Assembly: GCF_003987185.1 (NCBI RefSeq)
Contig: NZ_PIPS01000001.1
Span: 372,001-436,000 of the forward strand
Origin: Idiomarina aquatica
Lineage (GTDB): Bacteria > Pseudomonadota > Gammaproteobacteria > Enterobacterales > Alteromonadaceae
Length of the DNA stretch: 64,000 bases
Reading direction: 5' to 3'
Part shown: piece by piece, positions 1-64,000 of the stretch
Numbering within the stretch: the stretch's first letter is position 1
Layout of the letters: the number at the start of each line of letters is the position of its first letter
Translations under genes and position numbers: made by a program
The notes under the pieces: generated by a model
The model's input: only the letters and a program-made list of their open reading frames with translations
The model's database searches: none
Told to the model about the DNA's origin: nothing

Positions 1-152
1 AAGGGTTATCGGATGCTTGTTTGCAGGCCGCTGATCAACGTTGGTCATTATCGGCGTTGACATTACCTCATCCGCTGGTGAGAGTCATCGTCGCTGAAAG
101 CTTGTACCGGGCCTGGAGCTTAAATACTAACCATCCCTACCATCGGGAATAA
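1..152 (+). CDS. rlmH: RlmH, 23S rRNA pseudouridine-1915 N3-methyltransferase (3' end only)
   Basis: Reading from base 3, the first 152 bases give the last 49 residues of an RlmH-like SPOUT methyltransferase, ending in a TAA stop at 150-152. The C-terminus contains [19 protein letters not shown] and ends NHPYHRE, which closely matches the end of E. coli RlmH (YbeA) as I remember it. RlmH methylates pseudouridine 1915 in helix 69 of 23S rRNA on assembled 70S ribosomes; the C-terminal tail seen here belongs to the trefoil-knot cofactor-binding fold. The gene sits 18 bases before mrdA, the same rlmH-mrdA-rodA order as in E. coli. The start and most of the gene lie outside the window. Confidence 0.93.
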
Positions 153-170
153 TCGGAACAGCAAGCCCTA

Positions 171-2063
171 ATGCGAACGCGCACACCGATTCGAGATACA
201 GAAGGTGAATCTAATCTCTTTGCCCGCCGGGTGTTCGTGGCTATCGCGATCATTACGGCGGTGTTTATGTTGTTGATCGGTAACCTCTATCACCTGCAGG
301 TAGAGGAACACACCGAACTGCAAACGCGCTCGAACGATAATCGCATTAAACTGCTGCCACTGGCGCCCAACCGGGGTCTAATTTATGACCGTAACGGCGT
401 TCTGCTGGCGGAAAACATCCCCATTTTCAGTCTCGATGTTATCCCCGAAGAAATTGACGACCTTGACCAGACCATTGCCGAGTTACAACAGATATTGACC
501 ATCGATGATGATGACCTCGAGCAGTTTCGGCGCAATTTAAAAGGTCAGCGCCGGTTCAATAACGTCACCCTGCTGGACAATCTCAATGAGCAACAGGTTG
601 CCACCTTCGCCACTCATCAGCACCGTTTTCCCGGTGTCAGCATCGAAGCGCGACTGGTACGACACTACCCTTACGATGATTTGTTGACGCACGTGGTTGG
701 CTACGTCGCGAAGATTAACCGTCGTGACGTTGAACGCCTGAAGCAAGACGGTGAACTGGCCAATTATGCGGCCAGCCGCACCATTGGTAAGCTCGGTATC
801 GAGAAGTATTATGAAAGCGAACTGCACGGCGAAGTTGGCTACCAACGCGTTGAAGTCAACAACCGTGGACGGGCGGTGCGCACACTCAGCACCGAGGCAC
901 CGACGCCCGGTCAGGATGTGGTGCTGGAACTGGATATTGAACTGCAAAAAAAGGCGACTGAAATTCTCGGAGATCGACGCGGTTCCATCATCCTGATGGA
1001 TGCCAAAACCGGCGGCCTGTTAGCCATGGCCAGTACCCCAAGTTACAACGCCAACTGGTTTGTGAATGGCATCAGTGTAAAACGTTATCAGTCGCTGTTG
1101 CGCTCCAAAGACAGTCCGCTACTGAATCGTGCAACTCAGGGTGGTTATCCGCCAGCCTCGACGATTAAGCCACACATCGGTCTGCTGGGCCTCGAAGAAG
1201 GCACCATTACCCCGACCAGCCGTATCTGGGATCCGGGTTGGTTCGAGATTAAAGGCGTCGACCGCCGCTACCGAGACTGGCTGTCGTGGGGACACGGCTG
1301 GGTCAATATCAACAGCGCCATCGCCGAGAGTTGCGATACGTTTTATTATGATCTGGCGTTAAAACTTGGCGTCGACAAGATTTCCGGCTTTATGACCCAA
1401 TTTGGCTTTGGTGAAAAAACCGGCATCGATATCCATGAAGAAATTCCGGCTCTGATGCCGTCCCGCGGTTGGAAAAGAGCTCGTTACAATCAACCCTGGT
1501 ACGCCGGTGAAACACTGTCTGTCGGTATCGGCCAAAGTTACTGGACGGCAACACCGATGCAATTGATCGCGGCAACCGCCGCTATTGCCAACGAGGGTGA
1601 ACAAGTGATACCCCGCCTATTACGCGGCTTTGGCAATATTACCGATTTGGACCCGGCTGAACCCGGCTATAAACGCCCGGTGGTGATTTCTGACAACAAC
1701 CACTGGCAGGTCATTAAAGACGCGATGCAGGACGTTAATATGGGGGCCAAGGGCTCGGCACGACGAGCGTTTGAAGACGCTCCCTACAGTTCGGCCGGCA
1801 AAACCGGAACCGCGCAGGTCGTTAACCTGGGCGAAGACGAAGAATACGTGGCTGAAGAGATCGCCGAACAATACCGGGATAACGCCATGTACGTAGGCTA
1901 TGCCCCGGCAGATGATCCGCAGGTGGTGATTGCCGTGGCGATGGAAAACGTGATTGGCGGTGGTGGCAGTGTTGCCGCACCGGCGGCACGGGAAATGCTG
2001 GATAGCTGGTACCAACGCTATCAGTTGGTAACCGATGAGGGGCTGGCCAATGCTGACGACTGA
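171..2063 (+). CDS. mrdA: Penicillin-binding protein 2, peptidoglycan DD-transpeptidase of the elongasome
   Basis: Class B penicillin-binding protein of 630 residues, close to E. coli PBP2 (633). One N-terminal membrane anchor lies at about residues 20-42, followed by the PBP dimerisation domain and a C-terminal transpeptidase domain. The three active-site motifs are visible: STIK with the acylated serine at residue 330, SCD in AESCDTFYYD, and KTGT at 544-547. It crosslinks peptidoglycan in the periplasm during lateral wall growth and partners the SEDS glycosyltransferase RodA, whose gene starts inside the last codons of this one (14-base overlap). That overlap suggests translational coupling. 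ATG start; no strong Shine-Dalgarno is obvious. Confidence 0.97.
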   Translation: MRTRTPIRDTEGESNLFARRVFVAIAIITAVFMLLIGNLYHLQVEEHTELQTRSNDNRIKLLPLAPNRGLIYDRNGVLLAENIPIFSLDVIPEEIDDLDQTIAELQQILTIDDDDLEQFRRNLKGQRRFNNVTLLDNLNEQQVATFATHQHRFPGVSIEARLVRHYPYDDLLTHVVGYVAKINRRDVERLKQDGELANYAASRTIGKLGIEKYYESELHGEVGYQRVEVNNRGRAVRTLSTEAPTPGQDVVLELDIELQKKATEILGDRRGSIILMDAKTGGLLAMASTPSYNANWFVNGISVKRYQSLLRSKDSPLLNRATQGGYPPASTIKPHIGLLGLEEGTITPTSRIWDPGWFEIKGVDRRYRDWLSWGHGWVNINSAIAESCDTFYYDLALKLGVDKISGFMTQFGFGEKTGIDIHEEIPALMPSRGWKRARYNQPWYAGETLSVGIGQSYWTATPMQLIAATAAIANEGEQVIPRLLRGFGNITDLDPAEPGYKRPVVISDNNHWQVIKDAMQDVNMGAKGSARRAFEDAPYSSAGKTGTAQVVNLGEDEEYVAEEIAEQYRDNAMYVGYAPADDPQVVIAVAMENVIGGGGSVAAPAAREMLDSWYQRYQLVTDEGLANADD

Positions 2064-3165
2064 AGAACGCCAACGTAACCCGTTGCTGAAAAAGCTCCAT
2101 ATCGACGGTCCGCTGTTGCTGGGCCTATTGGCTCTGGCCGTCATCAGTTTGTTTGTGATTTACAGTGCCGGTGGCGAAAACGAGGATCTGGTGATGCGTC
2201 AGGTCATTCGTATTGGTGCCGCCTTTGTCGGTATGTTTATCCTGGCGCAATTACCGCCGCGGTTCTTCGAAAAATTCTCTCCCATTCTGTATGGCATTGG
2301 TCTGTTATTGCTGGTGGCCGTGTTATTGGTCGGCGAAGTCGGCAAAGGCGCACAGCGCTGGTTGGACATTGGTCCGGTTACCATTCAGCCGTCCGAGCTG
2401 ATGAAACTGGCGGTGCCGATGATGCTGGCGTGGTTTATTAATCGCCGCGCTATTCCGCCACGGCTGGGGCGCCTGTTGCTGGCCGTAGGGCTGGTACTGG
2501 CACCGGTATTACTGATCGCCAAACAGCCGGATCTCGGCACCTCACTGCTGGTCGCTAGCGCTGGGATTTTTGTGATTTTCCTGGCCGGTTTGAGTTGGCG
2601 TCTGATTGCCGTGGCAGCGGCGTTAGTCGGCGCTTTCGCACCGGTATTATGGCTCTACCTGATGCATGACTATCAGCGTCAGCGAGTACTAACCTTTCTC
2701 AACCCGGAGCGCGACCCGCTCGGTGCCGGCTACCACATTATCCAGTCGAAAATAGCGATCGGCTCCGGAGGCATTGACGGTAAAGGCTGGCTCCAGGGCA
2801 CGCAATCGCAACTGGAGTTTTTGCCCGAACGCCACACCGATTTTATTTTTTCCGTGTTCAGCGAAGAGTTCGGTCTGACCGGCGTGGTATTATTACTGGC
2901 GCTGTATGGCTTTGTTATCATGCGCGGCTTAATCATTTCTCTGCGTGCACAAGATATCTTCAGCAAGTTGCTGGGGGGCGCACTAACGCTGACCTTTTTC
3001 GTGTATGTTTTTGTAAATATTGGCATGGTCTCTGGATTACTGCCGGTGGTCGGGGTACCTTTACCGTTAATCAGTTATGGTGGTACATCGATGGTGACGA
3101 TTTTAGCCGGATTTGGCATCCTGATGTCGATAGCCACTCATCACCGACTGATCATCAACCAATAA
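2050..3165 (+). CDS. rodA: RodA, SEDS-family peptidoglycan glycosyltransferase
   Basis: Integral membrane SEDS protein of about 371 residues with some ten hydrophobic segments. It polymerises glycan strands from lipid II together with PBP2. Family signatures include the loop LPERHTDFIF, with the conserved acidic residue near the end of the large periplasmic loop, and the C-terminal LPLISYGGTSM. I chose the ATG at 2050 (MLTTEERQ), which matches the short cytoplasmic N-terminus of relatives; an in-frame start at 2035 is also possible but would lie deeper inside mrdA. It is followed after 17 bases by mltB, giving a compact mrdA-rodA-mltB-rlpA wall-synthesis operon. Confidence 0.96.
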   Translation: MLTTEERQRNPLLKKLHIDGPLLLGLLALAVISLFVIYSAGGENEDLVMRQVIRIGAAFVGMFILAQLPPRFFEKFSPILYGIGLLLLVAVLLVGEVGKGAQRWLDIGPVTIQPSELMKLAVPMMLAWFINRRAIPPRLGRLLLAVGLVLAPVLLIAKQPDLGTSLLVASAGIFVIFLAGLSWRLIAVAAALVGAFAPVLWLYLMHDYQRQRVLTFLNPERDPLGAGYHIIQSKIAIGSGGIDGKGWLQGTQSQLEFLPERHTDFIFSVFSEEFGLTGVVLLLALYGFVIMRGLIISLRAQDIFSKLLGGALTLTFFVYVFVNIGMVSGLLPVVGVPLPLISYGGTSMVTILAGFGILMSIATHHRLIINQ

Positions 3166-3182
3166 TAACAACGGAAAAGATT

Positions 3183-4169
3183 ATGTGCGCACTGCAATGG
3201 TTTAAGAACACCGCGCTGGCGACCGCCCTGCTGTCGGTCAGCAGTTTAAGCCTGGCTCAACAAACAGATGCTAACGTCGAAGCCTTTATTCAGGAACAGG
3301 TTGAACAACATCAGCTGGACGAACAGCAAGTTCGCCGCTGGCTGGCTCAGGCCGAGAAAAACGAACAAGTGCTGGAAGCCATTCAGCGTCCATGGGAAGC
3401 CAAACCCTGGTATCAGTATTATCCTATTTTCCTCACCGACAAGCGGCTTAACGCCGGACTGTCGTTTTGGCAACAGCACCAGCAAACACTGCAACGTGCT
3501 GAGCAGGAGTTTGGTGTACCGGCGCAGATTATTGTCGCCATTATTGGCATCGAAACCTTTTACGGCAGCTACCTGGGCAAGTATCCGGTGCTCGACTCAC
3601 TTTACACCCTGGCCTTCCACTACCCGCCACGGGCAAAATTTTTTCGCTCTGAGCTGAGTGAGTACCTGCGGCTGGCGAAGGCCGAACAATGGCCGGTGAA
3701 AGAACAATTAGGCTCTTATGCAGGCGCTATGGGCCTTGGTCAATTTATTTCATCGAGCTACCGCCATTACGCGGTTGATTTTGACAACGACGGCAAGCGT
3801 AACATCATCAGCAACCCGGTCGATGCCATCGGTAGCGTCGCCAATTATTTTGCCCGACACCGCTGGCAGGCTGGCGAGCCTATTGCTCACAAACCCAATC
3901 AGCAGCAAGATTGGGCTGCCGTAGCCAGCAGCGGCATGAAACCTGATACGACAGTTGCGGAACTGCGTAAGGCCGGGTTAGAGATCGACGCCAGCTATGA
4001 CGGCGAGCAGGCCGTTAAAGTGTTGCAGTTTGAAACCGAAGACGGTTACGAATATTGGCTTGGTTTTGATAATTTCTACGCCATTACCCGTTATAACCAC
4101 AGCCCGCTCTACGCCATGGTCGCCTATCAGCTGAGCGAGCAGTTACGCCAACAGCACCGTAAGGACTGA
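3183..4169 (+). CDS. mltB: MltB, lytic murein transglycosylase B
   Basis: Protein of 328 residues with an N-terminal signal peptide (hydrophobic core ending near SLAQQ, residues about 1-25) and a SLT-2/MltB catalytic domain. The catalytic glutamate is E124 in GIETFYGSY, and SYAGAMGLGQFI is the substrate-groove signature of the family. It cleaves the MurNAc-GlcNAc bond with formation of 1,6-anhydro-MurNAc, opening the sacculus for insertion. I see no lipobox cysteine after the signal sequence, so this form looks periplasmic rather than lipid-anchored, unlike E. coli MltB. Its stop TGA overlaps the ATG of rlpA, indicating co-translation. Confidence 0.93.
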   Translation: MCALQWFKNTALATALLSVSSLSLAQQTDANVEAFIQEQVEQHQLDEQQVRRWLAQAEKNEQVLEAIQRPWEAKPWYQYYPIFLTDKRLNAGLSFWQQHQQTLQRAEQEFGVPAQIIVAIIGIETFYGSYLGKYPVLDSLYTLAFHYPPRAKFFRSELSEYLRLAKAEQWPVKEQLGSYAGAMGLGQFISSSYRHYAVDFDNDGKRNIISNPVDAIGSVANYFARHRWQAGEPIAHKPNQQQDWAAVASSGMKPDTTVAELRKAGLEIDASYDGEQAVKVLQFETEDGYEYWLGFDNFYAITRYNHSPLYAMVAYQLSEQLRQQHRKD

Positions 4170-4939
4170 TGATGCGTACCCTTGCCCTGGTTAGTCTGTT
4201 ATCGTGTTTGTTGCTGGCTGGCTGTAGCCAGACCCAAAGCCGTTACAGCCAACGCCATGACAGCGCGCCGACGCGCTTACCGACGCCGGCGGAACTGCAG
4301 GACGCAATTCCGGTTCCAGAACCACCGAGTCCACAGGGCAACGCCGATTATCAGGTGTTAGGGCAGCAGTATCAGGTATTGGACAGCGCGGCCGGCTTTA
4401 CCGAAACCGGCATCGCGTCCTGGTACGGCAATAAGTTTCATGGCCATTTAACTTCAAATGGCGAATATTATGATATGTACAGCATGACCGCTGCCCACAA
4501 GCATCTGCCGCTGCCCAGCTACGTGCGCGTAACACACTTAGAAAACGGCAAATCCGTGGTGGTGCGGGTAAATGATCGCGGCCCTTTCCATCCGCAACGG
4601 GTCATCGATCTGTCTTTTGCTGCCGCCTATAAGCTCGATATGCTCGATACCGGCACGGCGCCGGTACGGGTCGAGGCCATCGAATTTAAGTCCCCTTTAC
4701 AAGGGCACGAATACTATATCCAACTGGTTGCTTCCTCCAATCCCGATAAGCTGCAGAAAATCAGCGCTGAGTTACCGCAAGACTGGCAAAAGCTTGCAAC
4801 TACTGAGCAAAAAAATGGTCTATACAAACTGTTGCTTGGGCCTTATCCACAGGCACAGGCAAACCGAACCTTACAACGCGTAAGATCGCAGGGGTTTCCA
4901 CGGGCCTTTCGTGTTAAAAGCACGCAAATTAGCCCATAG
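4169..4939 (+). CDS. rlpA: RlpA, septal ring lytic transglycosylase lipoprotein (DPBB + SPOR)
   Basis: Lipoprotein of 256 residues. The N-terminus MMRTLALVSLLS runs into LLAGC, a clear lipobox. The double-psi beta-barrel domain follows (GIASWYGNKFHG, then VRVNDRGPF and RVIDLSFAAA), and a C-terminal SPOR domain (about 180-256, YYIQLVASSN) binds denuded glycan at septa. Homologues cleave peptide-free glycan strands; the DRGPF loop holds the conserved catalytic-type aspartate. The first ATG at 4169 overlaps the mltB stop; the ATG at 4172 would serve equally and removes one residue. Last gene of the mrdA-rodA-mltB-rlpA run. Confidence 0.94.
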   Translation: MMRTLALVSLLSCLLLAGCSQTQSRYSQRHDSAPTRLPTPAELQDAIPVPEPPSPQGNADYQVLGQQYQVLDSAAGFTETGIASWYGNKFHGHLTSNGEYYDMYSMTAAHKHLPLPSYVRVTHLENGKSVVVRVNDRGPFHPQRVIDLSFAAAYKLDMLDTGTAPVRVEAIEFKSPLQGHEYYIQLVASSNPDKLQKISAELPQDWQKLATTEQKNGLYKLLLGPYPQAQANRTLQRVRSQGFPRAFRVKSTQISP

Positions 4940-4943
4940 CAAA

Positions 4944-4972
4944 CTGACGCCAAGGCGCAGAAGTGGTATACT
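4944..4972 (+). promoter_or_regulatory. Sigma-70-type promoter for dacA
   Basis: A -35 element CTGACG (4944-4949) is separated by exactly 17 bases from a -10 element TATACT (4967-4972), just after the rlpA stop and 43 bases before the dacA start. It gives dacA-ybeD a transcription start separate from the upstream wall operon. The assignment rests on consensus match only. Confidence 0.6.
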
Positions 4973-5014
4973 CCGCGGTCAAAATTATTTCGTGCTCTTA
5001 ACCGATAAATAAAG

Positions 5015-6184
5015 ATGATAAAGCCCATGCATAAATTAGTTTCTGCTTTTGTCTCCACCGTTGTTTTGGCGGTTTCCACGGTCACTTACGCGCAATCGTT
5101 TGTACCCGATCCTCCGGCGGTTAACGCAAAGGCCTACATCTTGATCGATCACACCACCGGCAAAGTACTGGCGCAGGGAAACGCGGACGAGTCGTTGCCG
5201 CCGGCCAGCCTGACCAAAATGATGACCAGCTACATCATCGGTAAAGAAATTCAGGAAGGCCGTATCAGCCCGGCGGATCAAGTGACCATCAGTGAAAACG
5301 CCTGGGCGAAAAATTTCCCGGAATCATCAAAAATGTTTATCGAAGTGGGTAAACAGGTTTCTGTTGCGGATCTGAATAAAGGCATCATCATCTCGTCCGG
5401 TAACGACGCCTGCGTGGCCATGGCAGAACACATCGCCGGCAGCGAAGATGCCTTTGCGTCATTGATGAATACCTACGCGCAGGAACTGGGTATGACCAAC
5501 AGTCACTTTGCCAACAGCCACGGCTTGCCTGATCCAGAGCAATACGTGTCTGCCCGTGATATGGCAACATTGGCCAGCGCGCTGATTGAGGATACTCCGG
5601 AAGAGTATGCGCTCTACGCCGAAAAGTCTTTTACCTATAACAACATTAAACAATACAACCGTAACTCATTGTTGTGGGATCGTAGCCTTAACGTCGATGG
5701 CATCAAAACCGGCCATACCAATGAAGCCGGCTACAGCCTGGTGACTTCCGCCGTTGAAGGTGACACGCGCCTGATTTCTGTGGTTATGGGCACCAGCAGC
5801 GAACAGGCACGTAAGGTAGAAAGCAAAAAACTGCTCAACTACGGGTTCCGTTACTTTGAAACCATCACCGCCTATGAAGCCGGTGAAAGTTTTGTATCAC
5901 ACCGCATCTGGGGTGGCGATATCGATCAGGTCGAACTCGGAATCAGCGAAGACGTTGTCATTACCCTGCCTAAGGGTCAGCGTGATCAACTGGACGCCAA
6001 CTTTGAGTTAAACCAAGAGTTACAGGCGCCGCTGGCACAGGGCGAAAACGTTGGTACGGTTTATCTACAACTGGGTGGCGAAGACGTTGCATCGTTCCCG
6101 TTAGTCACCCTGCAAGCGGTCGAGGAAGGCGGTTTGTTTAAGCAGGCAATGGACTATATTAAGCGTAAGTTTTCGGAAGAATGA
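5015..6184 (+). CDS. dacA: PBP5, D-alanyl-D-alanine carboxypeptidase
   Basis: Low-molecular-weight penicillin-binding protein of 389 residues. A signal peptide (cleavage near TYAQS, residue about 26) is followed by a serine DD-peptidase domain with SLTK at residues 65-68, SGN in SSGNDAC and KTG in GIKTGHTNEAG. A C-terminal beta-rich domain and a terminal amphipathic stretch (FKQAMDYIKRKF) follow; the latter should anchor it to the outer face of the inner membrane. It trims pentapeptides and so controls crosslinking. ATGs at 5015 and 5027 are both usable. The second gives a more standard signal peptide (MHKLVSAF). It has its own promoter and is followed after 12 bases by ybeD, the classical dacA-ybeD-lipB order. 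Confidence 0.96.
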   Translation: MIKPMHKLVSAFVSTVVLAVSTVTYAQSFVPDPPAVNAKAYILIDHTTGKVLAQGNADESLPPASLTKMMTSYIIGKEIQEGRISPADQVTISENAWAKNFPESSKMFIEVGKQVSVADLNKGIIISSGNDACVAMAEHIAGSEDAFASLMNTYAQELGMTNSHFANSHGLPDPEQYVSARDMATLASALIEDTPEEYALYAEKSFTYNNIKQYNRNSLLWDRSLNVDGIKTGHTNEAGYSLVTSAVEGDTRLISVVMGTSSEQARKVESKKLLNYGFRYFETITAYEAGESFVSHRIWGGDIDQVELGISEDVVITLPKGQRDQLDANFELNQELQAPLAQGENVGTVYLQLGGEDVASFPLVTLQAVEEGGLFKQAMDYIKRKFSEE

Positions 6185-6196
6185 GGTCGTTAACAG

Positions 6197-6463
6197 ATGC
6201 AAAAGACACGCTTTGACGAATTGGTCGACTTCCCCTGCCACTTTACCTTTAAAGTGATGGGGGTGGCGACACCAAGCCTTCCCGATCAAGTCGTGGAAGT
6301 ACTTCAGCAACATGCTCCGGGCGATTACAGCCCCTCGGTAAAACCGAGCAGTAAGGGTAATTATCACTCGGTCTCGGTCTCGGTAAAGGTTGAGAGTCAA
6401 CAACATATCGAGATTCTCTACCGTTCCCTGGCCGACATCGAAGATGTCCGCTATGTCTTATAA
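6197..6463 (+). CDS. ybeD: YbeD-family DUF493 protein
   Basis: Small cytosolic protein of 88 residues, matching the length and pattern of E. coli YbeD (DUF493): [17 protein letters not shown] at the start and a C-terminal [14 protein letters not shown]. The family has an ACT-like alpha/beta fold, and its position between dacA and lipB is strongly conserved, but its molecular role is not established; regulation of lipoate metabolism has been suggested from its neighbourhood. Followed directly by a stem-loop at 6465. Confidence 0.93.
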
Positions 6464-6464
6464 C

Positions 6465-6488
6465 GCTAGAGCCTAATAAGGCTCTAGC
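6465..6488 (+). terminator. Perfect 9-bp stem-loop between ybeD and lipB
   Basis: GCTAGAGCC (6465-6473) and GGCTCTAGC (6480-6488) form a perfect stem around a TAATAA loop, one base after the ybeD stop. No T-run follows, so it is not a canonical intrinsic terminator; it may stabilise the dacA-ybeD mRNA end or weaken read-through into lipB. Confidence 0.55.
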
Positions 6489-6508
6489 CGTGCCCCGTCC
6501 AACTGCGA

Positions 6509-6514
6509 TATACT
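6509..6514 (+). promoter_or_regulatory. -10 element of a possible lipB promoter
   Basis: TATACT lies 7 bases before the lipB ATG. No good -35 is visible at 16-18 bases upstream. If used, transcription would begin at or within a base or two of the ATG, giving a leaderless lipB mRNA. There is no Shine-Dalgarno in the intervening bases (AACACC). Confidence 0.35.
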
Positions 6515-6520
6515 AACACC

Positions 6521-7186
6521 ATGCCCGAACAATTAATCATTCGCCAACTCGGTCGTCAAGCTTACGAACCGGTCTGGCATGCCATGCAAGAATTTACCGA
6601 TCAGCGTGATGCCGATACGGTCGATGAACTGTGGATTGTTGAACATGACCCGGTATTTACCCAGGGGCAGGCAGGCAAAGCGGAGCATGTCTTAGCTCCC
6701 GGCGATATTCCGGTGGTGCAGGTTGATCGTGGCGGTCAGGTGACCTATCACGGCCCCGGCCAGCTGGTCATATACTTCCTGCTCGACATCCGTCGCCTGA
6801 GTATGGGCGTTCGACAACTGGTCAACAGCATCGAAAATACCATCATTGACGGACTTGCGGATTATGACATCAACGCGAATGCCCGCCGTGATGCGCCGGG
6901 CGTATACGTCGACGGTGATAAAGTCTGTTCATTAGGCCTTCGCATTCGCCGTGGCTGTTCCTTCCACGGCCTGGCTCTGAACGTCAATATGGACATGGAG
7001 CCGTTTTCACGCATTAACCCCTGTGGTCTGACTGGAATAAAAATGGTTCAGACCCGCGACCTTGGCGGACCTAATAGCTTCGACGAGGCGGCAGAGGTGG
7101 TAGTCAATCATTTTATCAAACGGATTGGCTACCAAAATACTCAACACCAAACAGGACTCGCAAAAGATTATGTCAAAGCCAGTTAG
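6521..7186 (+). CDS. lipB: LipB, octanoyl-[ACP]:protein N-octanoyltransferase
   Basis: Protein of 221 residues that transfers octanoate from acyl carrier protein to the lipoyl domains of 2-oxoacid dehydrogenases and the glycine cleavage H protein. Family motifs: [12 protein letters not shown] at 70-81, the catalytic-dyad lysine K134 in [19 protein letters not shown], and the catalytic cysteine C168 in INPCG. The ATG at 6521 fits relatives, although no Shine-Dalgarno precedes it. The last 17 bases overlap the start of lipA, the next enzyme of the pathway, so the two are probably translationally coupled. Confidence 0.96.
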
Positions 7187-8135
7187 AGTAGAACCCGGCG
7201 TCAAAATGCGCGATGCCGACAAAATGGCACTGATCCCAGTACAAATCGTACCAACTGAGCGCGATCAAATGTTGCGCAAGCCGTCCTGGCTGAAGGTGAA
7301 ACTGCCTTCGAATACCCAACGCATTGATGAAATTAAGCAGGCGATGCGTAGCCACGGCTTGCATTCTGTCTGTGAGGAAGCCTCCTGCCCTAACCTGCCG
7401 GAATGTTTTAATCACGGCACAGCCAGCTTTATGATCCTCGGCGATATTTGTACGCGCCGTTGTCCATTCTGTGACGTGGCTCACGGCCGGCCATTAGCGC
7501 CGGATCCGGAAGAGCCGGTAAAACTGGGCAAAACCATTCGCGACATGAAGGTTAAGTACGTGGTGATCACGTCCGTTGACCGTGATGATTTGCGTGACGG
7601 CGGTGCTCAGCACTTCGCCGACTGTGTGCGCGAAATTCGCCGTCACAGTGACGGTATTCAGGTCGAAATTCTGGTGCCGGACTTCCGCGGCCGGATGCAA
7701 GTGGCGCTGGATATTCTGAGCAAAGAAGCGCCAGATGTGTTTAACCATAACCTGGAAACGGTGCCACGTCTGTATAAAGCGGCGCGCCCTGGTGCCAACT
7801 ATCAATGGTCACTGGACCTGTTGAAAAATTACAAAGCCGCGCGTCCGGACGTTCGTACCAAATCCGGTTTAATGGTCGGTCTGGGTGAAACCAAAGAAGA
7901 AATTCTGGAAGTGATGCGCGATCTGCGTGAACACGACTGCGATATGCTCACCATTGGTCAGTATTTGCAGCCAAGCCGTCACCATATTCCGGTAGACCGC
8001 TATGTCCACCCGGATGAGTTCGAAGAGCTTCGTGTTGCCGGCGTTGAGATGGGCTTTAGCCACATCGCCAGCGGACCACTGGTACGTTCGTCTTATCACG
8101 CGGATTTGCAGGCCGCCGGCGAAACGGTACGTTAA
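7170..8135 (+). CDS. lipA: LipA, lipoyl synthase (radical SAM)
   Basis: Radical SAM enzyme of 321 residues from the ATG at 7170 ([19 protein letters not shown], the same opening as E. coli LipA). It inserts two sulfurs into protein-bound octanoyl groups. The auxiliary-cluster motif [12 protein letters not shown] and the radical SAM motif [10 protein letters not shown] are both intact, as is the C-terminal RSSYHAD with the serine that ligands the auxiliary cluster. A longer in-frame reading from 7125 exists, but its extra 15 codons lie wholly inside lipB and have no counterpart in relatives. It follows lipB in the second step of lipoate synthesis and is followed after three bases by a MAPEG gene. 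Confidence 0.97.
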
Positions 8136-8138
8136 ACC

Positions 8139-8531
8139 ATGAACGTGTTGCTCTGGTGCTTGTTGATAGCGGGGTTACTGCCCATTTTAGCGAAAGCCCC
8201 GGTGGTTTATTTTCAAAACCGCGACCGGGGTTACGACAATAAGCACCCGCGTGCTCAGCAACAACGTCTGACCGGTATCGGCGCCCGTGCCGTTGCCGGT
8301 CATTACAATGCCTATGAAGCCTTCCCCCTCTACGCGGCAGCGGTATTGGCTACCATCGCCACCGACCAGGTCAGTGAGCGCGCTATACAGCTCGCCGTTG
8401 CCTTCATTGTGTTACGGGTAGCCTACCACGTGCTGTATTTGCTCAACGCCGATAAACTGCGCTCATTGGTGTGGTTTTTCGCGTTACTGTGTCCGGTACT
8501 GATGCTGGCTCAATTAGCCATTAAAGCCTGA
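8139..8531 (+). CDS. MAPEG-family membrane protein
   Basis: Membrane protein of 130 residues with four hydrophobic helices. The segment RLTGIGARAVAGHYNAYEAF matches the MAPEG superfamily pattern (membrane-associated proteins in eicosanoid and glutathione metabolism), where the N-x-x-E-x-F loop is conserved. Some members bind glutathione; the role of bacterial short forms like this one is unknown. It follows lipA by three bases but has no obvious functional link to lipoate. Its last 22 bases overlap the 3' end of the convergent gene at 8510-9634. Confidence 0.85.
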   Translation: MNVLLWCLLIAGLLPILAKAPVVYFQNRDRGYDNKHPRAQQQRLTGIGARAVAGHYNAYEAFPLYAAAVLATIATDQVSERAIQLAVAFIVLRVAYHVLYLLNADKLRSLVWFFALLCPVLMLAQLAIKA

Positions 8532-9634
8532 GTTGCAAGGCGCTGATACAGCGCCGGCCACTGTTGCAATTGATGCCGCTCCATCGGCGTTTGCTGAGCC
8601 AGCGGCTTCCACGCGTAAACGCCATCGACGGCATCGCAAGTGGCTGCCGGGTGTAAACCAATAACCTCTGAATCACTGCCCAGTTGCCAGCGTCCGTCCG
8701 CACCTCGCTGGGCCAATTGCCGCCAATCAGCGACCGCACTGCGCCAGGGCAATGTCTGCCAAAGCCGTTTCAGTTCAGCGGTGGTCAGGGTTCGCGCTGT
8801 GGTCGTTACCAGATTTAGCGGCCGAAAGTCATAGCGGCCCTGACAAAAATGCTCCGCCAGAGGTTTTGACATCGGGTATTCGTCGGCAAAACCAAGCCAG
8901 TGCGCCAGTTCGTGCGCCAGAACCGCACGATCACTGTGTTCACTCAGGGTAAGACGGTTGGCGTGTGCGGAAGATTTGCCCGCCGCCGCAAACACAATAT
9001 AGCGTTGTTCCGCCACTTGCGGCGTCGAGGTCGCGCACTGCGCGCGCTGCGAAGCGTCGTCCACTGTGCACTGCAGCGAAGCATCCAGTTGCCATTCAAA
9101 ACACCACTGCGCGGTGGGTAGTTCGATTGCCTGTACGTCGCGCAGCAATTGCACATAGCGTGCTTTTTGCCGGTTAGAGCCGGCCACCACCGTGACCTGC
9201 TGTTGACAGTCGGCGCTGCGGTTGCGCAGATGCTCATACTCCTGCAAAAACTCATAGCGCGGCTGTAACCAACGCGCCTGCCACTTGGACCAACTTATCC
9301 CCGGCTGACGCAATTGCCGCGCTGCCAGCGCTCTTACCGCGGCCGGCTCGCCCTGCTCTGCCGCCAACACCAGCCATTTGCGACGTTGCTGTGGAAAGTG
9401 CTTGGTTAAGGACTGCAAGGCACCCTGTGAGCCGCGCTGAGCCGCGCGCTGCCACCAATACAAGGCGTCACTCTTTTGCCCTTGCTGCCAAAACGTTAGC
9501 GCGGTTTGATGCTGCGCCGCAGGATCATTGGCAAAATTGGCAAACCACTGTTGTTGCTGCCGTGTTGGCTGGCTGTCAGCCGTTAACAACAACAGGCAGA
9601 AAACCATCAACAGTGGCCGCCAGCCCTTCTTCAT
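8510..9634 (-). CDS. Secreted Sel1-like-repeat protein with HExxHxxGxxD putative metzincin site
   Basis: Protein of 374 residues that I cannot assign to a named family. An N-terminal signal sequence (MKKGWRPLLMVFCLLLLTA) is followed by helical Sel1/TPR-like repeats at about 35-115 (ALYWWQRAAQRGS, KWLVLAAEQGEPAAVRAL). Then comes a domain with HELAHWLGFADEY at residues 241-253. The HExxHxxGxxD spacing is that of metzincin zinc peptidases with aspartate as third ligand, as in snapalysin, and a methionine four residues on (YPMSK) might serve as the Met-turn. Four or more cysteines in the second half could form disulfides, fitting an envelope location. Its ATG overlaps the nlpI stop by 4 bases, so it is co-expressed with that lipoprotein, itself an adaptor for envelope proteases in E. 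coli. Peptidase activity is inferred, not shown. Confidence 0.75.
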   Translation of the reverse strand: MKKGWRPLLMVFCLLLLTADSQPTRQQQQWFANFANDPAAQHQTALTFWQQGQKSDALYWWQRAAQRGSQGALQSLTKHFPQQRRKWLVLAAEQGEPAAVRALAARQLRQPGISWSKWQARWLQPRYEFLQEYEHLRNRSADCQQQVTVVAGSNRQKARYVQLLRDVQAIELPTAQWCFEWQLDASLQCTVDDASQRAQCATSTPQVAEQRYIVFAAAGKSSAHANRLTLSEHSDRAVLAHELAHWLGFADEYPMSKPLAEHFCQGRYDFRPLNLVTTTARTLTTAELKRLWQTLPWRSAVADWRQLAQRGADGRWQLGSDSEVIGLHPAATCDAVDGVYAWKPLAQQTPMERHQLQQWPALYQRLATQALMAN

Positions 9635-10512
9635 GGCGTCTTCAGTTGCTCCCGGCTGCGCTCGAGTTCAATTCTGGCATAGCGATGTTCAACAAATTCA
9701 TACACATTGGTGGTTAGCGCCAGTTTAAAATAGTTCATCGAACGCGCCCAGTTACCCTGCATCTGCTGATACTTACCCAGGTAAAAATAAGCTTCACACA
9801 GCCGCTCGGTCAATGTTTCATCGTCGCGGAGATTATCGGTCATGCGCGCAAGAAAGGCTTTTTCGTTGAGCTCGCCAAGGTACAGCCGCACCAAGTCCAT
9901 GGCCCAATCATCGCTGTCGATAGCCGCGGCATTGCTGCTAAGATTCATCAACGCCTGCTCGGGATCGGCGCGATGCTCGGCCAGGAACAACCACAATACC
10001 CGATAGGGATCAGCGGGTTCCATCGCCAAATGCTGTTGTAAGTCATCAATTGCATACTTATTGCGGCGGTCATAGTATTCCGCGATGCCACGGTTTAAAT
10101 ACGCATAAGGATGCTCAGGTTCGAGTTCAATGGCCGAATCCAGTGCCTCATAGGCGTAATCAAATTCCTCCAACTCGGTATATTGAATGCCGAGAAAGTT
10201 GTACGCATCGGCTAAGCGCGGCTGGTAATCAATGGCACGGGTGAAATCCATACGCGCCAGGGTGCGCAATCCCAGAGCATCGTACAGTGCACCACGCCGG
10301 TAATAGGCAAAACCCAGTTGCTCTGCATCCAGTTCCTGTTGCAGCATCTGATTTAACTTCGCCAGTTCGATCTCATAACGAAACTCGGCGCGTTCAGGCT
10401 CCGCAATCACCAAATGCGTCATCGCATCGGAACTGCCGCCGGGAGACATCGCACACCCTGTCAGAAGTACACTGAATAAACCTGTAACCGCCAAACAACG
10501 CCGTAATTGCAT
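9631..10512 (-). CDS. nlpI: NlpI, TPR outer-membrane lipoprotein
   Basis: Lipoprotein of 293 residues: signal peptide with lipobox LLTGC near residue 20, then tetratricopeptide repeats (FAYYRRGALYDALGLRTLARMDF; ADAYNFLGIQYTELEEFDYAYEAL; PYAYLNRGIAEYYDRRN). E. coli NlpI (294 residues) binds peptidoglycan hydrolases and delivers MepS to the protease Prc. It lies directly downstream of pnp, as in E. coli, but a strong terminator sits between. Its stop overlaps the start of the putative metzincin gene, an arrangement I do not recall from enteric bacteria. Confidence 0.93.
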   Translation of the reverse strand: MQLRRCLAVTGLFSVLLTGCAMSPGGSSDAMTHLVIAEPERAEFRYEIELAKLNQMLQQELDAEQLGFAYYRRGALYDALGLRTLARMDFTRAIDYQPRLADAYNFLGIQYTELEEFDYAYEALDSAIELEPEHPYAYLNRGIAEYYDRRNKYAIDDLQQHLAMEPADPYRVLWLFLAEHRADPEQALMNLSSNAAAIDSDDWAMDLVRLYLGELNEKAFLARMTDNLRDDETLTERLCEAYFYLGKYQQMQGNWARSMNYFKLALTTNVYEFVEHRYARIELERSREQLKTP

Positions 10513-10550
10513 ATCGAATCCTTATCTCTGTGAATGGCTATTACAACACA

Positions 10551-10585
10551 AAAAAACCCCGCTGAGCTAGCACTCAGCGGGGTTT
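10551..10585 (-). terminator. Intrinsic terminator after pnp
   Basis: On the minus strand, AAACCCCGCTGAG and CTCAGCGGGGTTT form a 13-bp stem with a 6-base loop (plus-strand arms 10554-10566 and 10573-10585), followed by a T-run (plus-strand A-run 10551-10556). It lies 20 bases after the pnp stop and limits read-through into nlpI. Confidence 0.88.
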
Positions 10586-10604
10586 GTTTTTCCTTCAACA
10601 ACAA

Positions 10605-12749
10605 TTATTCGTCGTTGTTGTCGCCATTCGATGCGGTCGCTTCCGCTTCTGCAGGCGCTTCTTCTTTCTTCTCAACCGCTTCTTTCATGCTCAGACGAAC
10701 ACGTCCTTGACGGTCAATTTCCAATACTTTAACCGGCACGACATCACCGACTTTCAAGTATTCGTTAACGTCGTTAACACGCTCTTCGGCGATTTGCGAG
10801 ATGTGAACCAAGCCATCTTTACCCGGTAATACCGTAACAAACGCACCGAAATCAACGATACGAGCCACTTTACCCTGGTAAATTTTGCCCACTTCAACGT
10901 TGGCAGTCAGTTGCTTAATGCGCTCAATCGCGGCATCGGCATCGGCCTGATCACTGGCGGCAATTTTAATGGTACCGTCGTCACCGATCTCGATGTTGGT
11001 GTTGGTGGATTCCGTCAATTCACGGATTACCGCGCCGCCTTTACCGATCACGTCTTTGATCTTGTCCTGATCAATCTTGATGGTGCTGAAACGCGGTGCG
11101 TAGCTGGACAGTTCTTCGCGATGGCTACCAATCGCTTCATCCATTACTTTAAGGATGTGCAAGCGAGCGGCTTTTGCCTGAGCCAAAGCGCTTTCCATGA
11201 TTTCACGGGTGATGCCGTCAATCTTGATGTCCATCTGCAAGGCCGTAATACCATCGGTGTTACCGGCAACTTTAAAGTCCATGTCACCCAAGTGATCTTC
11301 ATCACCTAAGATGTCAGACAGTACCACGTGCTTGTCGCCTTCTTTCACCAGACCCATGGCAATACCTGCAACCGAAGATTTAATCGGCACGCCGGCATCC
11401 ATTAACGCCAGTGATGAACCACAGACAGACGCCATCGAGCTGGAACCATTCGATTCGGTGATTTCTGATACCACACGGATGGTGTATGGGAATTCTTCGT
11501 GGCTTGGCATAACGGCCTGAATACCACGTTTCGCCAAGCGGCCATGACCAATCTCACGACGCTTCGGCGCGCCGACCATGCCGGTCTCACCCACACAGTA
11601 TGGAGGGAAGTTGTAATGCAACATAAAGCGGCTGGTATTGGTACCCGTCAGCTCATCGATCATCTGTGCGTCACGTTCTGTACCCAGAGTCGCGGTAACC
11701 AATGCCTGAGTTTCACCACGGGTAAACAAGGCCGAACCGTGGGTGCGAGGTAGCACGCCAGTGGCAACGCTGATGGCACGAACCATGTCCGGGTCACGGC
11801 CGTCGATACGTTTTTCGCCGGCAATAATACGGCTACGAACGATTTCACTCTCGAGGTCGTGGAAGATTTCACCGGCCGCTTCAAGATCAACGTTCTCGTC
11901 ATCTGCCAGCAACTGCTCGGTCATCGCCTGCTTAACTTCGTCAAGCTTACCTTTACGCTCGGCTTTGTCGGTGATGCGATAAGCTTCGCCAATGCCCTGC
12001 TCGGCCAATTCACGGATTTTAGCCTGCAACGCTTCGTCTTTTGCAGGTGCCTGCCAATCCCATTTTTCTTTACCGGCTTCAGCGGCAAATTCGTTAATGG
12101 CAGAAACAACGGTTTGCATTTGTTCGTGACCGTAAACAACCGCACCCAACATTTGGTCTTCAGACAGCAACTGAGCTTCTGACTCAACCATCAGTACGGC
12201 TTGTTCGGTACCGGCAACCACGAGATCCAGCTTGGATTTTTCCAGCTCGTCCATGGTTGGGTTTAAGACGTATTCGTTATCAATAACGCCAACGCGAGCC
12301 GCACCGATAGGACCGTCAAACGGCACACCAGAAATAGCTAATGCCGCGGAGGTACCGATCAGCGCAACGATGTCCGGATTAATCTGTGGGTTCACAGAAA
12401 CCACAGTAGCGACAACCTGTACTTCGTTCATGAAGCCTTCAGGGAACAGCGGACGGATTGGGCGGTCGATAAGACGTGATGTCAGGGTCTCGTTTTCACT
12501 TGGGCGCCCTTCACGTTTGAAAAAGCCACCCGGAATTTTACCGGCGGCGTAAGTTTTTTCCTGATAATTTACGGTGAGCGGGAAGAAGTTCTGGCCTTCT
12601 TTGGCTTCTTTCTTCGCCACTACGGTCACCAACACAGTGGTGTCATCCATGCTTGCCATTACGGCAGCAGTCGCTTGACGTGCAACCACGCCGGTTTCTA
12701 GAGTGACTGTGTGCTGACCGTATTGAAATTGTTTAGTTATCGGATTCAC
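10605..12749 (-). CDS. pnp: Polynucleotide phosphorylase (3'-5' exoribonuclease, degradosome)
   Basis: Protein of 714 residues with the usual order: two RNase PH-like domains separated by an alpha-helical linker ([14 protein letters not shown] precursor region; second core GALP-type [18 protein letters not shown]), a KH domain ([17 protein letters not shown]) and an S1 domain ([15 protein letters not shown]). It degrades mRNA phosphorolytically and partners RNase E. GTG start at 12749 with GGAAAG upstream. The C-terminal tail after S1 is acidic and Ala/Glu-rich. It is downstream of rpsO, as in E. coli, where the pnp leader is cut by RNase III for autoregulation; the 210-base gap upstream here leaves room for a similar leader. 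Confidence 0.97.
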
Positions 12750-12826
12750 GATTTGCTTTCCTTTACCTTACTGAATGTGAGCACCCGGATTGGTACTCGT
12801 CTTCTCTCTTTTTTTACTCGAGCCAT

Positions 12827-12832
12827 AGTATA
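12827..12832 (-). promoter_or_regulatory. Possible pnp -10 element in the rpsO-pnp gap
   Basis: TATACT on the minus strand, 78 bases before the pnp GTG, with no convincing -35 at the right distance. The gap 12750-12959 otherwise holds the rpsO terminator and an A/T-rich leader. It is plausible as a second pnp promoter. Confidence 0.3.
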
Positions 12833-12910
12833 AGGCATCAATGACAAAATTAAGACCCTTTGATTAAAAAAACGGTAAAAAAGCATGGTCTTGAGCGCTA
12901 TTTCAGGCAA

Positions 12911-12934
12911 TAAAAAAGGGCCTGACGGCCCTTT
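12911..12934 (-). terminator. Intrinsic terminator after rpsO
   Basis: AAAGGGCC (12915-12922) and GGCCCTTT (12927-12934) form an 8-bp stem with a TGAC loop; the plus-strand A-run at 12912-12917 is a U-run in the minus-strand transcript. It separates rpsO from pnp; partial read-through would still give the rpsO-pnp transcript known in E. coli. Confidence 0.85.
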
Positions 12935-12959
12935 CTTAGAAATCTGCTTAACTTCTGTC

Positions 12960-13229
12960 TTAACGACGGATGCCGAGCTTTTCTACGATCGCAACATAAC
13001 GCGACTGATCTTTCTTCTTCAGGTAGTCCAGCAATTTACGACGCTGGCTAACCATACGCAACAAGCCACGACGTGAGTGGTGGTCTTTTTTGTGCGCTTT
13101 GAAGTGATCTTGTAGCTCAGCCAGGTTCTTGGTCAGCAGTGCGATTTGCACTTCTGGAGAACCGGTGTCATTTTCGCTACGACCAAACTCTTTAAGGATT
13201 TCTGCTTTTTGTTCCACAGTTAGTGACAT
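12960..13229 (-). CDS. rpsO: Ribosomal protein S15
   Basis: Protein of 89 residues, the standard length. [19 protein letters not shown] and [21 protein letters not shown] are the classical S15 motifs for binding the 16S rRNA central domain. ATG with AGGAGT upstream. It has its own promoter (13295-13322) between truB and itself and its own terminator, and its position between truB and pnp is conserved. In E. coli S15 represses its own translation through a leader pseudoknot; I could not confirm one here. Confidence 0.98.
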
Positions 13230-13294
13230 AATGTACTCCTGGTTTTAGAAATATCTTGCCTCCGATCACTAATTCAGCGGCAAGCCGAGCGCGT

Positions 13295-13322
13295 ATTATA
13301 TAGCGCTTAACGGTAAAATCAA
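13295..13322 (-). promoter_or_regulatory. Sigma-70 promoter of rpsO
   Basis: Minus strand: -35 TTGATT (plus 13317-13322), 16-base spacer, perfect -10 TATAAT (plus 13295-13300). It lies in the truB-rpsO gap, 66 bases before the rpsO ATG, followed by GC-rich sequence (GCGCTCGG) resembling a discriminator of a growth-rate-regulated promoter. Confidence 0.7.
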
Positions 13323-13338
13323 TAACAGCAGCGCGGAT

Positions 13339-14298
13339 TTACTGCAAATCATCCAGCTGTAAATCGCAAAATGCCAACGCCAGTACCCGCTTTGGCCAAA
13401 ACTGTCCGTCTTTCCGTAACGCCGCCACACCAATGAAGGCATCACCACCGTCAATCCGTTGCGCCACCATTCGGCATTCATCACCCACTTCAGCTAAGTC
13501 GGTGTGATTGGCAACCGGCTGGCCGTGCAGTAATGCCCGTGCTTGTTGCCGATCAATGCGTTGTTGCGGCAACGCCGACAACAGGCAATCCACCGGCTGC
13601 AACAAGGCATCGAGTTCAGCGTCGCTGTCTCGCTGTTCCAACTGTTCCAGCGTCAGCATCTGTTCTGCGTCAAGTTCGGCCACACCATTACGGTGCAACA
13701 GCGCGACATGAGCACCGCACCCCAATACCTGACCCAGATCGTCAATCAGGGTTCGAATATAGGTCCCTTTCGAACAACTCACCTGCAACTCCAGTTCATC
13801 GCCTTTGAGGGCGATAAAGTCAATCTGGTGGATGTGAATAGTGCGGGTTTTACGGGGGACGTCAATGCCACGGCGGGCATAATAATACAGCGGTCGCCCT
13901 TCGTACTTTAGCGCCGAATAAATCGACGGTGTTTGTTGTTGCTCACCGATAAACGTCGGTAACACGTCACGTACCTGCGCTTCGGTAACCGTCACCTCAG
14001 CTGTCGCTACTACGTCACCTTCAGCGTCACTGGTGGTGGTTCTGATGCCTAATTTGGCGACCACCCGATACGCTTTATCGGCGTCCAACAAATACTGCGA
14101 AAATTTGGTGGCCTCGCCCAAACAGACCGGCAATAAGCCGGTTGCCAGCGGGTCCAATGCGCCGGTGTGACCGGCTTTCTGTGCGTTGTACAGGCGCTTA
14201 ACACGCTGAAGGGCATGATTTGAACTCATGCCCTTCGCTTTATTTAACAGCACCACACCGCTAACAGGACGCCCTTTACGGGGTCTTGCTTTGCCCAT
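13339..14298 (-). CDS. truB: TruB, tRNA pseudouridine-55 synthase
   Basis: Protein of 319 residues. It isomerises U55 in the T-loop of elongator tRNAs and acts as a tRNA chaperone. The catalytic motif GHTGALDPLATGLLP is present with the nucleophilic aspartate at residue 49. CSKGTYIRTLIDDLG is the second family signature, and a PUA-like C-terminal domain follows (about 250-319). Start ATG at 14298 (MGKARPRKGRPVSG). It follows rbfA by 3 bases in the rimP-nusA-infB-rbfA-truB operon. Confidence 0.96.
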   Translation of the reverse strand: MGKARPRKGRPVSGVVLLNKAKGMSSNHALQRVKRLYNAQKAGHTGALDPLATGLLPVCLGEATKFSQYLLDADKAYRVVAKLGIRTTTSDAEGDVVATAEVTVTEAQVRDVLPTFIGEQQQTPSIYSALKYEGRPLYYYARRGIDVPRKTRTIHIHQIDFIALKGDELELQVSCSKGTYIRTLIDDLGQVLGCGAHVALLHRNGVAELDAEQMLTLEQLEQRDSDAELDALLQPVDCLLSALPQQRIDRQQARALLHGQPVANHTDLAEVGDECRMVAQRIDGGDAFIGVAALRKDGQFWPKRVLALAFCDLQLDDLQ

Positions 14299-14301
14299 GT
14301 G

Positions 14302-14679
14302 CTAGTCCTCTGATGGCTCGTTACGATCGCGCTTGCGGGCTTCGGCAACTAACTTGCTCATGCGGATACCTTCGTTTAACGAGGTATCGTGATGAAACTT
14401 AAGCTCCGGCACCACCCGCGCCTTAATCCGTTTACCCAACAACGAGCGGATAAAACCCGCTGCTTCGTTCAGTATTTTAACGGCTTGTTTGACTTGATCG
14501 CTGTCATCATTAAAAAAGGTTACAAACACTTTGGCGTACGCAAGGTCGCGTGACACCTCTACATCCGACACCGTGACCATACTCACGCGAGGGTCTTTCA
14601 CCTCGCGTTGCAGTATCATCGCAATCTCGCGTTGCAGTTGATGTCTTACTCGCTCTGTACGGCTAAAATCTTGCGGCAT
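14302..14679 (-). CDS. rbfA: RbfA, 30S ribosome-binding factor
   Basis: Protein of 125 residues with a single KH-type fold. It binds the 30S subunit during late maturation of the 16S rRNA 5' end and is needed for growth in the cold. Recognisable segments are [20 protein letters not shown] near the N-terminus, the central [18 protein letters not shown] and the C-terminal [18 protein letters not shown]. Lies between infB and truB, 25 bases after infB. Confidence 0.96.
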
Positions 14680-14704
14680 AACTATCCTATGGCGAATCGC
14701 CTAA

Positions 14705-17389
14705 TTACAACGTACGTTCGATTTGAACGGTTTCGAAGACCTCAATCTGGTCACCTTCTTTAACGTCATTGTAGTTCTTAACACCGATACCACATTCCAT
14801 ACCGTTGCGAACTTCCTGAACGTCATCTTTAAAGCGACGCAGTGACTCCAGCTCACCTTCGTAAATCACCACGTTATCACGCAGGACACGAATCGGTGCT
14901 GAACGTTTCACCACACCCTCGGTTACCATACAACCCGCGATGGCACCCAGTTTCGGTGACTTGAACACATCACGGACTTCGGCCAGACCAATGATTTGCT
15001 GCTTGAATTCAGGCTGCAGCATACCGCTCATGGCCGCCTTAACTTCGTCAATCAGGTCATAAATGACGCTGTAATAACGTAAGTCGACGTTTTCCTGTTC
15101 GACCAGTTTCTTCGCAGCGGCTTCGGCACGGACGTTAAAACCAACAATGATCGCATTCGATGCGCTGGCCAGTGAAACGTCGGTTTCGGTGATACCACCG
15201 ACACCGGAACCAATGATGTTGACCTTAACTTCATCGGTTGACAGCTTGGTTAAGGCATCAGAAATGGCTTCCAGCGAGCCCTGAACATCCGACTTAAGCA
15301 CGATGTTCAATTCAGAAACGTCGCCTTCTTCCATGTTGGCAAACATGTTTTCCAGTTTCGCTTTCTGCTGTTTCGCCAGTTTCACATCACGGTATTTACC
15401 CTGACGATAGTTAGCAACTTCACGGGCTTTACGTTCGTCTTTAACCACAGTGGCTTCGTCGCCGGCCTGCGGCACACCGGAAAGACCCAGAATTTCAACC
15501 GGAATCGATGGACCGGCTTCTTTAATGTCCTTACCGTTTTCGTCACGCATCGCACGGATACGACCGTATTCCAGACCACAAAGCACCACGTCGCCCTGCT
15601 TAAGCAGTCCGCGCTGTACCAGAATGGTGGCTACCGGACCGCGGCCACGGTCAAGTCGTGATTCGACCACGATGCCCGATGCCATACCGGTGTTTTCGGC
15701 TTTAAGGTCAAGGACTTCGGATTGCAGCAGAACCGCTTCCAACAAGTCATCGATACCCATCCCTGAATGCGCTGATACCGGCACAAACATCACATCACCA
15801 CCCCAGTCTTCCGGGATAACGTCAAGCTGCGCCAATTCGTTTTTAACACGATCCGGGTCGGCTTCTTCTTTGTCCATTTTGTTGATCGCAACAATAATGG
15901 GAACGCCGGCCGCTTTGGCGTGCTGTACCGCTTCTTTGGTTTGTGGCATGACGCCGTCATCAGCGGCTACCACCAGGATAACCACGTCAGTGGCACCGGC
16001 ACCACGTGCCCGCATCGAGGTGAAGGCGGCGTGACCCGGGGTATCCAGGAAGGTGATCATGCCATGATCGGTTTCGACGTGGTAAGCACCAATGTGCTGA
16101 GTAATACCACCGGCTTCGCCGGACGCCACTTTGGCTTTACGAATATAGTCAAGCAGCGAGGTTTTACCGTGGTCAACGTGACCCATAACAGTAACCACCG
16201 GCGCACGCGGTGCTTCTTCACCACCTTCTGAACGGTCTGACAACACTTCTTCTTCAAGTGCGTTGTCTTTCACCAGAATCGCTTTATGGCCCAGCTCTTC
16301 AACCACCAACGATGCGGTTTCCTGATCAAGAATCTGGTTGATGGTTACCATCTCACCCATCTTCATCATGGTTTTGATCAGCTCGCTGGCTTTCACAGCC
16401 ATGCGGTTCGCCAATTCACCGACACTGATGGTTTCACCGATACGGACTTCGCGTTCAACCGGCTGTGCAGGTTTGTTAAAGCCTTGCTGTAAGGTCGACG
16501 GACGACGGCCACCCTTGCGACGTTTTTCACGACGCGGTGAACGTTCTTCCGCTTCTTCCTCTTTACGACGGCTTTTCTTACTGCGACGACGGCTCTTACG
16601 CTCTTCATCAAAGTCCTGCGCGTCTTCCGCTTCCTGGGCTGTTGATGAGGTGGTAAAGTGCACGTCCTGCTGTTCCTGCTCTTTACGTTTTTTCTCTTCT
16701 TCTTCCCAGCGCTTAGCGTTTTCTTCAGCCAGCTTACGGGCTTCTTCAGCCTGACGCTCTGCTTCTTTTTCCGCTTTTTTACGAGCTTCTTCTTCCTGTT
16801 GACGTTTCAGCTTCTCCGCTTCGGCTTTCGCTTTATCGGCGGCTTCACGTTCTTCAGGGGTCATCGCGGCACGTTTTTCAGCTTCAGCTTTTTGACGCGC
16901 TTTCTCTTTTTCCTTGCGCGCTTTTTCTTTCTCAGCTTTTTCTTTTTCCGCTTTTTCACGTGCTGCTTTGGCTTTTTCTTCCGCTTCTTTACGCGCTTGC
17001 TCTTCACGAGCCTGCTCTTCTTCGCGGCGTTTTGCTTCAGCGGCTTCTTTCTCGGCTTGCAGGCGTTCTTCTTCCAGGCGTTGTTCTTCTTCCGCCGCAG
17101 AACGTTTTACGTAAGTCCGTTTTTTACGTACTTCGACCTGTACCGATTTGTTACCGCTGCCACCGACGTTCAAGGTGCTTTTGGTCTTGCGCTTCAATGT
17201 CATTTTGCTTGGCGCAGAACCGCCGCCACCATGTTGCTTGTTCAAATGTACCAGCAGTTTCTGTTTTTCGTCCTCGGTGACCGTGTCACCCGGCGTTTTT
17301 TTCATGCCCGCTTCAGCAAATTGCTGAATCAGACGATCAACTGTTGTACCGACATCTTTGGCCAGCTTATCGAGCGTTACTTCTTCCAT
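14705..17389 (-). CDS. infB: Translation initiation factor IF-2
   Basis: GTPase of 894 residues, close to E. coli IF2-alpha (890). It delivers fMet-tRNA to the 30S P site and promotes subunit joining. The order is an IF2N subdomain at 1-50 ([20 protein letters not shown]), a long Lys/Glu/Ala/Arg-rich helical linker at about 95-300, a second IF2N (about 320-380), then the G domain with G1 GHVDHGKT at 403-410, G3 DTPGH and G4 NKMD. Domains II to IV follow, with the fMet-tRNA-binding C2 domain last. In enteric bacteria internal starts give shorter isoforms; I could not decide whether that happens here. It follows nusA by 24 bases, and its cognate initiator tRNA is encoded in the same transcription unit. 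Confidence 0.98.
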
Positions 17390-17413
17390 AGTCTGTTGTA
17401 CCTCCGCTGATCG

Positions 17414-18913
17414 TTACTGTTCTTCGCTGAACCAGCAAATATTGCGGGCTTTCATGATCAATTCGCCAGCTTGCTGTTCATCCAGTTCTTCTATATCGGC
17501 TAAATCGTCAATGCCCTGCTCAGCCAGGTCTTCCAGCGTTGCAACGCCTTTACTGGCGAGTACATAGGCCAGGTGACGATCCATACCCTCTAAATTCAAT
17601 AGTGACTCATCCGGCTCTGCTGATTCGAGCGACTCTTCATCAGCCAGCGCTTTGGTTGTCAAATAGGCACGGGCACGGCCACGTAATTCTTCAACAATGT
17701 CTTCGTCCATGCCTTCGATCTCAAGGAACTCGGCAACAGGAACGTAAGCCACTTCTTCCATCGACGAGAAACCTTCATCAACCAGTACGCTGGCGAAGTC
17801 TTCATCGATACCCAGGTTATTCATGAATAGGTCGAGCAAACGCTGTGCTTCAGCTTCGTTCTTTTCATTGAACTCTGCTTCGGTCATGACGTTTAACGTC
17901 CAGCCGGTCAACTGACTGGCCAGGCGGACATTTTGACCACTTTTACCGATGGCCTGTGCCAGATTATCGGCCGCCACGGCGATGTCCATAGTATGAGCGT
18001 CTTCGTCAACCACGATGGATGCGACTTCAGCCGGAGCCATGGCGTTAATGACGTATTGCGCCGGATTATCATCCCACAATACGATATCAACACGTTCGCC
18101 ACCCAGTTCACCGGAGACCGCCTGCACACGCGCGCCACGCATACCAACACAAGCGCCCACCGGGTCAATGCGGCGATCGTTACTCTTAACCGCAATTTTA
18201 GCACGTGATCCGGGATCACGAGCCGCACCTTTCAGTTCGATCATTTCTTCGCCGATTTCCGGCACTTCAATACGGAACAGTTCCATCAGGAAGTCCGGGT
18301 GGGTACGGCTGACAAACAACTGTGCGCCACGCGCTTCCGGGCGAACGTCATACAGTAGGCCACGGACACGGTCGCCTGGGCGAACCGACTCACGCGGTAG
18401 CATTTCATCACGGTAAATGATGGCTTCGGCGTTGTTGCCTAAATCCAGGATAACGTGTTCGCGGTTAGCGCGTTTAACGATACCACTGACCATTTCGCCG
18501 ACCTGATCGCGATACTCGTCAACAACTTGAGCACGTTCAGCTTCGCGGACTTTTTGTACGATAACCTGTTTCGCCGTCTGCGTGGTAATACGGTCAAATT
18601 GAATCGATTCAATTTGCTCTTCCACATAATCGCCGACTTTCATTTCCGGGTTTTCGTATTGTGCTGCCGACAGGCTGATCTCACGATACGGATGTTCCAA
18701 CCCTTCGTCGCTGTCTTCAACCACTAACCAACGGCGGAACGTATCAAACTCACCGGTCTGGCGGTTAATGTCGATACGAACGTCAATGTCACCTTCATAT
18801 TTTTTCTTTGTTGCATGCGCAAGAGCCGACTCCAACGCTTCAAAAATTTTCTCGCGCGGTACTGCTTTTTCGTTCGATACCGCTTCTGCGACTAACAGTA
18901 TTTCTTTACTCAT
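17414..18913 (-). CDS. nusA: NusA, transcription termination/antitermination factor
   Basis: Protein of 499 residues (E. coli 495). It holds an N-terminal RNA-polymerase-binding domain (about 1-130), an S1 domain ([18 protein letters not shown]), two KH domains ([27 protein letters not shown]) and two C-terminal acidic repeats (about 365-495) with helix-hairpin-helix-like segments. These are the repeats that contact the alpha subunit or lambda N in E. coli. It increases pausing, helps intrinsic termination and joins antitermination complexes. Tandem terminators lie upstream in the same operon (19414-19434 and 19474-19503), fitting the autoregulation known for this operon in E. coli. Confidence 0.98.
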
Positions 18914-18939
18914 GAGTGCTGCCTCGCCACCGCAATCCT

Positions 18940-19398
18940 TTAATCAAATGTTGGAACCAAGTGAGCTTTCTTTACATCGCGCATGCTCACCTGAAGCGTT
19001 TCGTTATCTACTAACAACGTCAGTTGGTCGCCTTCAACGGCTTCCAACTGCGCTTTGAATTTACGTTTGTTTTGTTGCGCCACGTTCAGTTCAACCGCAA
19101 TGGTCTCGCCGACGTAAGGTTGCATTTGCTCGGCGCTGAAAAACGGTCGTTCCATCCCCGGAGAAGACACTTCCAGGTTGTATTCCGCATTAATCGGATC
19201 TTCGACATCCAGTAGCGCACTGACCTGATAACTGACATCAGCACAATCATCAACACCGATACCGTCAGGGCTGTCGATGTATACCCGTAATGTTGAAAAC
19301 TTGCCCGCACGGACGAACTCTACACCCCACAATTCATAATCCAACGCTTCTACCGCGGGACGAATCATATCGGTTAACCGTTCTTGTAAACTTGCCAA
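18940..19398 (-). CDS. rimP: RimP, 30S ribosome maturation factor
   Basis: Protein of 152 residues. I place the start at the TTG at 19398 ([14 protein letters not shown]), because AGGAGG lies four bases upstream on the minus strand and the resulting N-terminus matches E. coli RimP. A longer reading from a TTG at 19428 would translate through a terminator hairpin and is unlikely. Motifs: [19 protein letters not shown], and [14 protein letters not shown]. RimP binds S12 and is needed for 30S assembly. First protein gene of the rimP-nusA-infB-rbfA-truB operon. Confidence 0.93.
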
Positions 19399-19413
19399 AC
19401 TGCCTCCTGAAAC

Positions 19414-19434
19414 AAAAAAAGGGCGCAAGCGCCC
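19414..19434 (-). terminator. Promoter-proximal terminator just before rimP
   Basis: GGGCGC (19421-19426) and GCGCCC (19429-19434) form a short GC-rich hairpin; plus-strand A7 at 19414-19420 gives a U7 run in the minus-strand RNA. It ends 16 bases before the rimP start, so all tRNA-fMet-initiated transcripts must pass it to reach rimP. Confidence 0.78.
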
Positions 19435-19473
19435 AGTGTTCTGGCTATCCGGAGATAGCTAAGGCCACATAGC

Positions 19474-19503
19474 AAAAAGCCCCGAGCTGCTGCGGGGCTT
19501 TTT
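19474..19503 (-). terminator. First terminator downstream of tRNA-fMet
   Basis: AAAAAGCCCCG (19474-19484) and CGGGGCTTTTT (19493-19503) form an 11-bp stem with an 8-base loop. It can act in both directions. In the minus-strand transcript it follows tRNA-fMet by about 110 bases, and a second hairpin (19414-19434) follows it. Confidence 0.82.
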
Positions 19504-19614
19504 AAACACTGGACCCTTTGTCAGTTATTTTAACAAAAGCGGAGCCACCTTTCTAATCCTGGCTCTTATCGGCTGGGCACTTAACCGCAGCGATACGCAC
19601 TTCTTTGTTAAAAT

Positions 19615-19691
<77 letters not shown>

Positions 19692-19708
19692 TCCGAAACT
19701 TGCTACAT

Positions 19709-19736
19709 ATTATAGGGATTTTCTTATTTATTTCAA
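19709..19736 (-). promoter_or_regulatory. Strong sigma-70 promoter for tRNA-fMet and the rimP-nusA-infB operon
   Basis: Minus strand: -35 TTGAAA (plus 19731-19736), 16-base spacer, perfect -10 TATAAT (plus 19709-19714). Predicted start is about 10 bases before the tRNA 5' end. A small inverted repeat AAGTGCT/AGCACTT (19735-19750) sits immediately upstream and may end tRNA-Leu transcripts. Confidence 0.75.
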
Positions 19737-19754
19737 GTGCTAAAGCACTTAATT

Positions 19755-19839
19755 TGGTGCGGATGGCGGGACTTGAACCCGCACGCCCGAAAGCACTACC
19801 CCCTCAAGATAGCGTGTCTACCAATTCCACCACATCCGC
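19755..19839 (-). tRNA. leuU: tRNA-Leu (GAG)
   Basis: 85-base class II tRNA with encoded CCA (plus 19755-19757), a long variable arm, anticodon stem CTATC/GGTAG and anticodon GAG. It lies 15 bases after secG, the same secG-leuU arrangement as in E. coli, and is probably processed from the secG transcript. Confidence 0.95.
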
Positions 19840-19854
19840 GTAAACTGTTGCCGA

Positions 19855-20190
19855 TTAATTGGTCGGCGGTACGTCTGAACCAGAGTCTTTTTCGGTTGGC
19901 GTTTGAGCCTGCTCTTCCATCGGTACTGACAAGTCAGAGAAGTCTTCACCCGCATCTGAACTGTCGGTCGATAAATTACCCAACACCAGACTCAGAATAA
20001 AAAAGACAACCGCCAGAGCTGCCGTCGTACGAGTTAAAAAGTTACCCGAACCGGACGAACCAAATACCGTATTGGAAGCGCCTGAACCAAACGATGCACC
20101 CATGTCAGCACCTTTGCCTTGCTGGATCATAATGAAACCAATCAGGACAATGGCAACCACCAAAAAGGCGACTAATAACACTTCATACAT
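19855..20190 (-). CDS. secG: SecG, protein-export membrane subunit
   Basis: Protein of 111 residues with two membrane helices: residues about 1-24 (MYEVLLVAFLVVAIVLIGFI) and about 52-72 (ALAVVFFILSLVLGN). They flank the conserved QQGKGADMGASFGSGASNT loop. It is the non-essential third subunit of the SecYEG channel and improves SecA-driven translocation. The C-terminal tail is acidic and hydrophilic. It lies 6 bases after tpiA and is followed by tRNA-Leu. Confidence 0.96.
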   Translation of the reverse strand: MYEVLLVAFLVVAIVLIGFIMIQQGKGADMGASFGSGASNTVFGSSGSGNFLTRTTAALAVVFFILSLVLGNLSTDSSDAGEDFSDLSVPMEEQAQTPTEKDSGSDVPPTN

Positions 20191-20196
20191 AATAAC

Positions 20197-20955
20197 TTAC
20201 CCTCGTGCTGCTTGAACGATGGCGACAAACTGGTCTTCTTTCAGACTCGCGCCTCCGATCAAACCACCATCGATATGTTGTTGCGCAAATAATTCGGCGG
20301 CATTATCCGCTTTTACAGACCCGCCGTAAAGTATTTCTATCTTTTCACCGACCGCGGCAAATCGCTCGGTCAGCCACGCACGAATCTGTGCATGAATTTG
20401 TTCTGCCTGCGCGGGAGTTGCCGTTTCACCGGTACCAATGGCCCAAATCGGCTCATAAGCCACCACCAGCTTGGTCGCCTGCTCAGCGCTCAGTTGCTCG
20501 CAGGCAGCCTGCAGTTGCTGTTCAACAACGTGCCAGGTCTTGTCATCGTCGCGTTGCTGTTTGTCTTCGCCAACACACAACACGGCTTGCAAACCCGCGG
20601 CGGTTGCCGCTGCTGTCTTCGCCGCGACAACGTCATTACTGTCGCCGTACATGGCACGACGTTCAGAATGACCGATAATCACATACTCCACACCCAGTTC
20701 TTTCAGCATCTCAATCGACACTTCGCCGGTGTGCGCGCCATTTTCGTTGGCGTTTACATTTTGCGCGCCAACCGCGATGTTATCGTAGTAGCAATGACGC
20801 GTCAGTTCGCCTAACAGCGTAAACGGAGGGCAAACAACCACTTTAACCGAATCAGTCGGCTGCTGCGCAGAGCGCAATGCATCGGTCATTGAGCGTGTCA
20901 ATGCCGCGTTACCGTTCATCTTCCAGTTTCCAATCACTAAGGATGCGTTGGCCAT
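20197..20955 (-). CDS. tpiA: Triosephosphate isomerase
   Basis: Glycolytic (beta/alpha)8 enzyme of 252 residues interconverting dihydroxyacetone phosphate and glyceraldehyde-3-phosphate. Active-site residues are visible: lysine in GNWKMNG, histidine in IIGHSERR and the catalytic glutamate in VAYEPIWAIGTG; the phosphate-gripping loop is GGSVK. I chose the ATG at 20955 (MANASLVIGNWKMNG) because AGGGAG precedes it; an upstream extension to 21030 has no counterpart in relatives. It sits between glmM and secG, a conserved gammaproteobacterial order. Confidence 0.97.
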   Translation of the reverse strand: MANASLVIGNWKMNGNAALTRSMTDALRSAQQPTDSVKVVVCPPFTLLGELTRHCYYDNIAVGAQNVNANENGAHTGEVSIEMLKELGVEYVIIGHSERRAMYGDSNDVVAAKTAAATAAGLQAVLCVGEDKQQRDDDKTWHVVEQQLQAACEQLSAEQATKLVVAYEPIWAIGTGETATPAQAEQIHAQIRAWLTERFAAVGEKIEILYGGSVKADNAAELFAQQHIDGGLIGGASLKEDQFVAIVQAARG

Positions 20956-21042
20956 TAAAACTCCCTTCGTTAGAGCGGCGGGAATAGTAGCCGAAGCCGC
21001 GTGAAGATACAAGCGGCATTTCGGCTGCAACCGCTCAAGTGT

Positions 21043-22383
21043 TTAATTTGTAGCCGCTTCCACTTCGTTCGCAATTTGCTGCGCAAACGTCCGCACGGTT
21101 TTCTCATCTTCTCCTTCGACCATGACCCGGATCAGAGGTTCAGTACCCGACTTACGCAACAACACCCGGCCTTTACCGGCCAGCGCGGTTTCGACTTCAT
21201 TGACGACGGCCTGTACGGTGTCAGATTCCAGCGGCTGCTCACCAGCGTTAAAGCGCACATTAATCAGCACCTGCGGCAGCTTTTTAAAATCACGGCTCAG
21301 CTCATGTAACGATTTGCCTTCAAACTGCATCGCCGCCAGCACCTGTAAGCCGGCAATAATGCCATCACCGGTGGTGTGATATTGACGATTAATGACATGA
21401 CCGGAATTTTCGCCACCCAAATACCAATCGCGTTTGACCAGTTCTTCAATCACATAACGGTCGCCCACTTTGGCACGAACAAACGGAATGTTCCGCCGCT
21501 CGCACTCTTTTTCCAACGCAAAGTTCGTCATCAGAGTGCCAACTACGCCGCCTTGCAGTTGCCCCTGCTGCTGCGCCGTCACCGCCAGAATATAAAGAAT
21601 CTCATCACCGTCGATAACACGTCCTTTGTCCGTCACCATCATGATGCGATCACCGTCACCATCGAGTGCCAGACCGACATTCGCTTTGTTATCCAATACC
21701 GCCTGTTGAAGCGCGTCCAACGACGTCGCGCCACAGTCTTTATTGATGTTCATGCCATCGGGTTTGGTGCCAATCTCGGTAACCTGTGCGCCCAGTTCAC
21801 GCAACACGTTTGGCGCAATGTGATAGGTCGCACCATGAGCACAATCCACCACAATGTGTAACCCTTGTAACGACAACTCAGACGGGAACACACTCTTACA
21901 GAATTCAATGTAACGACCCGCCGCATCGGCAATCCGGTTTGCACGACCTAAATGCTCCGAACTGACACATTCCATCGGCTGATCCAATAATCGTTCGATT
22001 TCCAGCTCAGTCGCATCCGGCAGTTTGTGCCCGTTATCGGCAAAGAATTTAATGCCATTGTCGTAATAAGGGTTGTGCGATGCACTGATAACAATACCGG
22101 CAGCAGCACGGAACGTACGGGTTAAATAGGCAATACCCGGCGTCGGCATCGGCCCGAGAAAGTCAACATTGACCCCGGCCGCCGCAAGTCCCGCCTCCAG
22201 CGCCGACTCAAGCATGTAACCACTGACACGGGTATCCTTACCAACCAATACCTTGCGTGTACCCTTTGCCGCCAACACTCGCCCGGCTGCCCAGCCGAGT
22301 TTTACCGCAAATTCCGGGGTAATTGGAAATTCTCCAACGCGTCCGCGCACACCGTCGGTGCCAAAATACTTCCGTTCGCTCAC
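21043..22383 (-). CDS. glmM: GlmM, phosphoglucosamine mutase
   Basis: Protein of 446 residues that converts glucosamine-6-phosphate to glucosamine-1-phosphate for UDP-GlcNAc, peptidoglycan and LPS synthesis. The phosphoserine loop is ISASHNP with S102, the same number as in E. coli. The metal-binding loop is LDGDGDR, the sugar-binding loop GGENSGH, and the phosphate loop near the C-terminus [12 protein letters not shown]. Its ATG overlaps the folP stop by 4 bases (folP-glmM pair). Confidence 0.97.
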
Positions 22384-23195
22384 AAATAGTCTCCCTCGAG
22401 TGTGGCTGCCACGACTTTCATCGCATCAACCGTTTCCTTAACATCGTGAACACGGATTATACGTGCTCCTTTGAGGGCTGCAATAGTTGCCGCCGCGATA
22501 CTCCCCGCTAAGCGCTCATCAACCGCCCGTCCGGTCACATGGCCAATCATCGACTTACGCGACATACCAATCAGTAGCGGCAGTTGCAGTTCGTGAAACG
22601 CCTGCAAACGTTGCAACATTTGATAGTTATGGCGCATCGATTTACCAAACCCAAAACCAGGGTCCAGCCACAGCCGCTGACGCTCAATGCCCGCTTCCTC
22701 ACAGGCCGCAATCCGCCGTTGCAAAAACGCCTTCACGTCACAGACCACGTCATCGTAACGCGGCTCATGCTGCATCGTGCGCGGTTCGCCCTGCATGTGC
22801 ATTAAGCACAGCTCAACCTCACTATCCGCAACCGCCTGCAAAGCCCCCGGCTGCTGCAACGCACAAACGTCATTGATCATGTCCGCACCCACCGCAATGC
22901 TCTCGCGCATCACCGCCGCTTTGGTGGTATCAACGGAAACAAAGGCATCAAAACGTTGCTTAATCGCCTCCACCACCGGAATCACCCGCGCCAGCTCTTC
23001 CTCCGTTGCCACTGCCTCAGCCCCCGGCCGCGTCGATTCACCGCCAACATCCAGAATGTCCGCGCCCTCATCCAGCAACCGCGCCGCATGATCGACCGCC
23101 TTAGCCACCGTATGATGACGCCCGCCATCACTGAATGAATCCGGCGTCACATTCAAAATTCCCATCACCCTCAAATGTTTAGTTTGTTTGCTCAT
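22380..23195 (-). CDS. folP: Dihydropteroate synthase
   Basis: TIM-barrel enzyme of 271 residues joining p-aminobenzoate to hydroxymethyl-dihydropterin diphosphate in folate synthesis; the sulfonamide target. Signatures are [16 protein letters not shown] at the N-terminus, [11 protein letters not shown], and the loop GFGFGKS with a following H-N that contacts the pterin. MSRK in GMSRKSMIG matches the conserved phosphate-site segment. In this organism the usual ftsH-folP gap is enlarged by two cruciform repeats. Confidence 0.96.
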
Positions 23196-23224
23196 CGAAG
23201 CTTCCTTATCGTTCTCAGGCTTGC

Positions 23225-23386
23225 GGTTGGTCGGGTAAGCAGCGGGCTGTTAGTGTTGGTCGCGGCGCCATTCAGGGGGACGCTGCAAGTACGTCCATGT
23301 ACGCTTGTTTCCGGCCATCCATGGCCTCCAACACCCCCTGAATGGCGCCGCAACCAACACCGCGCCCGCTACTCACCCGACCAACC
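23225..23386. repeat. Cruciform element A (about 160 bp) between folP and ftsH
   Basis: A 55-base left arm (23225-23279) pairs with a 53-base right arm (23334-23386) with few mismatches. The innermost 18 bases, GCGGCGCCATTCAGGGGG, match perfectly. The 54-base interior holds two further hairpins: GTAC-GTCCAT-GTAC (23289-23302) and the perfect palindrome GGCCAT-CC-ATGGCC (23313-23326). Read on the minus strand, the interior order is CCATGGATGG hairpin, then GGACGTACTTGCAGCGTCC. That is the same order as in element B at 23416-23596, so A and B are related and lie in opposite orientation. No credible gene lies in it. Confidence 0.85.
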
Positions 23387-23415
23387 GTAGACTAACTATC
23401 CGTTACCGCCGTATT

Positions 23416-23596
23416 GACCCCGGGGGAGGAGCGGCAGGAATATGGCAATAAGGTAATTGACCCACCCCCTAAGACAAGGGTGTCTGGCGCCATGGATGGC
23501 GCCAGTCAAGCCCTACAGGGACGTACTTGTGGGCGTCCCTTGGCTTAGGGGTGGGTCAATTGCCTGCCATAATCCTGCCACTCCTTCCCCCGGGTC
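23416..23596. repeat. Cruciform element B (about 180 bp) between folP and ftsH
   Basis: Left arm 23416-23473 pairs imperfectly with right arm 23544-23596; both share GACCC(C)GGGGG, GGCAGGA, TATGGCA and AATTGACCCACCCC blocks. Pairing can continue inward (CTAAGACAAGGG with CCCTTGGCTTAG). Two inner hairpins follow: CTGGCGCCAT-GG-ATGGCGCCAG (23484-23505, a perfect 10-bp stem) and AGGGACG-TACTTGTGGG-CGTCCCT (23517-23540). The layout is a multi-branched structure like element A (23225-23386), but with unrelated outer stem sequence. I see no open frame with a ribosome-binding site here. The 465-base gap 23196-23660 is accounted for by A, B and the ftsH terminator. Confidence 0.85.
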
Positions 23597-23620
23597 GTCA
23601 GCCAAAAGTCCTCAACCACA

Positions 23621-23645
23621 AAAAACCCGCCAGCGGCGGGTTTTT
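23621..23645 (-). terminator. Intrinsic terminator after ftsH
   Basis: AAAAACCCGCC (23621-23631) and GGCGGGTTTTT (23635-23645) form a perfect 11-bp stem with a 3-base loop; T-runs on both strands make it potentially bidirectional. It lies 15 bases after the ftsH stop. Confidence 0.88.
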
Positions 23646-23660
23646 ATTAACGATACCAGT

Positions 23661-25607
23661 TTATGACGTTGCGTCGCCTGGCTTTTCAACATTGATGGGG
23701 CGCTCCGGGCGCTCTTCGGTGTTGTCAGCCTTGGCGGAGCCGCCGCCGGTGTCGCCACCGTCATCGCGTGAGTCGTCCCAGCCTTTTGGTGGGCGAACGT
23801 CGCGACGGTTCATCAGGTCGTCGATCTGATCGGCGTCGATGGTTTCGTACTTCATTAAGGCGTCTTTCATGGCGTGTAAGATATCCATGTTTTCTTCCAG
23901 GATCTTCTTCGCCCGTTGATAGTTCGTATCAATAACAGCCTTAACTTCTTCATCAATCGCACGTGCAGTATCGTCTGACATGTGCTTGTGCTGAGTGACT
24001 GAACGGCCGAGGAACACTTCATTTTCGTCCTCTGCGTACAATAACGGCCCCATTTTCTCCGACAGACCCCATTGCGTCACCATCTTACGGGCGATTTCTG
24101 TCGCACGTTCGATGTCGTTGGAAGCGCCGGTGGTGACTTTATCAGCACCGTAAATCAATTGCTCCGCCAAACGGCCACCAAACAGACTGGAGATCATGCT
24201 TTCCAGATGTTGCTTGGTGTGGCTGACACGATCTTGTTCCGGCAGGTACATGGTAACACCCAGAGCCCGACCACGCGGAATGATCGACACCTTGTAGACC
24301 GGATCGTGTTCCGGCACCAGACGGCCAACAATGGCGTGACCGGCTTCGTGATAGGCTGTCATCGCCTTTTCATCATCGGTCATAACCATTGAGCGACGTT
24401 CTGCGCCCATCATGATCTTGTCTTTCGCTTTGTCGAATTCTTCCATGCTAACCACACGTTTGTTGCCACGAGCAGCAAACAGGGCAGCCTCATTCACCAG
24501 GTTGGCAAGGTCGGCACCGGAGAAGCCCGGGGTACCCCGTGCAATCAGTTCCGGCTTAACGTCGTCACCCAGCGGCACTTTACGCATGTGCACTTTCAGG
24601 ATCTGCTCACGTCCACGCACGTCTGGTAAACCAACCACCACCTGGCGGTCAAAACGACCGGGACGCAGTAACGCAGGGTCGAGAACGTCAGGACGGTTCG
24701 TCGCGGCAATCACGATAATACCTTCGTTACCTTCAAAGCCGTCCATTTCGACCAGCATTTGGTTCAGGGTTTGTTCACGTTCATCGTGCCCACCCCCAAG
24801 ACCGGCACCACGTTGGCGACCGACCGCGTCGATCTCATCGATGAAGATGATGCACGGCGCTGATTTTTTCGCCTGTTCGAACATGTCGCGCACACGAGAT
24901 GCACCGACACCGACGAACATTTCGACGAAGTCCGAACCTGAGATGCTGAAGAAAGGCACCTTGGCTTCACCGGAAATGGCTTTCGCCAATAAGGTTTTAC
25001 CCGTACCCGGAGGGCCTACCATCAGCACGCCTTTCGGAATCTTACCGCCTAAACGCTGGAACTTGGACGGATCTTTCAGATAGTCGACCAGTTCCACCAC
25101 TTCTTCTTTTGCTTCGTCACAGCCAGCAACGTCTTTGAACGTCGTTTTCATTTGCTCTTCGTTCATCAACCGCGCTTTGCTCTTACCGAACGACATGGCA
25201 CCACGGCCGCCACCGCCTTGCATTTGACGCATGAAGAAAATCCATACACCAATCAACAGCAGCATCGGGAACCACGAAATAAAGATAGAGGTCAGGATAC
25301 TCGGCTCTTCCGGCGGAGTACCTTGCGTTTGCACGTTATTCGCCAGCAAATCGTCCAGAATTTTCGGATCGTATTGTGTTGGAACCACGGTTTTAAATGT
25401 CTGACCATTATTGGTCATACCCGTAATGGTGCGCCCATCTTCGCCAAAGTCTGCACGGCGGATATTTCCGTCATTCACTTGGCTGACAAATTCACTGTAA
25501 GCCATTTGTGAACCGGAGGTTTCACCCGGACTGAAGCTCTGAAAAACGCTCATCAACACAACGGCTATTACCAGCCACAAGATGAGATTTTTTGCCATAT
25601 CGCTCAA
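23661..25607 (-). CDS. ftsH: FtsH, membrane-anchored ATP-dependent zinc metalloprotease
   Basis: AAA+ protease of 648 residues (E. coli 644/647). Two N-terminal membrane helices (about 5-23 and 100-122) flank a periplasmic domain. The AAA module has Walker A GPPGTGKT, Walker [12 protein letters not shown] and the second region of homology [19 protein letters not shown]. The zinc site is HEAGH in [11 protein letters not shown]. It degrades sigma-32, LpxC and unassembled membrane proteins. It lies 51 bases downstream of rlmE, with a heat-shock promoter ahead of the pair. The acidic/Gly-rich tail ends before a clear terminator. Confidence 0.98.
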
Positions 25608-25658
25608 AGCCTATTACCTCTAGTGTAAATTGAAATCTTTATACCTTTTGACAGGGTA

Positions 25659-26285
25659 CTATAGTTTGTAATCCGTCGCTACCAGATACACCTCACGGGA
25701 GCGTGCACGGGATGACTCGGGCTTGCGTGTTTTTACTGTTTTAAAGGCGGCACGAACATCTTTTAAGAACTCCTCAAATCCTTGTCCCTGAAATACTTTG
25801 ACCGCAAAAGAGCCGCCGGGTTTCAAAACCTGATGACACATATCCAACGCCAACTCCACTAAATACATGGCGCGTGGCTGATCGACATTGTCGTTACCAC
25901 TCATATTAGGTGCCATATCCGACAATACTACATCTACGTTTTTACCGTCGATTCGGGTCAGTAGTGCCTGCAAAACCGCTTCATCGCGAAAGTCGCCCTG
26001 CAAGAAATCGACGCCGGCGATTGGGTCCATCGGTAAAATATCACAGGCGATAATTTGACCATCACCATTAAAATAATCGGCCACGTACTGTGACCAGCCG
26101 CCCGGTGCGGCGCCCAGGTCAACCACCGTCTGACCTTTCTTTATCAAGCGGTCGCGTTGTTGAATTTCTTCAAGTTTAAAGACGGCACGCGAACGCAGAC
26201 CTTTCTTCTGCGCTTTTTGCACGAAGTGATCATTGAAGTGTTCGTCAAGCCAGCGGCGACTGCTGGAGCTGCGTTTTTTTGCCAT
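25659..26285 (-). CDS. rlmE: RlmE (FtsJ/RrmJ), 23S rRNA 2'-O-methyltransferase U2552
   Basis: Protein of 208 residues from the ATG at 26285 ([17 protein letters not shown]). A 20-codon upstream extension is open but not family-like. SAM-binding motif I is [15 protein letters not shown]; the K-D-K-E catalytic residues fall in [34 protein letters not shown] and [10 protein letters not shown]. It methylates U2552 in the 23S A-loop and is a heat-shock protein in E. coli; here too a sigma-32-type promoter lies upstream. Divergent from yhbY. Confidence 0.96.
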
Positions 26286-26324
26286 ACAACTGGATATCCT
26301 TTGTTTTTCTGGCCTGCTAACGGT

Positions 26325-26353
26325 AGATGGCGTTACAATAGGCAAAATTCAAG
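26325..26353 (-). promoter_or_regulatory. Heat-shock (sigma-32) promoter of rlmE-ftsH
   Basis: Minus strand: -35 CTTGAAT (plus 26347-26353), 14-base spacer, -10 CGCCATCT (plus 26325-26332). The consensus is CTTGAAA-N13/14-CCCCATNT, so 13 of 15 defined or near-defined bases agree. It is placed 40 bases before the rlmE start. Confidence 0.75.
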
Positions 26354-26374
26354 TCAAAAGAACGGTATTATCTA

Positions 26375-26671
26375 ATGTCATTAAGCAATAAGCAAAAACA
26401 GTTCCTAAAAAGTAAAGCACATCCGTTAAAACCGGTGGTGTTACTCGGTGCTAACGGATTAACCGAAGGCGTACTGGCTGAAATCGATCAGGCATTGAAC
26501 GATCATGAGTTAATTAAAGTGAAAGTGCCAGAAGAAGAGCGTGAATTGCGCCAGCAAATCATCGCAACGATTGTTGCTGAGTCCGGCGCAGAGCAAGTTC
26601 AGGTTATTGGTAAAACGCTGGTGTTGTACCGCGCGGCAGAAGAACCCAAAATCCATCTGCCGAAAGCATAA
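26375..26671 (+). CDS. yhbY: YhbY-type CRM-domain RNA-binding protein
   Basis: Protein of 98 residues made of one CRM domain. KQKQFLKSKAHPLKPVV and the conserved GANGLTEGVLAEIDQAL (GxxG loop) identify it; the end reads TLVLYRAAEEP. E. coli YhbY associates with pre-50S particles. It is transcribed divergently from rlmE and ends 8 bases from the convergent CI-like gene. The neighbourhood (greA, rlmE, ftsH) is the usual one for yhbY. Confidence 0.95.
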   Translation: MSLSNKQKQFLKSKAHPLKPVVLLGANGLTEGVLAEIDQALNDHELIKVKVPEEERELRQQIIATIVAESGAEQVQVIGKTLVLYRAAEEPKIHLPKA

Positions 26672-26679
26672 CTCCGAGT

Positions 26680-27201
26680 TTAGCCAACTGACAATGGCAG
26701 CGGCGCGGGTACAGGCTCGATCGCCGTTGCTCTTGCAATAAACGACAACGAGCTGTCCAGGCTCATCCATCCTTCGTAGGAATGCAGATACGCGCTCAAT
26801 AATTCCGTGCGGTTGTGTTCAATGTTCTTTAACCGATTGCGTTTAAGCAACGGTTCAATTTTCTGCATCGCTTTAGTATAACGGCGATACTCAATTTGCT
26901 GCTCAATCACCTGCGCTGGCCTGTCGCTTAAACTCAATAATGGCTTCGGGTAAAACAGCTTAACGCCGGGAGCGAACAACCAATCAACGGAATAACCCAC
27001 CTGCAACAGTTTTGGCACGATCAGGCTGTACGGGATAATCCGTCGATGTTTCCAGTTTTTATAGTGCGAGTAATCTACGCCTAACCAGGCCACTACCTCT
27101 TTGATGGTCGATGCATTGATCACTTGCTTTAATCGGTGCATGCAGTCTGTCACCGTCAGATTTTCGGCAAGCGCGTTGTAAGGATAAAATGCCGTTTCCA
27201 T
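26680..27201 (-). CDS. CI-repressor-like helix-turn-helix protein
   Basis: Protein of 173 residues from the ATG at 27201, which has AAAGGAG 8 bases upstream. A start six codons earlier would include that ribosome-binding site in the coding region and is less likely. Residues about 15-85 resemble the phage CI-type helix-turn-helix domain: INASTIKEVVAWLGVDYSHY, KNWKHRRIIPYSLI and VGYSVDWLFAPG (the terminal DWL is typical). The C-terminal half is helical, Arg/Lys-rich (RRYTKAMQKIEPLLKRNRLK), and I recognise no peptidase/dimerisation domain. It has its own promoter and is wedged between yhbY and greA. DNA targets are unknown. There are no phage genes nearby, so it is more likely a resident regulator than a prophage relic. 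Confidence 0.8.
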   Translation of the reverse strand: METAFYPYNALAENLTVTDCMHRLKQVINASTIKEVVAWLGVDYSHYKNWKHRRIIPYSLIVPKLLQVGYSVDWLFAPGVKLFYPKPLLSLSDRPAQVIEQQIEYRRYTKAMQKIEPLLKRNRLKNIEHNRTELLSAYLHSYEGWMSLDSSLSFIARATAIEPVPAPLPLSVG

Positions 27202-27256
27202 AAATGGACTCCTTTCCATACCTCATTTAGGGCGAATAAAACGAAAAACGGGATTA

Positions 27257-27285
27257 GTTATACAAAAAACATTTTTAGGAAACAA
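27257..27285 (-). promoter_or_regulatory. Sigma-70 promoter of the CI-like gene
   Basis: Minus strand: -35 TTGTTT (plus 27280-27285), 17-base spacer, -10 TATAAC (plus 27257-27262). Predicted leader is about 50 bases. Confidence 0.6.
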
Positions 27286-27315
27286 TGCGCAAAAATCTGA
27301 TTTTGCTGTAAACAT

Positions 27316-27345
27316 AAAAAAACCAGCGCAGAAGCGCTGGTTTTT
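27316..27345 (-). terminator. Intrinsic terminator after greA
   Basis: AAAAACCAGCGC (27318-27329) and GCGCTGGTTTTT (27334-27345) form a 12-bp stem with an AGAA loop. A plus-strand A-run at 27315-27322 gives a U-run on the minus strand. It lies 23 bases after the greA stop and ends the carAB-greA unit. Confidence 0.87.
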
Positions 27346-27368
27346 AACTAAATTATTGATAAATATCA

Positions 27369-27845
27369 TTAAATGTATTTAACTTCGACCACTTCGTATT
27401 CAACTTCGCCGTTTGGCGTGGTCACCGTCGCAACATCATCAATCTCTTTACCAATCAGTGCGCGTGCAATCGGTGAATTAACGCTGATCAAGTTAGACTT
27501 GATGTCTGCTTCATCGTCACCAACGATTTTATAGGTCACTTCTTCGTCGGTTTTGGTGTTATAAACCGTGACCGTCGCACCAAAAATCACTTTACCGTTA
27601 TTCGGTACTTTGGTGACATCGATGATCTGAGCATTGGACAGCTTCGATTCAATTTCCTGAATCCGCCCTTCACAAAACCCTTGCTGTTCACGTGCTGCGT
27701 GGTACTCAGCGTTTTCTTTCAAGTCGCCGTGCTCGCGTGCGTCAGCAATCGCCTCAACAATGCGCGGCCGGTCGACCGTTTTCAAGCGCTTGAGTTCATC
27801 ACGCAATAACTGCGCACCGCGTTCCGTCATTGGAATCTGGTTCAT
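27369..27845 (-). CDS. greA: GreA, transcript cleavage factor
   Basis: Protein of 158 residues, standard GreA length. The N-terminal coiled coil carries the acidic tip [20 protein letters not shown], and the C-terminal FKBP-like domain binds RNA polymerase. It rescues backtracked polymerase by stimulating RNA cleavage. Its ATG overlaps the carB stop by 4 bases, so it is co-translated with carbamoyl-phosphate synthetase, a linkage seen in Alteromonadales but not in E. coli. Confidence 0.97.
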
Positions 27846-30800
27846 ACTAGCTCTACCCTTTTATGGAGTTCCTGCACCGAGCTCACCCGCGCCCGGTCAT
27901 CTGCTGTGTTCGCTTTAACGGTAGCAAACGCAGCATTTAACGTGGTGGTATAAATCACTTTATTCAACAGCGCCTCGCGACGAATGTAGACAGAGTCTTC
28001 AATCGCCTGACGTCCTTCAACCGTGTTGATGATGTAACTGTACTCACCATTTTTGATGGCATCAACAATATTAGGCCGGCCTTCCTGCAACTTGTTCACT
28101 ATCGAACAGTCAATGCCCTCTTCCGCTAACATTTTAGCGGTGCCGCGCGTTGCTTCCAGTTTAAAGCCCAGCGCCAGTAAACCGCGGGCCAAATCCATCA
28201 GCCGTCGCTTGTCGCTGTCTTTAACCGAAATCAGTGCTTTACCCTTTTTAGCCAGTGCTTCACCGGCGGCCAGATTCGCTTTCGCGTAGGCCTCCTCAAA
28301 GCTCTCACCAACACCCATCACTTCGCCGGTTGAACGCATTTCCGGGCCGCGGATAGGATCCACACCCTGGAATTTTGCAAATGGGATCACCACTTCTTTG
28401 ACCGAGTAATACGGCGGGATGATTTCCTTTACATAGCCCTGCTGCTTCAGGCTTTGACCGACCATCACACGAGCGGCAACTTTTGCCAGCGGCACACCTG
28501 TGGCTTTCGACACAAACGGCACTGTACGGGCTGCACGCGGGTTAACTTCGATCAGATAAATTTCATCGTCTTTAACCGCAAACTGGGCATTCATCAGGCC
28601 TTTTACATTAAGCTCGAACGCCAGTTTACGAATCTGCTCACGCAGTTGCGCCTGAATAATATCGCTGAGTGAATACGGCGGCAATGAACAGGCCGAGTCA
28701 CCGGAGTGAACGCCGGCTTCTTCAATGTGCTGCATGATGCCACCAATAAGCACGTCTTCGCCATCACAAATGGCGTCAACATCCACTTCAATCGCGTTGT
28801 CGAGGAAGCGGTCCAGCAATACCGGCGCTTCATTGGATACCTTAACCGCTTCGGTCAGATAACGGTTTAGATCCTGCTCGTCGTAAACGATTTCCATTGC
28901 CCGGCCACCGAGCACGTACGACGGTCGAACCACCAGCGGATAACCAATGCGTTTCGCTTCCGTCAGCGCCTGAGTGATACCGGTCACGGTTGCGTTTTCC
29001 GGCTGTTTCAGATTCAGTCGACGAACCGCCGCCTGGAAGCGTTCGCGGTCTTCTGAACGGTCAATAGCATCCGGTGAGGTACCGATGATCGGCACCCCAT
29101 TCGCTTCCAGTTCACGCGCCAGTTTCAGTGGCGTCTGACCACCGTACTGAACAATCACACCCTTCGGCTTCTCAATACGGACGATTTCCAGCACGTCTTC
29201 CAGCGTAATCGGTTCAAAATACAGTCGATCTGAGGTGTCGTAGTCGGTTGAAACGGTTTCCGGGTTACAGTTCACCATAATGGTTTCGTAACCGTCTTCG
29301 CGCATCGCCAGGGCCGCATGGACACAGCAGTAATCGAACTCGATACCCTGGCCGATGCGGTTAGGACCACCGCCGATGACCATGATTTTTTCACGATCCG
29401 ACACGTGCGCTTCGCACTCTTCATCATAACTTGAGTACATATAGGCGGTACCGGAGGCAAATTCTGCGGCGCAGGTATCAACCCGTTTGTAAACCGGATG
29501 AATGGCAAACTCATAACGTTTTTTACGCACTTCCGATTCACTCACATGCAGTACATCGGCAATGCGCTTATCTGAAAAACCGCGGCGTTTGAGTGCGGTC
29601 ATTACGTCCGGGGTTAATCCGGCCAGACCTAATTCGTCCATTTCACGTTCCAGCAGGATCAATTCTTCCAGCTGGATCAGGAACCACTCATCAATGCGGG
29701 TCAGCTCAAACACTTCACGCACGCTCATGCCCATACGGAAAGCATCGGCAATGTACCAAATGCGCTCGGCACCCGGTTCTTTTAACTCGCGTATCACTTT
29801 GCCGCGGGCATCGTCGGCGGTGATATCAATGATCGGATCGAGGCCGTTAGCCCCCAATTCCAACCCGCGCAGGGCTTTCTGCATGGATTCCTGGAAGTTA
29901 CGGCCTATCGCCATCACTTCACCGACCGATTTCATTTGTGTGGTCAGACGATCGTTACAGTTGGCGAATTTCTCAAAGTTAAAGCGTGGGATCTTAGTCA
30001 CCACGTAGTCGAGTGCCGGTTCAAAGGACGCTGGTGTAATGCCGCCGGTAATTTCGTTGTCGAGCTCATCGAGGGTATAGCCCACCGCCAACTTGGCCGC
30101 CACTTTAGCGATCGGGAAGCCGGTCGCTTTCGAGGCCAGCGCAGACGAGCGTGATACCCGAGGGTTCATCTCGATAATCACCATACGGCCGGTATCCGGG
30201 TTAACGCCAAACTGTACGTTCGAACCACCGGTTTCCACGCCAATTTCGCGTAACACCGCCATCGCCGCATCACGCATCACCTGAAATTCTTTGTCGGTCA
30301 GCGTTTGTGCCGGTGCCACGGTTATCGAGTCGCCGGTATGGATACCCATAGGGTCAAAGTTTTCAATGGTACAGACGATGATGCAGTTGTCGTTCTTATC
30401 ACGAACCACTTCCATCTCGTATTCTTTCCAACCCAGCAGCGACTCATCAATCAACAATTCGTTGGTCGGTGACAAATCCAGCCCGCGGCGGCAGATTTCT
30501 TCAAACTCTTCGCGGTTATAGGCGATACCGCCGCCACTTCCGCCCATGGTAAAAGATGGCCGAATAATGCACGGGAAACCGAGTCGGTCGAGCACATCAA
30601 AAGCTTCTTCCATGCTGTGCGCCATTTCCGCATTGGGCGTTTCCAGACCAATCGCCTTCATTGCTTTATCAAAGCGATCGCGGTTTTCTGCTTTATCAAT
30701 GGCGTCTGCGTTGGCACCAATCATTTCCACGTTGTACTTTTGCAGTACCCCGTGGCGGTCCAAATCCAGGGCGCAGTTCAGTGCCGTTTGTCCACCCATG

Positions 30801-31066
30801 GTCGGCAAAATGGCATCCGGTTTTTCCCGCTCGATGATTTTTTCCACCACTTCCCAGTGGATCGGCTCAATGTAGGTGGCATCGGCCATTTCCGGGTCGG
30901 TCATAATGGTGGCCGGGTTGGAGTTAACCAGAATGACCCGATAGCCTTCTTCGCGTAATGCTTTACAAGCCTGAGCGCCGGAGTAATCAAACTCACACGC
31001 CTGACCGATAACGATCGGACCGGCACCAAGAATCAGGATACTGTTAATGTCTGTACGTTTTGGCAT
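27842..31066 (-). CDS. carB: Carbamoyl-phosphate synthase large subunit
   Basis: Protein of 1074 residues (E. coli 1073). It has two homologous halves, each with an ATP-grasp domain: the first at about 1-400 makes carboxyphosphate ([17 protein letters not shown]), the second at about 550-935 makes carbamoyl phosphate ([16 protein letters not shown]). An oligomerisation domain lies between them, and a C-terminal MGS-like allosteric domain (about 937-1074) binds UMP/IMP/ornithine in E. coli. It uses ammonia channelled from CarA and feeds arginine and pyrimidine synthesis. It starts 30 bases after carA and overlaps greA. Confidence 0.98.
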
Positions 31067-31096
31067 AAATTCGCTCTATCCTTTTCCTGTACTCAA

Positions 31097-32254
31097 TCAG
31101 GCTGTCGCCTGCACTCGCTGTTGCATGAGCTCGATGAATTGATCGAACAGTTCGGCCGCATCGTGCGGTCCCGGGCTGGCTTCCGGGTGTCCCTGAAAAC
31201 TGAACGCCGGTTTATCTTTGCGCTTAATGCCCTGTAAGGTGCCGTCAAACAACGACACATGGGTCACTTCCAGGGTATCCGGCAGGGTGTCGATATCGAT
31301 CGCGAAACCGTGGTTCTGACTGGTGATCATCACCCGCTTAGTACCGCTGTCCTGCACCGGGTGGTTAGCACCGTGGTGACCGAGTTTCATCTTCACCGAC
31401 TTGGCACCGCTGGCCAGGCCTAACAATTGGTGGCCTAAACAGATACCGAAGATAGGGATGTTGTTGTCCAATAACTCCTGGATGGCTTTAATCGCATAGT
31501 CACAAGGCTCCGGGTCGCCCGGACCGTTGGACAGGAATACACCATCCGGATTCATCGCCAACACCTCACTGGCCGGCGTCTGTGCGGGTACCAGCGTGAT
31601 TTTGCAGTTGCGGTCAGCAAGCAGGCGCAGGATATTGTGCTTTACGCCGTAATCGTATGCCACCACATGGTATTTTGACTGCTCCGGTTGGGTGTGCCCT
31701 TCGCCGAGTTTCCAACTGCCACCAACCCAGGGTTGAACCTCTTTACAACAGACTTCTTTGGCCAAATCCATGCCTTTTAGCCCCGGGAACTGCTGGGCTA
31801 ATTCGAGCGCTTTGGCGTCATCCAGTTCGCCAGCCATGATACAACCGTTTTGAGCGCCTTTTTCGCGCAAAATACGGGTTAACTTACGAGTATCGATATC
31901 GGCTATTCCAACCACATTGTGGCGGCGAAGGTATTCGTTGAGTGTTTCTTGTTTACGGAAATTACTGGCTTTTAATGCGTTATCACGAATGATTAAGCCT
32001 TTTGCCCAGACGGCATCTGACTCTTCGTCTTCGTCGTTGGTACCGGTATTTCCAATGTGGGGATAAGTCAGGGTAACGAGTTGTTCAGTATAAGATGGGT
32101 CGGTGAGAATTTCCTGGTAGCCGGTCATGGCCGTGTTGAAAACAACTTCGCCGACCGCGGAGCCTTCGGCTCCAATGGCGGTACCGCGAAAAATGGTACC
32201 ATCAGCTAGAACCAGTATTGCTCGGTTAGCGGATTGACTCGCTAAAATACTCAA
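31097..32254 (-). CDS. carA: Carbamoyl-phosphate synthase small subunit (glutaminase)
   Basis: Protein of about 385 residues. I place the start at the TTG at 32254 (reads [19 protein letters not shown]), since GGAGG lies six bases upstream; the longer frame to 32290 reads through a terminator-like hairpin. The N-terminal half is CarA-specific ([20 protein letters not shown]). The C-terminal half is a class I glutamine amidotransferase with nucleophile cysteine in [15 protein letters not shown] and the distal His-x-Glu in [11 protein letters not shown]. It supplies ammonia to CarB. Note the TTG start and the leader hairpins, which suggest control between promoter and gene. Confidence 0.95.
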
Positions 32255-32271
32255 GGGCAACCTCCGTACAT

Positions 32272-32312
32272 AAAAAAACGGGTGAATCAATACAATGTTG
32301 ACTTCCCCGTTT
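32272..32312 (-). terminator. Terminator-like hairpin in the carA leader
   Basis: Minus strand: AAACGGG pairs with CCCGTTT (plus 32306-32312 and 32276-32282). The 23-base loop itself contains GTCAA/TTGAT, and a run of T follows (plus A7 at 32272-32278). It lies 18 bases before the carA TTG and downstream of a promoter-like sequence at 32369-32397. It may end dapB read-through, attenuate carAB, or both. Confidence 0.6.
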
Positions 32313-32335
32313 AAGGTCTTGAACCGCGCAGTCTC

Positions 32336-32358
32336 TGCCTAGAAACTTCCGCTAGGCA
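32336..32358 (-). other. Stem-loop in the carA leader
   Basis: TGCCTAG (32336-32342) and CTAGGCA (32352-32358) form a perfect 7-bp stem with a 9-base loop, near the predicted 5' end of the carA transcript and upstream of the terminator-like hairpin at 32272-32312. Confidence 0.55.
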
Positions 32359-32368
32359 AATTGCACTT

Positions 32369-32397
32369 ATTGTACGAATTTTTTCACTTTTCGTCCA
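32369..32397 (-). promoter_or_regulatory. Putative carAB promoter
   Basis: Minus strand: -35 TGGACG (plus 32392-32397), 17-base spacer, -10 TACAAT (plus 32369-32374). It lies between the dapB stop and carA and gives a leader of about 110 bases holding two hairpins. Confidence 0.5.
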
Positions 32398-32402
32398 GCG
32401 CT

Positions 32403-33206
32403 TTATTCGCCGGACTCACTGTCAAGCAACCGCTGCAAGGTTTCCTGTAAGTTCAGGATATCCTGCATTTTATACAGCCCCGGAGCCTGTCCGACCAGCC
32501 AGGCGCCCGCCCGTAGCGCCCCCTGGGCAAATATGCTGCGATCGCTAACGCGGTGATTCAGCTCGATTCGCTCGCCGGTTTGCGCCAGCATCACTTGATG
32601 TTCACCGACAATATCGGCGGCCCGCAGCACCGAAAAGCCAATACTGCCATCTCGGCGTTCACCGTTACCGCGAACGCCGGCATTGATGTCGTCAAAATGC
32701 TGGCGGCGTCCACGAGCTGCGGCTTCGCCCAGCGCCAGTGCAGTGCCTGACGGACCGTCCTTTTTGTGCTTGTGATGTGCCTCGAAGACTTCAATGTCCG
32801 CATCCGGCAGCGCTGCTGCACTTAGCGCCACCAATTGCTCTAGCAAGGCAACGCCAACACTGGTGTTGCGCGCATACAAGATCGGAATCTGTTGCGCCGC
32901 CGCCGCAAGTTGCTGTTGTTGCGACGCATCCAGTCCGGTGGTGCAGACCACCAGCGGTAACTGGTGCTGTAGCGCATAGTCAAGGTTATCGGTAAGTGCC
33001 TGCGGCAGGCTAAAATCGATCAACACATCCGGCTGCTGTTGCACTTCTGCCAGCGTTTGATAATGCGTTGTCGCTACCGCTTGGCCACGCCGGGCGCTAT
33101 TGTCGCTGACAATGGCTGCGCTCAGGGAATGCTGTGATGACGTCTGCAGCGCGGCAATCACCGCTTGTCCCATGCGTCCCGATGCACCAATAACCCCTAC
33201 CTTCAT
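32403..33206 (-). CDS. dapB: 4-hydroxy-tetrahydrodipicolinate reductase
   Basis: Protein of 267 residues in the lysine/diaminopimelate pathway; reduces the DapA product with NAD(P)H. The N-terminal Rossmann motif is [10 protein letters not shown]; the active-site signature is [18 protein letters not shown] with the His-His pair and lysine. The carB/carA-dapB neighbourhood is common in gammaproteobacteria (dapB upstream of carAB). Its ATG overlaps the symporter stop by 4 bases. Confidence 0.97.
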
Positions 33207-34417
33207 GCTTTCTCCTCGGTTAATAAGTTTTCACTGCGTGCCACCACCCGGGCGACCATCATATCGCCGGTAACATTGGTCAGCGTTCTGACCATATCAA
33301 TAATCCGGTCAATCGCAGCGATAAAGGCGATCCCTTCCAGCGGCAGGCCAACCACATTCAGTGTTACCGTTAACATCACCAGTGCCGTGCCCGGAACACC
33401 GGCGGTACCAACGGAGGCCAGCGTGGCGGTCATCATAATCAGTGCGTAATCAAACCACTCTAACGGAATGCCGTAAAGGTTGGCAATAAAAATGGCCGCT
33501 ACGGCCGGGTAAATCCCGCCGCAGCCGTCCATGTTAATGGTGGCGCCCAGTGGCAACACAAATGAGGCGTAATCTTTCGACACCCGTAAACGTTCGGTCA
33601 CCGCTCGATGCGCGGCCGGTAACGAGCCAAATGAACTGCAGGTGGTGAAAGCCACAACCTGAGCATCAAACACCGACTTAAAGAATTCGCGCGGACTTAA
33701 CTTGCCAAACCAGCGTACCAGACTACCGTACACAACAATGATATGAACCGCCGCGGCAAGATAAATCACGCCAACAAATTTCGCCAACGGCAACAGGCTG
33801 GCAAAGCCGTATTCACCAATCACCCAGGCCATCAGACCGAACACGCCGATCGGCGTTAACTGCAGCACCATACGGGTAATTTCATACATCACTTCCGCGC
33901 CCGATTTGATGGTCTGACGCAGAGGTTCCGCTTTACCGCTGAGTTTCTGAATGGCGATACCTACCACCGCAGCAAACACCACAATTTGCAGTACATTGCC
34001 CTCGGTCAGAGCCGCAAACGGATTCGTCGGCACAAAGTTGAGAAAGACCTGTGCCACCGATGGTATCTGTCGTTCCGTGGTTTCGGTAGCGGTCAGCGTG
34101 GTTGCCGGGCTCATATCAATCAGCGATGCCAGCGTCAGGCCAATGGCACTGGCGATCACCGCTGTCAGCATAAACAAGCCAATGGTCTTGACCCCTAGTC
34201 GGCCGAGTTTCTGGCCATCGTTCAGATCGGTAATGGCACTGACAATGGCACAGAAAATTAATGGCGCAACCAACATCTTGATGGCTCGAATAAAGAGATC
34301 ACCGAGCGGCTTTAGCGCAACCCCTACTTCGGGCGCCAGCGCACCGATTAACATGCCCAGGGCAAAGGCGCCCAAAACCCGCTGCCAAAAAGGAATCGCG
34401 AACCACGCTTTAAGCAT
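33203..34417 (-). CDS. Sodium/proton:dicarboxylate (glutamate-type) symporter, DAACS family
   Basis: Membrane transporter of about 404 residues with eight helices and two re-entrant hairpins. It resembles GltP/DctA-type carriers: the serine-rich hairpin [13 protein letters not shown], the TM7 motif [11 protein letters not shown] (family NMDG) and the second hairpin [16 protein letters not shown]. These residues bind Na+ and substrate in the archaeal homologue GltPh. The arginine in TM8 region [17 protein letters not shown] fits an acidic substrate; whether glutamate, aspartate or C4-dicarboxylate I cannot say. Start taken at the ATG 34417 ([12 protein letters not shown]). It is translationally coupled to dapB, so aspartate-family amino-acid supply is a reasonable guess. 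Confidence 0.92.
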
Positions 34418-34503
34418 ACAACCCCGCAAAATCAATAAAAGGGCATAGTTTACGCCGCTTTATGGAACGCGAAAGATGATTTGGCTATATGATATGCCCC
34501 GAA

Positions 34504-35289
34504 TTACCGACGGCAATTCGGGCTTTTATTCGCGACAGTTAACTGTGGAATGTAGTTGTTGATCGCTTCAATGCGAGACGATGGTGCCGGGTGCGTTGAC
34601 AGCAACTCGGGTGGATTAGCACCGCCCTCAGCGGCCATGTTACGCCAGAGCTGAGCGGCTTCTTCCAGGCGGAAACCAGCCGCAGCCATATAGTCCAGTC
34701 CCAGTCGGTCTGACTCAGACTCATGGGTGCGCGAATAAGGCAACAGGATGCCCACTTGCGCACCAATACCCAGTGCCGCCATAACCAGCGCTGCGTTTTC
34801 TGAGTCCAGTTGCGTGTCCGCGATAATGGCGCCGACCTGAAGTCCCAGACCGACCATCATGTTACTGGACACCCGCTCATTGCTGTGTTCAGCAATGACA
34901 TGGCCAATTTCGTGGCCAATAACCGCGGCCAGTTGATGCTGATTGGTTGCAACCTTTAACAGACCGTCGTAGACGCCAATATTGTAGCCCGGTAAGGCAA
35001 ACGCATTGGCTGCGTCGTCCGCAAACACCGTGACTTCCCAATCGGCATTGCGATAAGGCTGCGGCAGGGTTTCGATCAGCGCATCCGCCACGCAACGCAC
35101 ATAGGCATTGGTCGCGGCATCGGTGTTAATCGCTAACTCTTGCTTCATCTGCTGATAGGACTGGTCGCCCATCTGCTCCAGTTGTTGCGTCGGCATCAGA
35201 GTCAGCTGTGAGCGACCCGTCGGTGATTTCGAGCAACTGACCAAAGCCAGTGTCGCAAGCAGCGAAGCTGCAACGGTGCGTAAGCGCAT
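34504..35289 (-). CDS. M48-family metallopeptidase lipoprotein (LoiP/YcaL-like)
   Basis: Protein of 261 residues. The signal peptide ends in lipobox LVSC with the modified cysteine at residue 19. The M48 catalytic domain shows HEIGH at residues 126-130 and the third-ligand glutamate in SRTHESESDRLGLDYM; LLSTHPAPSSRIEAI near the end is a typical M48 tail. Relatives such as E. coli LoiP and BepA act on outer-membrane proteins. No TPR domain follows the peptidase, so it is LoiP/YcaL-like rather than BepA-like. Immediately downstream of dnaJ, it may be co-transcribed with the chaperone genes. Confidence 0.92.
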   Translation of the reverse strand: MRLRTVAASLLATLALVSCSKSPTGRSQLTLMPTQQLEQMGDQSYQQMKQELAINTDAATNAYVRCVADALIETLPQPYRNADWEVTVFADDAANAFALPGYNIGVYDGLLKVATNQHQLAAVIGHEIGHVIAEHSNERVSSNMMVGLGLQVGAIIADTQLDSENAALVMAALGIGAQVGILLPYSRTHESESDRLGLDYMAAAGFRLEEAAQLWRNMAAEGGANPPELLSTHPAPSSRIEAINNYIPQLTVANKSPNCRR

Positions 35290-35331
35290 ACGTGATCTCC
35301 TGATTGTGACCTACTCTACAGTAAAGCCAAT

Positions 35332-36489
35332 TTATCCGCGTAAGTCATCAAAAAATTGCTTTACGCCGTCGAAAAAGCCTTTTTCTTTCGGGCGAAACTT
35401 GGCTGCTTCATCACCTTCGCCCATCGACTTTTCCAGTTCTTCCAGCATTTCGCGCTGCTTACTGGATAAATTAACCGGGGTTTCGATAACCACTTTGCAA
35501 ATCAGGTCTCCCACCGCACCGGTGCGCACCGATTTCACGCCTTTACCGCGTAACCGGAAATGTTTACCGGTTTGAGTTTCCTTAGGTACTTTCAGTTTGA
35601 CTTTACCATCCAGCGTCGGCACTTCGATGTCGCCACCCAGCGCCGCTTTGGTAAAGCTGACCGGTACTTCACAGTAGAGGTTATTACCGTCACGAGCAAA
35701 GATTGGGTGCTCGCGAACATGTACTTGCACGTACAGGTCACCGGCTGGTGCGCCGTGTTCGCCCGCCTCACCTTCACTGGCCAAACGGATACGGTCACCA
35801 GTATCAACGCCGGCCGGGATCTTAACATTAAGGGTTTTGGTCTTCTCAACCCGACCCTGACCATGACAGCTGCGGCACGGATCTTTAATCACCGTCCCCT
35901 TGCCACGACAGTGCGGACAGGCCTGCTGCACTGCAAAGAAGCCCTGTCGCATCTGAATTTGTCCGGCACCGTGACAATGACTACAGGTTTCTGGTTTGGT
36001 GCCTTTTTTGGCACCGCTGCCGTCACAGTCCTCACATTCGACTAGGGTCGGTATCTTCAGTTCTACGTTCTTACCGCGTACCGCTTCTTCCAGCGACAGT
36101 TCCAGGTTATAGCGCAGGTCGGCACCGCGTTGCGCCCGAGCCTGACCACGGCGGCCGCCACCGCCACCGAAAATGTCACCAAACACATCGCCAAAGATAT
36201 CAGCAAAATCGGCACCGCCACCGAATCCACCGGCGCCCGGGCCACCACCGCCCTGACGAGCCTGCTCAAACGCGTCGTGCCCATATTGATCATACATCTG
36301 GCGCTTCTGCGGGTCGGTCAGAACCTCATAGGCTTGTTTGATCTCTTTAAATTTTAACTCGAGGTCTTTGTCGCCTTTGGTGCGATCCGGATGGTATTTC
36401 ATCGCCATGCGTTTATACGCTTTTTTGATGTCCCGTTCGCTGGCGTCTTTTGAGACCCCAAGAATTTGGTAAAAATCTTGTGTCGCCAT
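35332..36489 (-). CDS. dnaJ: DnaJ, Hsp40 co-chaperone
   Basis: Type I J-protein of 385 residues. It has a J domain with HPD in [10 protein letters not shown], a Gly/Phe-rich linker (about 75-115) and a zinc domain with four CxxCxGxG repeats ([32 protein letters not shown]). Two client-binding beta domains and a dimerisation tail follow. It delivers clients to DnaK and stimulates its ATPase. It follows dnaK after 90 bases; the gap holds an ACACGGG/CCCGTGT stem-loop (36524-36555) that may reduce dnaJ expression relative to dnaK. Confidence 0.98.
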
Positions 36490-36579
36490 AGTGTTACGTC
36501 TTCTGTCCTACTCTGATACGAATACACGGGCATTACCTTGCGGCAACACCCGTGTTGATTAGTGAAGTTGCCTTAGTGC

Positions 36580-38508
36580 TTACTTCTTGTCGTCGTCTTT
36601 GACTTCTTCAAATTCAGCGTCGACAACGTCATCATCCGCTTTTGACGAAGACTTCTCGCCACCGGCAGCGCCTTCAGCTCCTTGCTGAGCTTGCTGTTGC
36701 TGAGCCGCTTCCATCAGCTTCTGAGACACTTCCATCAGCGCCTGAGTTTTGCTTTCGATGGCTTCTTTGTCGCCGTCTTTAGCCGCTTGTTCAAGCTCTT
36801 CACAGGCTTTCTCAATCGCGTCTTTGTCGTCCTGAGCTAAGGCATCACCGACTTCTTTAAGCTGGTTACGGGTCGCGTGCACCAAACCATCCGCTTGGTT
36901 ACGTGCCTGTACCATTTCCTCGAACTTCTTATCTTCTTCGGCGTGTGCCTCAGCGTCCTTAACCATTTTTTCGACTTCAGACTCGTCCAGACCAGAAGAC
37001 GCCTTGATGGTGATCTTCTGTTCTTTACCGGTATCTTTGTCCTTCGCCGATACGTGCAGGATACCATCCGCATCGATGTCAAAGGTGACTTCGATTTGCG
37101 GGACACCGCGCGCCGCCGGACGGATACCTTCGAGGTTAAACTGACCCAGCGATTTGTTGTCGGCAGAACGTTTACGCTCACCCTGCAGCACGTGAATGGT
37201 TACCGCAGACTGGTTGTCTTCTGCTGTCGAGAACGTTTGCGATTCTTTGGTCGGAATCGTGGTGTTTTTCTCAATCAGCTTAGTCATGACGCCGCCCATG
37301 GTTTCGATACCCAGCGACAGCGGGCACACGTCCAGCAACAGTACGTCTTTAACGTCACCTGATAACACGCCGCCCTGTACCGCAGCACCCATAGCAACCG
37401 CTTCATCCGGGTTAACGTCACGACGTGGCTCTTTGCCAAAGAAATCGGTTACCGCCGCCTGAACTTTAGGCATACGTGTCTGACCACCGACCATGATGAT
37501 GTCGTTGATGTCGCTTACCGACAGATCAGCGTCTGCTAATGCTTGTTTAACCGGCTCCAGTGACTTCTTGATCAGGTCTTCAACCAGTGATTCTAACTTC
37601 GCACGGGTTACTTTAATCGCTAAGTGCTTAGGACCGGTGTTGTCTGCCGTAATGTAAGGCAGGTTAACTTCGGTTTGCTGAGCTGAAGACAGCTCAATCT
37701 TAGCTTTTTCAGCCGCTTCTTTCAGACGTTGCATCGCCAGCGGATCTTTGCGCAGGTCGATACCTTGATCTTTCTGGAACTGCTCAACCAGGTAGTTGAT
37801 CAGGCGGTTATCGAAATCTTCACCACCTAAGTGCGTGTCACCGTTGGTCGCCAATACTTCGAACGTGTGCTCGCCTTCAACTTCATCAATCTCGATGATA
37901 GAAATATCGAAGGTACCACCACCTAAGTCGTAAACGGCGATGACGTTATCACCGGACTTCTTGTCCATGCCGTAAGCCAGAGCCGCAGCGGTAGGCTCGT
38001 TGATGATACGCTTAACGTCTAAGCCCGCGATCTTACCGGCGTCTTTGGTTGCCTGGCGCTGAGCATCGTTAAAGTAGGCAGGTACTGTGATAACCGCGTC
38101 GGTGACTTTTTCACCCAAGAACTCTTCGGCGGTTTTCTTCATTTTCTTCAATACTTCTGCAGAAATTTGTGGCGGCGCTTTCTTCTCACCATCAATTTCT
38201 ACCCACGCATCACCGTTATCGGCCTTGACAATTTTGTAAGGCATGATGCCGATGTCGCGCTGAACTTCCTCGTCCTGGAAGCGACGACCGATCAAACGTT
38301 TGATCGCAAATAAGGTTTTGTTCGGGTTCGTTACCGCCTGGCGTTTTGCCGGTGAACCGACCAAAATTTCGCCGTCGTCGGTAAATGCTACTACCGAGGG
38401 TGTGGTGCGGTCGCCTTCGCCGTTTTCAATCACGCGTGCTTTACCGCCATCCAGTACAGCCACACAAGAGTTGGTTGTACCTAAGTCAATACCAATAGTC
38501 TTGCCCAT
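36580..38508 (-). CDS. dnaK: DnaK, Hsp70 chaperone
   Basis: Protein of 642 residues (E. coli 638). The ATPase domain shows [28 protein letters not shown] and [11 protein letters not shown]; the interdomain linker [13 protein letters not shown]; then the substrate-binding beta domain and helical lid. The tail is Gln/Ala/Gly-rich and ends [13 protein letters not shown], the conserved C-terminal motif. Two sigma-32-type promoters lie upstream. In many relatives grpE is next to dnaK; here a three-gene cassette separates them. Confidence 0.99.
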
Positions 38509-38553
38509 AATTCATCTCCACTAAAAATTTCTGATGTTTATCGGATACCTGAG

Positions 38554-38582
38554 AGTTGGGGGCAGCGATTAAGCTTTTCAAC
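38554..38582 (-). promoter_or_regulatory. Proximal heat-shock-type promoter of dnaK
   Basis: Minus strand: -35 GTTGAAA (plus 38576-38582), 14-base spacer, -10 CCCCAACT (plus 38554-38561). The match to CTTGAAA/CCCCATNT is weaker than for the distal promoter at 38629-38656. Confidence 0.5.
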
Positions 38583-38628
38583 TCTGAACAAAAATTTTTC
38601 TGTTGCCGATAGTTTGCGTTGCTACCGT

Positions 38629-38656
38629 AGATGGGGATAAATTTTGCGAACACAAG
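38629..38656 (-). promoter_or_regulatory. Distal heat-shock (sigma-32) promoter of dnaK
   Basis: Minus strand: -35 CTTGTGT (plus 38650-38656), 13-base spacer, perfect -10 CCCCATCT (plus 38629-38636). Leader of about 115 bases. The paired arrangement with the element at 38554-38582 recalls the two heat-shock promoters of E. coli dnaK. Confidence 0.7.
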
Positions 38657-38672
38657 GCCGAAGCATAAGAAA

Positions 38673-40298
38673 TTATACCCAGCCTGGTGGTCGATGAGCG
38701 GTTGCGTAGTTTGCCATACCCACTTTTTGCTGCAGCCAGTAGGCGTGCGGAGGCAACATCTGCCGTGCCATCTGCAATCGTTGAATAATGGCTTTGGGTA
38801 CCCGCGGCGGTTGATCGCCCTTACTGAACGAGCCGTCATAATGCATACCGTATAAAATGCACTGATAGCTTTCGTGATTCCAAAGACCCGCCGTATCGAT
38901 CGGCGCGCGATCATCACCGCTGAGCGTGGTGGCGGCTGCGGTAGGGCTACCGAAACACTGATCCTGAAAATCGTGGAATGTCGGCGGTTTGTGCTGCCAT
39001 AACGCCAGCTTTTGCTGCAGACGGGGATTGATGCGTTGTGGTTTACGCACTTCACGCCAAAATTCGGTATCGTCCCTCTGAGTCAGGCAGTAATGCATAT
39101 TAATAAAATCCAGGATTTCATAATAACGATTCTGCAATACCCGGTTGTAACGCTCACTCATCGCTTGCATCGACGACGCTTGCCAAGGGAAATATTCCGC
39201 CAGCGCTACTACGCCCAGTTCGCTCAAGTACAAGCCGGTCGACTCCAACGGCTCAATAAAGCCGCCGGATAAACCGACCGCTACCACATTATTGACCCAA
39301 TTCTGGCGCCGTCGGCCGACTTTGAAATCAATAAAACGCACGTCTTGGCTGCTGCTGTCGCCCCCTTGGTAGGCTCTTAACTCGGCTTCTGCGTCTTGCT
39401 TAGAAATATAGGCACTGCTGTGTACATACCCGACTGACCGACGTGACTGCATGGGAATGTCCCACACCCAGCCGTTGGATAATGCCGTAGCCGTGGTATA
39501 AGGTCTTACTTCACCGGGGTAAAAGCGATCATAGGGCAGATGCATGGTAACCGCTCGGTCACACAACAGCCATTGCGAGCAGTCATCCCATCCGACCTGT
39601 AACTGTTCTTCAATGAGTTTGGCCCGGAAACCGGTGCAGTCAATAAACAGATCACCCTCAATTTCGCCGGCGCAATCAGTATTTACCGAGCTCACCGAGC
39701 CCTCTGCGGTCAATGACACGTCGGTCATATTGGCCGCAATATGGCGTACTCCACGAGCTTTAGAAAAGTCCCGTAAATAGTCGGCAAATTTTTGCGCATC
39801 CATATGGTAGGCATAGGTCAGCGGCGGCCCCATCCGCCATTCACCCATCATCTTAGGCGCCAACCCCCACTCGCAAATGATTGGCTGCGCTGAGCACGTT
39901 TCCATAAACGGAATACTGCGATCACTGGCAAGCCAGCGCTGCGCCGCAAAATCAAGCGGCTGTACGCGCATACTGGAAAAGGGGTGATGATAGAAGGTGT
40001 TATCCTTCTTGACCCAGTTGCAATACTTAATCGACTGCTTGAAGGTGGCGTCGGTTTGCTGCAAAAATTCAGCTTCGTTCAGACCGATAACCGACAGCAC
40101 ATGCTGAATCGCGGGGATGGTTGCTTCACCGACCGAAATACGAGGAATATCGGGCGACTCGATAACGGTGATATCAACCCGTGGTTTTTCACCGCGCTGA
40201 TTCAGGGCGCCGTTGAGGTAGGCGGCGGCGATCCAACCCGAGGAACCACCACCAACAATAACCACACGTTGCGTTTTTTTATTATTATTATTCTGCAT
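38673..40298 (-). CDS. Flavin-dependent tryptophan halogenase-like enzyme
   Basis: Protein of 541 residues. The FAD-binding motif is GGGSSG at 16-21; VGEATIP at 56-62 is the halogenase-specific segment; the lysine in ATFKQSIKYCNW (K87) aligns with the catalytic lysine that forms the haloamine in PrnA-type enzymes; and WVWDIP at 277-282 is the WxWxIP signature that keeps flavin from acting as a monooxygenase. GLSGGFIEPLESTGLYL is a further family stretch. These features support a real FADH2-dependent halogenase fold, although many marine homologues have unknown, possibly non-tryptophan, substrates. A flavin reductase partner is not encoded nearby. It is probably co-transcribed with the sulfotransferase-like gene 32 bases upstream, next to a TonB-dependent receptor. 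Confidence 0.88.
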   Translation of the reverse strand: MQNNNNKKTQRVVIVGGGSSGWIAAAYLNGALNQRGEKPRVDITVIESPDIPRISVGEATIPAIQHVLSVIGLNEAEFLQQTDATFKQSIKYCNWVKKDNTFYHHPFSSMRVQPLDFAAQRWLASDRSIPFMETCSAQPIICEWGLAPKMMGEWRMGPPLTYAYHMDAQKFADYLRDFSKARGVRHIAANMTDVSLTAEGSVSSVNTDCAGEIEGDLFIDCTGFRAKLIEEQLQVGWDDCSQWLLCDRAVTMHLPYDRFYPGEVRPYTTATALSNGWVWDIPMQSRRSVGYVHSSAYISKQDAEAELRAYQGGDSSSQDVRFIDFKVGRRRQNWVNNVVAVGLSGGFIEPLESTGLYLSELGVVALAEYFPWQASSMQAMSERYNRVLQNRYYEILDFINMHYCLTQRDDTEFWREVRKPQRINPRLQQKLALWQHKPPTFHDFQDQCFGSPTAAATTLSGDDRAPIDTAGLWNHESYQCILYGMHYDGSFSKGDQPPRVPKAIIQRLQMARQMLPPHAYWLQQKVGMANYATAHRPPGWV

Positions 40299-40330
40299 AG
40301 TACGTTTTACTCTATGTAGGCGTTCAGGTG

Positions 40331-41119
40331 TTACTCGTAGCCGAGCAGACGTCGTAGTCCTGGTACGGCAAAATCCACCATGGCTTTTTGTCGTTGCGGC
40401 AGCTCATCCGGAATCTCCAGTGCGACGTTTTGCAGGTTTTCCCGTGCCGTGCCACTTTGTTTCCGATCCGCGCCTAACTGTACGCGTTCACGCCAGTCTG
40501 CGGGTAGCGATTTCCAGCCGGTTACCGTTAATAAGTCGGTAAAATACGCTTCAGCTTCGTCCGTATCCAGTTGCTTTAAGTGCTTAACCAACTCTTCGTA
40601 ACGCACCAGTTTTATGTCTTCAGCCAGCCACGACACCGCATTATGGGTATAAATCTCGCTGAGCGTCGGTACTTTTTGGTGAATCCCAAAAATCATCATA
40701 TTGAGTAGCTGGTCTGTTGTGATGTCACCGGTTTTTAAATGTTCCAGGTTGGCATCAAAATTATCGGACAAGAAAAACCGTGCCCGCGCCAGCACCCAAT
40801 CGTAGGGATCCCGCACGATGATCAGTTTCACAGCATCGGCGGTGGCAATGGCGGAATTGTCCGAAAACAGTAAGTGGCCCCAGCTCAAGCGCGGCGTAAT
40901 TGCCTGAAAGGCTTTTAAATGCTGGCCAAGGTTAGGGTATTGAATAAAGGTGTCGTGATATTGCTGTTCAACCATCACGAACATACGAAAAATATTGCGA
41001 ATTAAGTGGGTACCGCACTTGGGTACCGAATTTAAAAACACGGGGTGTGTCAGCGGCTTTTGCTCAAAGCGTTTGTTGATTTCATTCAGAGTGTCGGGTT
41101 TGGCTTTTACCGTTGGCAT
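40331..41119 (-). CDS. Sulfotransferase-like protein
   Basis: Protein of 262 residues with features of the PAPS-dependent sulfotransferase fold: the 5'-phosphosulfate loop SVPKCGTHLIRNIF (residues 31-44), a GHL segment at 81-83 and the 3'-phosphate motif LIIVRDPYDWVLARARFF (from residue 99). In typical members the arginine of RDP/RNP is followed eight residues later by a serine that contacts the 3'-phosphate; here that place holds alanine (R103, A111), so PAPS binding may be altered. No signal peptide, so cytosolic. It sits between the TonB receptor and the halogenase; a joint role in modifying a small molecule or cell-surface compound is only inferred. Confidence 0.72.
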   Translation of the reverse strand: MPTVKAKPDTLNEINKRFEQKPLTHPVFLNSVPKCGTHLIRNIFRMFVMVEQQYHDTFIQYPNLGQHLKAFQAITPRLSWGHLLFSDNSAIATADAVKLIIVRDPYDWVLARARFFLSDNFDANLEHLKTGDITTDQLLNMMIFGIHQKVPTLSEIYTHNAVSWLAEDIKLVRYEELVKHLKQLDTDEAEAYFTDLLTVTGWKSLPADWRERVQLGADRKQSGTARENLQNVALEIPDELPQRQKAMVDFAVPGLRRLLGYE

Positions 41120-41147
41120 GATGTTTCTCTCACTGTCAAAAATACGA

Positions 41148-41177
41148 GAAAAAATGCCGACAAAGTGTCGGCATTTT
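41148..41177 (-). terminator. Intrinsic terminator after the TonB-dependent receptor
   Basis: AAAATGCCGACA (41151-41162) and TGTCGGCATTTT (41166-41177) form a 12-bp stem with a 3-base loop; the plus-strand A-run 41149-41154 is a U-run on the minus strand. It lies 25 bases after the receptor stop and 29 bases before the sulfotransferase start. Confidence 0.87.
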
Positions 41178-41202
41178 ATTCTCTATTGACGCGGTCTATC
41201 GA

Positions 41203-44184
41203 TTAAAAGTCGTAACTTAAATTCAAGAACACACGACGTCCAAGCCAATCATACTGGCTGTAGAAAGCTGAGTTACCACGACGAGTGGTGATACCAGAGA
41301 TACCAGTAATTAATGGTGGCTCTCTATCAAAGGCGTTAGCCACACCGACGGTTGTGCTAAAGCCGTTGTCGAAGTCGTAGTTAGCTGAGAACGCATGGTA
41401 GAACACCGATGGTACATCTAGCTTAACAATCGACTCTTCACCTCGATAGCTTGCCGTGTTGTCGAACTCACCATTACCAAAACGCTCATAGTTGTCACCG
41501 TCACCGATGTAACGAGCGGTCCAGTTAAAGGTCCAGTCGCTGTAACGCAACTCAGTGGTTAACACGCCCACGTGCTTAGGATTACCAATTTCACCCGTGT
41601 AATCAACCGGGTCACTGGTTGGTAACAATTTACGTGAAGCTTCGATCTGTACCGTGTGCTCGTAACGGAACGACAGGTCACCAATTGGCGTTGCCGTGCG
41701 ATAGTTGACGTTAAAGTCGATACCACGGTTGATCTGTTCAGAAATGTTCAGATAACCACCGAAGATTTCGTCAATACGGTTATCGGTATCATCGCGAGTG
41801 AACTGCTCACACAGCGGCTCAGAGGCAAAGTTTTCTGAGTTGTAACAACCGTAAACGATATTCGCAGGACTCAGACTGGTTACTTCGTCATCGATTTCGA
41901 TGTTGAAATAGTCAGCTGAGAAGGCAAAATCGACGCTTTCGGGAATCCAGACAAAACCGATAACTTCAGATACTGACGTTTCCGCTTTGATGCCATTCTC
42001 AGCACCGCCACTTTCAAAGAACGTCGCACTGATTGAACCGGCAACGTGATCGCCCGGCAGGCCATCAGCCTCACAGTTTGCGGCCAGCGTCGGGCTGATA
42101 TTACCCTGCTCAAGCTGGTTAGCCCAATCAACACAAGGGTCGATCGAACGCTGTGACGGGAATGACGTCCGTGAGTTTAGGAACAACTCGTACAATGCCG
42201 GTGAACGGAACGAAGAACCACGAGTTGCACGAATACGGAAACCTTCACCAATTAACCAGTTCAGGCCCATTTTGTAAGTCGTATCGCTACCGTAGGTTGA
42301 AACGTCAGTCCAACGCGCAGAACCCGTGAAGTCCAATCGCTCGGCAAACGGTAAGTCCGCCAACACAGGGACTTGAATTTCACCAAATACCGCACGCGAG
42401 TTTGATTTACCCTGAGTAATACCGGCGCTTGATGAACCCCAGGCGTTACCGATACGGGTAACTTCTGCCGGTGTATCGACAATTTCGTCGGTCTGATACT
42501 GTGCACCGATGGCTGCGCCAACAATACCCGCAGGCAGTTCCATCAAGTCACCAGAGAAGTAACCTTCAGCGGTACGCTGCTTATAAACGGTATTACCGGT
42601 TTCACGACCGAACATGAAATCTCTCACGTTCTGTGGGATGTCGCCGGCCAGGAAGTCCGGATCCAGCCATGGTACGTCCACACAGTCGACGCCGCGTACC
42701 GGAGTGACCGTGCCTTCACATGAGCCTGAAGCAAAGTTATACGGGCTGATTGCGTCATCATAAATGACGTCGCTGGTGTAATCACCGTCGCTGTGACTAT
42801 CCTGAATCGAGAAGTCCCAGAACCATTCACCCAGATAGCCATTAGCGCCCACCACAAAGCGGCGATAATCAACCACGATTTCATCGTCGGCATGGTCAGT
42901 GATTGGCGTTGGGCTCAGCCATTGTGCGCCCGTCCAACCTTCGCTGAGCGGATCACCGGCATAGAAGTTCTCGTTGTATTTGTATGACCAGAATTGACGG
43001 TAGCCGTTAATTTCGGTCGTACGACGGTTTAACAACGCCTCTGCGTACAGGGTAACGTCGTCAGTCAACAGGTAGTCACCCTGACCGTACAAGGTAATTT
43101 TTTCCTGACGCGGAATCAGTGATTCGCGATCCTGGAACGGGTGATCCTGGTTATCGACCGCATCTGAAGCATTGTCATAACCAACCTGATACCAGCCTTC
43201 AGGCCAGCCTGGTTCTGTCGCCATGTAATCAGGGCTGTTTGGATCCTGGTTAAAGCGCGGAATGTAGTTACCAAGGTCGCCGTCGTAGTCATACTGCGCA
43301 CGGGTCGTTACCAAACCGCCGGTTGAGTAATCGTAAATCCAGACGTGACCCCAAGGCAGGTCAGAACAGTGATAGTCACCGGTGCGTGGGTCAACGTTAT
43401 CAGTACGCTCGCCGGTTTCCGGATCAAACGCATAACGCTGGCCGCACTGGAAGAAGTCACGGTCACCGTTGGCCAATTCTTTTTGTAGGTTGTAGTCCGC
43501 AACCACACGGAACGAACCTTTATCGTAGGTACGACCTAACGTTGCACTGAGACGCATGGTCTCACCGCCGTCGTCCATTGGCTGGCTCATGTTGATGTCA
43601 ACAGAACTTGCATCACCTTTTTTGGTGATGATGTTAACCACACCGGCAACCGCATCAGAACCGTACAGTGACGACGCACCGTCTTTAAGAATTTCGATTC
43701 GTTCGATAGCCGCCAACGGCATAACGTTCAAGTCAAATGCAGAAACCGCACCTTGCGTACCTGCAGGACCGGCACGACGGCCGTTCAGCAAGACCAGTGT
43801 ACGGTTTGCGCCCAGACCACGCAGTGATAAGGTGTTAACACCTGAACCACCGTCGGCCACGAACGCCGAAGAAATCGCTGATGTTACCTGACCCGAGCCC
43901 GCTGCGATGGTGCTCGACTGCAGTAAATCACCCAGGTTAGTAAAACCTTGAGTGATGGCATCCTCAGCCTGAATAACTTGTACTGGCGTCGCCTCATCCA
44001 TACCGTCGGTACGGATACGCGAACCAGTAACCTGAATGCGTTCAACTTCTTGCTGTTGCTCAGCTTGTTGCTCGGTTTGTTGTTGCTCTTCTTGTTGAGC
44101 CAACACCGGCGCTGATGCAAACACACACGCAATCGCTATAGCCAATTGGCTTTTCGCCATTTTTGGCATCCGATTCTTTGTCAT
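41203..44184 (-). CDS. TonB-dependent outer-membrane receptor
   Basis: Protein of 993 residues from the ATG at 44184, which has GGGGAGAG just upstream. The signal peptide (MAKSQLAIAIACVFASAPVLAQ) is followed by a Gln/Glu-rich spacer, ERIQVTGSRIRTDGMDEATP (the TGSRI motif of one large marine receptor class), a plug domain (about 60-185: LSLRGLGANRTLVLLNGRR; GSDAVAGVVNIITKK) and a 22-strand-type beta barrel. The barrel ends in NLSYDF with the terminal phenylalanine needed for BAM insertion. Ligand unknown; this class often imports oligosaccharides, peptides or other large substrates. An in-frame ATG at 44238 would add 18 residues before the signal peptide, within a leader hairpin, and is unlikely. 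Confidence 0.92.
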   Translation of the reverse strand: MTKNRMPKMAKSQLAIAIACVFASAPVLAQQEEQQQTEQQAEQQQEVERIQVTGSRIRTDGMDEATPVQVIQAEDAITQGFTNLGDLLQSSTIAAGSGQVTSAISSAFVADGGSGVNTLSLRGLGANRTLVLLNGRRAGPAGTQGAVSAFDLNVMPLAAIERIEILKDGASSLYGSDAVAGVVNIITKKGDASSVDINMSQPMDDGGETMRLSATLGRTYDKGSFRVVADYNLQKELANGDRDFFQCGQRYAFDPETGERTDNVDPRTGDYHCSDLPWGHVWIYDYSTGGLVTTRAQYDYDGDLGNYIPRFNQDPNSPDYMATEPGWPEGWYQVGYDNASDAVDNQDHPFQDRESLIPRQEKITLYGQGDYLLTDDVTLYAEALLNRRTTEINGYRQFWSYKYNENFYAGDPLSEGWTGAQWLSPTPITDHADDEIVVDYRRFVVGANGYLGEWFWDFSIQDSHSDGDYTSDVIYDDAISPYNFASGSCEGTVTPVRGVDCVDVPWLDPDFLAGDIPQNVRDFMFGRETGNTVYKQRTAEGYFSGDLMELPAGIVGAAIGAQYQTDEIVDTPAEVTRIGNAWGSSSAGITQGKSNSRAVFGEIQVPVLADLPFAERLDFTGSARWTDVSTYGSDTTYKMGLNWLIGEGFRIRATRGSSFRSPALYELFLNSRTSFPSQRSIDPCVDWANQLEQGNISPTLAANCEADGLPGDHVAGSISATFFESGGAENGIKAETSVSEVIGFVWIPESVDFAFSADYFNIEIDDEVTSLSPANIVYGCYNSENFASEPLCEQFTRDDTDNRIDEIFGGYLNISEQINRGIDFNVNYRTATPIGDLSFRYEHTVQIEASRKLLPTSDPVDYTGEIGNPKHVGVLTTELRYSDWTFNWTARYIGDGDNYERFGNGEFDNTASYRGEESIVKLDVPSVFYHAFSANYDFDNGFSTTVGVANAFDREPPLITGISGITTRRGNSAFYSQYDWLGRRVFLNLSYDF

Positions 44185-44188
44185 GGTT

Positions 44189-44263
44189 CTCTCCCCAGAG
44201 TTATTATTTTTGTTATCGCCGACAACGCGATAACTCATTAAGTTAGCACAAAACTCTGGAGAG
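44189..44263 (-). promoter_or_regulatory. Leader hairpin covering the ribosome-binding site of the TonB receptor
   Basis: On the minus strand CTCTCCAGAGTT (plus 44252-44263) can pair with AACTCTGGGGAGAG (plus 44189-44202) with a two-base bulge. The second arm is the ribosome-binding site, 4 bases before the ATG. An inner perfect 8-bp stem GTTATCGC/GCGATAAC (plus 44212-44219 and 44227-44234) would stack inside. Formation would block translation initiation; a thermosensor, protein operator or ligand switch are possible. Confidence 0.55.
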
Positions 44264-44296
44264 ATACCTTATTTTTTTAGCCCATGACCTATTTTT

Positions 44297-44971
44297 TTAT
44301 GCTTTGGTATCGACGTTACCCTGCTGGTTACGAGCTACCATGACCATCGCTGGTCGCAACAAGCGCCCATTAAGCTCGTAACCTTTCTGCATCACCGCGA
44401 TAATGGTGTTATTGTCATGTTGCTTCGATTCCTGCATTGACATTGCCTGGTGCAGATCCGGGTTAAAGCTTTCGCCCTCTTCACCGACGGCTTTTACCCC
44501 AAATTTATCCAGCGTCGTGGTCAGACTTTTATAGGTCAGTTCGATGCCTTCCAGAAAGTTTTTATCCAAATCTTCTTTGCCATCCGCCGCTTGCAGTGCA
44601 CGTTCGAGATTATCAACGGTGGTCAGAAGTTCATTGGCAAATTTTTCCAGCGCGAATTTGTGCGCCTTTTCGACGTCTTGACTGGCGCGGCGACGAACGT
44701 TTTCCATTTCCGCCTGCGTGCGTAATACCGACTCTTTTTGCTCATTGACTTTAGCTTCGGCTTTACTCAACGCCAGTTCCAGTTCAGCGATGCGGTCCAT
44801 TTCGGCATCAGCCGTTGCTGCAGTCTGATCCTGAGTTTCCGCCTGCCCCTCATCGGCCAGGGTCTGCTCAGCCTGCTCCTGCGCTTGCTCTTCAGCAGCT
44901 TGCTGTTTTGCTGCCTGTTCCGCTTGTTGCTGATACTGCTCGGCGTTTGCCTGTGCTTTTTTATCCGTCAT
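44297..44971 (-). CDS. grpE: GrpE, nucleotide exchange factor of DnaK
   Basis: Protein of 224 residues. The N-terminus is unusually Gln/Ala/Glu-rich (about 1-55). A long coiled coil (about 60-140, [40 protein letters not shown]) and the C-terminal beta domain ([38 protein letters not shown]) are typical. It opens the DnaK nucleotide site and acts as a thermosensor in E. coli. A sigma-32-type promoter lies 47 bases upstream. It is separated from dnaK by the halogenase cassette. Confidence 0.97.
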
Positions 44972-45017
44972 AGTGCCACTCTCTATAAGCTAAACATGTA
45001 TTCATCAATGCACAGAG

Positions 45018-45046
45018 AGATGGGGACGCTGAATTCAACATTCAAG
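45018..45046 (-). promoter_or_regulatory. Heat-shock (sigma-32) promoter of grpE
   Basis: Minus strand: -35 CTTGAAT (plus 45040-45046), 14-base spacer, perfect -10 CCCCATCT (plus 45018-45025). One of the best sigma-32 matches in the window. Confidence 0.8.
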
Positions 45047-45127
45047 TCATGTTTTGCTCTTGATTAAAAAATTAAAGCAACGTAGCGTTAGCAGCAGTAA
45101 CAGTTGGGCTTTGGTAGACATTACAGC

Positions 45128-46012
45128 ATGACAAAACAGCCATTTAAAAAGATTGGATTACTGGGCAAAATCGATGACCGGGGTGCCCGTCAAACTCTGG
45201 AGACCCTGTTAAGCGCACTGACGCACCGTGACTATGATGTCGCCGTCGAAAACCGTTGCGCCGAGCAGATCGGCAGTGGTCATAAAGTACAAACCATGAC
45301 CATCAGCGAGATGGGCGAATGGGCCGATCTTGCCGTTGTGGTCGGCGGCGATGGTAATATGCTGGGCGCCGCGCGGGTGCTGTGCGAATACGATGTGGGT
45401 GTGATCGGCGTTAACCGCGGTAATCTGGGCTTTCTTACCGACCTCGACCCCGATGAGGTAATGACCCCCTTGTTGGCAGTACTCGCCGGCGACTACTCCA
45501 TCGAAGAGCGCTTTTTACTCAATACCGAGGTGCTCAGTAACGGTCATGTTGCCGGCCAGGGCTCAGCCATTAATGAGGCGGTTCTGCACTCGGACAAAGT
45601 CGCCCACATGATTGAATTTGAAGTGTATGTCGATGACCACTTCGTCTTCAGCCAGCGCTCTGATGGTTTGATCATCGCGACGCCGACCGGTTCGACCGCC
45701 TATTCACTGTCCGGCGGCGGCCCCATCTTACACCCCAACCTTGATGCCATTACGCTGGTGCCGATGTTCCCGCACACCCTCAGTAGCCGTCCGATTGTCA
45801 TAGACGCCAATTCCGAAGTGCGTTTACGCGCCGCCTACGACAATGACTTACTGCAGATAAGCTGTGACGGCCATGTGCGCATGGCGGTACACCCCGGCGA
45901 CGACATCGTCATCAGTAAACATAAGAAAACCCTGACGCTGATTCACCCCGTCGAACACAACTACTACCATGTGTTGCGTAACAAACTGGGCTGGGGTAGC
46001 CGTTTATTTTAA
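45128..46012 (+). CDS. nadK: NAD kinase
   Basis: Protein of 294 residues from the ATG at 45128 ([14 protein letters not shown]), which matches the E. coli start; an eight-codon extension from a TTG is unlikely. It phosphorylates NAD to NADP. Signatures are the GGDGN motif in [13 protein letters not shown] with the catalytic aspartate, [16 protein letters not shown], and [22 protein letters not shown]. It is divergent from grpE and upstream of recN, the conserved grpE-nadK-recN-bamE neighbourhood of gammaproteobacteria. Confidence 0.97.
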
Positions 46013-46042
46013 CAAGTCGCACAAAAAATCAGCGCAGGGTCA

Positions 46043-46070
46043 TTGCATTTCCTGAGAACTACTGTATAAC
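46043..46070 (+). promoter_or_regulatory. Putative recN promoter
   Basis: -35 TTGCAT (46043-46048), 16-base spacer, -10 TATAAC (46065-46070). The -10 overlaps the first of three CTGTATAA half-sites, as expected for a LexA-repressed promoter. Confidence 0.5.
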
Positions 46071-46081
46071 TACTGTATAAA

Positions 46082-46097
46082 CTGTATAAATCATCAG
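46082..46097 (+). promoter_or_regulatory. LexA (SOS) box of recN
   Basis: CTGTATAAATCATCAG fits the CTG-N10-CAG LexA operator. Two further CTGTATAA half-sites at 46062 and 46073 precede it, giving three closely spaced CTGTATAA copies. E. coli recN also has several LexA boxes and is among the most strongly induced SOS genes. The box is 18 bases before the recN ATG. Confidence 0.8.
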
Positions 46098-46115
46098 TGG
46101 TTCTGGAGGTTTGCA

Positions 46116-47780
46116 ATGCTAACCGAGCTACACATCCGCCATTTTGCGATCGTAAAATCACTCGATATCGAGTTTCGCCGCGGCATGACCGCCATTACCG
46201 GGGAAACCGGTGCCGGTAAATCCATTGCCTTGGACGCCTTGAGTCTGTGCCTCGGCAGTCGCGCAGAGGCCAGTTTAGTGCGTCCGGGCTGCGACAAAGC
46301 CGAAATCAGTGCCTGTTTTGTGGTGGCCGACGACAGCCCCGCGGCCGAATGGTTAAAGGACAACGAACTGGATGCCGACGGCGAATGTTTGTTACGCCGC
46401 GTGATCAACAAAGACGGCCGCTCAAAAGCCTGGATAAATGGCTCTCCGGTGCCGCTGTCGATGCAAAAAGCCTTGGCGCCGTTGTTGGTGAATATTCATG
46501 GCCAGCACGAGCATCAGTTACTCAGCAAGGATGAGCATCAACTACAGGTTTTGGATCAGTATGCCCGTCATCAGTCACTGCTTCTGCAAACCCGTGACCT
46601 TTATAAACAATGGGCGCAGGTCGAAAAAAACTACCGCCAGCAACAGCAGGCCAAAGCGGATCAACAGGCACAGCGCCAGTTGCTTGAGTATCAGGTACAG
46701 GAGCTGAACGAGTTTGCCCTGGCGGAGGGTGAATTTGAACAACTGGAAGCCGACCATAAGCGTTTGTCTAACCACCGCACGTTAAAAGAAGCCAGTCTGT
46801 TCGCCCTTAACGCACTCTACGAAGGTGAGCACAATAACGCCAACGGTCTGGTACAAAGTGCTGCATCACGACTGCAGGAAGCGGCCGACATGGATGCTCA
46901 GCTCGGTGATATTGATAAGTTACTGCAGCAAGCCATGGTGCATATCGAAGAAGCCGCGCTGGAGCTGCGTCATTACCAAGATCAAATGACCCTCGACGGT
47001 GGTGAACTGGAACAACTTGAAGCGCGCATGACACAGGCACTCAAGTTGGCCAAGAAGCATCAGTGTGCACCGGCTGAGCTGTATCAGCTACACCAGCGCT
47101 TAGCGCAAGAACTGGCGCAGTTAAAAGCCAATGATGAAGCTGGCGAGCAACTGGCGGAACAACGTCAGCAACTGCGCCAGCAATATCGTCAGCAGGCAAA
47201 ACAATTATCCGACAGCCGCGTACGTGCAGCGCGTCAGTTAAGCGAAAAAATCACGCAGGCGATGCAGCAGTTGAACATGCCTCATGGCCGCTTCGAGATT
47301 ATGTTGGAACACCAGGAGAGTGCACCGGCCACCGCGCAAGGAACCGATAAGGTGCAGTTCCAGGTCACCGCAAACCCCGGCCAGCCACTGCAGCCGTTGA
47401 GCAAAGTGGCTTCCGGTGGTGAACTTTCCCGTATCAGCCTTGCCATACAGGTGATGAGCGCTACCCAGCAAACCGTTCCGACCATGATGTTTGACGAAGT
47501 TGACGTCGGTGTCAGCGGGCCAACCGCGGCGGTTGTGGGGTCGATGCTGCGAGAACTGGGGCTGCAGTGCCAGATCATTTGTGTCACTCACTTACCGCAA
47601 GTTGCAGCAAAAGCGCATCAACAGTTGCAGGTGGCGAAACAAACCAATGGTCAGGAAACCGAAACTCAGGTTACGGCATTGGACAGCGACCAGCGCGTTA
47701 TCGAATTAGCACGTTTATTAGGCGGTGATAAAGTGACCGATTTAGCCAAAGCCAACGCAAAAGAAATGCTTGCCTGTTGA
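46116..47780 (+). CDS. recN: RecN, SMC-like DNA repair ATPase
   Basis: Protein of 554 residues (E. coli 553). Walker A GETGAGKS is at 29-36; a long coiled coil spans about 150-370 (many Gln, Glu and Leu, e.g. QQQAKADQQAQRQLLEYQ). The C-terminal ABC head has the signature VASGGELSRISLA and Walker B TMMFDEVDVGVSG. It holds broken chromosome ends and sister duplexes together during recombinational repair. GGAGGT precedes the ATG by four bases. An SOS box and promoter lie directly upstream. Confidence 0.97.
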   Translation: MLTELHIRHFAIVKSLDIEFRRGMTAITGETGAGKSIALDALSLCLGSRAEASLVRPGCDKAEISACFVVADDSPAAEWLKDNELDADGECLLRRVINKDGRSKAWINGSPVPLSMQKALAPLLVNIHGQHEHQLLSKDEHQLQVLDQYARHQSLLLQTRDLYKQWAQVEKNYRQQQQAKADQQAQRQLLEYQVQELNEFALAEGEFEQLEADHKRLSNHRTLKEASLFALNALYEGEHNNANGLVQSAASRLQEAADMDAQLGDIDKLLQQAMVHIEEAALELRHYQDQMTLDGGELEQLEARMTQALKLAKKHQCAPAELYQLHQRLAQELAQLKANDEAGEQLAEQRQQLRQQYRQQAKQLSDSRVRAARQLSEKITQAMQQLNMPHGRFEIMLEHQESAPATAQGTDKVQFQVTANPGQPLQPLSKVASGGELSRISLAIQVMSATQQTVPTMMFDEVDVGVSGPTAAVVGSMLRELGLQCQIICVTHLPQVAAKAHQQLQVAKQTNGQETETQVTALDSDQRVIELARLLGGDKVTDLAKANAKEMLAC

Positions 47781-47881
47781 GGTGGCGCGTCGGATACGCT
47801 GGTAACTGAGGTTATGATTGTTTATCATCGACGCGTAAGCATTCACATAAACACATTTATACAAAACCACGTGGGTCGTTA

Positions 47882-48244
47882 ATGAAAAGCACGTTATCAA
47901 AATTATCTGTCGCTACAGCACTTGTCATTGGCTTAAGTAGCTGCTCAACACTCAATGAGATGGTTTACCGCATTGACATTCCACAGGGTAACTACCTGGA
48001 ACAACGGGATGTTGACAAGTTACGTGTCGGTATGACCCAAGAGCAGGTTGCCTATGTATTAGGCCGCCCTGTTGCACAAAATGCCTTCGATAGTGATCGT
48101 TGGGTCTATCTGTACGAAATGAATCCAAACAGTGGCAAAATCTTTCGAAAGGAATTGATTCTTGACTTTAATGCAGGTTTACTGGTGCAGATGTCAGGGG
48201 ATTTTGAAGAACCTGAAGAATTTGATACTCCGTTAGACGAATAA
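47882..48244 (+). CDS. bamE: BamE (SmpA/OmlA), outer-membrane assembly lipoprotein
   Basis: Lipoprotein of 120 residues: signal peptide with lipobox GLSSC (cysteine at about 21), then the BamE domain with YRIDIPQGNYLEQRDVDKLR, the MTQEQVAYVLGRP helix and WVYLYEMNP. It stabilises the BamA-BamD contact in the beta-barrel assembly machine. The tail is acidic (DFEEPEEFDTPLDE). It follows recN after 101 bases, the conserved recN-bamE order; no clear terminator separates them. Confidence 0.96.
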   Translation: MKSTLSKLSVATALVIGLSSCSTLNEMVYRIDIPQGNYLEQRDVDKLRVGMTQEQVAYVLGRPVAQNAFDSDRWVYLYEMNPNSGKIFRKELILDFNAGLLVQMSGDFEEPEEFDTPLDE

Positions 48245-48257
48245 GGAACCCCCGTCG

Positions 48258-50996
48258 ATGGCGAGCTCTTCTATCGATGACGAGGTCGTCCACATTGTCC
48301 GCAGTCCCAGGGACAAAAGGGACTACCGCGCCGTCCGCTTAGAGAATAATTTACAGGCGTTGCTGGTGCATTGCCCCGGCAGTCATAAAGCTGCCGCGGC
48401 CTTGGCGGTAAATGCCGGTCACTTTGACGACCCTGAACACACTCAGGGTCTCGCTCACTTCCTTGAGCATATGCTGTTTCTCGGCAACTCAAGCTTTCCT
48501 TCGCCGTCGGCCTTCAGCGACTTCTTAAATGCTTATGGTGGGCAACAAAACGCCTGGACAGGAACCGAATACTCCAACTTTTATTTCGACTGCCAGGCCA
48601 GTGCGCTGGAACGCGCGCTGGAGTACTTTGCCGCCATGTTTCAACAGCCCCTGCTGGCACAGGAATGGATAGATAAAGAACGCCAGTCCATTGAATCCGA
48701 GTTTCGCCTTAAGCAACAAGACGAATTGCGACGACTTTATCAGGTGCACAAGTCAACCTGTAACCCAAAACACCCTTTCAGTCAGTTTTCGGTGGGCAAC
48801 TTAAATACCCTCAAAGACGATAAGCACGGTACACTGCAGGACAAACTTCGGCGTTTTTTCACGCAGCATTATGTCAGTGACAATCTGCGCCTTGTCATTG
48901 CCGGGCCACAATCGCTCGAGCGGTTAGCGGAACTGGCTGAAACCCATTTCTCGGCACTGCCGTCGAGCGCTCAGATGACAACCGCAAAAAAAGGGTTAGC
49001 GCCGTTGTACCGACCTGATCAGCTCGGTGTAAAACTGGAGGTTAAACCGGTTAAGCCCGCTCGTCGTCTGATCATCACCCTGCCGCTACCGGCTATCGAC
49101 GATGATTATGCCCATAAAACCACCAGTTTTATCGCACACATTCTCGGCTACGAGGGGCCGCAAAGTTTGTTTTCCTGCCTACGTAATCGCGGCTGGATCA
49201 ACAGTCTGTCAGCCGGCGGCGGTATCAGTGGCAGTAATTTTAAAGATTTTAATATCAACATACAGCTGACCGAACGTGGTGAGAAGCATGCCCTTAGCGT
49301 CGCCCAGTGGGTGTTTAATTACATCCGGCTGATACAGGACCAAGGTATTGAAGACTGGCGCTACGAAGAACGCCGCCTGAGTACCGAGCTGAGCTTTAAA
49401 TTTCAGGAACCGATACCGGTCGGCGAACTGGTCTCGCAACTTGCAGTGAACGCGCACCACTACCCTGAGCGGGACATCATTTACGGCGATTACCGCATGG
49501 ACTGCCTCAATAATATGCGCGCCAATGAACTGCTCAACCTGATGGTACCGGAACGCGCCCGGATCACTCTGATCAGTGCCCAGGCTAACACCAATAAGCT
49601 GACGTTGTTATACGATACGCCCTACAGCATGCGTCCGTTGCAAGCCGACGAGGTGGCTCAATTGAAGGCGCCCGCCGACGGCTTCTGCGCCCAACTGCCG
49701 CGGCAGAACCGTTTCCTTAACGAGCACTTTCAGCCTTACCCGCTGGAAGCCGAGCAGACACGCCCGAGCGCCCTTATTGATAATGACCAGCTCACTCTGT
49801 GGCACCTTCAGGATCAAGAATTCAGGGTTCCAAAAGGCCACATTTACCTTAATTTAGAGGCACCTCAGGTCACCGCTTCAGCGCTCAATTTTGCCTGTTC
49901 AAGAATATGGGCGGAACTGATGATTGATGCCCTCAATGAAGACTTGTACGACGCCGAAGTTGCCGGCCTGCATTTTAATATTTATCCGACCCAGACCGGT
50001 ATCACCATTCATACCACCGGGCTGTCGGCAGGCCAGTTGCCGTTGCTGAGTTATTTAATGCGTCAGGCGCAAACCGTAAAGTTCGATCGCAGCCGCTGGC
50101 AAGCGGTAACCCAGCAATTGGTCAACAACTGGCATTCGGCCCATCAGAATCAGCCGCTAAACCTGTTGTTCTCAGAACTGAACCTACTGTTGCAGCAAGG
50201 CCTGTACCGGCTCAGCGACATGGCGGCTGCCTGCGAAAGTTTAAGTTATACGCATTTTTCACACATCGTTGCCAACTTGTTTAAACCCATGCGAGTCACC
50301 GGTTTTATGCACGGCGACTGGCAACAACAGCACGCCGGGCAACTGGCTCAGTTGATTCAGGCCAACACCGGCAGCAACGGCCTTAATAAAGCCCCAATTC
50401 AGCAACGCATAAAACGACTGCAGGACATCGAGCGGGCAGCCAACCCGATTGCAGTGCCAATGCAACACAACGACAAAGCGGCTTTGCAATATGTTCAGGG
50501 CGCGTCCGACTCGCCGCGCGAGCAGGTCGCCTTGATGTTGTTGCAACAACTTATCCATCAGTTTGTGTTTGATGAGCTGCGCACCCGACGTCAACTGGGC
50601 TACATGGCCGGCAGCCAGTATTTTGCGCTGCAGCGTTTGCCCGGCATCATTATTTTCGTGCAATCACCCAACGTCAGTGAAGACGATTTGCAACACCAGA
50701 TCAGCGAAGCTCTTGAGCTGTGTTTCGAACACCTGAACGAAATGAGCTTAAAAGCCTGGGCACACAGTAAATCGGTGTTAAGACAGCAGTTATCAGTGAC
50801 CGATCGCAGTCTGAGGGTTCGCAGTCAACGGCTATGGGGTGCCATTCAATTAGGCGATACGCAGTTCGATCGTGCCGATCAACTTATCCGCGCACTTGAC
50901 GACTGGCAGCTCGACGACTGGCTCGCGTATAGCCAGCGGTTATTGTTTGAGCAACCGGTTCGGCTTTATATTCAAACCAAGGCCGATAGCGGCTAG
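48258..50996 (+). CDS. Pitrilysin/insulinase-family (M16) zinc peptidase, no signal peptide
   Basis: Protein of 912 residues built of four M16 half-domains. The inverted zinc motif HxxEH is HFLEH at 67-71 (GLAHFLEHMLFLGN), with the distal glutamate in QSIESEFRL about 76 residues on. The C-terminal LRTRRQLGYMAGSQYF is the conserved substrate-binding Arg-Tyr region of pitrilysins. It resembles E. coli protease III (PtrA, periplasmic), but this sequence starts MASSSIDDEVVHIVRSP without a signal peptide, so it should be cytosolic and degrade short peptides. ATG 13 bases after bamE, with AAGGAA upstream, so probably co-transcribed with it. Confidence 0.92.
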   Translation: MASSSIDDEVVHIVRSPRDKRDYRAVRLENNLQALLVHCPGSHKAAAALAVNAGHFDDPEHTQGLAHFLEHMLFLGNSSFPSPSAFSDFLNAYGGQQNAWTGTEYSNFYFDCQASALERALEYFAAMFQQPLLAQEWIDKERQSIESEFRLKQQDELRRLYQVHKSTCNPKHPFSQFSVGNLNTLKDDKHGTLQDKLRRFFTQHYVSDNLRLVIAGPQSLERLAELAETHFSALPSSAQMTTAKKGLAPLYRPDQLGVKLEVKPVKPARRLIITLPLPAIDDDYAHKTTSFIAHILGYEGPQSLFSCLRNRGWINSLSAGGGISGSNFKDFNINIQLTERGEKHALSVAQWVFNYIRLIQDQGIEDWRYEERRLSTELSFKFQEPIPVGELVSQLAVNAHHYPERDIIYGDYRMDCLNNMRANELLNLMVPERARITLISAQANTNKLTLLYDTPYSMRPLQADEVAQLKAPADGFCAQLPRQNRFLNEHFQPYPLEAEQTRPSALIDNDQLTLWHLQDQEFRVPKGHIYLNLEAPQVTASALNFACSRIWAELMIDALNEDLYDAEVAGLHFNIYPTQTGITIHTTGLSAGQLPLLSYLMRQAQTVKFDRSRWQAVTQQLVNNWHSAHQNQPLNLLFSELNLLLQQGLYRLSDMAAACESLSYTHFSHIVANLFKPMRVTGFMHGDWQQQHAGQLAQLIQANTGSNGLNKAPIQQRIKRLQDIERAANPIAVPMQHNDKAALQYVQGASDSPREQVALMLLQQLIHQFVFDELRTRRQLGYMAGSQYFALQRLPGIIIFVQSPNVSEDDLQHQISEALELCFEHLNEMSLKAWAHSKSVLRQQLSVTDRSLRVRSQRLWGAIQLGDTQFDRADQLIRALDDWQLDDWLAYSQRLLFEQPVRLYIQTKADSG

Positions 50997-51097
50997 AATC
51001 GCTTTACATTATTTTTGCTTTTGGTTAGCTTAACCTTAAATTAACAAATTATAAGAGCCGCAAGCCAGCGGCCTCCCATCAGGACATTATCTTTACC

Positions 51098-54000
51098 GTG
51101 AAAGTTACCTATTGGTTCGCTCTCTTAGCCGGCCTCACTATGATATTGAACAGTGCCAGTGCTGCGCCGCCCGGGGCGCTGGCGCAATCACGGCATTGGG
51201 CCATCAGCCAGGGCATGACCAGCCATACCGTAACCGACCTGTTGCAGGACACTCGCGGCTTTTTGTGGATAGCCACTCGCAATGGCCTGCAACGCTTTGA
51301 CGGTGTCTCGTTCGAACATTTTATGACCGGCCGGCAACCGCACCAACTGCCGAGCAACAACATTCTCGATCTGTGGTTTAACGACAAGCAATTATGGGTT
51401 TCTACGGCACGGGGTGTGGCTTATTTTGACTATCAGCAGAACCGCTTCTACCGCCACCCTAAATTTGACAACGTTAACGGCCCACAACCACCGATCGTTA
51501 GCAAAATCATCGCTGACTTTAATGACAACTTGCTGTTTTTATCGGAAAGTCGTTTATGGCGGGTGGATACCAAAACAGCCACGCCCGTCACACTGTCCTA
51601 CAACGGAGATACGCTGACCAATATCACCAATATCCACATGGGCAAACGCTGGATCTGGTTGAGTGAGCAGGATGGCAGCCTGTATGTCTGGGACGGCAAC
51701 AGCTTTGATGTGTTCAAAGTCAGTCAGCAAAACCCGATCACTGACCCGTTGCCGGCCACGGGCTTCAATCACATCTTACAGCGTGCTGATCGGATTTATT
51801 TCGCTCATGATCGGGGACTGTTCATTCTTGACGACGATTTTCGACTGTTGCAACAACTGGACAATGCCACCGATCTTGATAACAGCACGCCCATCAGCAG
51901 TTTAGCCTATGTCGATAACGGCCATCTGTTACTGGGTACCAGTCAGGGCATAAAAATACTGGAAACGTTCTCGCGCCAGCCGGCCTATCTCAGCCGTCAG
52001 CATTCGTTATCTCTGCCCCCTTTACTACAGGTTAATGCTTTTACGGTTGATCACCTGCAACGGCTCTGGGTCGGTGCCGGCAACGGGGGCTTGTACCAAT
52101 TTTCGAAACCGCGGTCGGCACTCAACTTCGAAAAGCTACTGGATATTCGTTTGAGCAATGAGCTGAATACCCTGTCGTTGCCGTCGACACTGAACGACTA
52201 TACCAGCGCGACCAAGGACTATGAGGGATTCTGGTGGTTTACCAATGAACTGGGATTGCTGAAGTACGAGCCTGAACAACAGCAGATTAAAGAAGTACAT
52301 CCCCTTCCTCTGACACAGCCACCCAATGTGATGCAAACGGAACTGTTCGCCGAACATCTGTTTGTGGTCGACCAGAAGCATGGTTTGCTGATCTTTGATA
52401 TCGCTGAAAAGCGCTGGCGGCGGATGCCCGATAATCAAGCTTTCTTCGAACAGGAAAACCTACGTATCTCCGTACACGACAGTAAAATTTGGATAGCCGA
52501 TAAGCATAATGCCGTTGCGGTGGATGAGTTCTTCCGCGTCGTTGAGCAGGTGCCACTGTCCCGGGGCGTCAGCAATAACGAACTCAAACCGCTGTTTGTT
52601 ACCACCGAGTTTGAGCAACAAACATTGTACCTGGACTTTGTCAGTCCATTGGCTCCGGAACCGGAGCGTATGCAGTACCGGTTTCGCTTATTCGACTTAA
52701 TGGATGAGTGGCAACACACATCGCGCCCGTTACAGCCAATTTCATTTAACCATTTACCGGCCGGTTCATACACGCTTCAGATTCAGGCATCCGTTGACGG
52801 TAAAGATTGGGCCATTCGCCACCAACAAGATATCAGTGTCAGCGGCCCCTGGTGGCAAAGCAGTTGGGCTTACGGCGTTTATGCATTATTGGTGGCCGGA
52901 TTACTGCTGTTAAGCGGACGCTGGTTTGTGCATTTATGCCGGCAACGTGACCAACTGTCAGCCAGCCACCAACACCTGGCACAAGCGGTAGAAAGCTCCG
53001 GTGCGCAACTGTGGGAATGGCATCTTAGCGAGGGCGAGTTAATCCGTCACAACATTTGGCGCCACTGCCCAGCCTTCCCTATCGATGGCATTCGCTGTGG
53101 TTATGCGGGTTCCGCTGCCAATATCCATCCGCAGGATCTCAAGCGCGTCAAAGAAGAATTCAGTGCCATCGTCGACGGCAGTAAAGACATGTTTGAGTGC
53201 AGCTACCGGCTGGACAACCAGGGTCAGTGGCTGTGGATTATGGATCGCGGCAAAGTTACCGAGCGCGATGAACAGGGTAAACCTCGCCGGGTTCAAGGCG
53301 CCATCACTGACATCAGCGGCATGATAAGCAGTGAAGAACGCCTGAATATGCTGGCTTTGTCACTCACGAACATTTCCGACGGCATTTGTATTTTTGACCG
53401 CTTTTTCCGCAAACGTGAGATCAATAAAGCCTTTGAAACCATCACCGGCTACAGTCGCGAACAGATACTAGAGCAACCTTTTACGCTGCAGGCTTATGAG
53501 CAAAACTTTATCGATCAAATTAAACGTGACGTGTTTAAAGAAGGCAGTTGGCGTGGCGAAGTGACCGATATTCGTGCCGACGGCAGCGAGTTTCAGATGG
53601 AACTGACGTTGGATACCGTCAACAACGACAATGGCGATATCGAACTTATCGTCGCCAGTTTCTCGGACGTTACCGAACGCCGCAACACCGAAAACGAATT
53701 GCGCCGGCTGTCCAATACCGACAGTCTCACGGGGCTGCCCAACCGTTCCTACTTTCAGGTCAGTCACTCAAACCTGGTGCGCAAGAAAGTACCGCATGCG
53801 CTACTCATTTTTGACCTCGACGACTTTAAAAAGATTAATGACTCGCTCGGCCATGAAGTCGGTGATGAGCTGTTGTGCCGGGTGGCCGAACGATTAACCG
53901 ACATTGGCCGGCGTCAGGACACCCTCTACCGGCTTGGCGGCGATGAGTTTGGCTTGCTGGTTGAAGACACCACAGAAATCAACGCCATCAGTGTGCTGGC

Positions 54001-54997
54001 CTCGAAAATTAATACCGAAATCGCAGTACCCTTTAACATCCAGCAGCACGAAGTGGTGATCGGCAGTTCCATCGGTATTGTGCTCTACCCTCACGACGGT
54101 CACACCTCTCAGGAACTGTTACAAAAGGCTGATACCGCGATGTATCATGCCAAACAACGCGGCGGCAACTGCTACCAGTTTTTCAGCCAATCCATGAACG
54201 AAAATGCGATTCGTCGCCTGCAAATCGAAAACGAGTTGCGCAGCGCCATACGTGAGCAGCGCGTGGAAGTGTTCTATCAGCCGAAAATCGAACTGGCCAG
54301 TCAGCATATTGCCGGCATTGAGGCGCTGGCACGAATACGCCGTGAAGATGGCACCGTAATCAGCCCGGCCGACTTTATTCCGCTGGCTGAGGAAACCGGT
54401 TTGATCGTGCCGTTGAGCGAGCAGGTGTTGCGGCAGTCCTGCCGCGACATGAAAACCTTTCTGAAGCTGGCCGGCGCACCGCGTCACGTAGCGATCAACC
54501 TGTCGGCACGCCAGTTCTCTACCTCCAGCCTGGCGTTTCAGGTCGAGTCGATACTTGCAGAAGAAAATATGCACCCACGCCATATCGAGTTCGAAATCAC
54601 TGAAGGGATGGTTATGGCTGATCCGGAACGAGCCATTACCATGCTGGAAAACCTTGCGGATATGGGCGTGCAACTGGCGCTGGACGATTTTGGTACCGGT
54701 TATTCATCGCTGGCTTATTTAAAGCGCTTCCCGCTGCACACCCTGAAAATTGATAAAGCCTTTGTCGATGACATCACCACCGATGACAAGGATCGCAACA
54801 TGGTTGCATCGATTGTCGGAATGGCACATAACCTGGGCTTAAAAGTGGTTGCTGAAGGGGTTGAGTCGCGCACCCAACTGGAGATCTTAAAAACTCTGAG
54901 GTGTGAGTATATTCAGGGCTTTTACTATGCCGAACCGATGCAAGCGGATGCGTTCATCCGCTACATCGGGCAACATCAGGAGCAACCGTCGCTTTAG
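51098..54997 (+). CDS. Propeller-sensor/PAS/GGDEF/EAL cyclic-di-GMP protein
   Basis: Membrane sensor of 1299 residues with a GTG start at 51098. In order: a signal peptide (residues about 1-22); a periplasmic beta-propeller of two-component-regulator repeats (DTRGFLWIATRNGLQRFDG; LQRLWVGAGNGGLYQF) to about 490; a Y_Y_Y domain (about 500-575); one membrane helix (about 585-612); two PAS domains (about 625-745 and 748-870); GGDEF at 947-951; and EAL at 1075-1077. The GGDEF is intact and preceded by RRQD, a correct inhibitory RxxD site. The EAL domain keeps EITEG, DDFGTGYSS, KIDKAFV, VAEGVES and the QG motif. It may therefore both make and break cyclic-di-GMP. Input ligand unknown; similar propeller sensors in gut bacteria detect glycans. 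Its stop overlaps the convergent fadJ stop. Confidence 0.93.
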   Translation: MKVTYWFALLAGLTMILNSASAAPPGALAQSRHWAISQGMTSHTVTDLLQDTRGFLWIATRNGLQRFDGVSFEHFMTGRQPHQLPSNNILDLWFNDKQLWVSTARGVAYFDYQQNRFYRHPKFDNVNGPQPPIVSKIIADFNDNLLFLSESRLWRVDTKTATPVTLSYNGDTLTNITNIHMGKRWIWLSEQDGSLYVWDGNSFDVFKVSQQNPITDPLPATGFNHILQRADRIYFAHDRGLFILDDDFRLLQQLDNATDLDNSTPISSLAYVDNGHLLLGTSQGIKILETFSRQPAYLSRQHSLSLPPLLQVNAFTVDHLQRLWVGAGNGGLYQFSKPRSALNFEKLLDIRLSNELNTLSLPSTLNDYTSATKDYEGFWWFTNELGLLKYEPEQQQIKEVHPLPLTQPPNVMQTELFAEHLFVVDQKHGLLIFDIAEKRWRRMPDNQAFFEQENLRISVHDSKIWIADKHNAVAVDEFFRVVEQVPLSRGVSNNELKPLFVTTEFEQQTLYLDFVSPLAPEPERMQYRFRLFDLMDEWQHTSRPLQPISFNHLPAGSYTLQIQASVDGKDWAIRHQQDISVSGPWWQSSWAYGVYALLVAGLLLLSGRWFVHLCRQRDQLSASHQHLAQAVESSGAQLWEWHLSEGELIRHNIWRHCPAFPIDGIRCGYAGSAANIHPQDLKRVKEEFSAIVDGSKDMFECSYRLDNQGQWLWIMDRGKVTERDEQGKPRRVQGAITDISGMISSEERLNMLALSLTNISDGICIFDRFFRKREINKAFETITGYSREQILEQPFTLQAYEQNFIDQIKRDVFKEGSWRGEVTDIRADGSEFQMELTLDTVNNDNGDIELIVASFSDVTERRNTENELRRLSNTDSLTGLPNRSYFQVSHSNLVRKKVPHALLIFDLDDFKKINDSLGHEVGDELLCRVAERLTDIGRRQDTLYRLGGDEFGLLVEDTTEINAISVLASKINTEIAVPFNIQQHEVVIGSSIGIVLYPHDGHTSQELLQKADTAMYHAKQRGGNCYQFFSQSMNENAIRRLQIENELRSAIREQRVEVFYQPKIELASQHIAGIEALARIRREDGTVISPADFIPLAEETGLIVPLSEQVLRQSCRDMKTFLKLAGAPRHVAINLSARQFSTSSLAFQVESILAEENMHPRHIEFEITEGMVMADPERAITMLENLADMGVQLALDDFGTGYSSLAYLKRFPLHTLKIDKAFVDDITTDDKDRNMVASIVGMAHNLGLKVVAEGVESRTQLEILKTLRCEYIQGFYYAEPMQADAFIRYIGQHQEQPSL

Positions 54998-57117
54998 TAA
55001 AAGCGACGTTGCTGTTCGGCCATTTCCACCAGCAGTGGTGCCGGTTGATAACGATCACCGCGCTGTTCTGCCAGGGTCTTCAGTTTGGTAACCAGCGCAC
55101 CAATGCCAATCTCATCCATATAACGGAATGGGCCGCCACGGAACGGCGGGAAGCCGATACCAAACACTGAGCCGATATCGCCGTCGCGGGCACTGCGAAT
55201 AATGCCTTCCTGCAAACAGTAGGCCGCCTCATTCAACATCGGCAACACACAGAGTTCCGCCACGGCTTCGCGGTCAAGGTTTTGTTTCGGCTCAATGCCT
55301 AACAACGAATACACCGAACTGTCGACCGGCTTACCTTTTACCCCTTTACCGTATTGATAAAAACCTTTCTGGTTCTTTTTGCCTTTGCGCTCATCGTCAA
55401 TCAGCTTGTCAAAAGCCGCCGGAGGTTCAAAACGCTCACCCAGCTCTTTGCGCAAAATTGCCGCCACTTTCGCACCGACATCAATACCCACTTCATCCAG
55501 CAGCGTAATCGGCCCGACCGGGAAGCCAAACTTCACCAGCGCTTTGTCGACGTGCTCGATAGGCTCACCGGCAAGCACCAGTCGTGCAGCTTCGTTCATG
55601 TAAGGAGCCAGAATCCGGTTAACAAAGAAACCGGCGCCGTCCTTAACCACAATCGGCGTTTTGCCTTGTTTCTTGGCAAGCGCGACGGTCGTCGCGATGG
55701 TTTCCGGTGAGGTCCCCTCATGGGTAATAATTTCTGCCAACGGCATTTTATCCACCGGTGAGAAGTAATGCAGACCAATCACATTTTGTGGACGCTGCGC
55801 TTTCGCCGCAATCTGGGTAATCGGCAACGAACTGGTATTGGTCGCAAAAATGGTTTCCGGCTTGGCGTGCTGCTCAATGTCAGCCACCATTTTTTGCTTC
55901 AATTCCAGATCCTCAAACACCGCTTCAATCACCACATCCACCCGTTCGAAACCGGAATAATCCAGGGTGCCGCTTAATGACAACATGGTTTTTTCCAGTT
56001 CCGCACGGCGCATGTGTTTGCGTTTTACTTTTTTGTTCAAACGCTCATAACTGTAGTGCAGTGCATGAGTGATGCCTTCGTGGGAGATGTCTTTAATGCG
56101 TGCCGGCAAACCCGCTTTAGCCGCCGTCACGTAAGCAATACCGCCGCCCATCAGACCGCCGCCAAGCACACCGACGCGATGAATGTCCGCCGGCTTAACA
56201 CCGTCAGCACCGGTTTCTTTTTTCATCTCGGTGGTGGCAAAAAAGATTTGTCGCAACTGGTACGACTGCGGTGTCATCGCCAGTTCACCAAAGCTGCGTG
56301 CTTCTTTGTCCAGTCCAGCTTCACGGCCTTTTTCAACACCAATACGCACGGTATCGATGATCTTATCGATTGCCGGATAATTCCCCTGCGCTTTCTTCTG
56401 TGCCTGTTCAGCCGCTTTCTTGTAAATAATATTACGCCCATAAGCGGTAGCTTCCAGCACTTTACTGATGCCTTTCAGGGGCGCTTTTTTCTTTTTCGGC
56501 TTAGCCGACAACGCGTGTTTCATCGCCGCGTCGAGCAAAATCGACTGAGGCACGACTTCATCCACCAACCCGGCTTTCAGCGCCTGTTTCGCCCGTAATT
56601 GCTTACCGGTCAGCATCATGGTGATGCCCTGCTGAACACCGACTAATTGCGGCAACCGTTGCGTTCCGCCGGAACCGGGCAGTAAACCCAGTTGCACTTC
56701 CGGTAAACCCAGTTGTGTTTTCGGATTATCCGAACAAACCCGGACATGACAGGCCATCGCCAGTTCCAGACCGCCACCCAGGCAGGCACCATTGATGGCC
56801 GCGACGACCGGTACTTCCAGCTGCTCGATGCGATCAAACATGGCCTGCCCCTTGCGGGCCAGACTTTCGGCATCGGCAGCGGTTTCACAATCGTTGATCA
56901 TGTTGATGTCAGCGCCGGCAATAAAGGAACCCGGCTTACCACTGATAAACACCACGCCCTTGATGTCCGAATCGCCCTCCAGCCGGTTCATGAGTCGCCC
57001 GACTTCATCCGCGAAGGTATCCTTGAGGGTGTTCATTGACTCGCCCGGCACATCAATGGTGATCACCGCAACGCCGTTGTCCTTTATGTCCAGTGAGAAG
57101 GCTTTCTGTTCGCTCAT
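54994..57117 (-). CDS. fadJ: FadJ, multifunctional fatty-acid oxidation complex alpha subunit
   Basis: Protein of 707 residues (E. coli FadJ 714). The N-terminal enoyl-CoA hydratase/isomerase domain (about 1-190) has the oxyanion segments GSFIAGADINM and NGACLGGGLELAMACH. The central and C-terminal 3-hydroxyacyl-CoA dehydrogenase domains (about 305-707) have the NAD motif GVLGGGLMGGGIAY and IGLHYFSPVDKMPLAEII. FadJ-type enzymes work mainly in anaerobic or alternative beta-oxidation. Its start shares a base with the fadI stop (TAATG), so the two subunits are co-translated. Confidence 0.96.
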   Translation of the reverse strand: MSEQKAFSLDIKDNGVAVITIDVPGESMNTLKDTFADEVGRLMNRLEGDSDIKGVVFISGKPGSFIAGADINMINDCETAADAESLARKGQAMFDRIEQLEVPVVAAINGACLGGGLELAMACHVRVCSDNPKTQLGLPEVQLGLLPGSGGTQRLPQLVGVQQGITMMLTGKQLRAKQALKAGLVDEVVPQSILLDAAMKHALSAKPKKKKAPLKGISKVLEATAYGRNIIYKKAAEQAQKKAQGNYPAIDKIIDTVRIGVEKGREAGLDKEARSFGELAMTPQSYQLRQIFFATTEMKKETGADGVKPADIHRVGVLGGGLMGGGIAYVTAAKAGLPARIKDISHEGITHALHYSYERLNKKVKRKHMRRAELEKTMLSLSGTLDYSGFERVDVVIEAVFEDLELKQKMVADIEQHAKPETIFATNTSSLPITQIAAKAQRPQNVIGLHYFSPVDKMPLAEIITHEGTSPETIATTVALAKKQGKTPIVVKDGAGFFVNRILAPYMNEAARLVLAGEPIEHVDKALVKFGFPVGPITLLDEVGIDVGAKVAAILRKELGERFEPPAAFDKLIDDERKGKKNQKGFYQYGKGVKGKPVDSSVYSLLGIEPKQNLDREAVAELCVLPMLNEAAYCLQEGIIRSARDGDIGSVFGIGFPPFRGGPFRYMDEIGIGALVTKLKTLAEQRGDRYQPAPLLVEMAEQQRRFY

Positions 57118-58427
57118 TATTCACTCTCCAAAATCATCGCTGCGCCCAGTCCACCGGCGGCACAGGCTGTCGTCAGTGCGGTGCCGCCGCCACGGCGACG
57201 TAATTCGTAAATCATTTGCGTGATCATCCGCGCGCCGGTAGCAGCAAAGGGGTGACCATAGGCAATCGAGCCGCCTAACACATTAAACTTGGCCGGGTCG
57301 ATTTCGCCAATGGCCTCGCTGCGGTTCAGTTTGTCCTGCGCAAACTGCTTGCTGGCAAACATTTTCATGTTGGTCAGTGTTTGTGCGGCAAAGGCTTCGT
57401 GCATATCAATCAGGTCCAGGTCGCTGAGTTTCATGCCGGCACGATCTAACGCGATGGGGGTCGCATAAGAAGGCCCCATCAGCATGTCCTGCTCAACCCC
57501 AATGGCGCTGAAGGCGTAGCTGCGAATATAGCCCAAGGGCTCGTAGCCCAGCTCTTTGGCGCGGCTTTCCGTCATCAGCATGACAGCCGATGCCCCGTCA
57601 GTCAGCGGTGTACTGTTGGCGGCGGTTACGGTACCGTGTTTGCGATCAAAGACCGGCTTCAATTTCGCCAACTTGTCGATTTGGCTGTCACCACGAATAT
57701 TGTTATCGCGGCTGATGTGTTTCTTATAAGGTTCCGGATAGGCGGTCATCACTTCTTGATCAAGCCAGCCAGCTTCCCACGCTTGGTGCGCCTTTTGATG
57801 CGACTCCACCGTCAGTTGATCCTGCGCTTCGCGGGAAATACCATGCGACTTCGCCATTTGTTCAGCGGTCTGCCCCATGCTCAAACCGGTGCTGTATTCC
57901 GCCACCGCAGGGGGCACCGGTAACAGGTCCTTAAGACCCAGACGGCGCAAAATACTGAAGCGTTGTCCAAGGCTCTTGGCCTTATTCAGATCGACCAGCG
58001 CTCGGGCTAAACGTTTACTCACACCAATCGGCAGCACCGAAGAGGAATCCGCGCCGCCGGCGATGCCGACACTGATGTTGCCGGCCATCATGGTTTCCAG
58101 CACATTAACGGTGGTCTGGAAGCTGGTTGCACAAGCGCGGCTGACGCTGTACGCATCAACTTCGACCGGCAACTGTGTGCCAAGGACGATTTCGCGGGCA
58201 ATATTAGGTGCTTCCGGCATTTGCACCACCTGGCCAAACACCAGTTGCTCTACCAGTCCGGGTTCGATTCCGGTGCGATTAATCAGCTCCTGCACTACCA
58301 TTTTACCCAGATCGAGTGCCGGTATGCCGTGATAGTCAGTGGCTTGACGGGCAAAAGGTGTACGCAACCCTGCCACAATGGCAATTCGGTCACCGCTGGG
58401 GGTGCGCAACGATTGTGTTGCTGCCAT
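57117..58427 (-). CDS. fadI: FadI, 3-ketoacyl-CoA thiolase
   Basis: Thiolase of 436 residues, matching E. coli FadI in length. The nucleophilic cysteine lies in [12 protein letters not shown]; the distal motifs are [29 protein letters not shown] and the C-terminal [16 protein letters not shown] with the second catalytic cysteine. It cleaves 3-ketoacyl-CoA to acetyl-CoA and shortened acyl-CoA. First gene of fadIJ; a FadR-type operator lies 35 bases upstream of the ATG. Confidence 0.96.
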
Positions 58428-58461
58428 ATGCTTTCTCCATTATATGAATGACGGCCAATAC

Positions 58462-58472
58462 TGGTCTGACCA
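58462..58472 (-). promoter_or_regulatory. FadR-type operator upstream of fadI
   Basis: TGGTCTGACCA is an exact match to the palindromic core TGGTCNGACCA of the enteric FadR operator. It is 35 bases upstream of the fadI ATG, in the 195-base divergent gap between fadI and moxR, where repression of beta-oxidation in the absence of long-chain acyl-CoA would be expected. The rest of the gap is A/T-rich, and I see no confident -35/-10 pair. Confidence 0.7.
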
Positions 58473-58622
58473 CAATAGATTTTGTTACAAATTCTAGCCG
58501 TTTATCGTGCAGATTAAAACCATCGTTTTGTTTAAAGTGTTACTATCTATGACTTTAAAACTCAAAAGACTACCCTCAAAATAGCACAGGTAGGCATTGA
58601 TAACAGGTACAACAGGAGTCCC

Positions 58623-59579
58623 ATGGCTGCGTCACAATTTAAAGCATTGCATGAGTTTCTCGATCGGCAGGTGCTCGGTCAGCCCGAATTTACCCGCAAT
58701 TTGCTGCTGGCGGTATTGGCCGATGGCCATCTGCTGGTAGAGGGACCTCCCGGTTTGGCCAAGACCCGTGCCGTACAGGCTTTGGCAAAAGGCATTGAAG
58801 GTGACTTCCATCGCGTACAGTTTACACCGGATTTGTTGCCGGCCGACCTGACCGGTACGGACATTTACCGTCCGGAAAATGGCACCTTTGAGTTTCAACA
58901 GGGCCCGTTGTTCCATAACCTGATTCTGGCTGACGAAATTAACCGCGCCCCGGCCAAAGTGCAGTCGGCATTGCTTGAGGCCATGGCGGAGCGACAAATC
59001 ACCGTTGGCCAACGCAGCTACCCGTTGCCACCGCTGTTTATGGTACTGGCGACGCAAAACCCATTGGAACAGGAAGGTACTTACCCGTTGCCCGAAGCGC
59101 AGTTGGATCGGTTTTTAATGCATCTGCGGTTGGACTACCCGGATGCCGAAACCGAGCAGCAAATTTTGCGCCTCAACCGCGGCGAAGTCATTGAGGGCGA
59201 AGAGGCCATGCCGACGCCGCTCACTCAGCAGCAGTTGTTCGACGCACGCCAACAGGTGATGCAGATATACCTCGACGAGGCGGTGGAACACTATTTGGTG
59301 CAACTGATTATTGCCACCCGTCAGCCGGCCAATTACGACGCTGAGCTGGCCAGTTGGATAGCCTACGGCGCCAGCCCGCGAGCCACCATATCACTGGAGC
59401 GCTGCGCACGCGCCAGCGCCTGGCTTGACGGTCGCGACTTTGTCACGCCGGACGACATCAACAGCGTGTTGCACAACTGTCTGCGCCACCGCATCATCAT
59501 CAGCTACCAGGCCGAAGCCGACGGCATCACTCAGGATCAGGTCATCGATAAAATCGTCTCACTGGTACCGGCTCCTTAG
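58623..59579 (+). CDS. MoxR-family AAA+ ATPase
   Basis: Protein of 318 residues. Walker A is GPPGLAKTRAV (about 41-51), Walker B LILADEINRAP, sensor 1 ATQNPLEQEGTYPLPEAQLDRF (MoxR signature), and the lid contains YGASPRATISL. MoxR ATPases act as chaperones that activate or insert metal in partner VWA-domain proteins, here encoded just downstream. ATG with CAGGAG six bases upstream. First gene of a six-gene operon with one- to 28-base gaps or overlaps. Confidence 0.94.
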   Translation: MAASQFKALHEFLDRQVLGQPEFTRNLLLAVLADGHLLVEGPPGLAKTRAVQALAKGIEGDFHRVQFTPDLLPADLTGTDIYRPENGTFEFQQGPLFHNLILADEINRAPAKVQSALLEAMAERQITVGQRSYPLPPLFMVLATQNPLEQEGTYPLPEAQLDRFLMHLRLDYPDAETEQQILRLNRGEVIEGEEAMPTPLTQQQLFDARQQVMQIYLDEAVEHYLVQLIIATRQPANYDAELASWIAYGASPRATISLERCARASAWLDGRDFVTPDDINSVLHNCLRHRIIISYQAEADGITQDQVIDKIVSLVPAP

Positions 59580-59580
59580 T

Positions 59581-60543
59581 ATGTTGTCGCAAGAGCAGTC
59601 ACGTTATTGGTTAGAGAAACTGCGCAGTGACGGCCTGCAGCCGACCATGCAGGAGCTGCTGTATTACCGTACCCGGCTGCCGGCCATCGCCCGTCACAAA
59701 CGTAACCTGCCGGCGATTAGCCAAAGCGGACCCTTATTAAGCAAAACCCGGGGCCGTGGGATGGAATTTGATGAAGTGCGCCATTATCAGGCGGGCGATG
59801 ACATTCGCGCCATCGATTGGCGGGTAACTGCCCGTACCGGAAAACCGCACACCAAGTTGTACCGCGAAGAAAAAGAGCGACCGGTGTTTTTGGTGACCGA
59901 TTTGGCTCTGACGCAGTTATTCGGCAGTCAATTGCTGTTTAAATCGGTGCAGGCCTGCCATTTGACCGCAGCGCTGGCGTGGCAGGCACAGCAGCGTGGT
60001 GACCGGGTCGGCGGTATCATCAGTAACGGCTGGTTGCATCGCGAACATAAGCCGGCGGCACGTCAGGCGGGAGTATTGCACTTTTTGCACAGTCTGCTGG
60101 ACGTGCACCAGGACAGTTTTAACCGCTGGCAACAGCATCAGCGCCCGCACCCTGCACCACTGGCCGACACCATTAACCGTTTACAGAAACTCGTTAAACC
60201 GGGCAGCCTGATTAACATCATCAGTGATTTCCAGCATTTCGACGATGAACTTCTGGAGCCACTGGCTCGTCTAAATCAGCGTAACTCCGTGCGTTGCTTC
60301 TGCAGCTATGACCCCATGGAGTGCGAACTGCCACAAGGTTATTCAGCACAGGCACTGGCCGTTTTTGACGGCGAACAACAGGCGCAAATTAACCTCGCGG
60401 ACAAACGTCAGCGCGAACGCTATCAAAACACCGCCGAGCAGCGCCGGCATCATCAGCAACAACAATTTGAACAGCATGGCTTACGGATCAGTTATGTCAG
60501 CAGTGCCCAGGCGCTGGAACAGCGATGGGCCGACCTCCGTTAG
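59581..60543 (+). CDS. DUF58 protein of the MoxR/VWA operon
   Basis: Soluble protein of 320 residues from the ATG at 59581, one base after the moxR stop; a longer frame inside moxR is not used. The DUF58 core GRGMEFDEVRHYQAGDDIRAID followed by WRVTARTG is clear, and the following region folds like a degenerate VWA domain (VFLVTDLALTQLFG). The C-terminal third is Arg/Gln-rich. The function is unknown; DUF58 proteins are regular partners of MoxR ATPases and BatA/B proteins. Confidence 0.92.
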   Translation: MLSQEQSRYWLEKLRSDGLQPTMQELLYYRTRLPAIARHKRNLPAISQSGPLLSKTRGRGMEFDEVRHYQAGDDIRAIDWRVTARTGKPHTKLYREEKERPVFLVTDLALTQLFGSQLLFKSVQACHLTAALAWQAQQRGDRVGGIISNGWLHREHKPAARQAGVLHFLHSLLDVHQDSFNRWQQHQRPHPAPLADTINRLQKLVKPGSLINIISDFQHFDDELLEPLARLNQRNSVRCFCSYDPMECELPQGYSAQALAVFDGEQQAQINLADKRQRERYQNTAEQRRHHQQQQFEQHGLRISYVSSAQALEQRWADLR

Positions 60544-60571
60544 CAACACAGGAATAAGGTGAACGTTTTTG

Positions 60572-61045
60572 ATGCAGCAAGCGTCTTTAGAACAACTAAA
60601 CGATATTGTTGAACCCGGTGCCGCCAGCTTCTGGCCACCGGCGTGGCCGGTTATTGTCATCAGCATAATACTGTTGGCACTGGTGCTAGGACTGCTCTGG
60701 TGGCTGCATGCGCGTTATCGTATCCGCCGCCCGCAACGTCTGGCGCTGGCGAAATTACGACAACTGCAACAGCCATCGGCCAGTGATGTCACTTTACTCT
60801 GTAAACGGGTGGCACTGGCCTATTACCCTCGTCAGCAGATTGCCGCTCTCAGCGGTGAGGATTGGCTGCGCTTTATGGGTGCCAACGCGCAACAACATAA
60901 TGACCTGCTACAACAGTGTGACGCCTTATTTTATAAACCGGCGCAGGGCGAATTAATCAGCCGCTACCAGCAGTTCGCCGAACAATGGATTCGTCATGCC
61001 CACCGCCACGCCCGCCAAGCGCGTAAAGGTGGCCGTCATGTTTGA
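60572..61045 (+). CDS. DUF4381 single-pass membrane protein
   Basis: Protein of 157 residues from the ATG at 60572 (AAGGTG lies 13 bases upstream). One membrane helix at about residues 22-45 (WPVIVISIILLALVLGLLWW) is preceded by a short periplasmic segment PGAASFWPPAWP and followed by a basic cytosolic tail with GEDWLRFMGA. This pattern matches DUF4381, found in MoxR-DUF58-VWA operons. The last 8 bases overlap the following VWA gene. Confidence 0.85.
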   Translation: MQQASLEQLNDIVEPGAASFWPPAWPVIVISIILLALVLGLLWWLHARYRIRRPQRLALAKLRQLQQPSASDVTLLCKRVALAYYPRQQIAALSGEDWLRFMGANAQQHNDLLQQCDALFYKPAQGELISRYQQFAEQWIRHAHRHARQARKGGRHV

Positions 61046-62024
61046 ATTTGCCTGGCCCTGGATGTTTTTGCTGCTGCCGTTACCCTGGCTGGTTCGCTAT
61101 TTACTGCCGGCCGGCTCACCAACGTTGTCGGCGATCCGCATTCCGTCGCTGAATGGCTTATCCAATACTCAACAAAGCATGCGCGCAAAGCCCTGGATGT
61201 GGGCGCTGTTGACGCTCTGCTGGTGTTTGCTCATCGCTGCCAGTGCACGCCCGCAATGGCTCGGTGAGCCGTTGCCGGTGCGCTCTGAGGGGCGCGAGAT
61301 TATGCTGGCGGTGGATCTCTCCGGCAGTATGGAAATTGCGGACATGCAGCTTAATGACCGCAGTGTCGACCGGTTGACCATGGTCAAGGCAGTATTGGGT
61401 GACTTTATCACCCGTCGCGAAGGCGATCGGCTGGGACTGATTTTTTTCGCCGATACCGCCTTTTTACAAACCCCAATGACCTATGACCGTGAAACCGTCC
61501 GGCAAATGCTGGAAGAATCGGTGCTGGGACTGGTTGGCGAGCGCACCGCGATTGGTGATGCCATCGCCCTGGCGGTTAAACGCTTTCGCAGTAAAGACGA
61601 AACCAACCGGGTATTGGTGCTGTTAACCGATGGTCAGAATACCGCCGGCAACCTAACACCGGATCAGGCACTGGAGTTAGCCGATGCGTTTGATGTTCGC
61701 ATTTACCCCATCGCGGTGGGCGCCGAAGAAGTCGTTGTCGACAGTTTCTTCGGTCAGCGCCGGGTTAACCCCAGCCGCGATCTGGACGTACCGCTGATGC
61801 AACGCATTGCTGAAACCACCGGTGGCCGTTACTTCCGCGCACGCAGCACCGAAGAACTGGAACAAATTTACCAACTGCTCGATGAGCTCGAGCCCATCGC
61901 CGGTTCCCCGCAGCAATTACGGCCTCGTCAGGCGCTGTATTTTTGGCCGTTATCCGGGGCGCTGCTGCTGATGGTAGTGATTGCGCTCTTCCACTATCGC
62001 CCGTGGAGGTTTCGTCATGGCTGA
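61038..62024 (+). CDS. VWA-domain membrane protein (BatA-like)
   Basis: Protein of 328 residues from the ATG at 61038 (AAAGGTGG upstream). Two N-terminal hydrophobic helices (about 1-20 and 52-72) and one C-terminal helix (about 300-322) flank a VWA domain with an intact MIDAS motif DLSGS in IMLAVDLSGSMEI, the second site threonine in GERTAIGDAI and the distal aspartate in LLTDGQNT. It resembles BatA of Bacteroides/Leptospira aerotolerance operons. It overlaps both neighbours by 8 bases and is a likely client of the MoxR ATPase. Confidence 0.92.
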   Translation: MFEFAWPWMFLLLPLPWLVRYLLPAGSPTLSAIRIPSLNGLSNTQQSMRAKPWMWALLTLCWCLLIAASARPQWLGEPLPVRSEGREIMLAVDLSGSMEIADMQLNDRSVDRLTMVKAVLGDFITRREGDRLGLIFFADTAFLQTPMTYDRETVRQMLEESVLGLVGERTAIGDAIALAVKRFRSKDETNRVLVLLTDGQNTAGNLTPDQALELADAFDVRIYPIAVGAEEVVVDSFFGQRRVNPSRDLDVPLMQRIAETTGGRYFRARSTEELEQIYQLLDELEPIAGSPQQLRPRQALYFWPLSGALLLMVVIALFHYRPWRFRHG

Positions 62025-63873
62025 TTTCCATTTCCTTCGTCCCTGGTGGTTACTGGCACTGCTGCCGCTGGCACTGTTTTACTGGCGCCTGTTGGTGATG
62101 CAGAAAACGCAGTCTGGCTGGCATCAATGGCTGCCCCAACATCTTGCCCACGTGCTGGTTAATTCCGGTGGCAAACAGTCATCGTGGTCGGCTCATCGAC
62201 TCGGCCTGTTCTGGTTGATCAGCAGTACCGCCCTTGCCGGCCCGACCTGGGAACGTTTACCACAACCGGTTTATCAACTGGAAACCGGTCAGGTCGTGAT
62301 CATGGACATGTCGCCATCGCTACTGGCGGAGGACATCGAGCCAAATCGTTTAACCCAACTGCGCTTTAAAGCCATGGACTTGGTGAAATCCGGTCTTGAT
62401 GGCGACACCGGTCTTATCGCCTACGCCGACGACGCTTTTACCATCAGTCCGTTGACCGCTGATAATAATAACTTATTGAATTTGATCCCGTCGTTGTCGC
62501 CACAAATCATGCCTAATGCCGGCAGTGAGCCGCTGCGGGCACTCAAGCTTGCGGACGAACTGCTGACCAACGCCGGTTACGCCGAGGGTGACATCTACTG
62601 GCTGACGGACGGCATTGCCACCAGCGAACTGAATGCGCTGAGCAGTTATTTGCGCAAGCAACCCCATCGGGTGTCGATTCTTGGTATTGGTACTACCGAC
62701 GGTGCGCCGGTACGGTCCGCCGATGGCAGTTTGCTAAAAGACCGCTTTAATCAGCCGGTCATCGCTAAGCTTACACCATCACGGTTGCAGGATCTCGCCA
62801 GCCTTACCGGCGGTATTTATCAAACCGTGCGCCGTGATAACGACGATGTTGCGGCGCTCGTCAACCAGCCGCCATTAACCCGTGAAGGCAAAGACGCCGA
62901 CCAACAACAGCAAGGCGACCAATGGCGCGATAATGGTCCGTTACTGGCGTTACTGCTGATCCCACTGGTGTTGTTCAGTTGGCGACGCGGCGGCAGCCTC
63001 GGCAGTTGGTTGTTGCTGGCTGGTTGGCTACCACTGAGCCTGTCGAGCGGCAGTGCTTACGCTGCCACCCAGCAAGCGGACGCGGCGCCGGGCTGGTGGC
63101 TGAATCAGGAGCAACAGGCGCAACAATTACTTGAGCAGGAGCAGTATCAGGCAGCCGCTGAGTTAAGTGAGCAGCCCTTCCGCCAGGGCGTGGCCTATTA
63201 TCGTGCCGGGGATTATCAGGCCGCTGTCGATCGCTTTGCCCAGCTTGATAGCGCCCAAAGTTGGTACAATCGTGGTAATGCATTGGCTCAGTTGCAACAG
63301 TTTGAAGCCGCCCGGGATTCCTATGAACAGGCATTGAAGCGCCGCAGTGACTGGCCCGAAGCTGAAGAAAATAAAGCGCTGATGGAGCAACTGCTAGAAC
63401 AGCAAAAGCAACAGGACGGCGAACAAAAAGGCCAACAAGGTGACGACGGTGAACAGGATGACAGCCGTGATCAACAAGGCCAAAATCAGGGCGAAAACCA
63501 AAACAACGGCCAGCAGGACGCCGAACAACAGGATAATTCAGCCGATCAGCAGCAGGATCCTCAGGGTCAGCAGCAAGGCGATGGCGACCAACAGCAACAA
63601 CGCCAGCAACAACAAAACGAATCCGAGCAGCAGCAACAGCAACAGGCACAGCAAGGCGAGCAACCACAGAACACCGAGGCCGAGCGGCAGCGTAATCAGC
63701 AAACGCAATTCCGCGACGATATTGACCCGGAAAAAGCCCAGCAGTTGGAACAGTGGATGAAACGTATCCCTGATGATCCCAGTATCTTGCTGCGCAATAA
63801 AATGCTATTGGAAAGTCAGCGTCGCAACCAGCGCCGCGCATCACAACCTGAGGGAGTTGAGCGAAAATGGTAA
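62017..63873 (+). CDS. VWA + TPR membrane protein with Gln-rich tail (BatB/BatC-like fusion)
   Basis: Protein of 618 residues from the ATG at 62017, with GGAGG nine bases upstream. N-terminal helices, then a VWA domain with MIDAS DMSPS in VVIMDMSPSLLAEDI (about 80-270); a transmembrane pair near 310-350 (LLALLLIPLVLFSW); then periplasmic TPRs at about 375-470 (GVAYYRAGDYQAAVDRFAQL; SWYNRGNALAQLQQFEAARD); and an extreme low-complexity Gln/Asp/Glu/Asn tail (about 465-575) before a short basic end. It combines the parts of BatB (VWA) and BatC (TPR). The tail is probably disordered. Start overlaps the previous gene and the stop overlaps the next. Confidence 0.92.
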   Translation: MADFHFLRPWWLLALLPLALFYWRLLVMQKTQSGWHQWLPQHLAHVLVNSGGKQSSWSAHRLGLFWLISSTALAGPTWERLPQPVYQLETGQVVIMDMSPSLLAEDIEPNRLTQLRFKAMDLVKSGLDGDTGLIAYADDAFTISPLTADNNNLLNLIPSLSPQIMPNAGSEPLRALKLADELLTNAGYAEGDIYWLTDGIATSELNALSSYLRKQPHRVSILGIGTTDGAPVRSADGSLLKDRFNQPVIAKLTPSRLQDLASLTGGIYQTVRRDNDDVAALVNQPPLTREGKDADQQQQGDQWRDNGPLLALLLIPLVLFSWRRGGSLGSWLLLAGWLPLSLSSGSAYAATQQADAAPGWWLNQEQQAQQLLEQEQYQAAAELSEQPFRQGVAYYRAGDYQAAVDRFAQLDSAQSWYNRGNALAQLQQFEAARDSYEQALKRRSDWPEAEENKALMEQLLEQQKQQDGEQKGQQGDDGEQDDSRDQQGQNQGENQNNGQQDAEQQDNSADQQQDPQGQQQGDGDQQQQRQQQQNESEQQQQQQAQQGEQPQNTEAERQRNQQTQFRDDIDPEKAQQLEQWMKRIPDDPSILLRNKMLLESQRRNQRRASQPEGVERKW

Positions 63874-64000
63874 GGTGGATACAAGGTGTTTGTATGGTTG
63901 TACTGGTGCTCTTCAGTGCAGCAAGTTACGCCGATGTCACTGAAATTGAGGCAACCGTTGACAAAAATCCGGTCATTGCCAACGAATCCTTCGTGTTAAC
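63867..64000 (+). CDS. BatD-like protein (5' end only)
   Basis: The ATG at 63867 overlaps the stop of the VWA/TPR gene by 7 bases. The visible 44 codons give a signal peptide (MVRWIQGVCMVVLVLFSAAS, cut near SYADV) and the start of a mature part, VTEIEATVDKNPVIANESF. That is the opening beta-strand pattern of BatD proteins, with the NPV(I)xxxESF motif. BatD is a large periplasmic, single-anchor protein found at the end of Bat operons. The gene is cut by the window end. Confidence 0.82.
   Translation, partial: MVRWIQGVCMVVLVLFSAASYADVTEIEATVDKNPVIANESFVL

Follow-up and report, generated by a model that had tools for sequence, protein, structure and literature searches.

Long palindromes in the ftsH-folP gap of Idiomarina belong to a mobile hairpin family with a two-loop tip resembling CsrA/RsmA sites

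The gap between ftsH and folP in the 64,000-nucleotide stretch of Idiomarina DNA analysed here (the window) holds two long palindromes, A and B, which we interpret, with moderate confidence, as members of a mobile family of non-coding hairpins that act as RNA of one strand and dock CsrA/RsmA at their tip. Copies in many genomes, covarying stems, an asymmetry between the two strands, a recurrent loop pattern and loop spacing, a location at gene 3' ends, presence or absence between species, and carriage by transposons elsewhere were all observed directly. In the proposed mechanism, the long arms would form a stem of free sequence, and the tip would present two short ANGGAN hairpins, 22-26 nt apart, which one CsrA/RsmA dimer may grip together. 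Transcription would probably occur by read-through from neighbouring genes, and the most likely effect would be that of a dispersed CsrA decoy and 3'-end structure.

Two palindromes between ftsH and folP

According to the sequence and the list of open reading frames, the gap spans positions 23196-23660, between ftsH (23661..25607, minus strand) and, downstream of the gap, folP (22380..23195, minus strand), and both palindromes inside it are very stable. As minus-strand RNA, element A has a folding energy of -131.1 kcal/mol, where shuffled sequences average -67.6 (z -14.5, equalled by 0 of 200 shuffles), and the stem of element B, from 23416 to 23596, folds at -137.6 against -73.0 for shuffled sequences (z -13.6, 0 of 200 as good). 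On the minus strand, A consists of the 5' arm of its outer stem (23334..23387, from arm extension and the fold), hairpin 1 (23306..23333, TGTT-GGA-GGCC-ATGGAT-GGCC-GGA-AACA, with an ANGGAN loop at 23317-23322, assigned by position and alignment), hairpin 2 (23290..23301, TAC-ATGGAC-GTA, with an ANGGAN loop at 23293-23298, assigned by position and the loop-pattern count), a conserved stretch after hairpin 2, CTTGCAGCGT (23280..23289, columns 56-65 of alignment A3; model match 23269-23344), and the 3' arm (23224..23279, from arm extension and inverted repeats I1 and I3). A spacer (23388..23415) separates it from B, which diverges from A on the plus strand with a bulged 5' arm (23416..23480, from the fold, its inner part 23451-23480 by arm extension), hairpin 1 (23481..23508, TGTCTGGCGCC-ATGGAT-GGCGCCAGTCA, ANGGAN loop 23492-23497) and hairpin 2 (23514..23525, TAC-AGGGAC-GTA, ANGGAN loop 23517-23522), both assigned by position, and a 3' arm (23537..23596, from the fold). 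The bulge, which lies between an inner segment (23451-23480 / 23537-23565) and an outer segment of the B stem, slightly corrects the initial annotation, whose description of two long inverted repeats with unrelated stems and a common core in opposite orientation is confirmed by the folds and the inverted-repeat search.

Once A is reverse-complemented, its core follows the same order as that of B, namely a hairpin with CCATGGATGG, then GGACGTACTTG, then GCGTC. The inverted-repeat pairs that join A to B (I2 and I5) lie at the core, and the same search gives no pair between the arms of A and the arms of B. The common tip core measures about 55 nt and comprises hairpin 1, a short linker with CAAGC, hairpin 2 and GCGT, after which the 3' arm begins; hairpin 1 reads GGCC-ATGGAT-GGCC in A and GGCGCC-ATGGAT-GGCGCC in B, and hairpin 2 reads TAC-A(T/G)GGAC-GTA.

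Of 19 Idiomarina and Pseudidiomarina loci with species names, 18 lack the pair in the ftsH-folP gap; the I. aquatica locus has a pair in the same position, with arms that differ strongly. No target-site duplication (TSD), terminal inverted repeat (TIR) or unit end was found for A and B by eye against the pair-free relatives, which are themselves too diverged.

A family of copies within the genus and the class

Covariance models were built from seven copies of the host genome (R1) and from class-wide copies (R2). R1 gave 17 matches in the host genome at E up to 10, of which 13 were strong (below 1e-8), and R2 recovered the same 13 copies together with a decayed copy (E 0.015) and one weaker match. 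The decayed copy, G000:C2:430789-430841 (L116), keeps its long arms and has lost much of its tip. At E up to 0.01, matches were found in 25 of 60 genomes, the host included; within the genus, 13 of 18 other genomes match and 5 do not. The largest copy count, in a relative, is 32. The sample of the class, Gammaproteobacteria, yielded matches in 41 of 274 genomes (host included) and 36 of 222 genera, with low copy counts as 17 candidates were scored per genome, and the phylum sample (13 candidates scored per genome) yielded 22 of 349 genomes, all 22 of the same class as the host. Carriers identified by name include, inside the class, Halomonas sp. PA16-9, Marinobacter adhaerens pHP-187 and an E. 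coli IncN plasmid; those outside it are two plasmids of Ancylobacter and Xanthobacter, both with one identical transposon that carries the element. A local accident, which would have left A and B without other copies, is ruled out by the many copies that the covariance-model search found in the host genome, the genus and the class.

On the E. coli IncN plasmid (L287, NZ_CP058883.1), one hairpin copy adjoins an iron-containing alcohol dehydrogenase gene, and a 27-base stretch of the core is also matched by further enterobacterial plasmid records. A Pseudomonas plasmid found by BLAST (L284) is not a copy according to the model. Phage carriage was likewise set aside, one consensus core having no match in a phage collection and viral contigs having been scanned for the ISAs1 transposase only. 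Six tandem copies in one orientation with a period of about 227 nt (L234 / L242, G508:C1:94433-95643) resemble a natural multi-site array. Copies in the mdh-ispB and ABC-FAD gaps (L147, L148, L150, L151, L152, L157) occupy orthologous positions in six genomes that are about 72-93% identical over their shared DNA.

The counts of 190 and 134 used below come from the examined loci and represent part of all genome-survey hits: 199 model hits were reduced to 190 by context de-duplication and to 134 by arm de-duplication. A later set of 46 hits, reduced to 29 elements, contains none that were used to build the models.

Conserved pairing and strand asymmetry

Alignment A5 (75 distinct rows) has 95.6% standard pair cells versus 64.3% when shuffled, and 556 cells changed on both sides versus 150, with double changes at 21 of 22 pairs; displacing the structure by 1-3 columns lowers pairing to 37-45%. 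Fitting A5 to R1 favours the structure, so the arms beyond the model weigh more. Arm extension ran to a median of 41 nt, scoring 26.5 at the median; control pairs of arms from two different elements scored 1.5 at the median, 6.5 at the 95th percentile and 27 at most. Across six orthologous element sets, each from three to six genomes of the genus, 85 of 212 pairs vary, 21 of them in a compensatory and 64 in a one-sided manner. The elements keep their structure and not the sequence of their arms, as had been proposed from A and B alone, and the A5 covariation upholds that proposal; base-pairing covariation, whose loss among copies would have spoken for an accident, holds.

The two strands are not equivalent. 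When the 11 core-proximal arm pairs, which the model includes, are left out, mismatches on the oriented strand of the 134 distinct-arm elements number 289 for G.U versus 81 for A.C and 145 for G.A versus 61 for U.C. Counted per element, G.U exceeds A.C in 91, falls below it in 9 and equals it in 34, and the ratio of G.U to A.C is 205:54 in Idiomarina and 84:27 in other genera, compared with 15192:13499 for the unrelated-arm control; the oriented strand is the better folder in 128 of 134 elements. The asymmetry of the later set runs in the same direction and is weaker (G.U:A.C 30:15, p 0.036; 12 elements versus 5; oriented strand better in 22 of 29), and in orthologous arms G.U states occur at 30 positions and A.C states at 20. 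The excess of G.U over A.C implies that one strand functions in single-stranded form, RNA being the simplest case, which lends support to the structural RNA among the readings first offered. The asymmetry points to RNA or to a single DNA strand folded on itself, and the data fit either.

Tip hairpins and the CsrA/RsmA site

In 111 of 134 elements, the two hairpins each end in an ANGGAN hexaloop closed by three perfectly matched base pairs, and both have ANGGAN in 26 of 29 elements of the later set; these loop counts are partly selected, since the models were trained on loop-bearing copies. Both hairpins of A and of B have the loop as well. The second loop position varies, being T, G or A in hairpin 1 and T, G, C or A in hairpin 2. 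The pDCA copies depart from the pattern, as hairpin 1 of both has a five-nt loop, AGGAC, in place of the hexaloop.

These features agree with the CsrA site, taken as ANGGA in a six-nt hairpin loop closed by C-G or AC/GU. Excerpts of one study give the CsrA SELEX consensus as RUACARGGAUGU, mostly with six-nt loops and with AC paired to GU, report ANGGAN in CsrA NMR structures, and describe one CsrA dimer as bridging sites 10-63 nt apart, with an optimum above 18 (PMC7652899). Loop-to-loop spacing in the 111 elements (22-26 nt, median 24) falls within this range; hairpin 2 is close to the published consensus, and the stem of hairpin 1 exceeds that of most SELEX ligands in length. The host genome encodes three csrA paralogues (G000:C2:12750, C4:160527, C2:146025). 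CsrA was found in 38 of 41 genomes with the element and 197 of 233 without it, a difference that is not significant (Fisher p 0.23); the element-bearing genomes without a CsrA match are G067 and G159, both incomplete, and G254, which is 98% complete. In Pseudomonas putida, a published pull-down with RsmA, RsmE and RsmI recovered RNA from beside copies of the ISPpu8 transposase gene and from a 'long palindromic region downstream PP_3547' (PMC7937890), and by analogy these palindromes may belong to the same family as A and B.

No Csr/Rsm family of Rfam reached its gathering score in 20 element loci, where the Rfam matches were seven tRNA and one rimP leader, none overlapping an element. Around A and B at E up to 1, the only related match was a sub-threshold rsmX beside B (23620-23696, 20.4 bits vs 56, E 0.73). 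Sub-threshold matches of eukaryotic miRNA on A were ascribed to its long hairpin. The interpretation in the initial annotation stands in part, in that a mobile palindrome and a structural RNA were among its suggestions and both are supported, but it had missed the CsrA-type loops of both hairpins.

Transposon carriage and arm remodelling

Mobility is clearest in genome G307, in which 13 copies were aligned with their flanks. Twelve form a single palindromic type bounded by GGAACGAGC/GGAATATGC, and the same 3 bases (TTA, TAA or CTA) flank 10 of these 12, the other 2 lacking one end. An element of about 1.33 kb in the same genome has the same ends, TTA flanks and an ISAzo13-type transposase (DDE_Tnp_ISAZ013), and the model search finds no hairpin inside this autonomous element (L276). 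The G307 copies show the features of MITEs: they are non-coding, have TIRs and TSDs, occur in multiple copies and possess an autonomous relative with the same TIR. Together with the pair-free folP gaps of related loci, they bear out the suggestion of a mobile palindrome. Copies in genome G126 have common ends as well, other than those in G307.

A second type of carrier is the intact ISAs1-family element of pDCA, which has a 16-bp TIR, CAGGGCAATCGCACTA, and a 10-bp duplication, AGGTTGGGGT. A single hairpin lies inside each of its ends, with the transposase gene between the two, in minus-then-plus order. The duplications produced by ISAs1 elements measure 8-10 bp. We rejected the hairpin as a general part of the ISAs1 family, as it occurs in 0 of 8 other ISAs1-family loci, a small sample given that 746 plasmid records hold a relative. 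The ISAzo13-type and ISAs1 carriers show that different transposons bear the same tip. The hairpin order on pDCA is also that of the Idiomarina pairs: adjacent copies run minus then plus in 36 of 37 pairs in Idiomarina loci and 10 of 15 elsewhere (46 of 52 overall), and a neighbour copy lies within 500 bp for 74 of 110 hits in Idiomarina loci and 26 of 82 elsewhere, counts that include loci chosen for their clustered copies.

At one locus compared in six genomes of the genus, L122 has the core in the opposite orientation to L121 within the same inner arms (CTGATACAGGAG), L126 is rearranged, and L125 has an identical AA-to-GC change in both arms. Relative to L122 (about 1400-1600), L121, L144, L123 and L125 share the inner arms with an inverted core, like flip/flop. 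These sequence comparisons suggest that arms may be remodelled by copying or recombination between arms, in which case the pairing of the stems may owe something to mutation bias in addition to selection. Whole pairs of about 330 bp are near-identical at different places in L147 (2403-2734 and 4094-4444) and L148 (14278-14607 and 15984-16312), so that in this one Idiomarina group a pair can apparently move or convert as a unit.

A rival reading is a purely selfish DNA palindrome, in which a transposase or a single-strand-specific enzyme reads the tip on one strand and the arms are matched by template switching or conversion at a cruciform. The TIRs and the matching 3-bp duplications in 10 of the 12 G307 copies of one kind are as expected, as are the divergent pairing of neighbours, the core flip and the paired AA-to-GC change, and the strand asymmetry would equally fit one folded DNA strand. 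However, the loops agree with the CsrA site; the carriers span two or more transposase families (ISAzo13-type and ISAs1), so no single transposase explains the core; and the core is missing both from the eight other ISAs1-family loci and from the autonomous G307 element. We therefore regard this as a rather doubtful account of the family, and prefer an RNA that docks CsrA/RsmA.

Gene context

Of the 190 unique hits, 180 are flanked by genes on both sides, with 82 in convergent, 91 in co-directional and 7 in divergent contexts; some of the loci were chosen since copies cluster there, and paired and orthologous copies are counted apart in this census. A crude background from six loci chosen for their copies comprises 19 convergent, 50 co-directional and 15 divergent among 84 neighbours, and the window itself has 2, 40 and 2 of 44. 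Beside co-directional genes there is no sense-strand preference (40 sense and 51 antisense of 91, binomial p 0.29). The divergent pairing would supply one correctly oriented tip per transcript whichever way the gap is read, and this layout, by serving transcripts from either side, may be why the single orientation is without bias.

Given the bias to gene 3' ends, it is possible that the elements form a transcription barrier, as the initial annotation had also considered. That they are in essence bidirectional barriers, with long hairpins that stop read-through between units and loops conserved for another cause, appears unlikely to us. The 82 convergent and only 7 divergent contexts among 180 agree with a barrier, and intergenic repeats of P. 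fluorescens show a tail-repeat-tail bias which their authors link, in the portion of the paper cited here, to terminator-like stems (PMC2718517). Nevertheless, the background of gene orientation is only a crude estimate, neither the ANGGAN loops nor a fixed core is needed for a barrier, and inspection by eye found no U-run after the stem of A or B and a terminator-like hairpin already present in the gap at about 23620-23648, between the 3' end of ftsH and element B.

A REP/BIME-type element mobilised by a RAYT transposase is very improbable, for although GTAG-tagged REP-like hairpins occur near five of the host-genome copy loci searched (L014, L016, L017, L005, L011), a REP-like CGCGGCTGAAGCCGCTCCTAC hairpin lies between units of the G508 tandem array and the host genome has one Y1 transposase ORF (209 aa), the stems of A and B are at least 50 bp long and have no GTAG/CGTC tag at the foot, REPs being given as 20-40 bp in the excerpt consulted (PMC3733652), and the GTAG REP pattern finds nothing in the window. 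In L014, L016 and L017, the REP-like GTAG hairpins flank copies on both sides in inverted order. The Y1 transposase ORF (L100, G000:C1:530874-531113) adjoins GC-rich repeat arrays and is possibly a RAYT with its own repeat field.

Implications for the Csr system

CsrA activity is set by a few dedicated decoy RNAs. If A and B are mobile hairpins that dock CsrA/RsmA, the ten to thirty additional two-site hairpins of a genome would make a hidden, mobile contribution to the Csr balance, and the family could account for the capture of transposon-linked palindromes by three Rsm proteins in P. putida. Several observations weigh against the CsrA-docking reading, namely the lack of sense preference, the lack of a link to csrA, the odd pDCA loops, the hairpin-free autonomous element of G307 and the weaker asymmetry of the later set. 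A bolder and tentative extension is a class-wide mobile RNA module, in which unrelated transposons would repeatedly carry a bivalent CsrA-docking tip, scattered transcripts would titrate CsrA, and arms renewed by one-side copying would become private to each element; we consider this somewhat unlikely. The family is also a clear case for studying the origin of long palindromes with private arms and the persistence of their pairing.

Comparison with known systems

The element resembles the decoys CsrB/CsrC and RsmX/Y/Z in having hairpins with GGA in the loop, and those decoys are known to bind CsrA/RsmA. CsrB and CsrC hold 22 and 14 GGA motifs, respectively, according to an excerpt of PMC11882849. 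However, these decoys are single-locus sRNAs, whereas the A/B family has a two-site tip on a long variable stem and many copies. The RNA beside ISPpu8 in P. putida KT2440 is a possible parallel, being described in part of PMC7937890 as a long palindrome beside a transposase gene or alone that is bound in vivo by three CsrA-family proteins, a likeness to A/B by description and not by sequence.

Among DNA repeats, the R0/R2 MITEs of Pseudomonas fluorescens are, as here, short non-coding palindromes in gaps with a bias to 3' ends, but in the part of PMC2718517 consulted their inverted repeats are shared around a variable core, whereas in the A/B family the core is shared and the arms are not; unlike R0/R2, the A/B core is common to several genera and different transposon families. 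R178 of P. fluorescens, a dispersed 101-bp repeat with 9-28 copies per genome and an internal 11-bp inverted repeat (PMC2718517, in part), is a lead by description only. REP/BIME elements are, like ours, intergenic, downstream of genes and arranged as inverted dimers, with a proposed action as RNA, but excerpts of PMC3733652 and PMC2817692 give them as 20-40 bp with a GTAG or CGTC tag and without a two-hairpin tip.

The initial annotation gave no named family for these repeats, and we found no named RNA family in Rfam; in the open-licence papers searched, a core string was absent and nothing was found that describes the core. Palindromic gap repeats, MITEs and CsrA decoys are each already known. 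What appears to be new, with named DNA repeats compared through papers only, is a transposon-borne family that joins all three, in which private arms are combined with a common two-hairpin tip.
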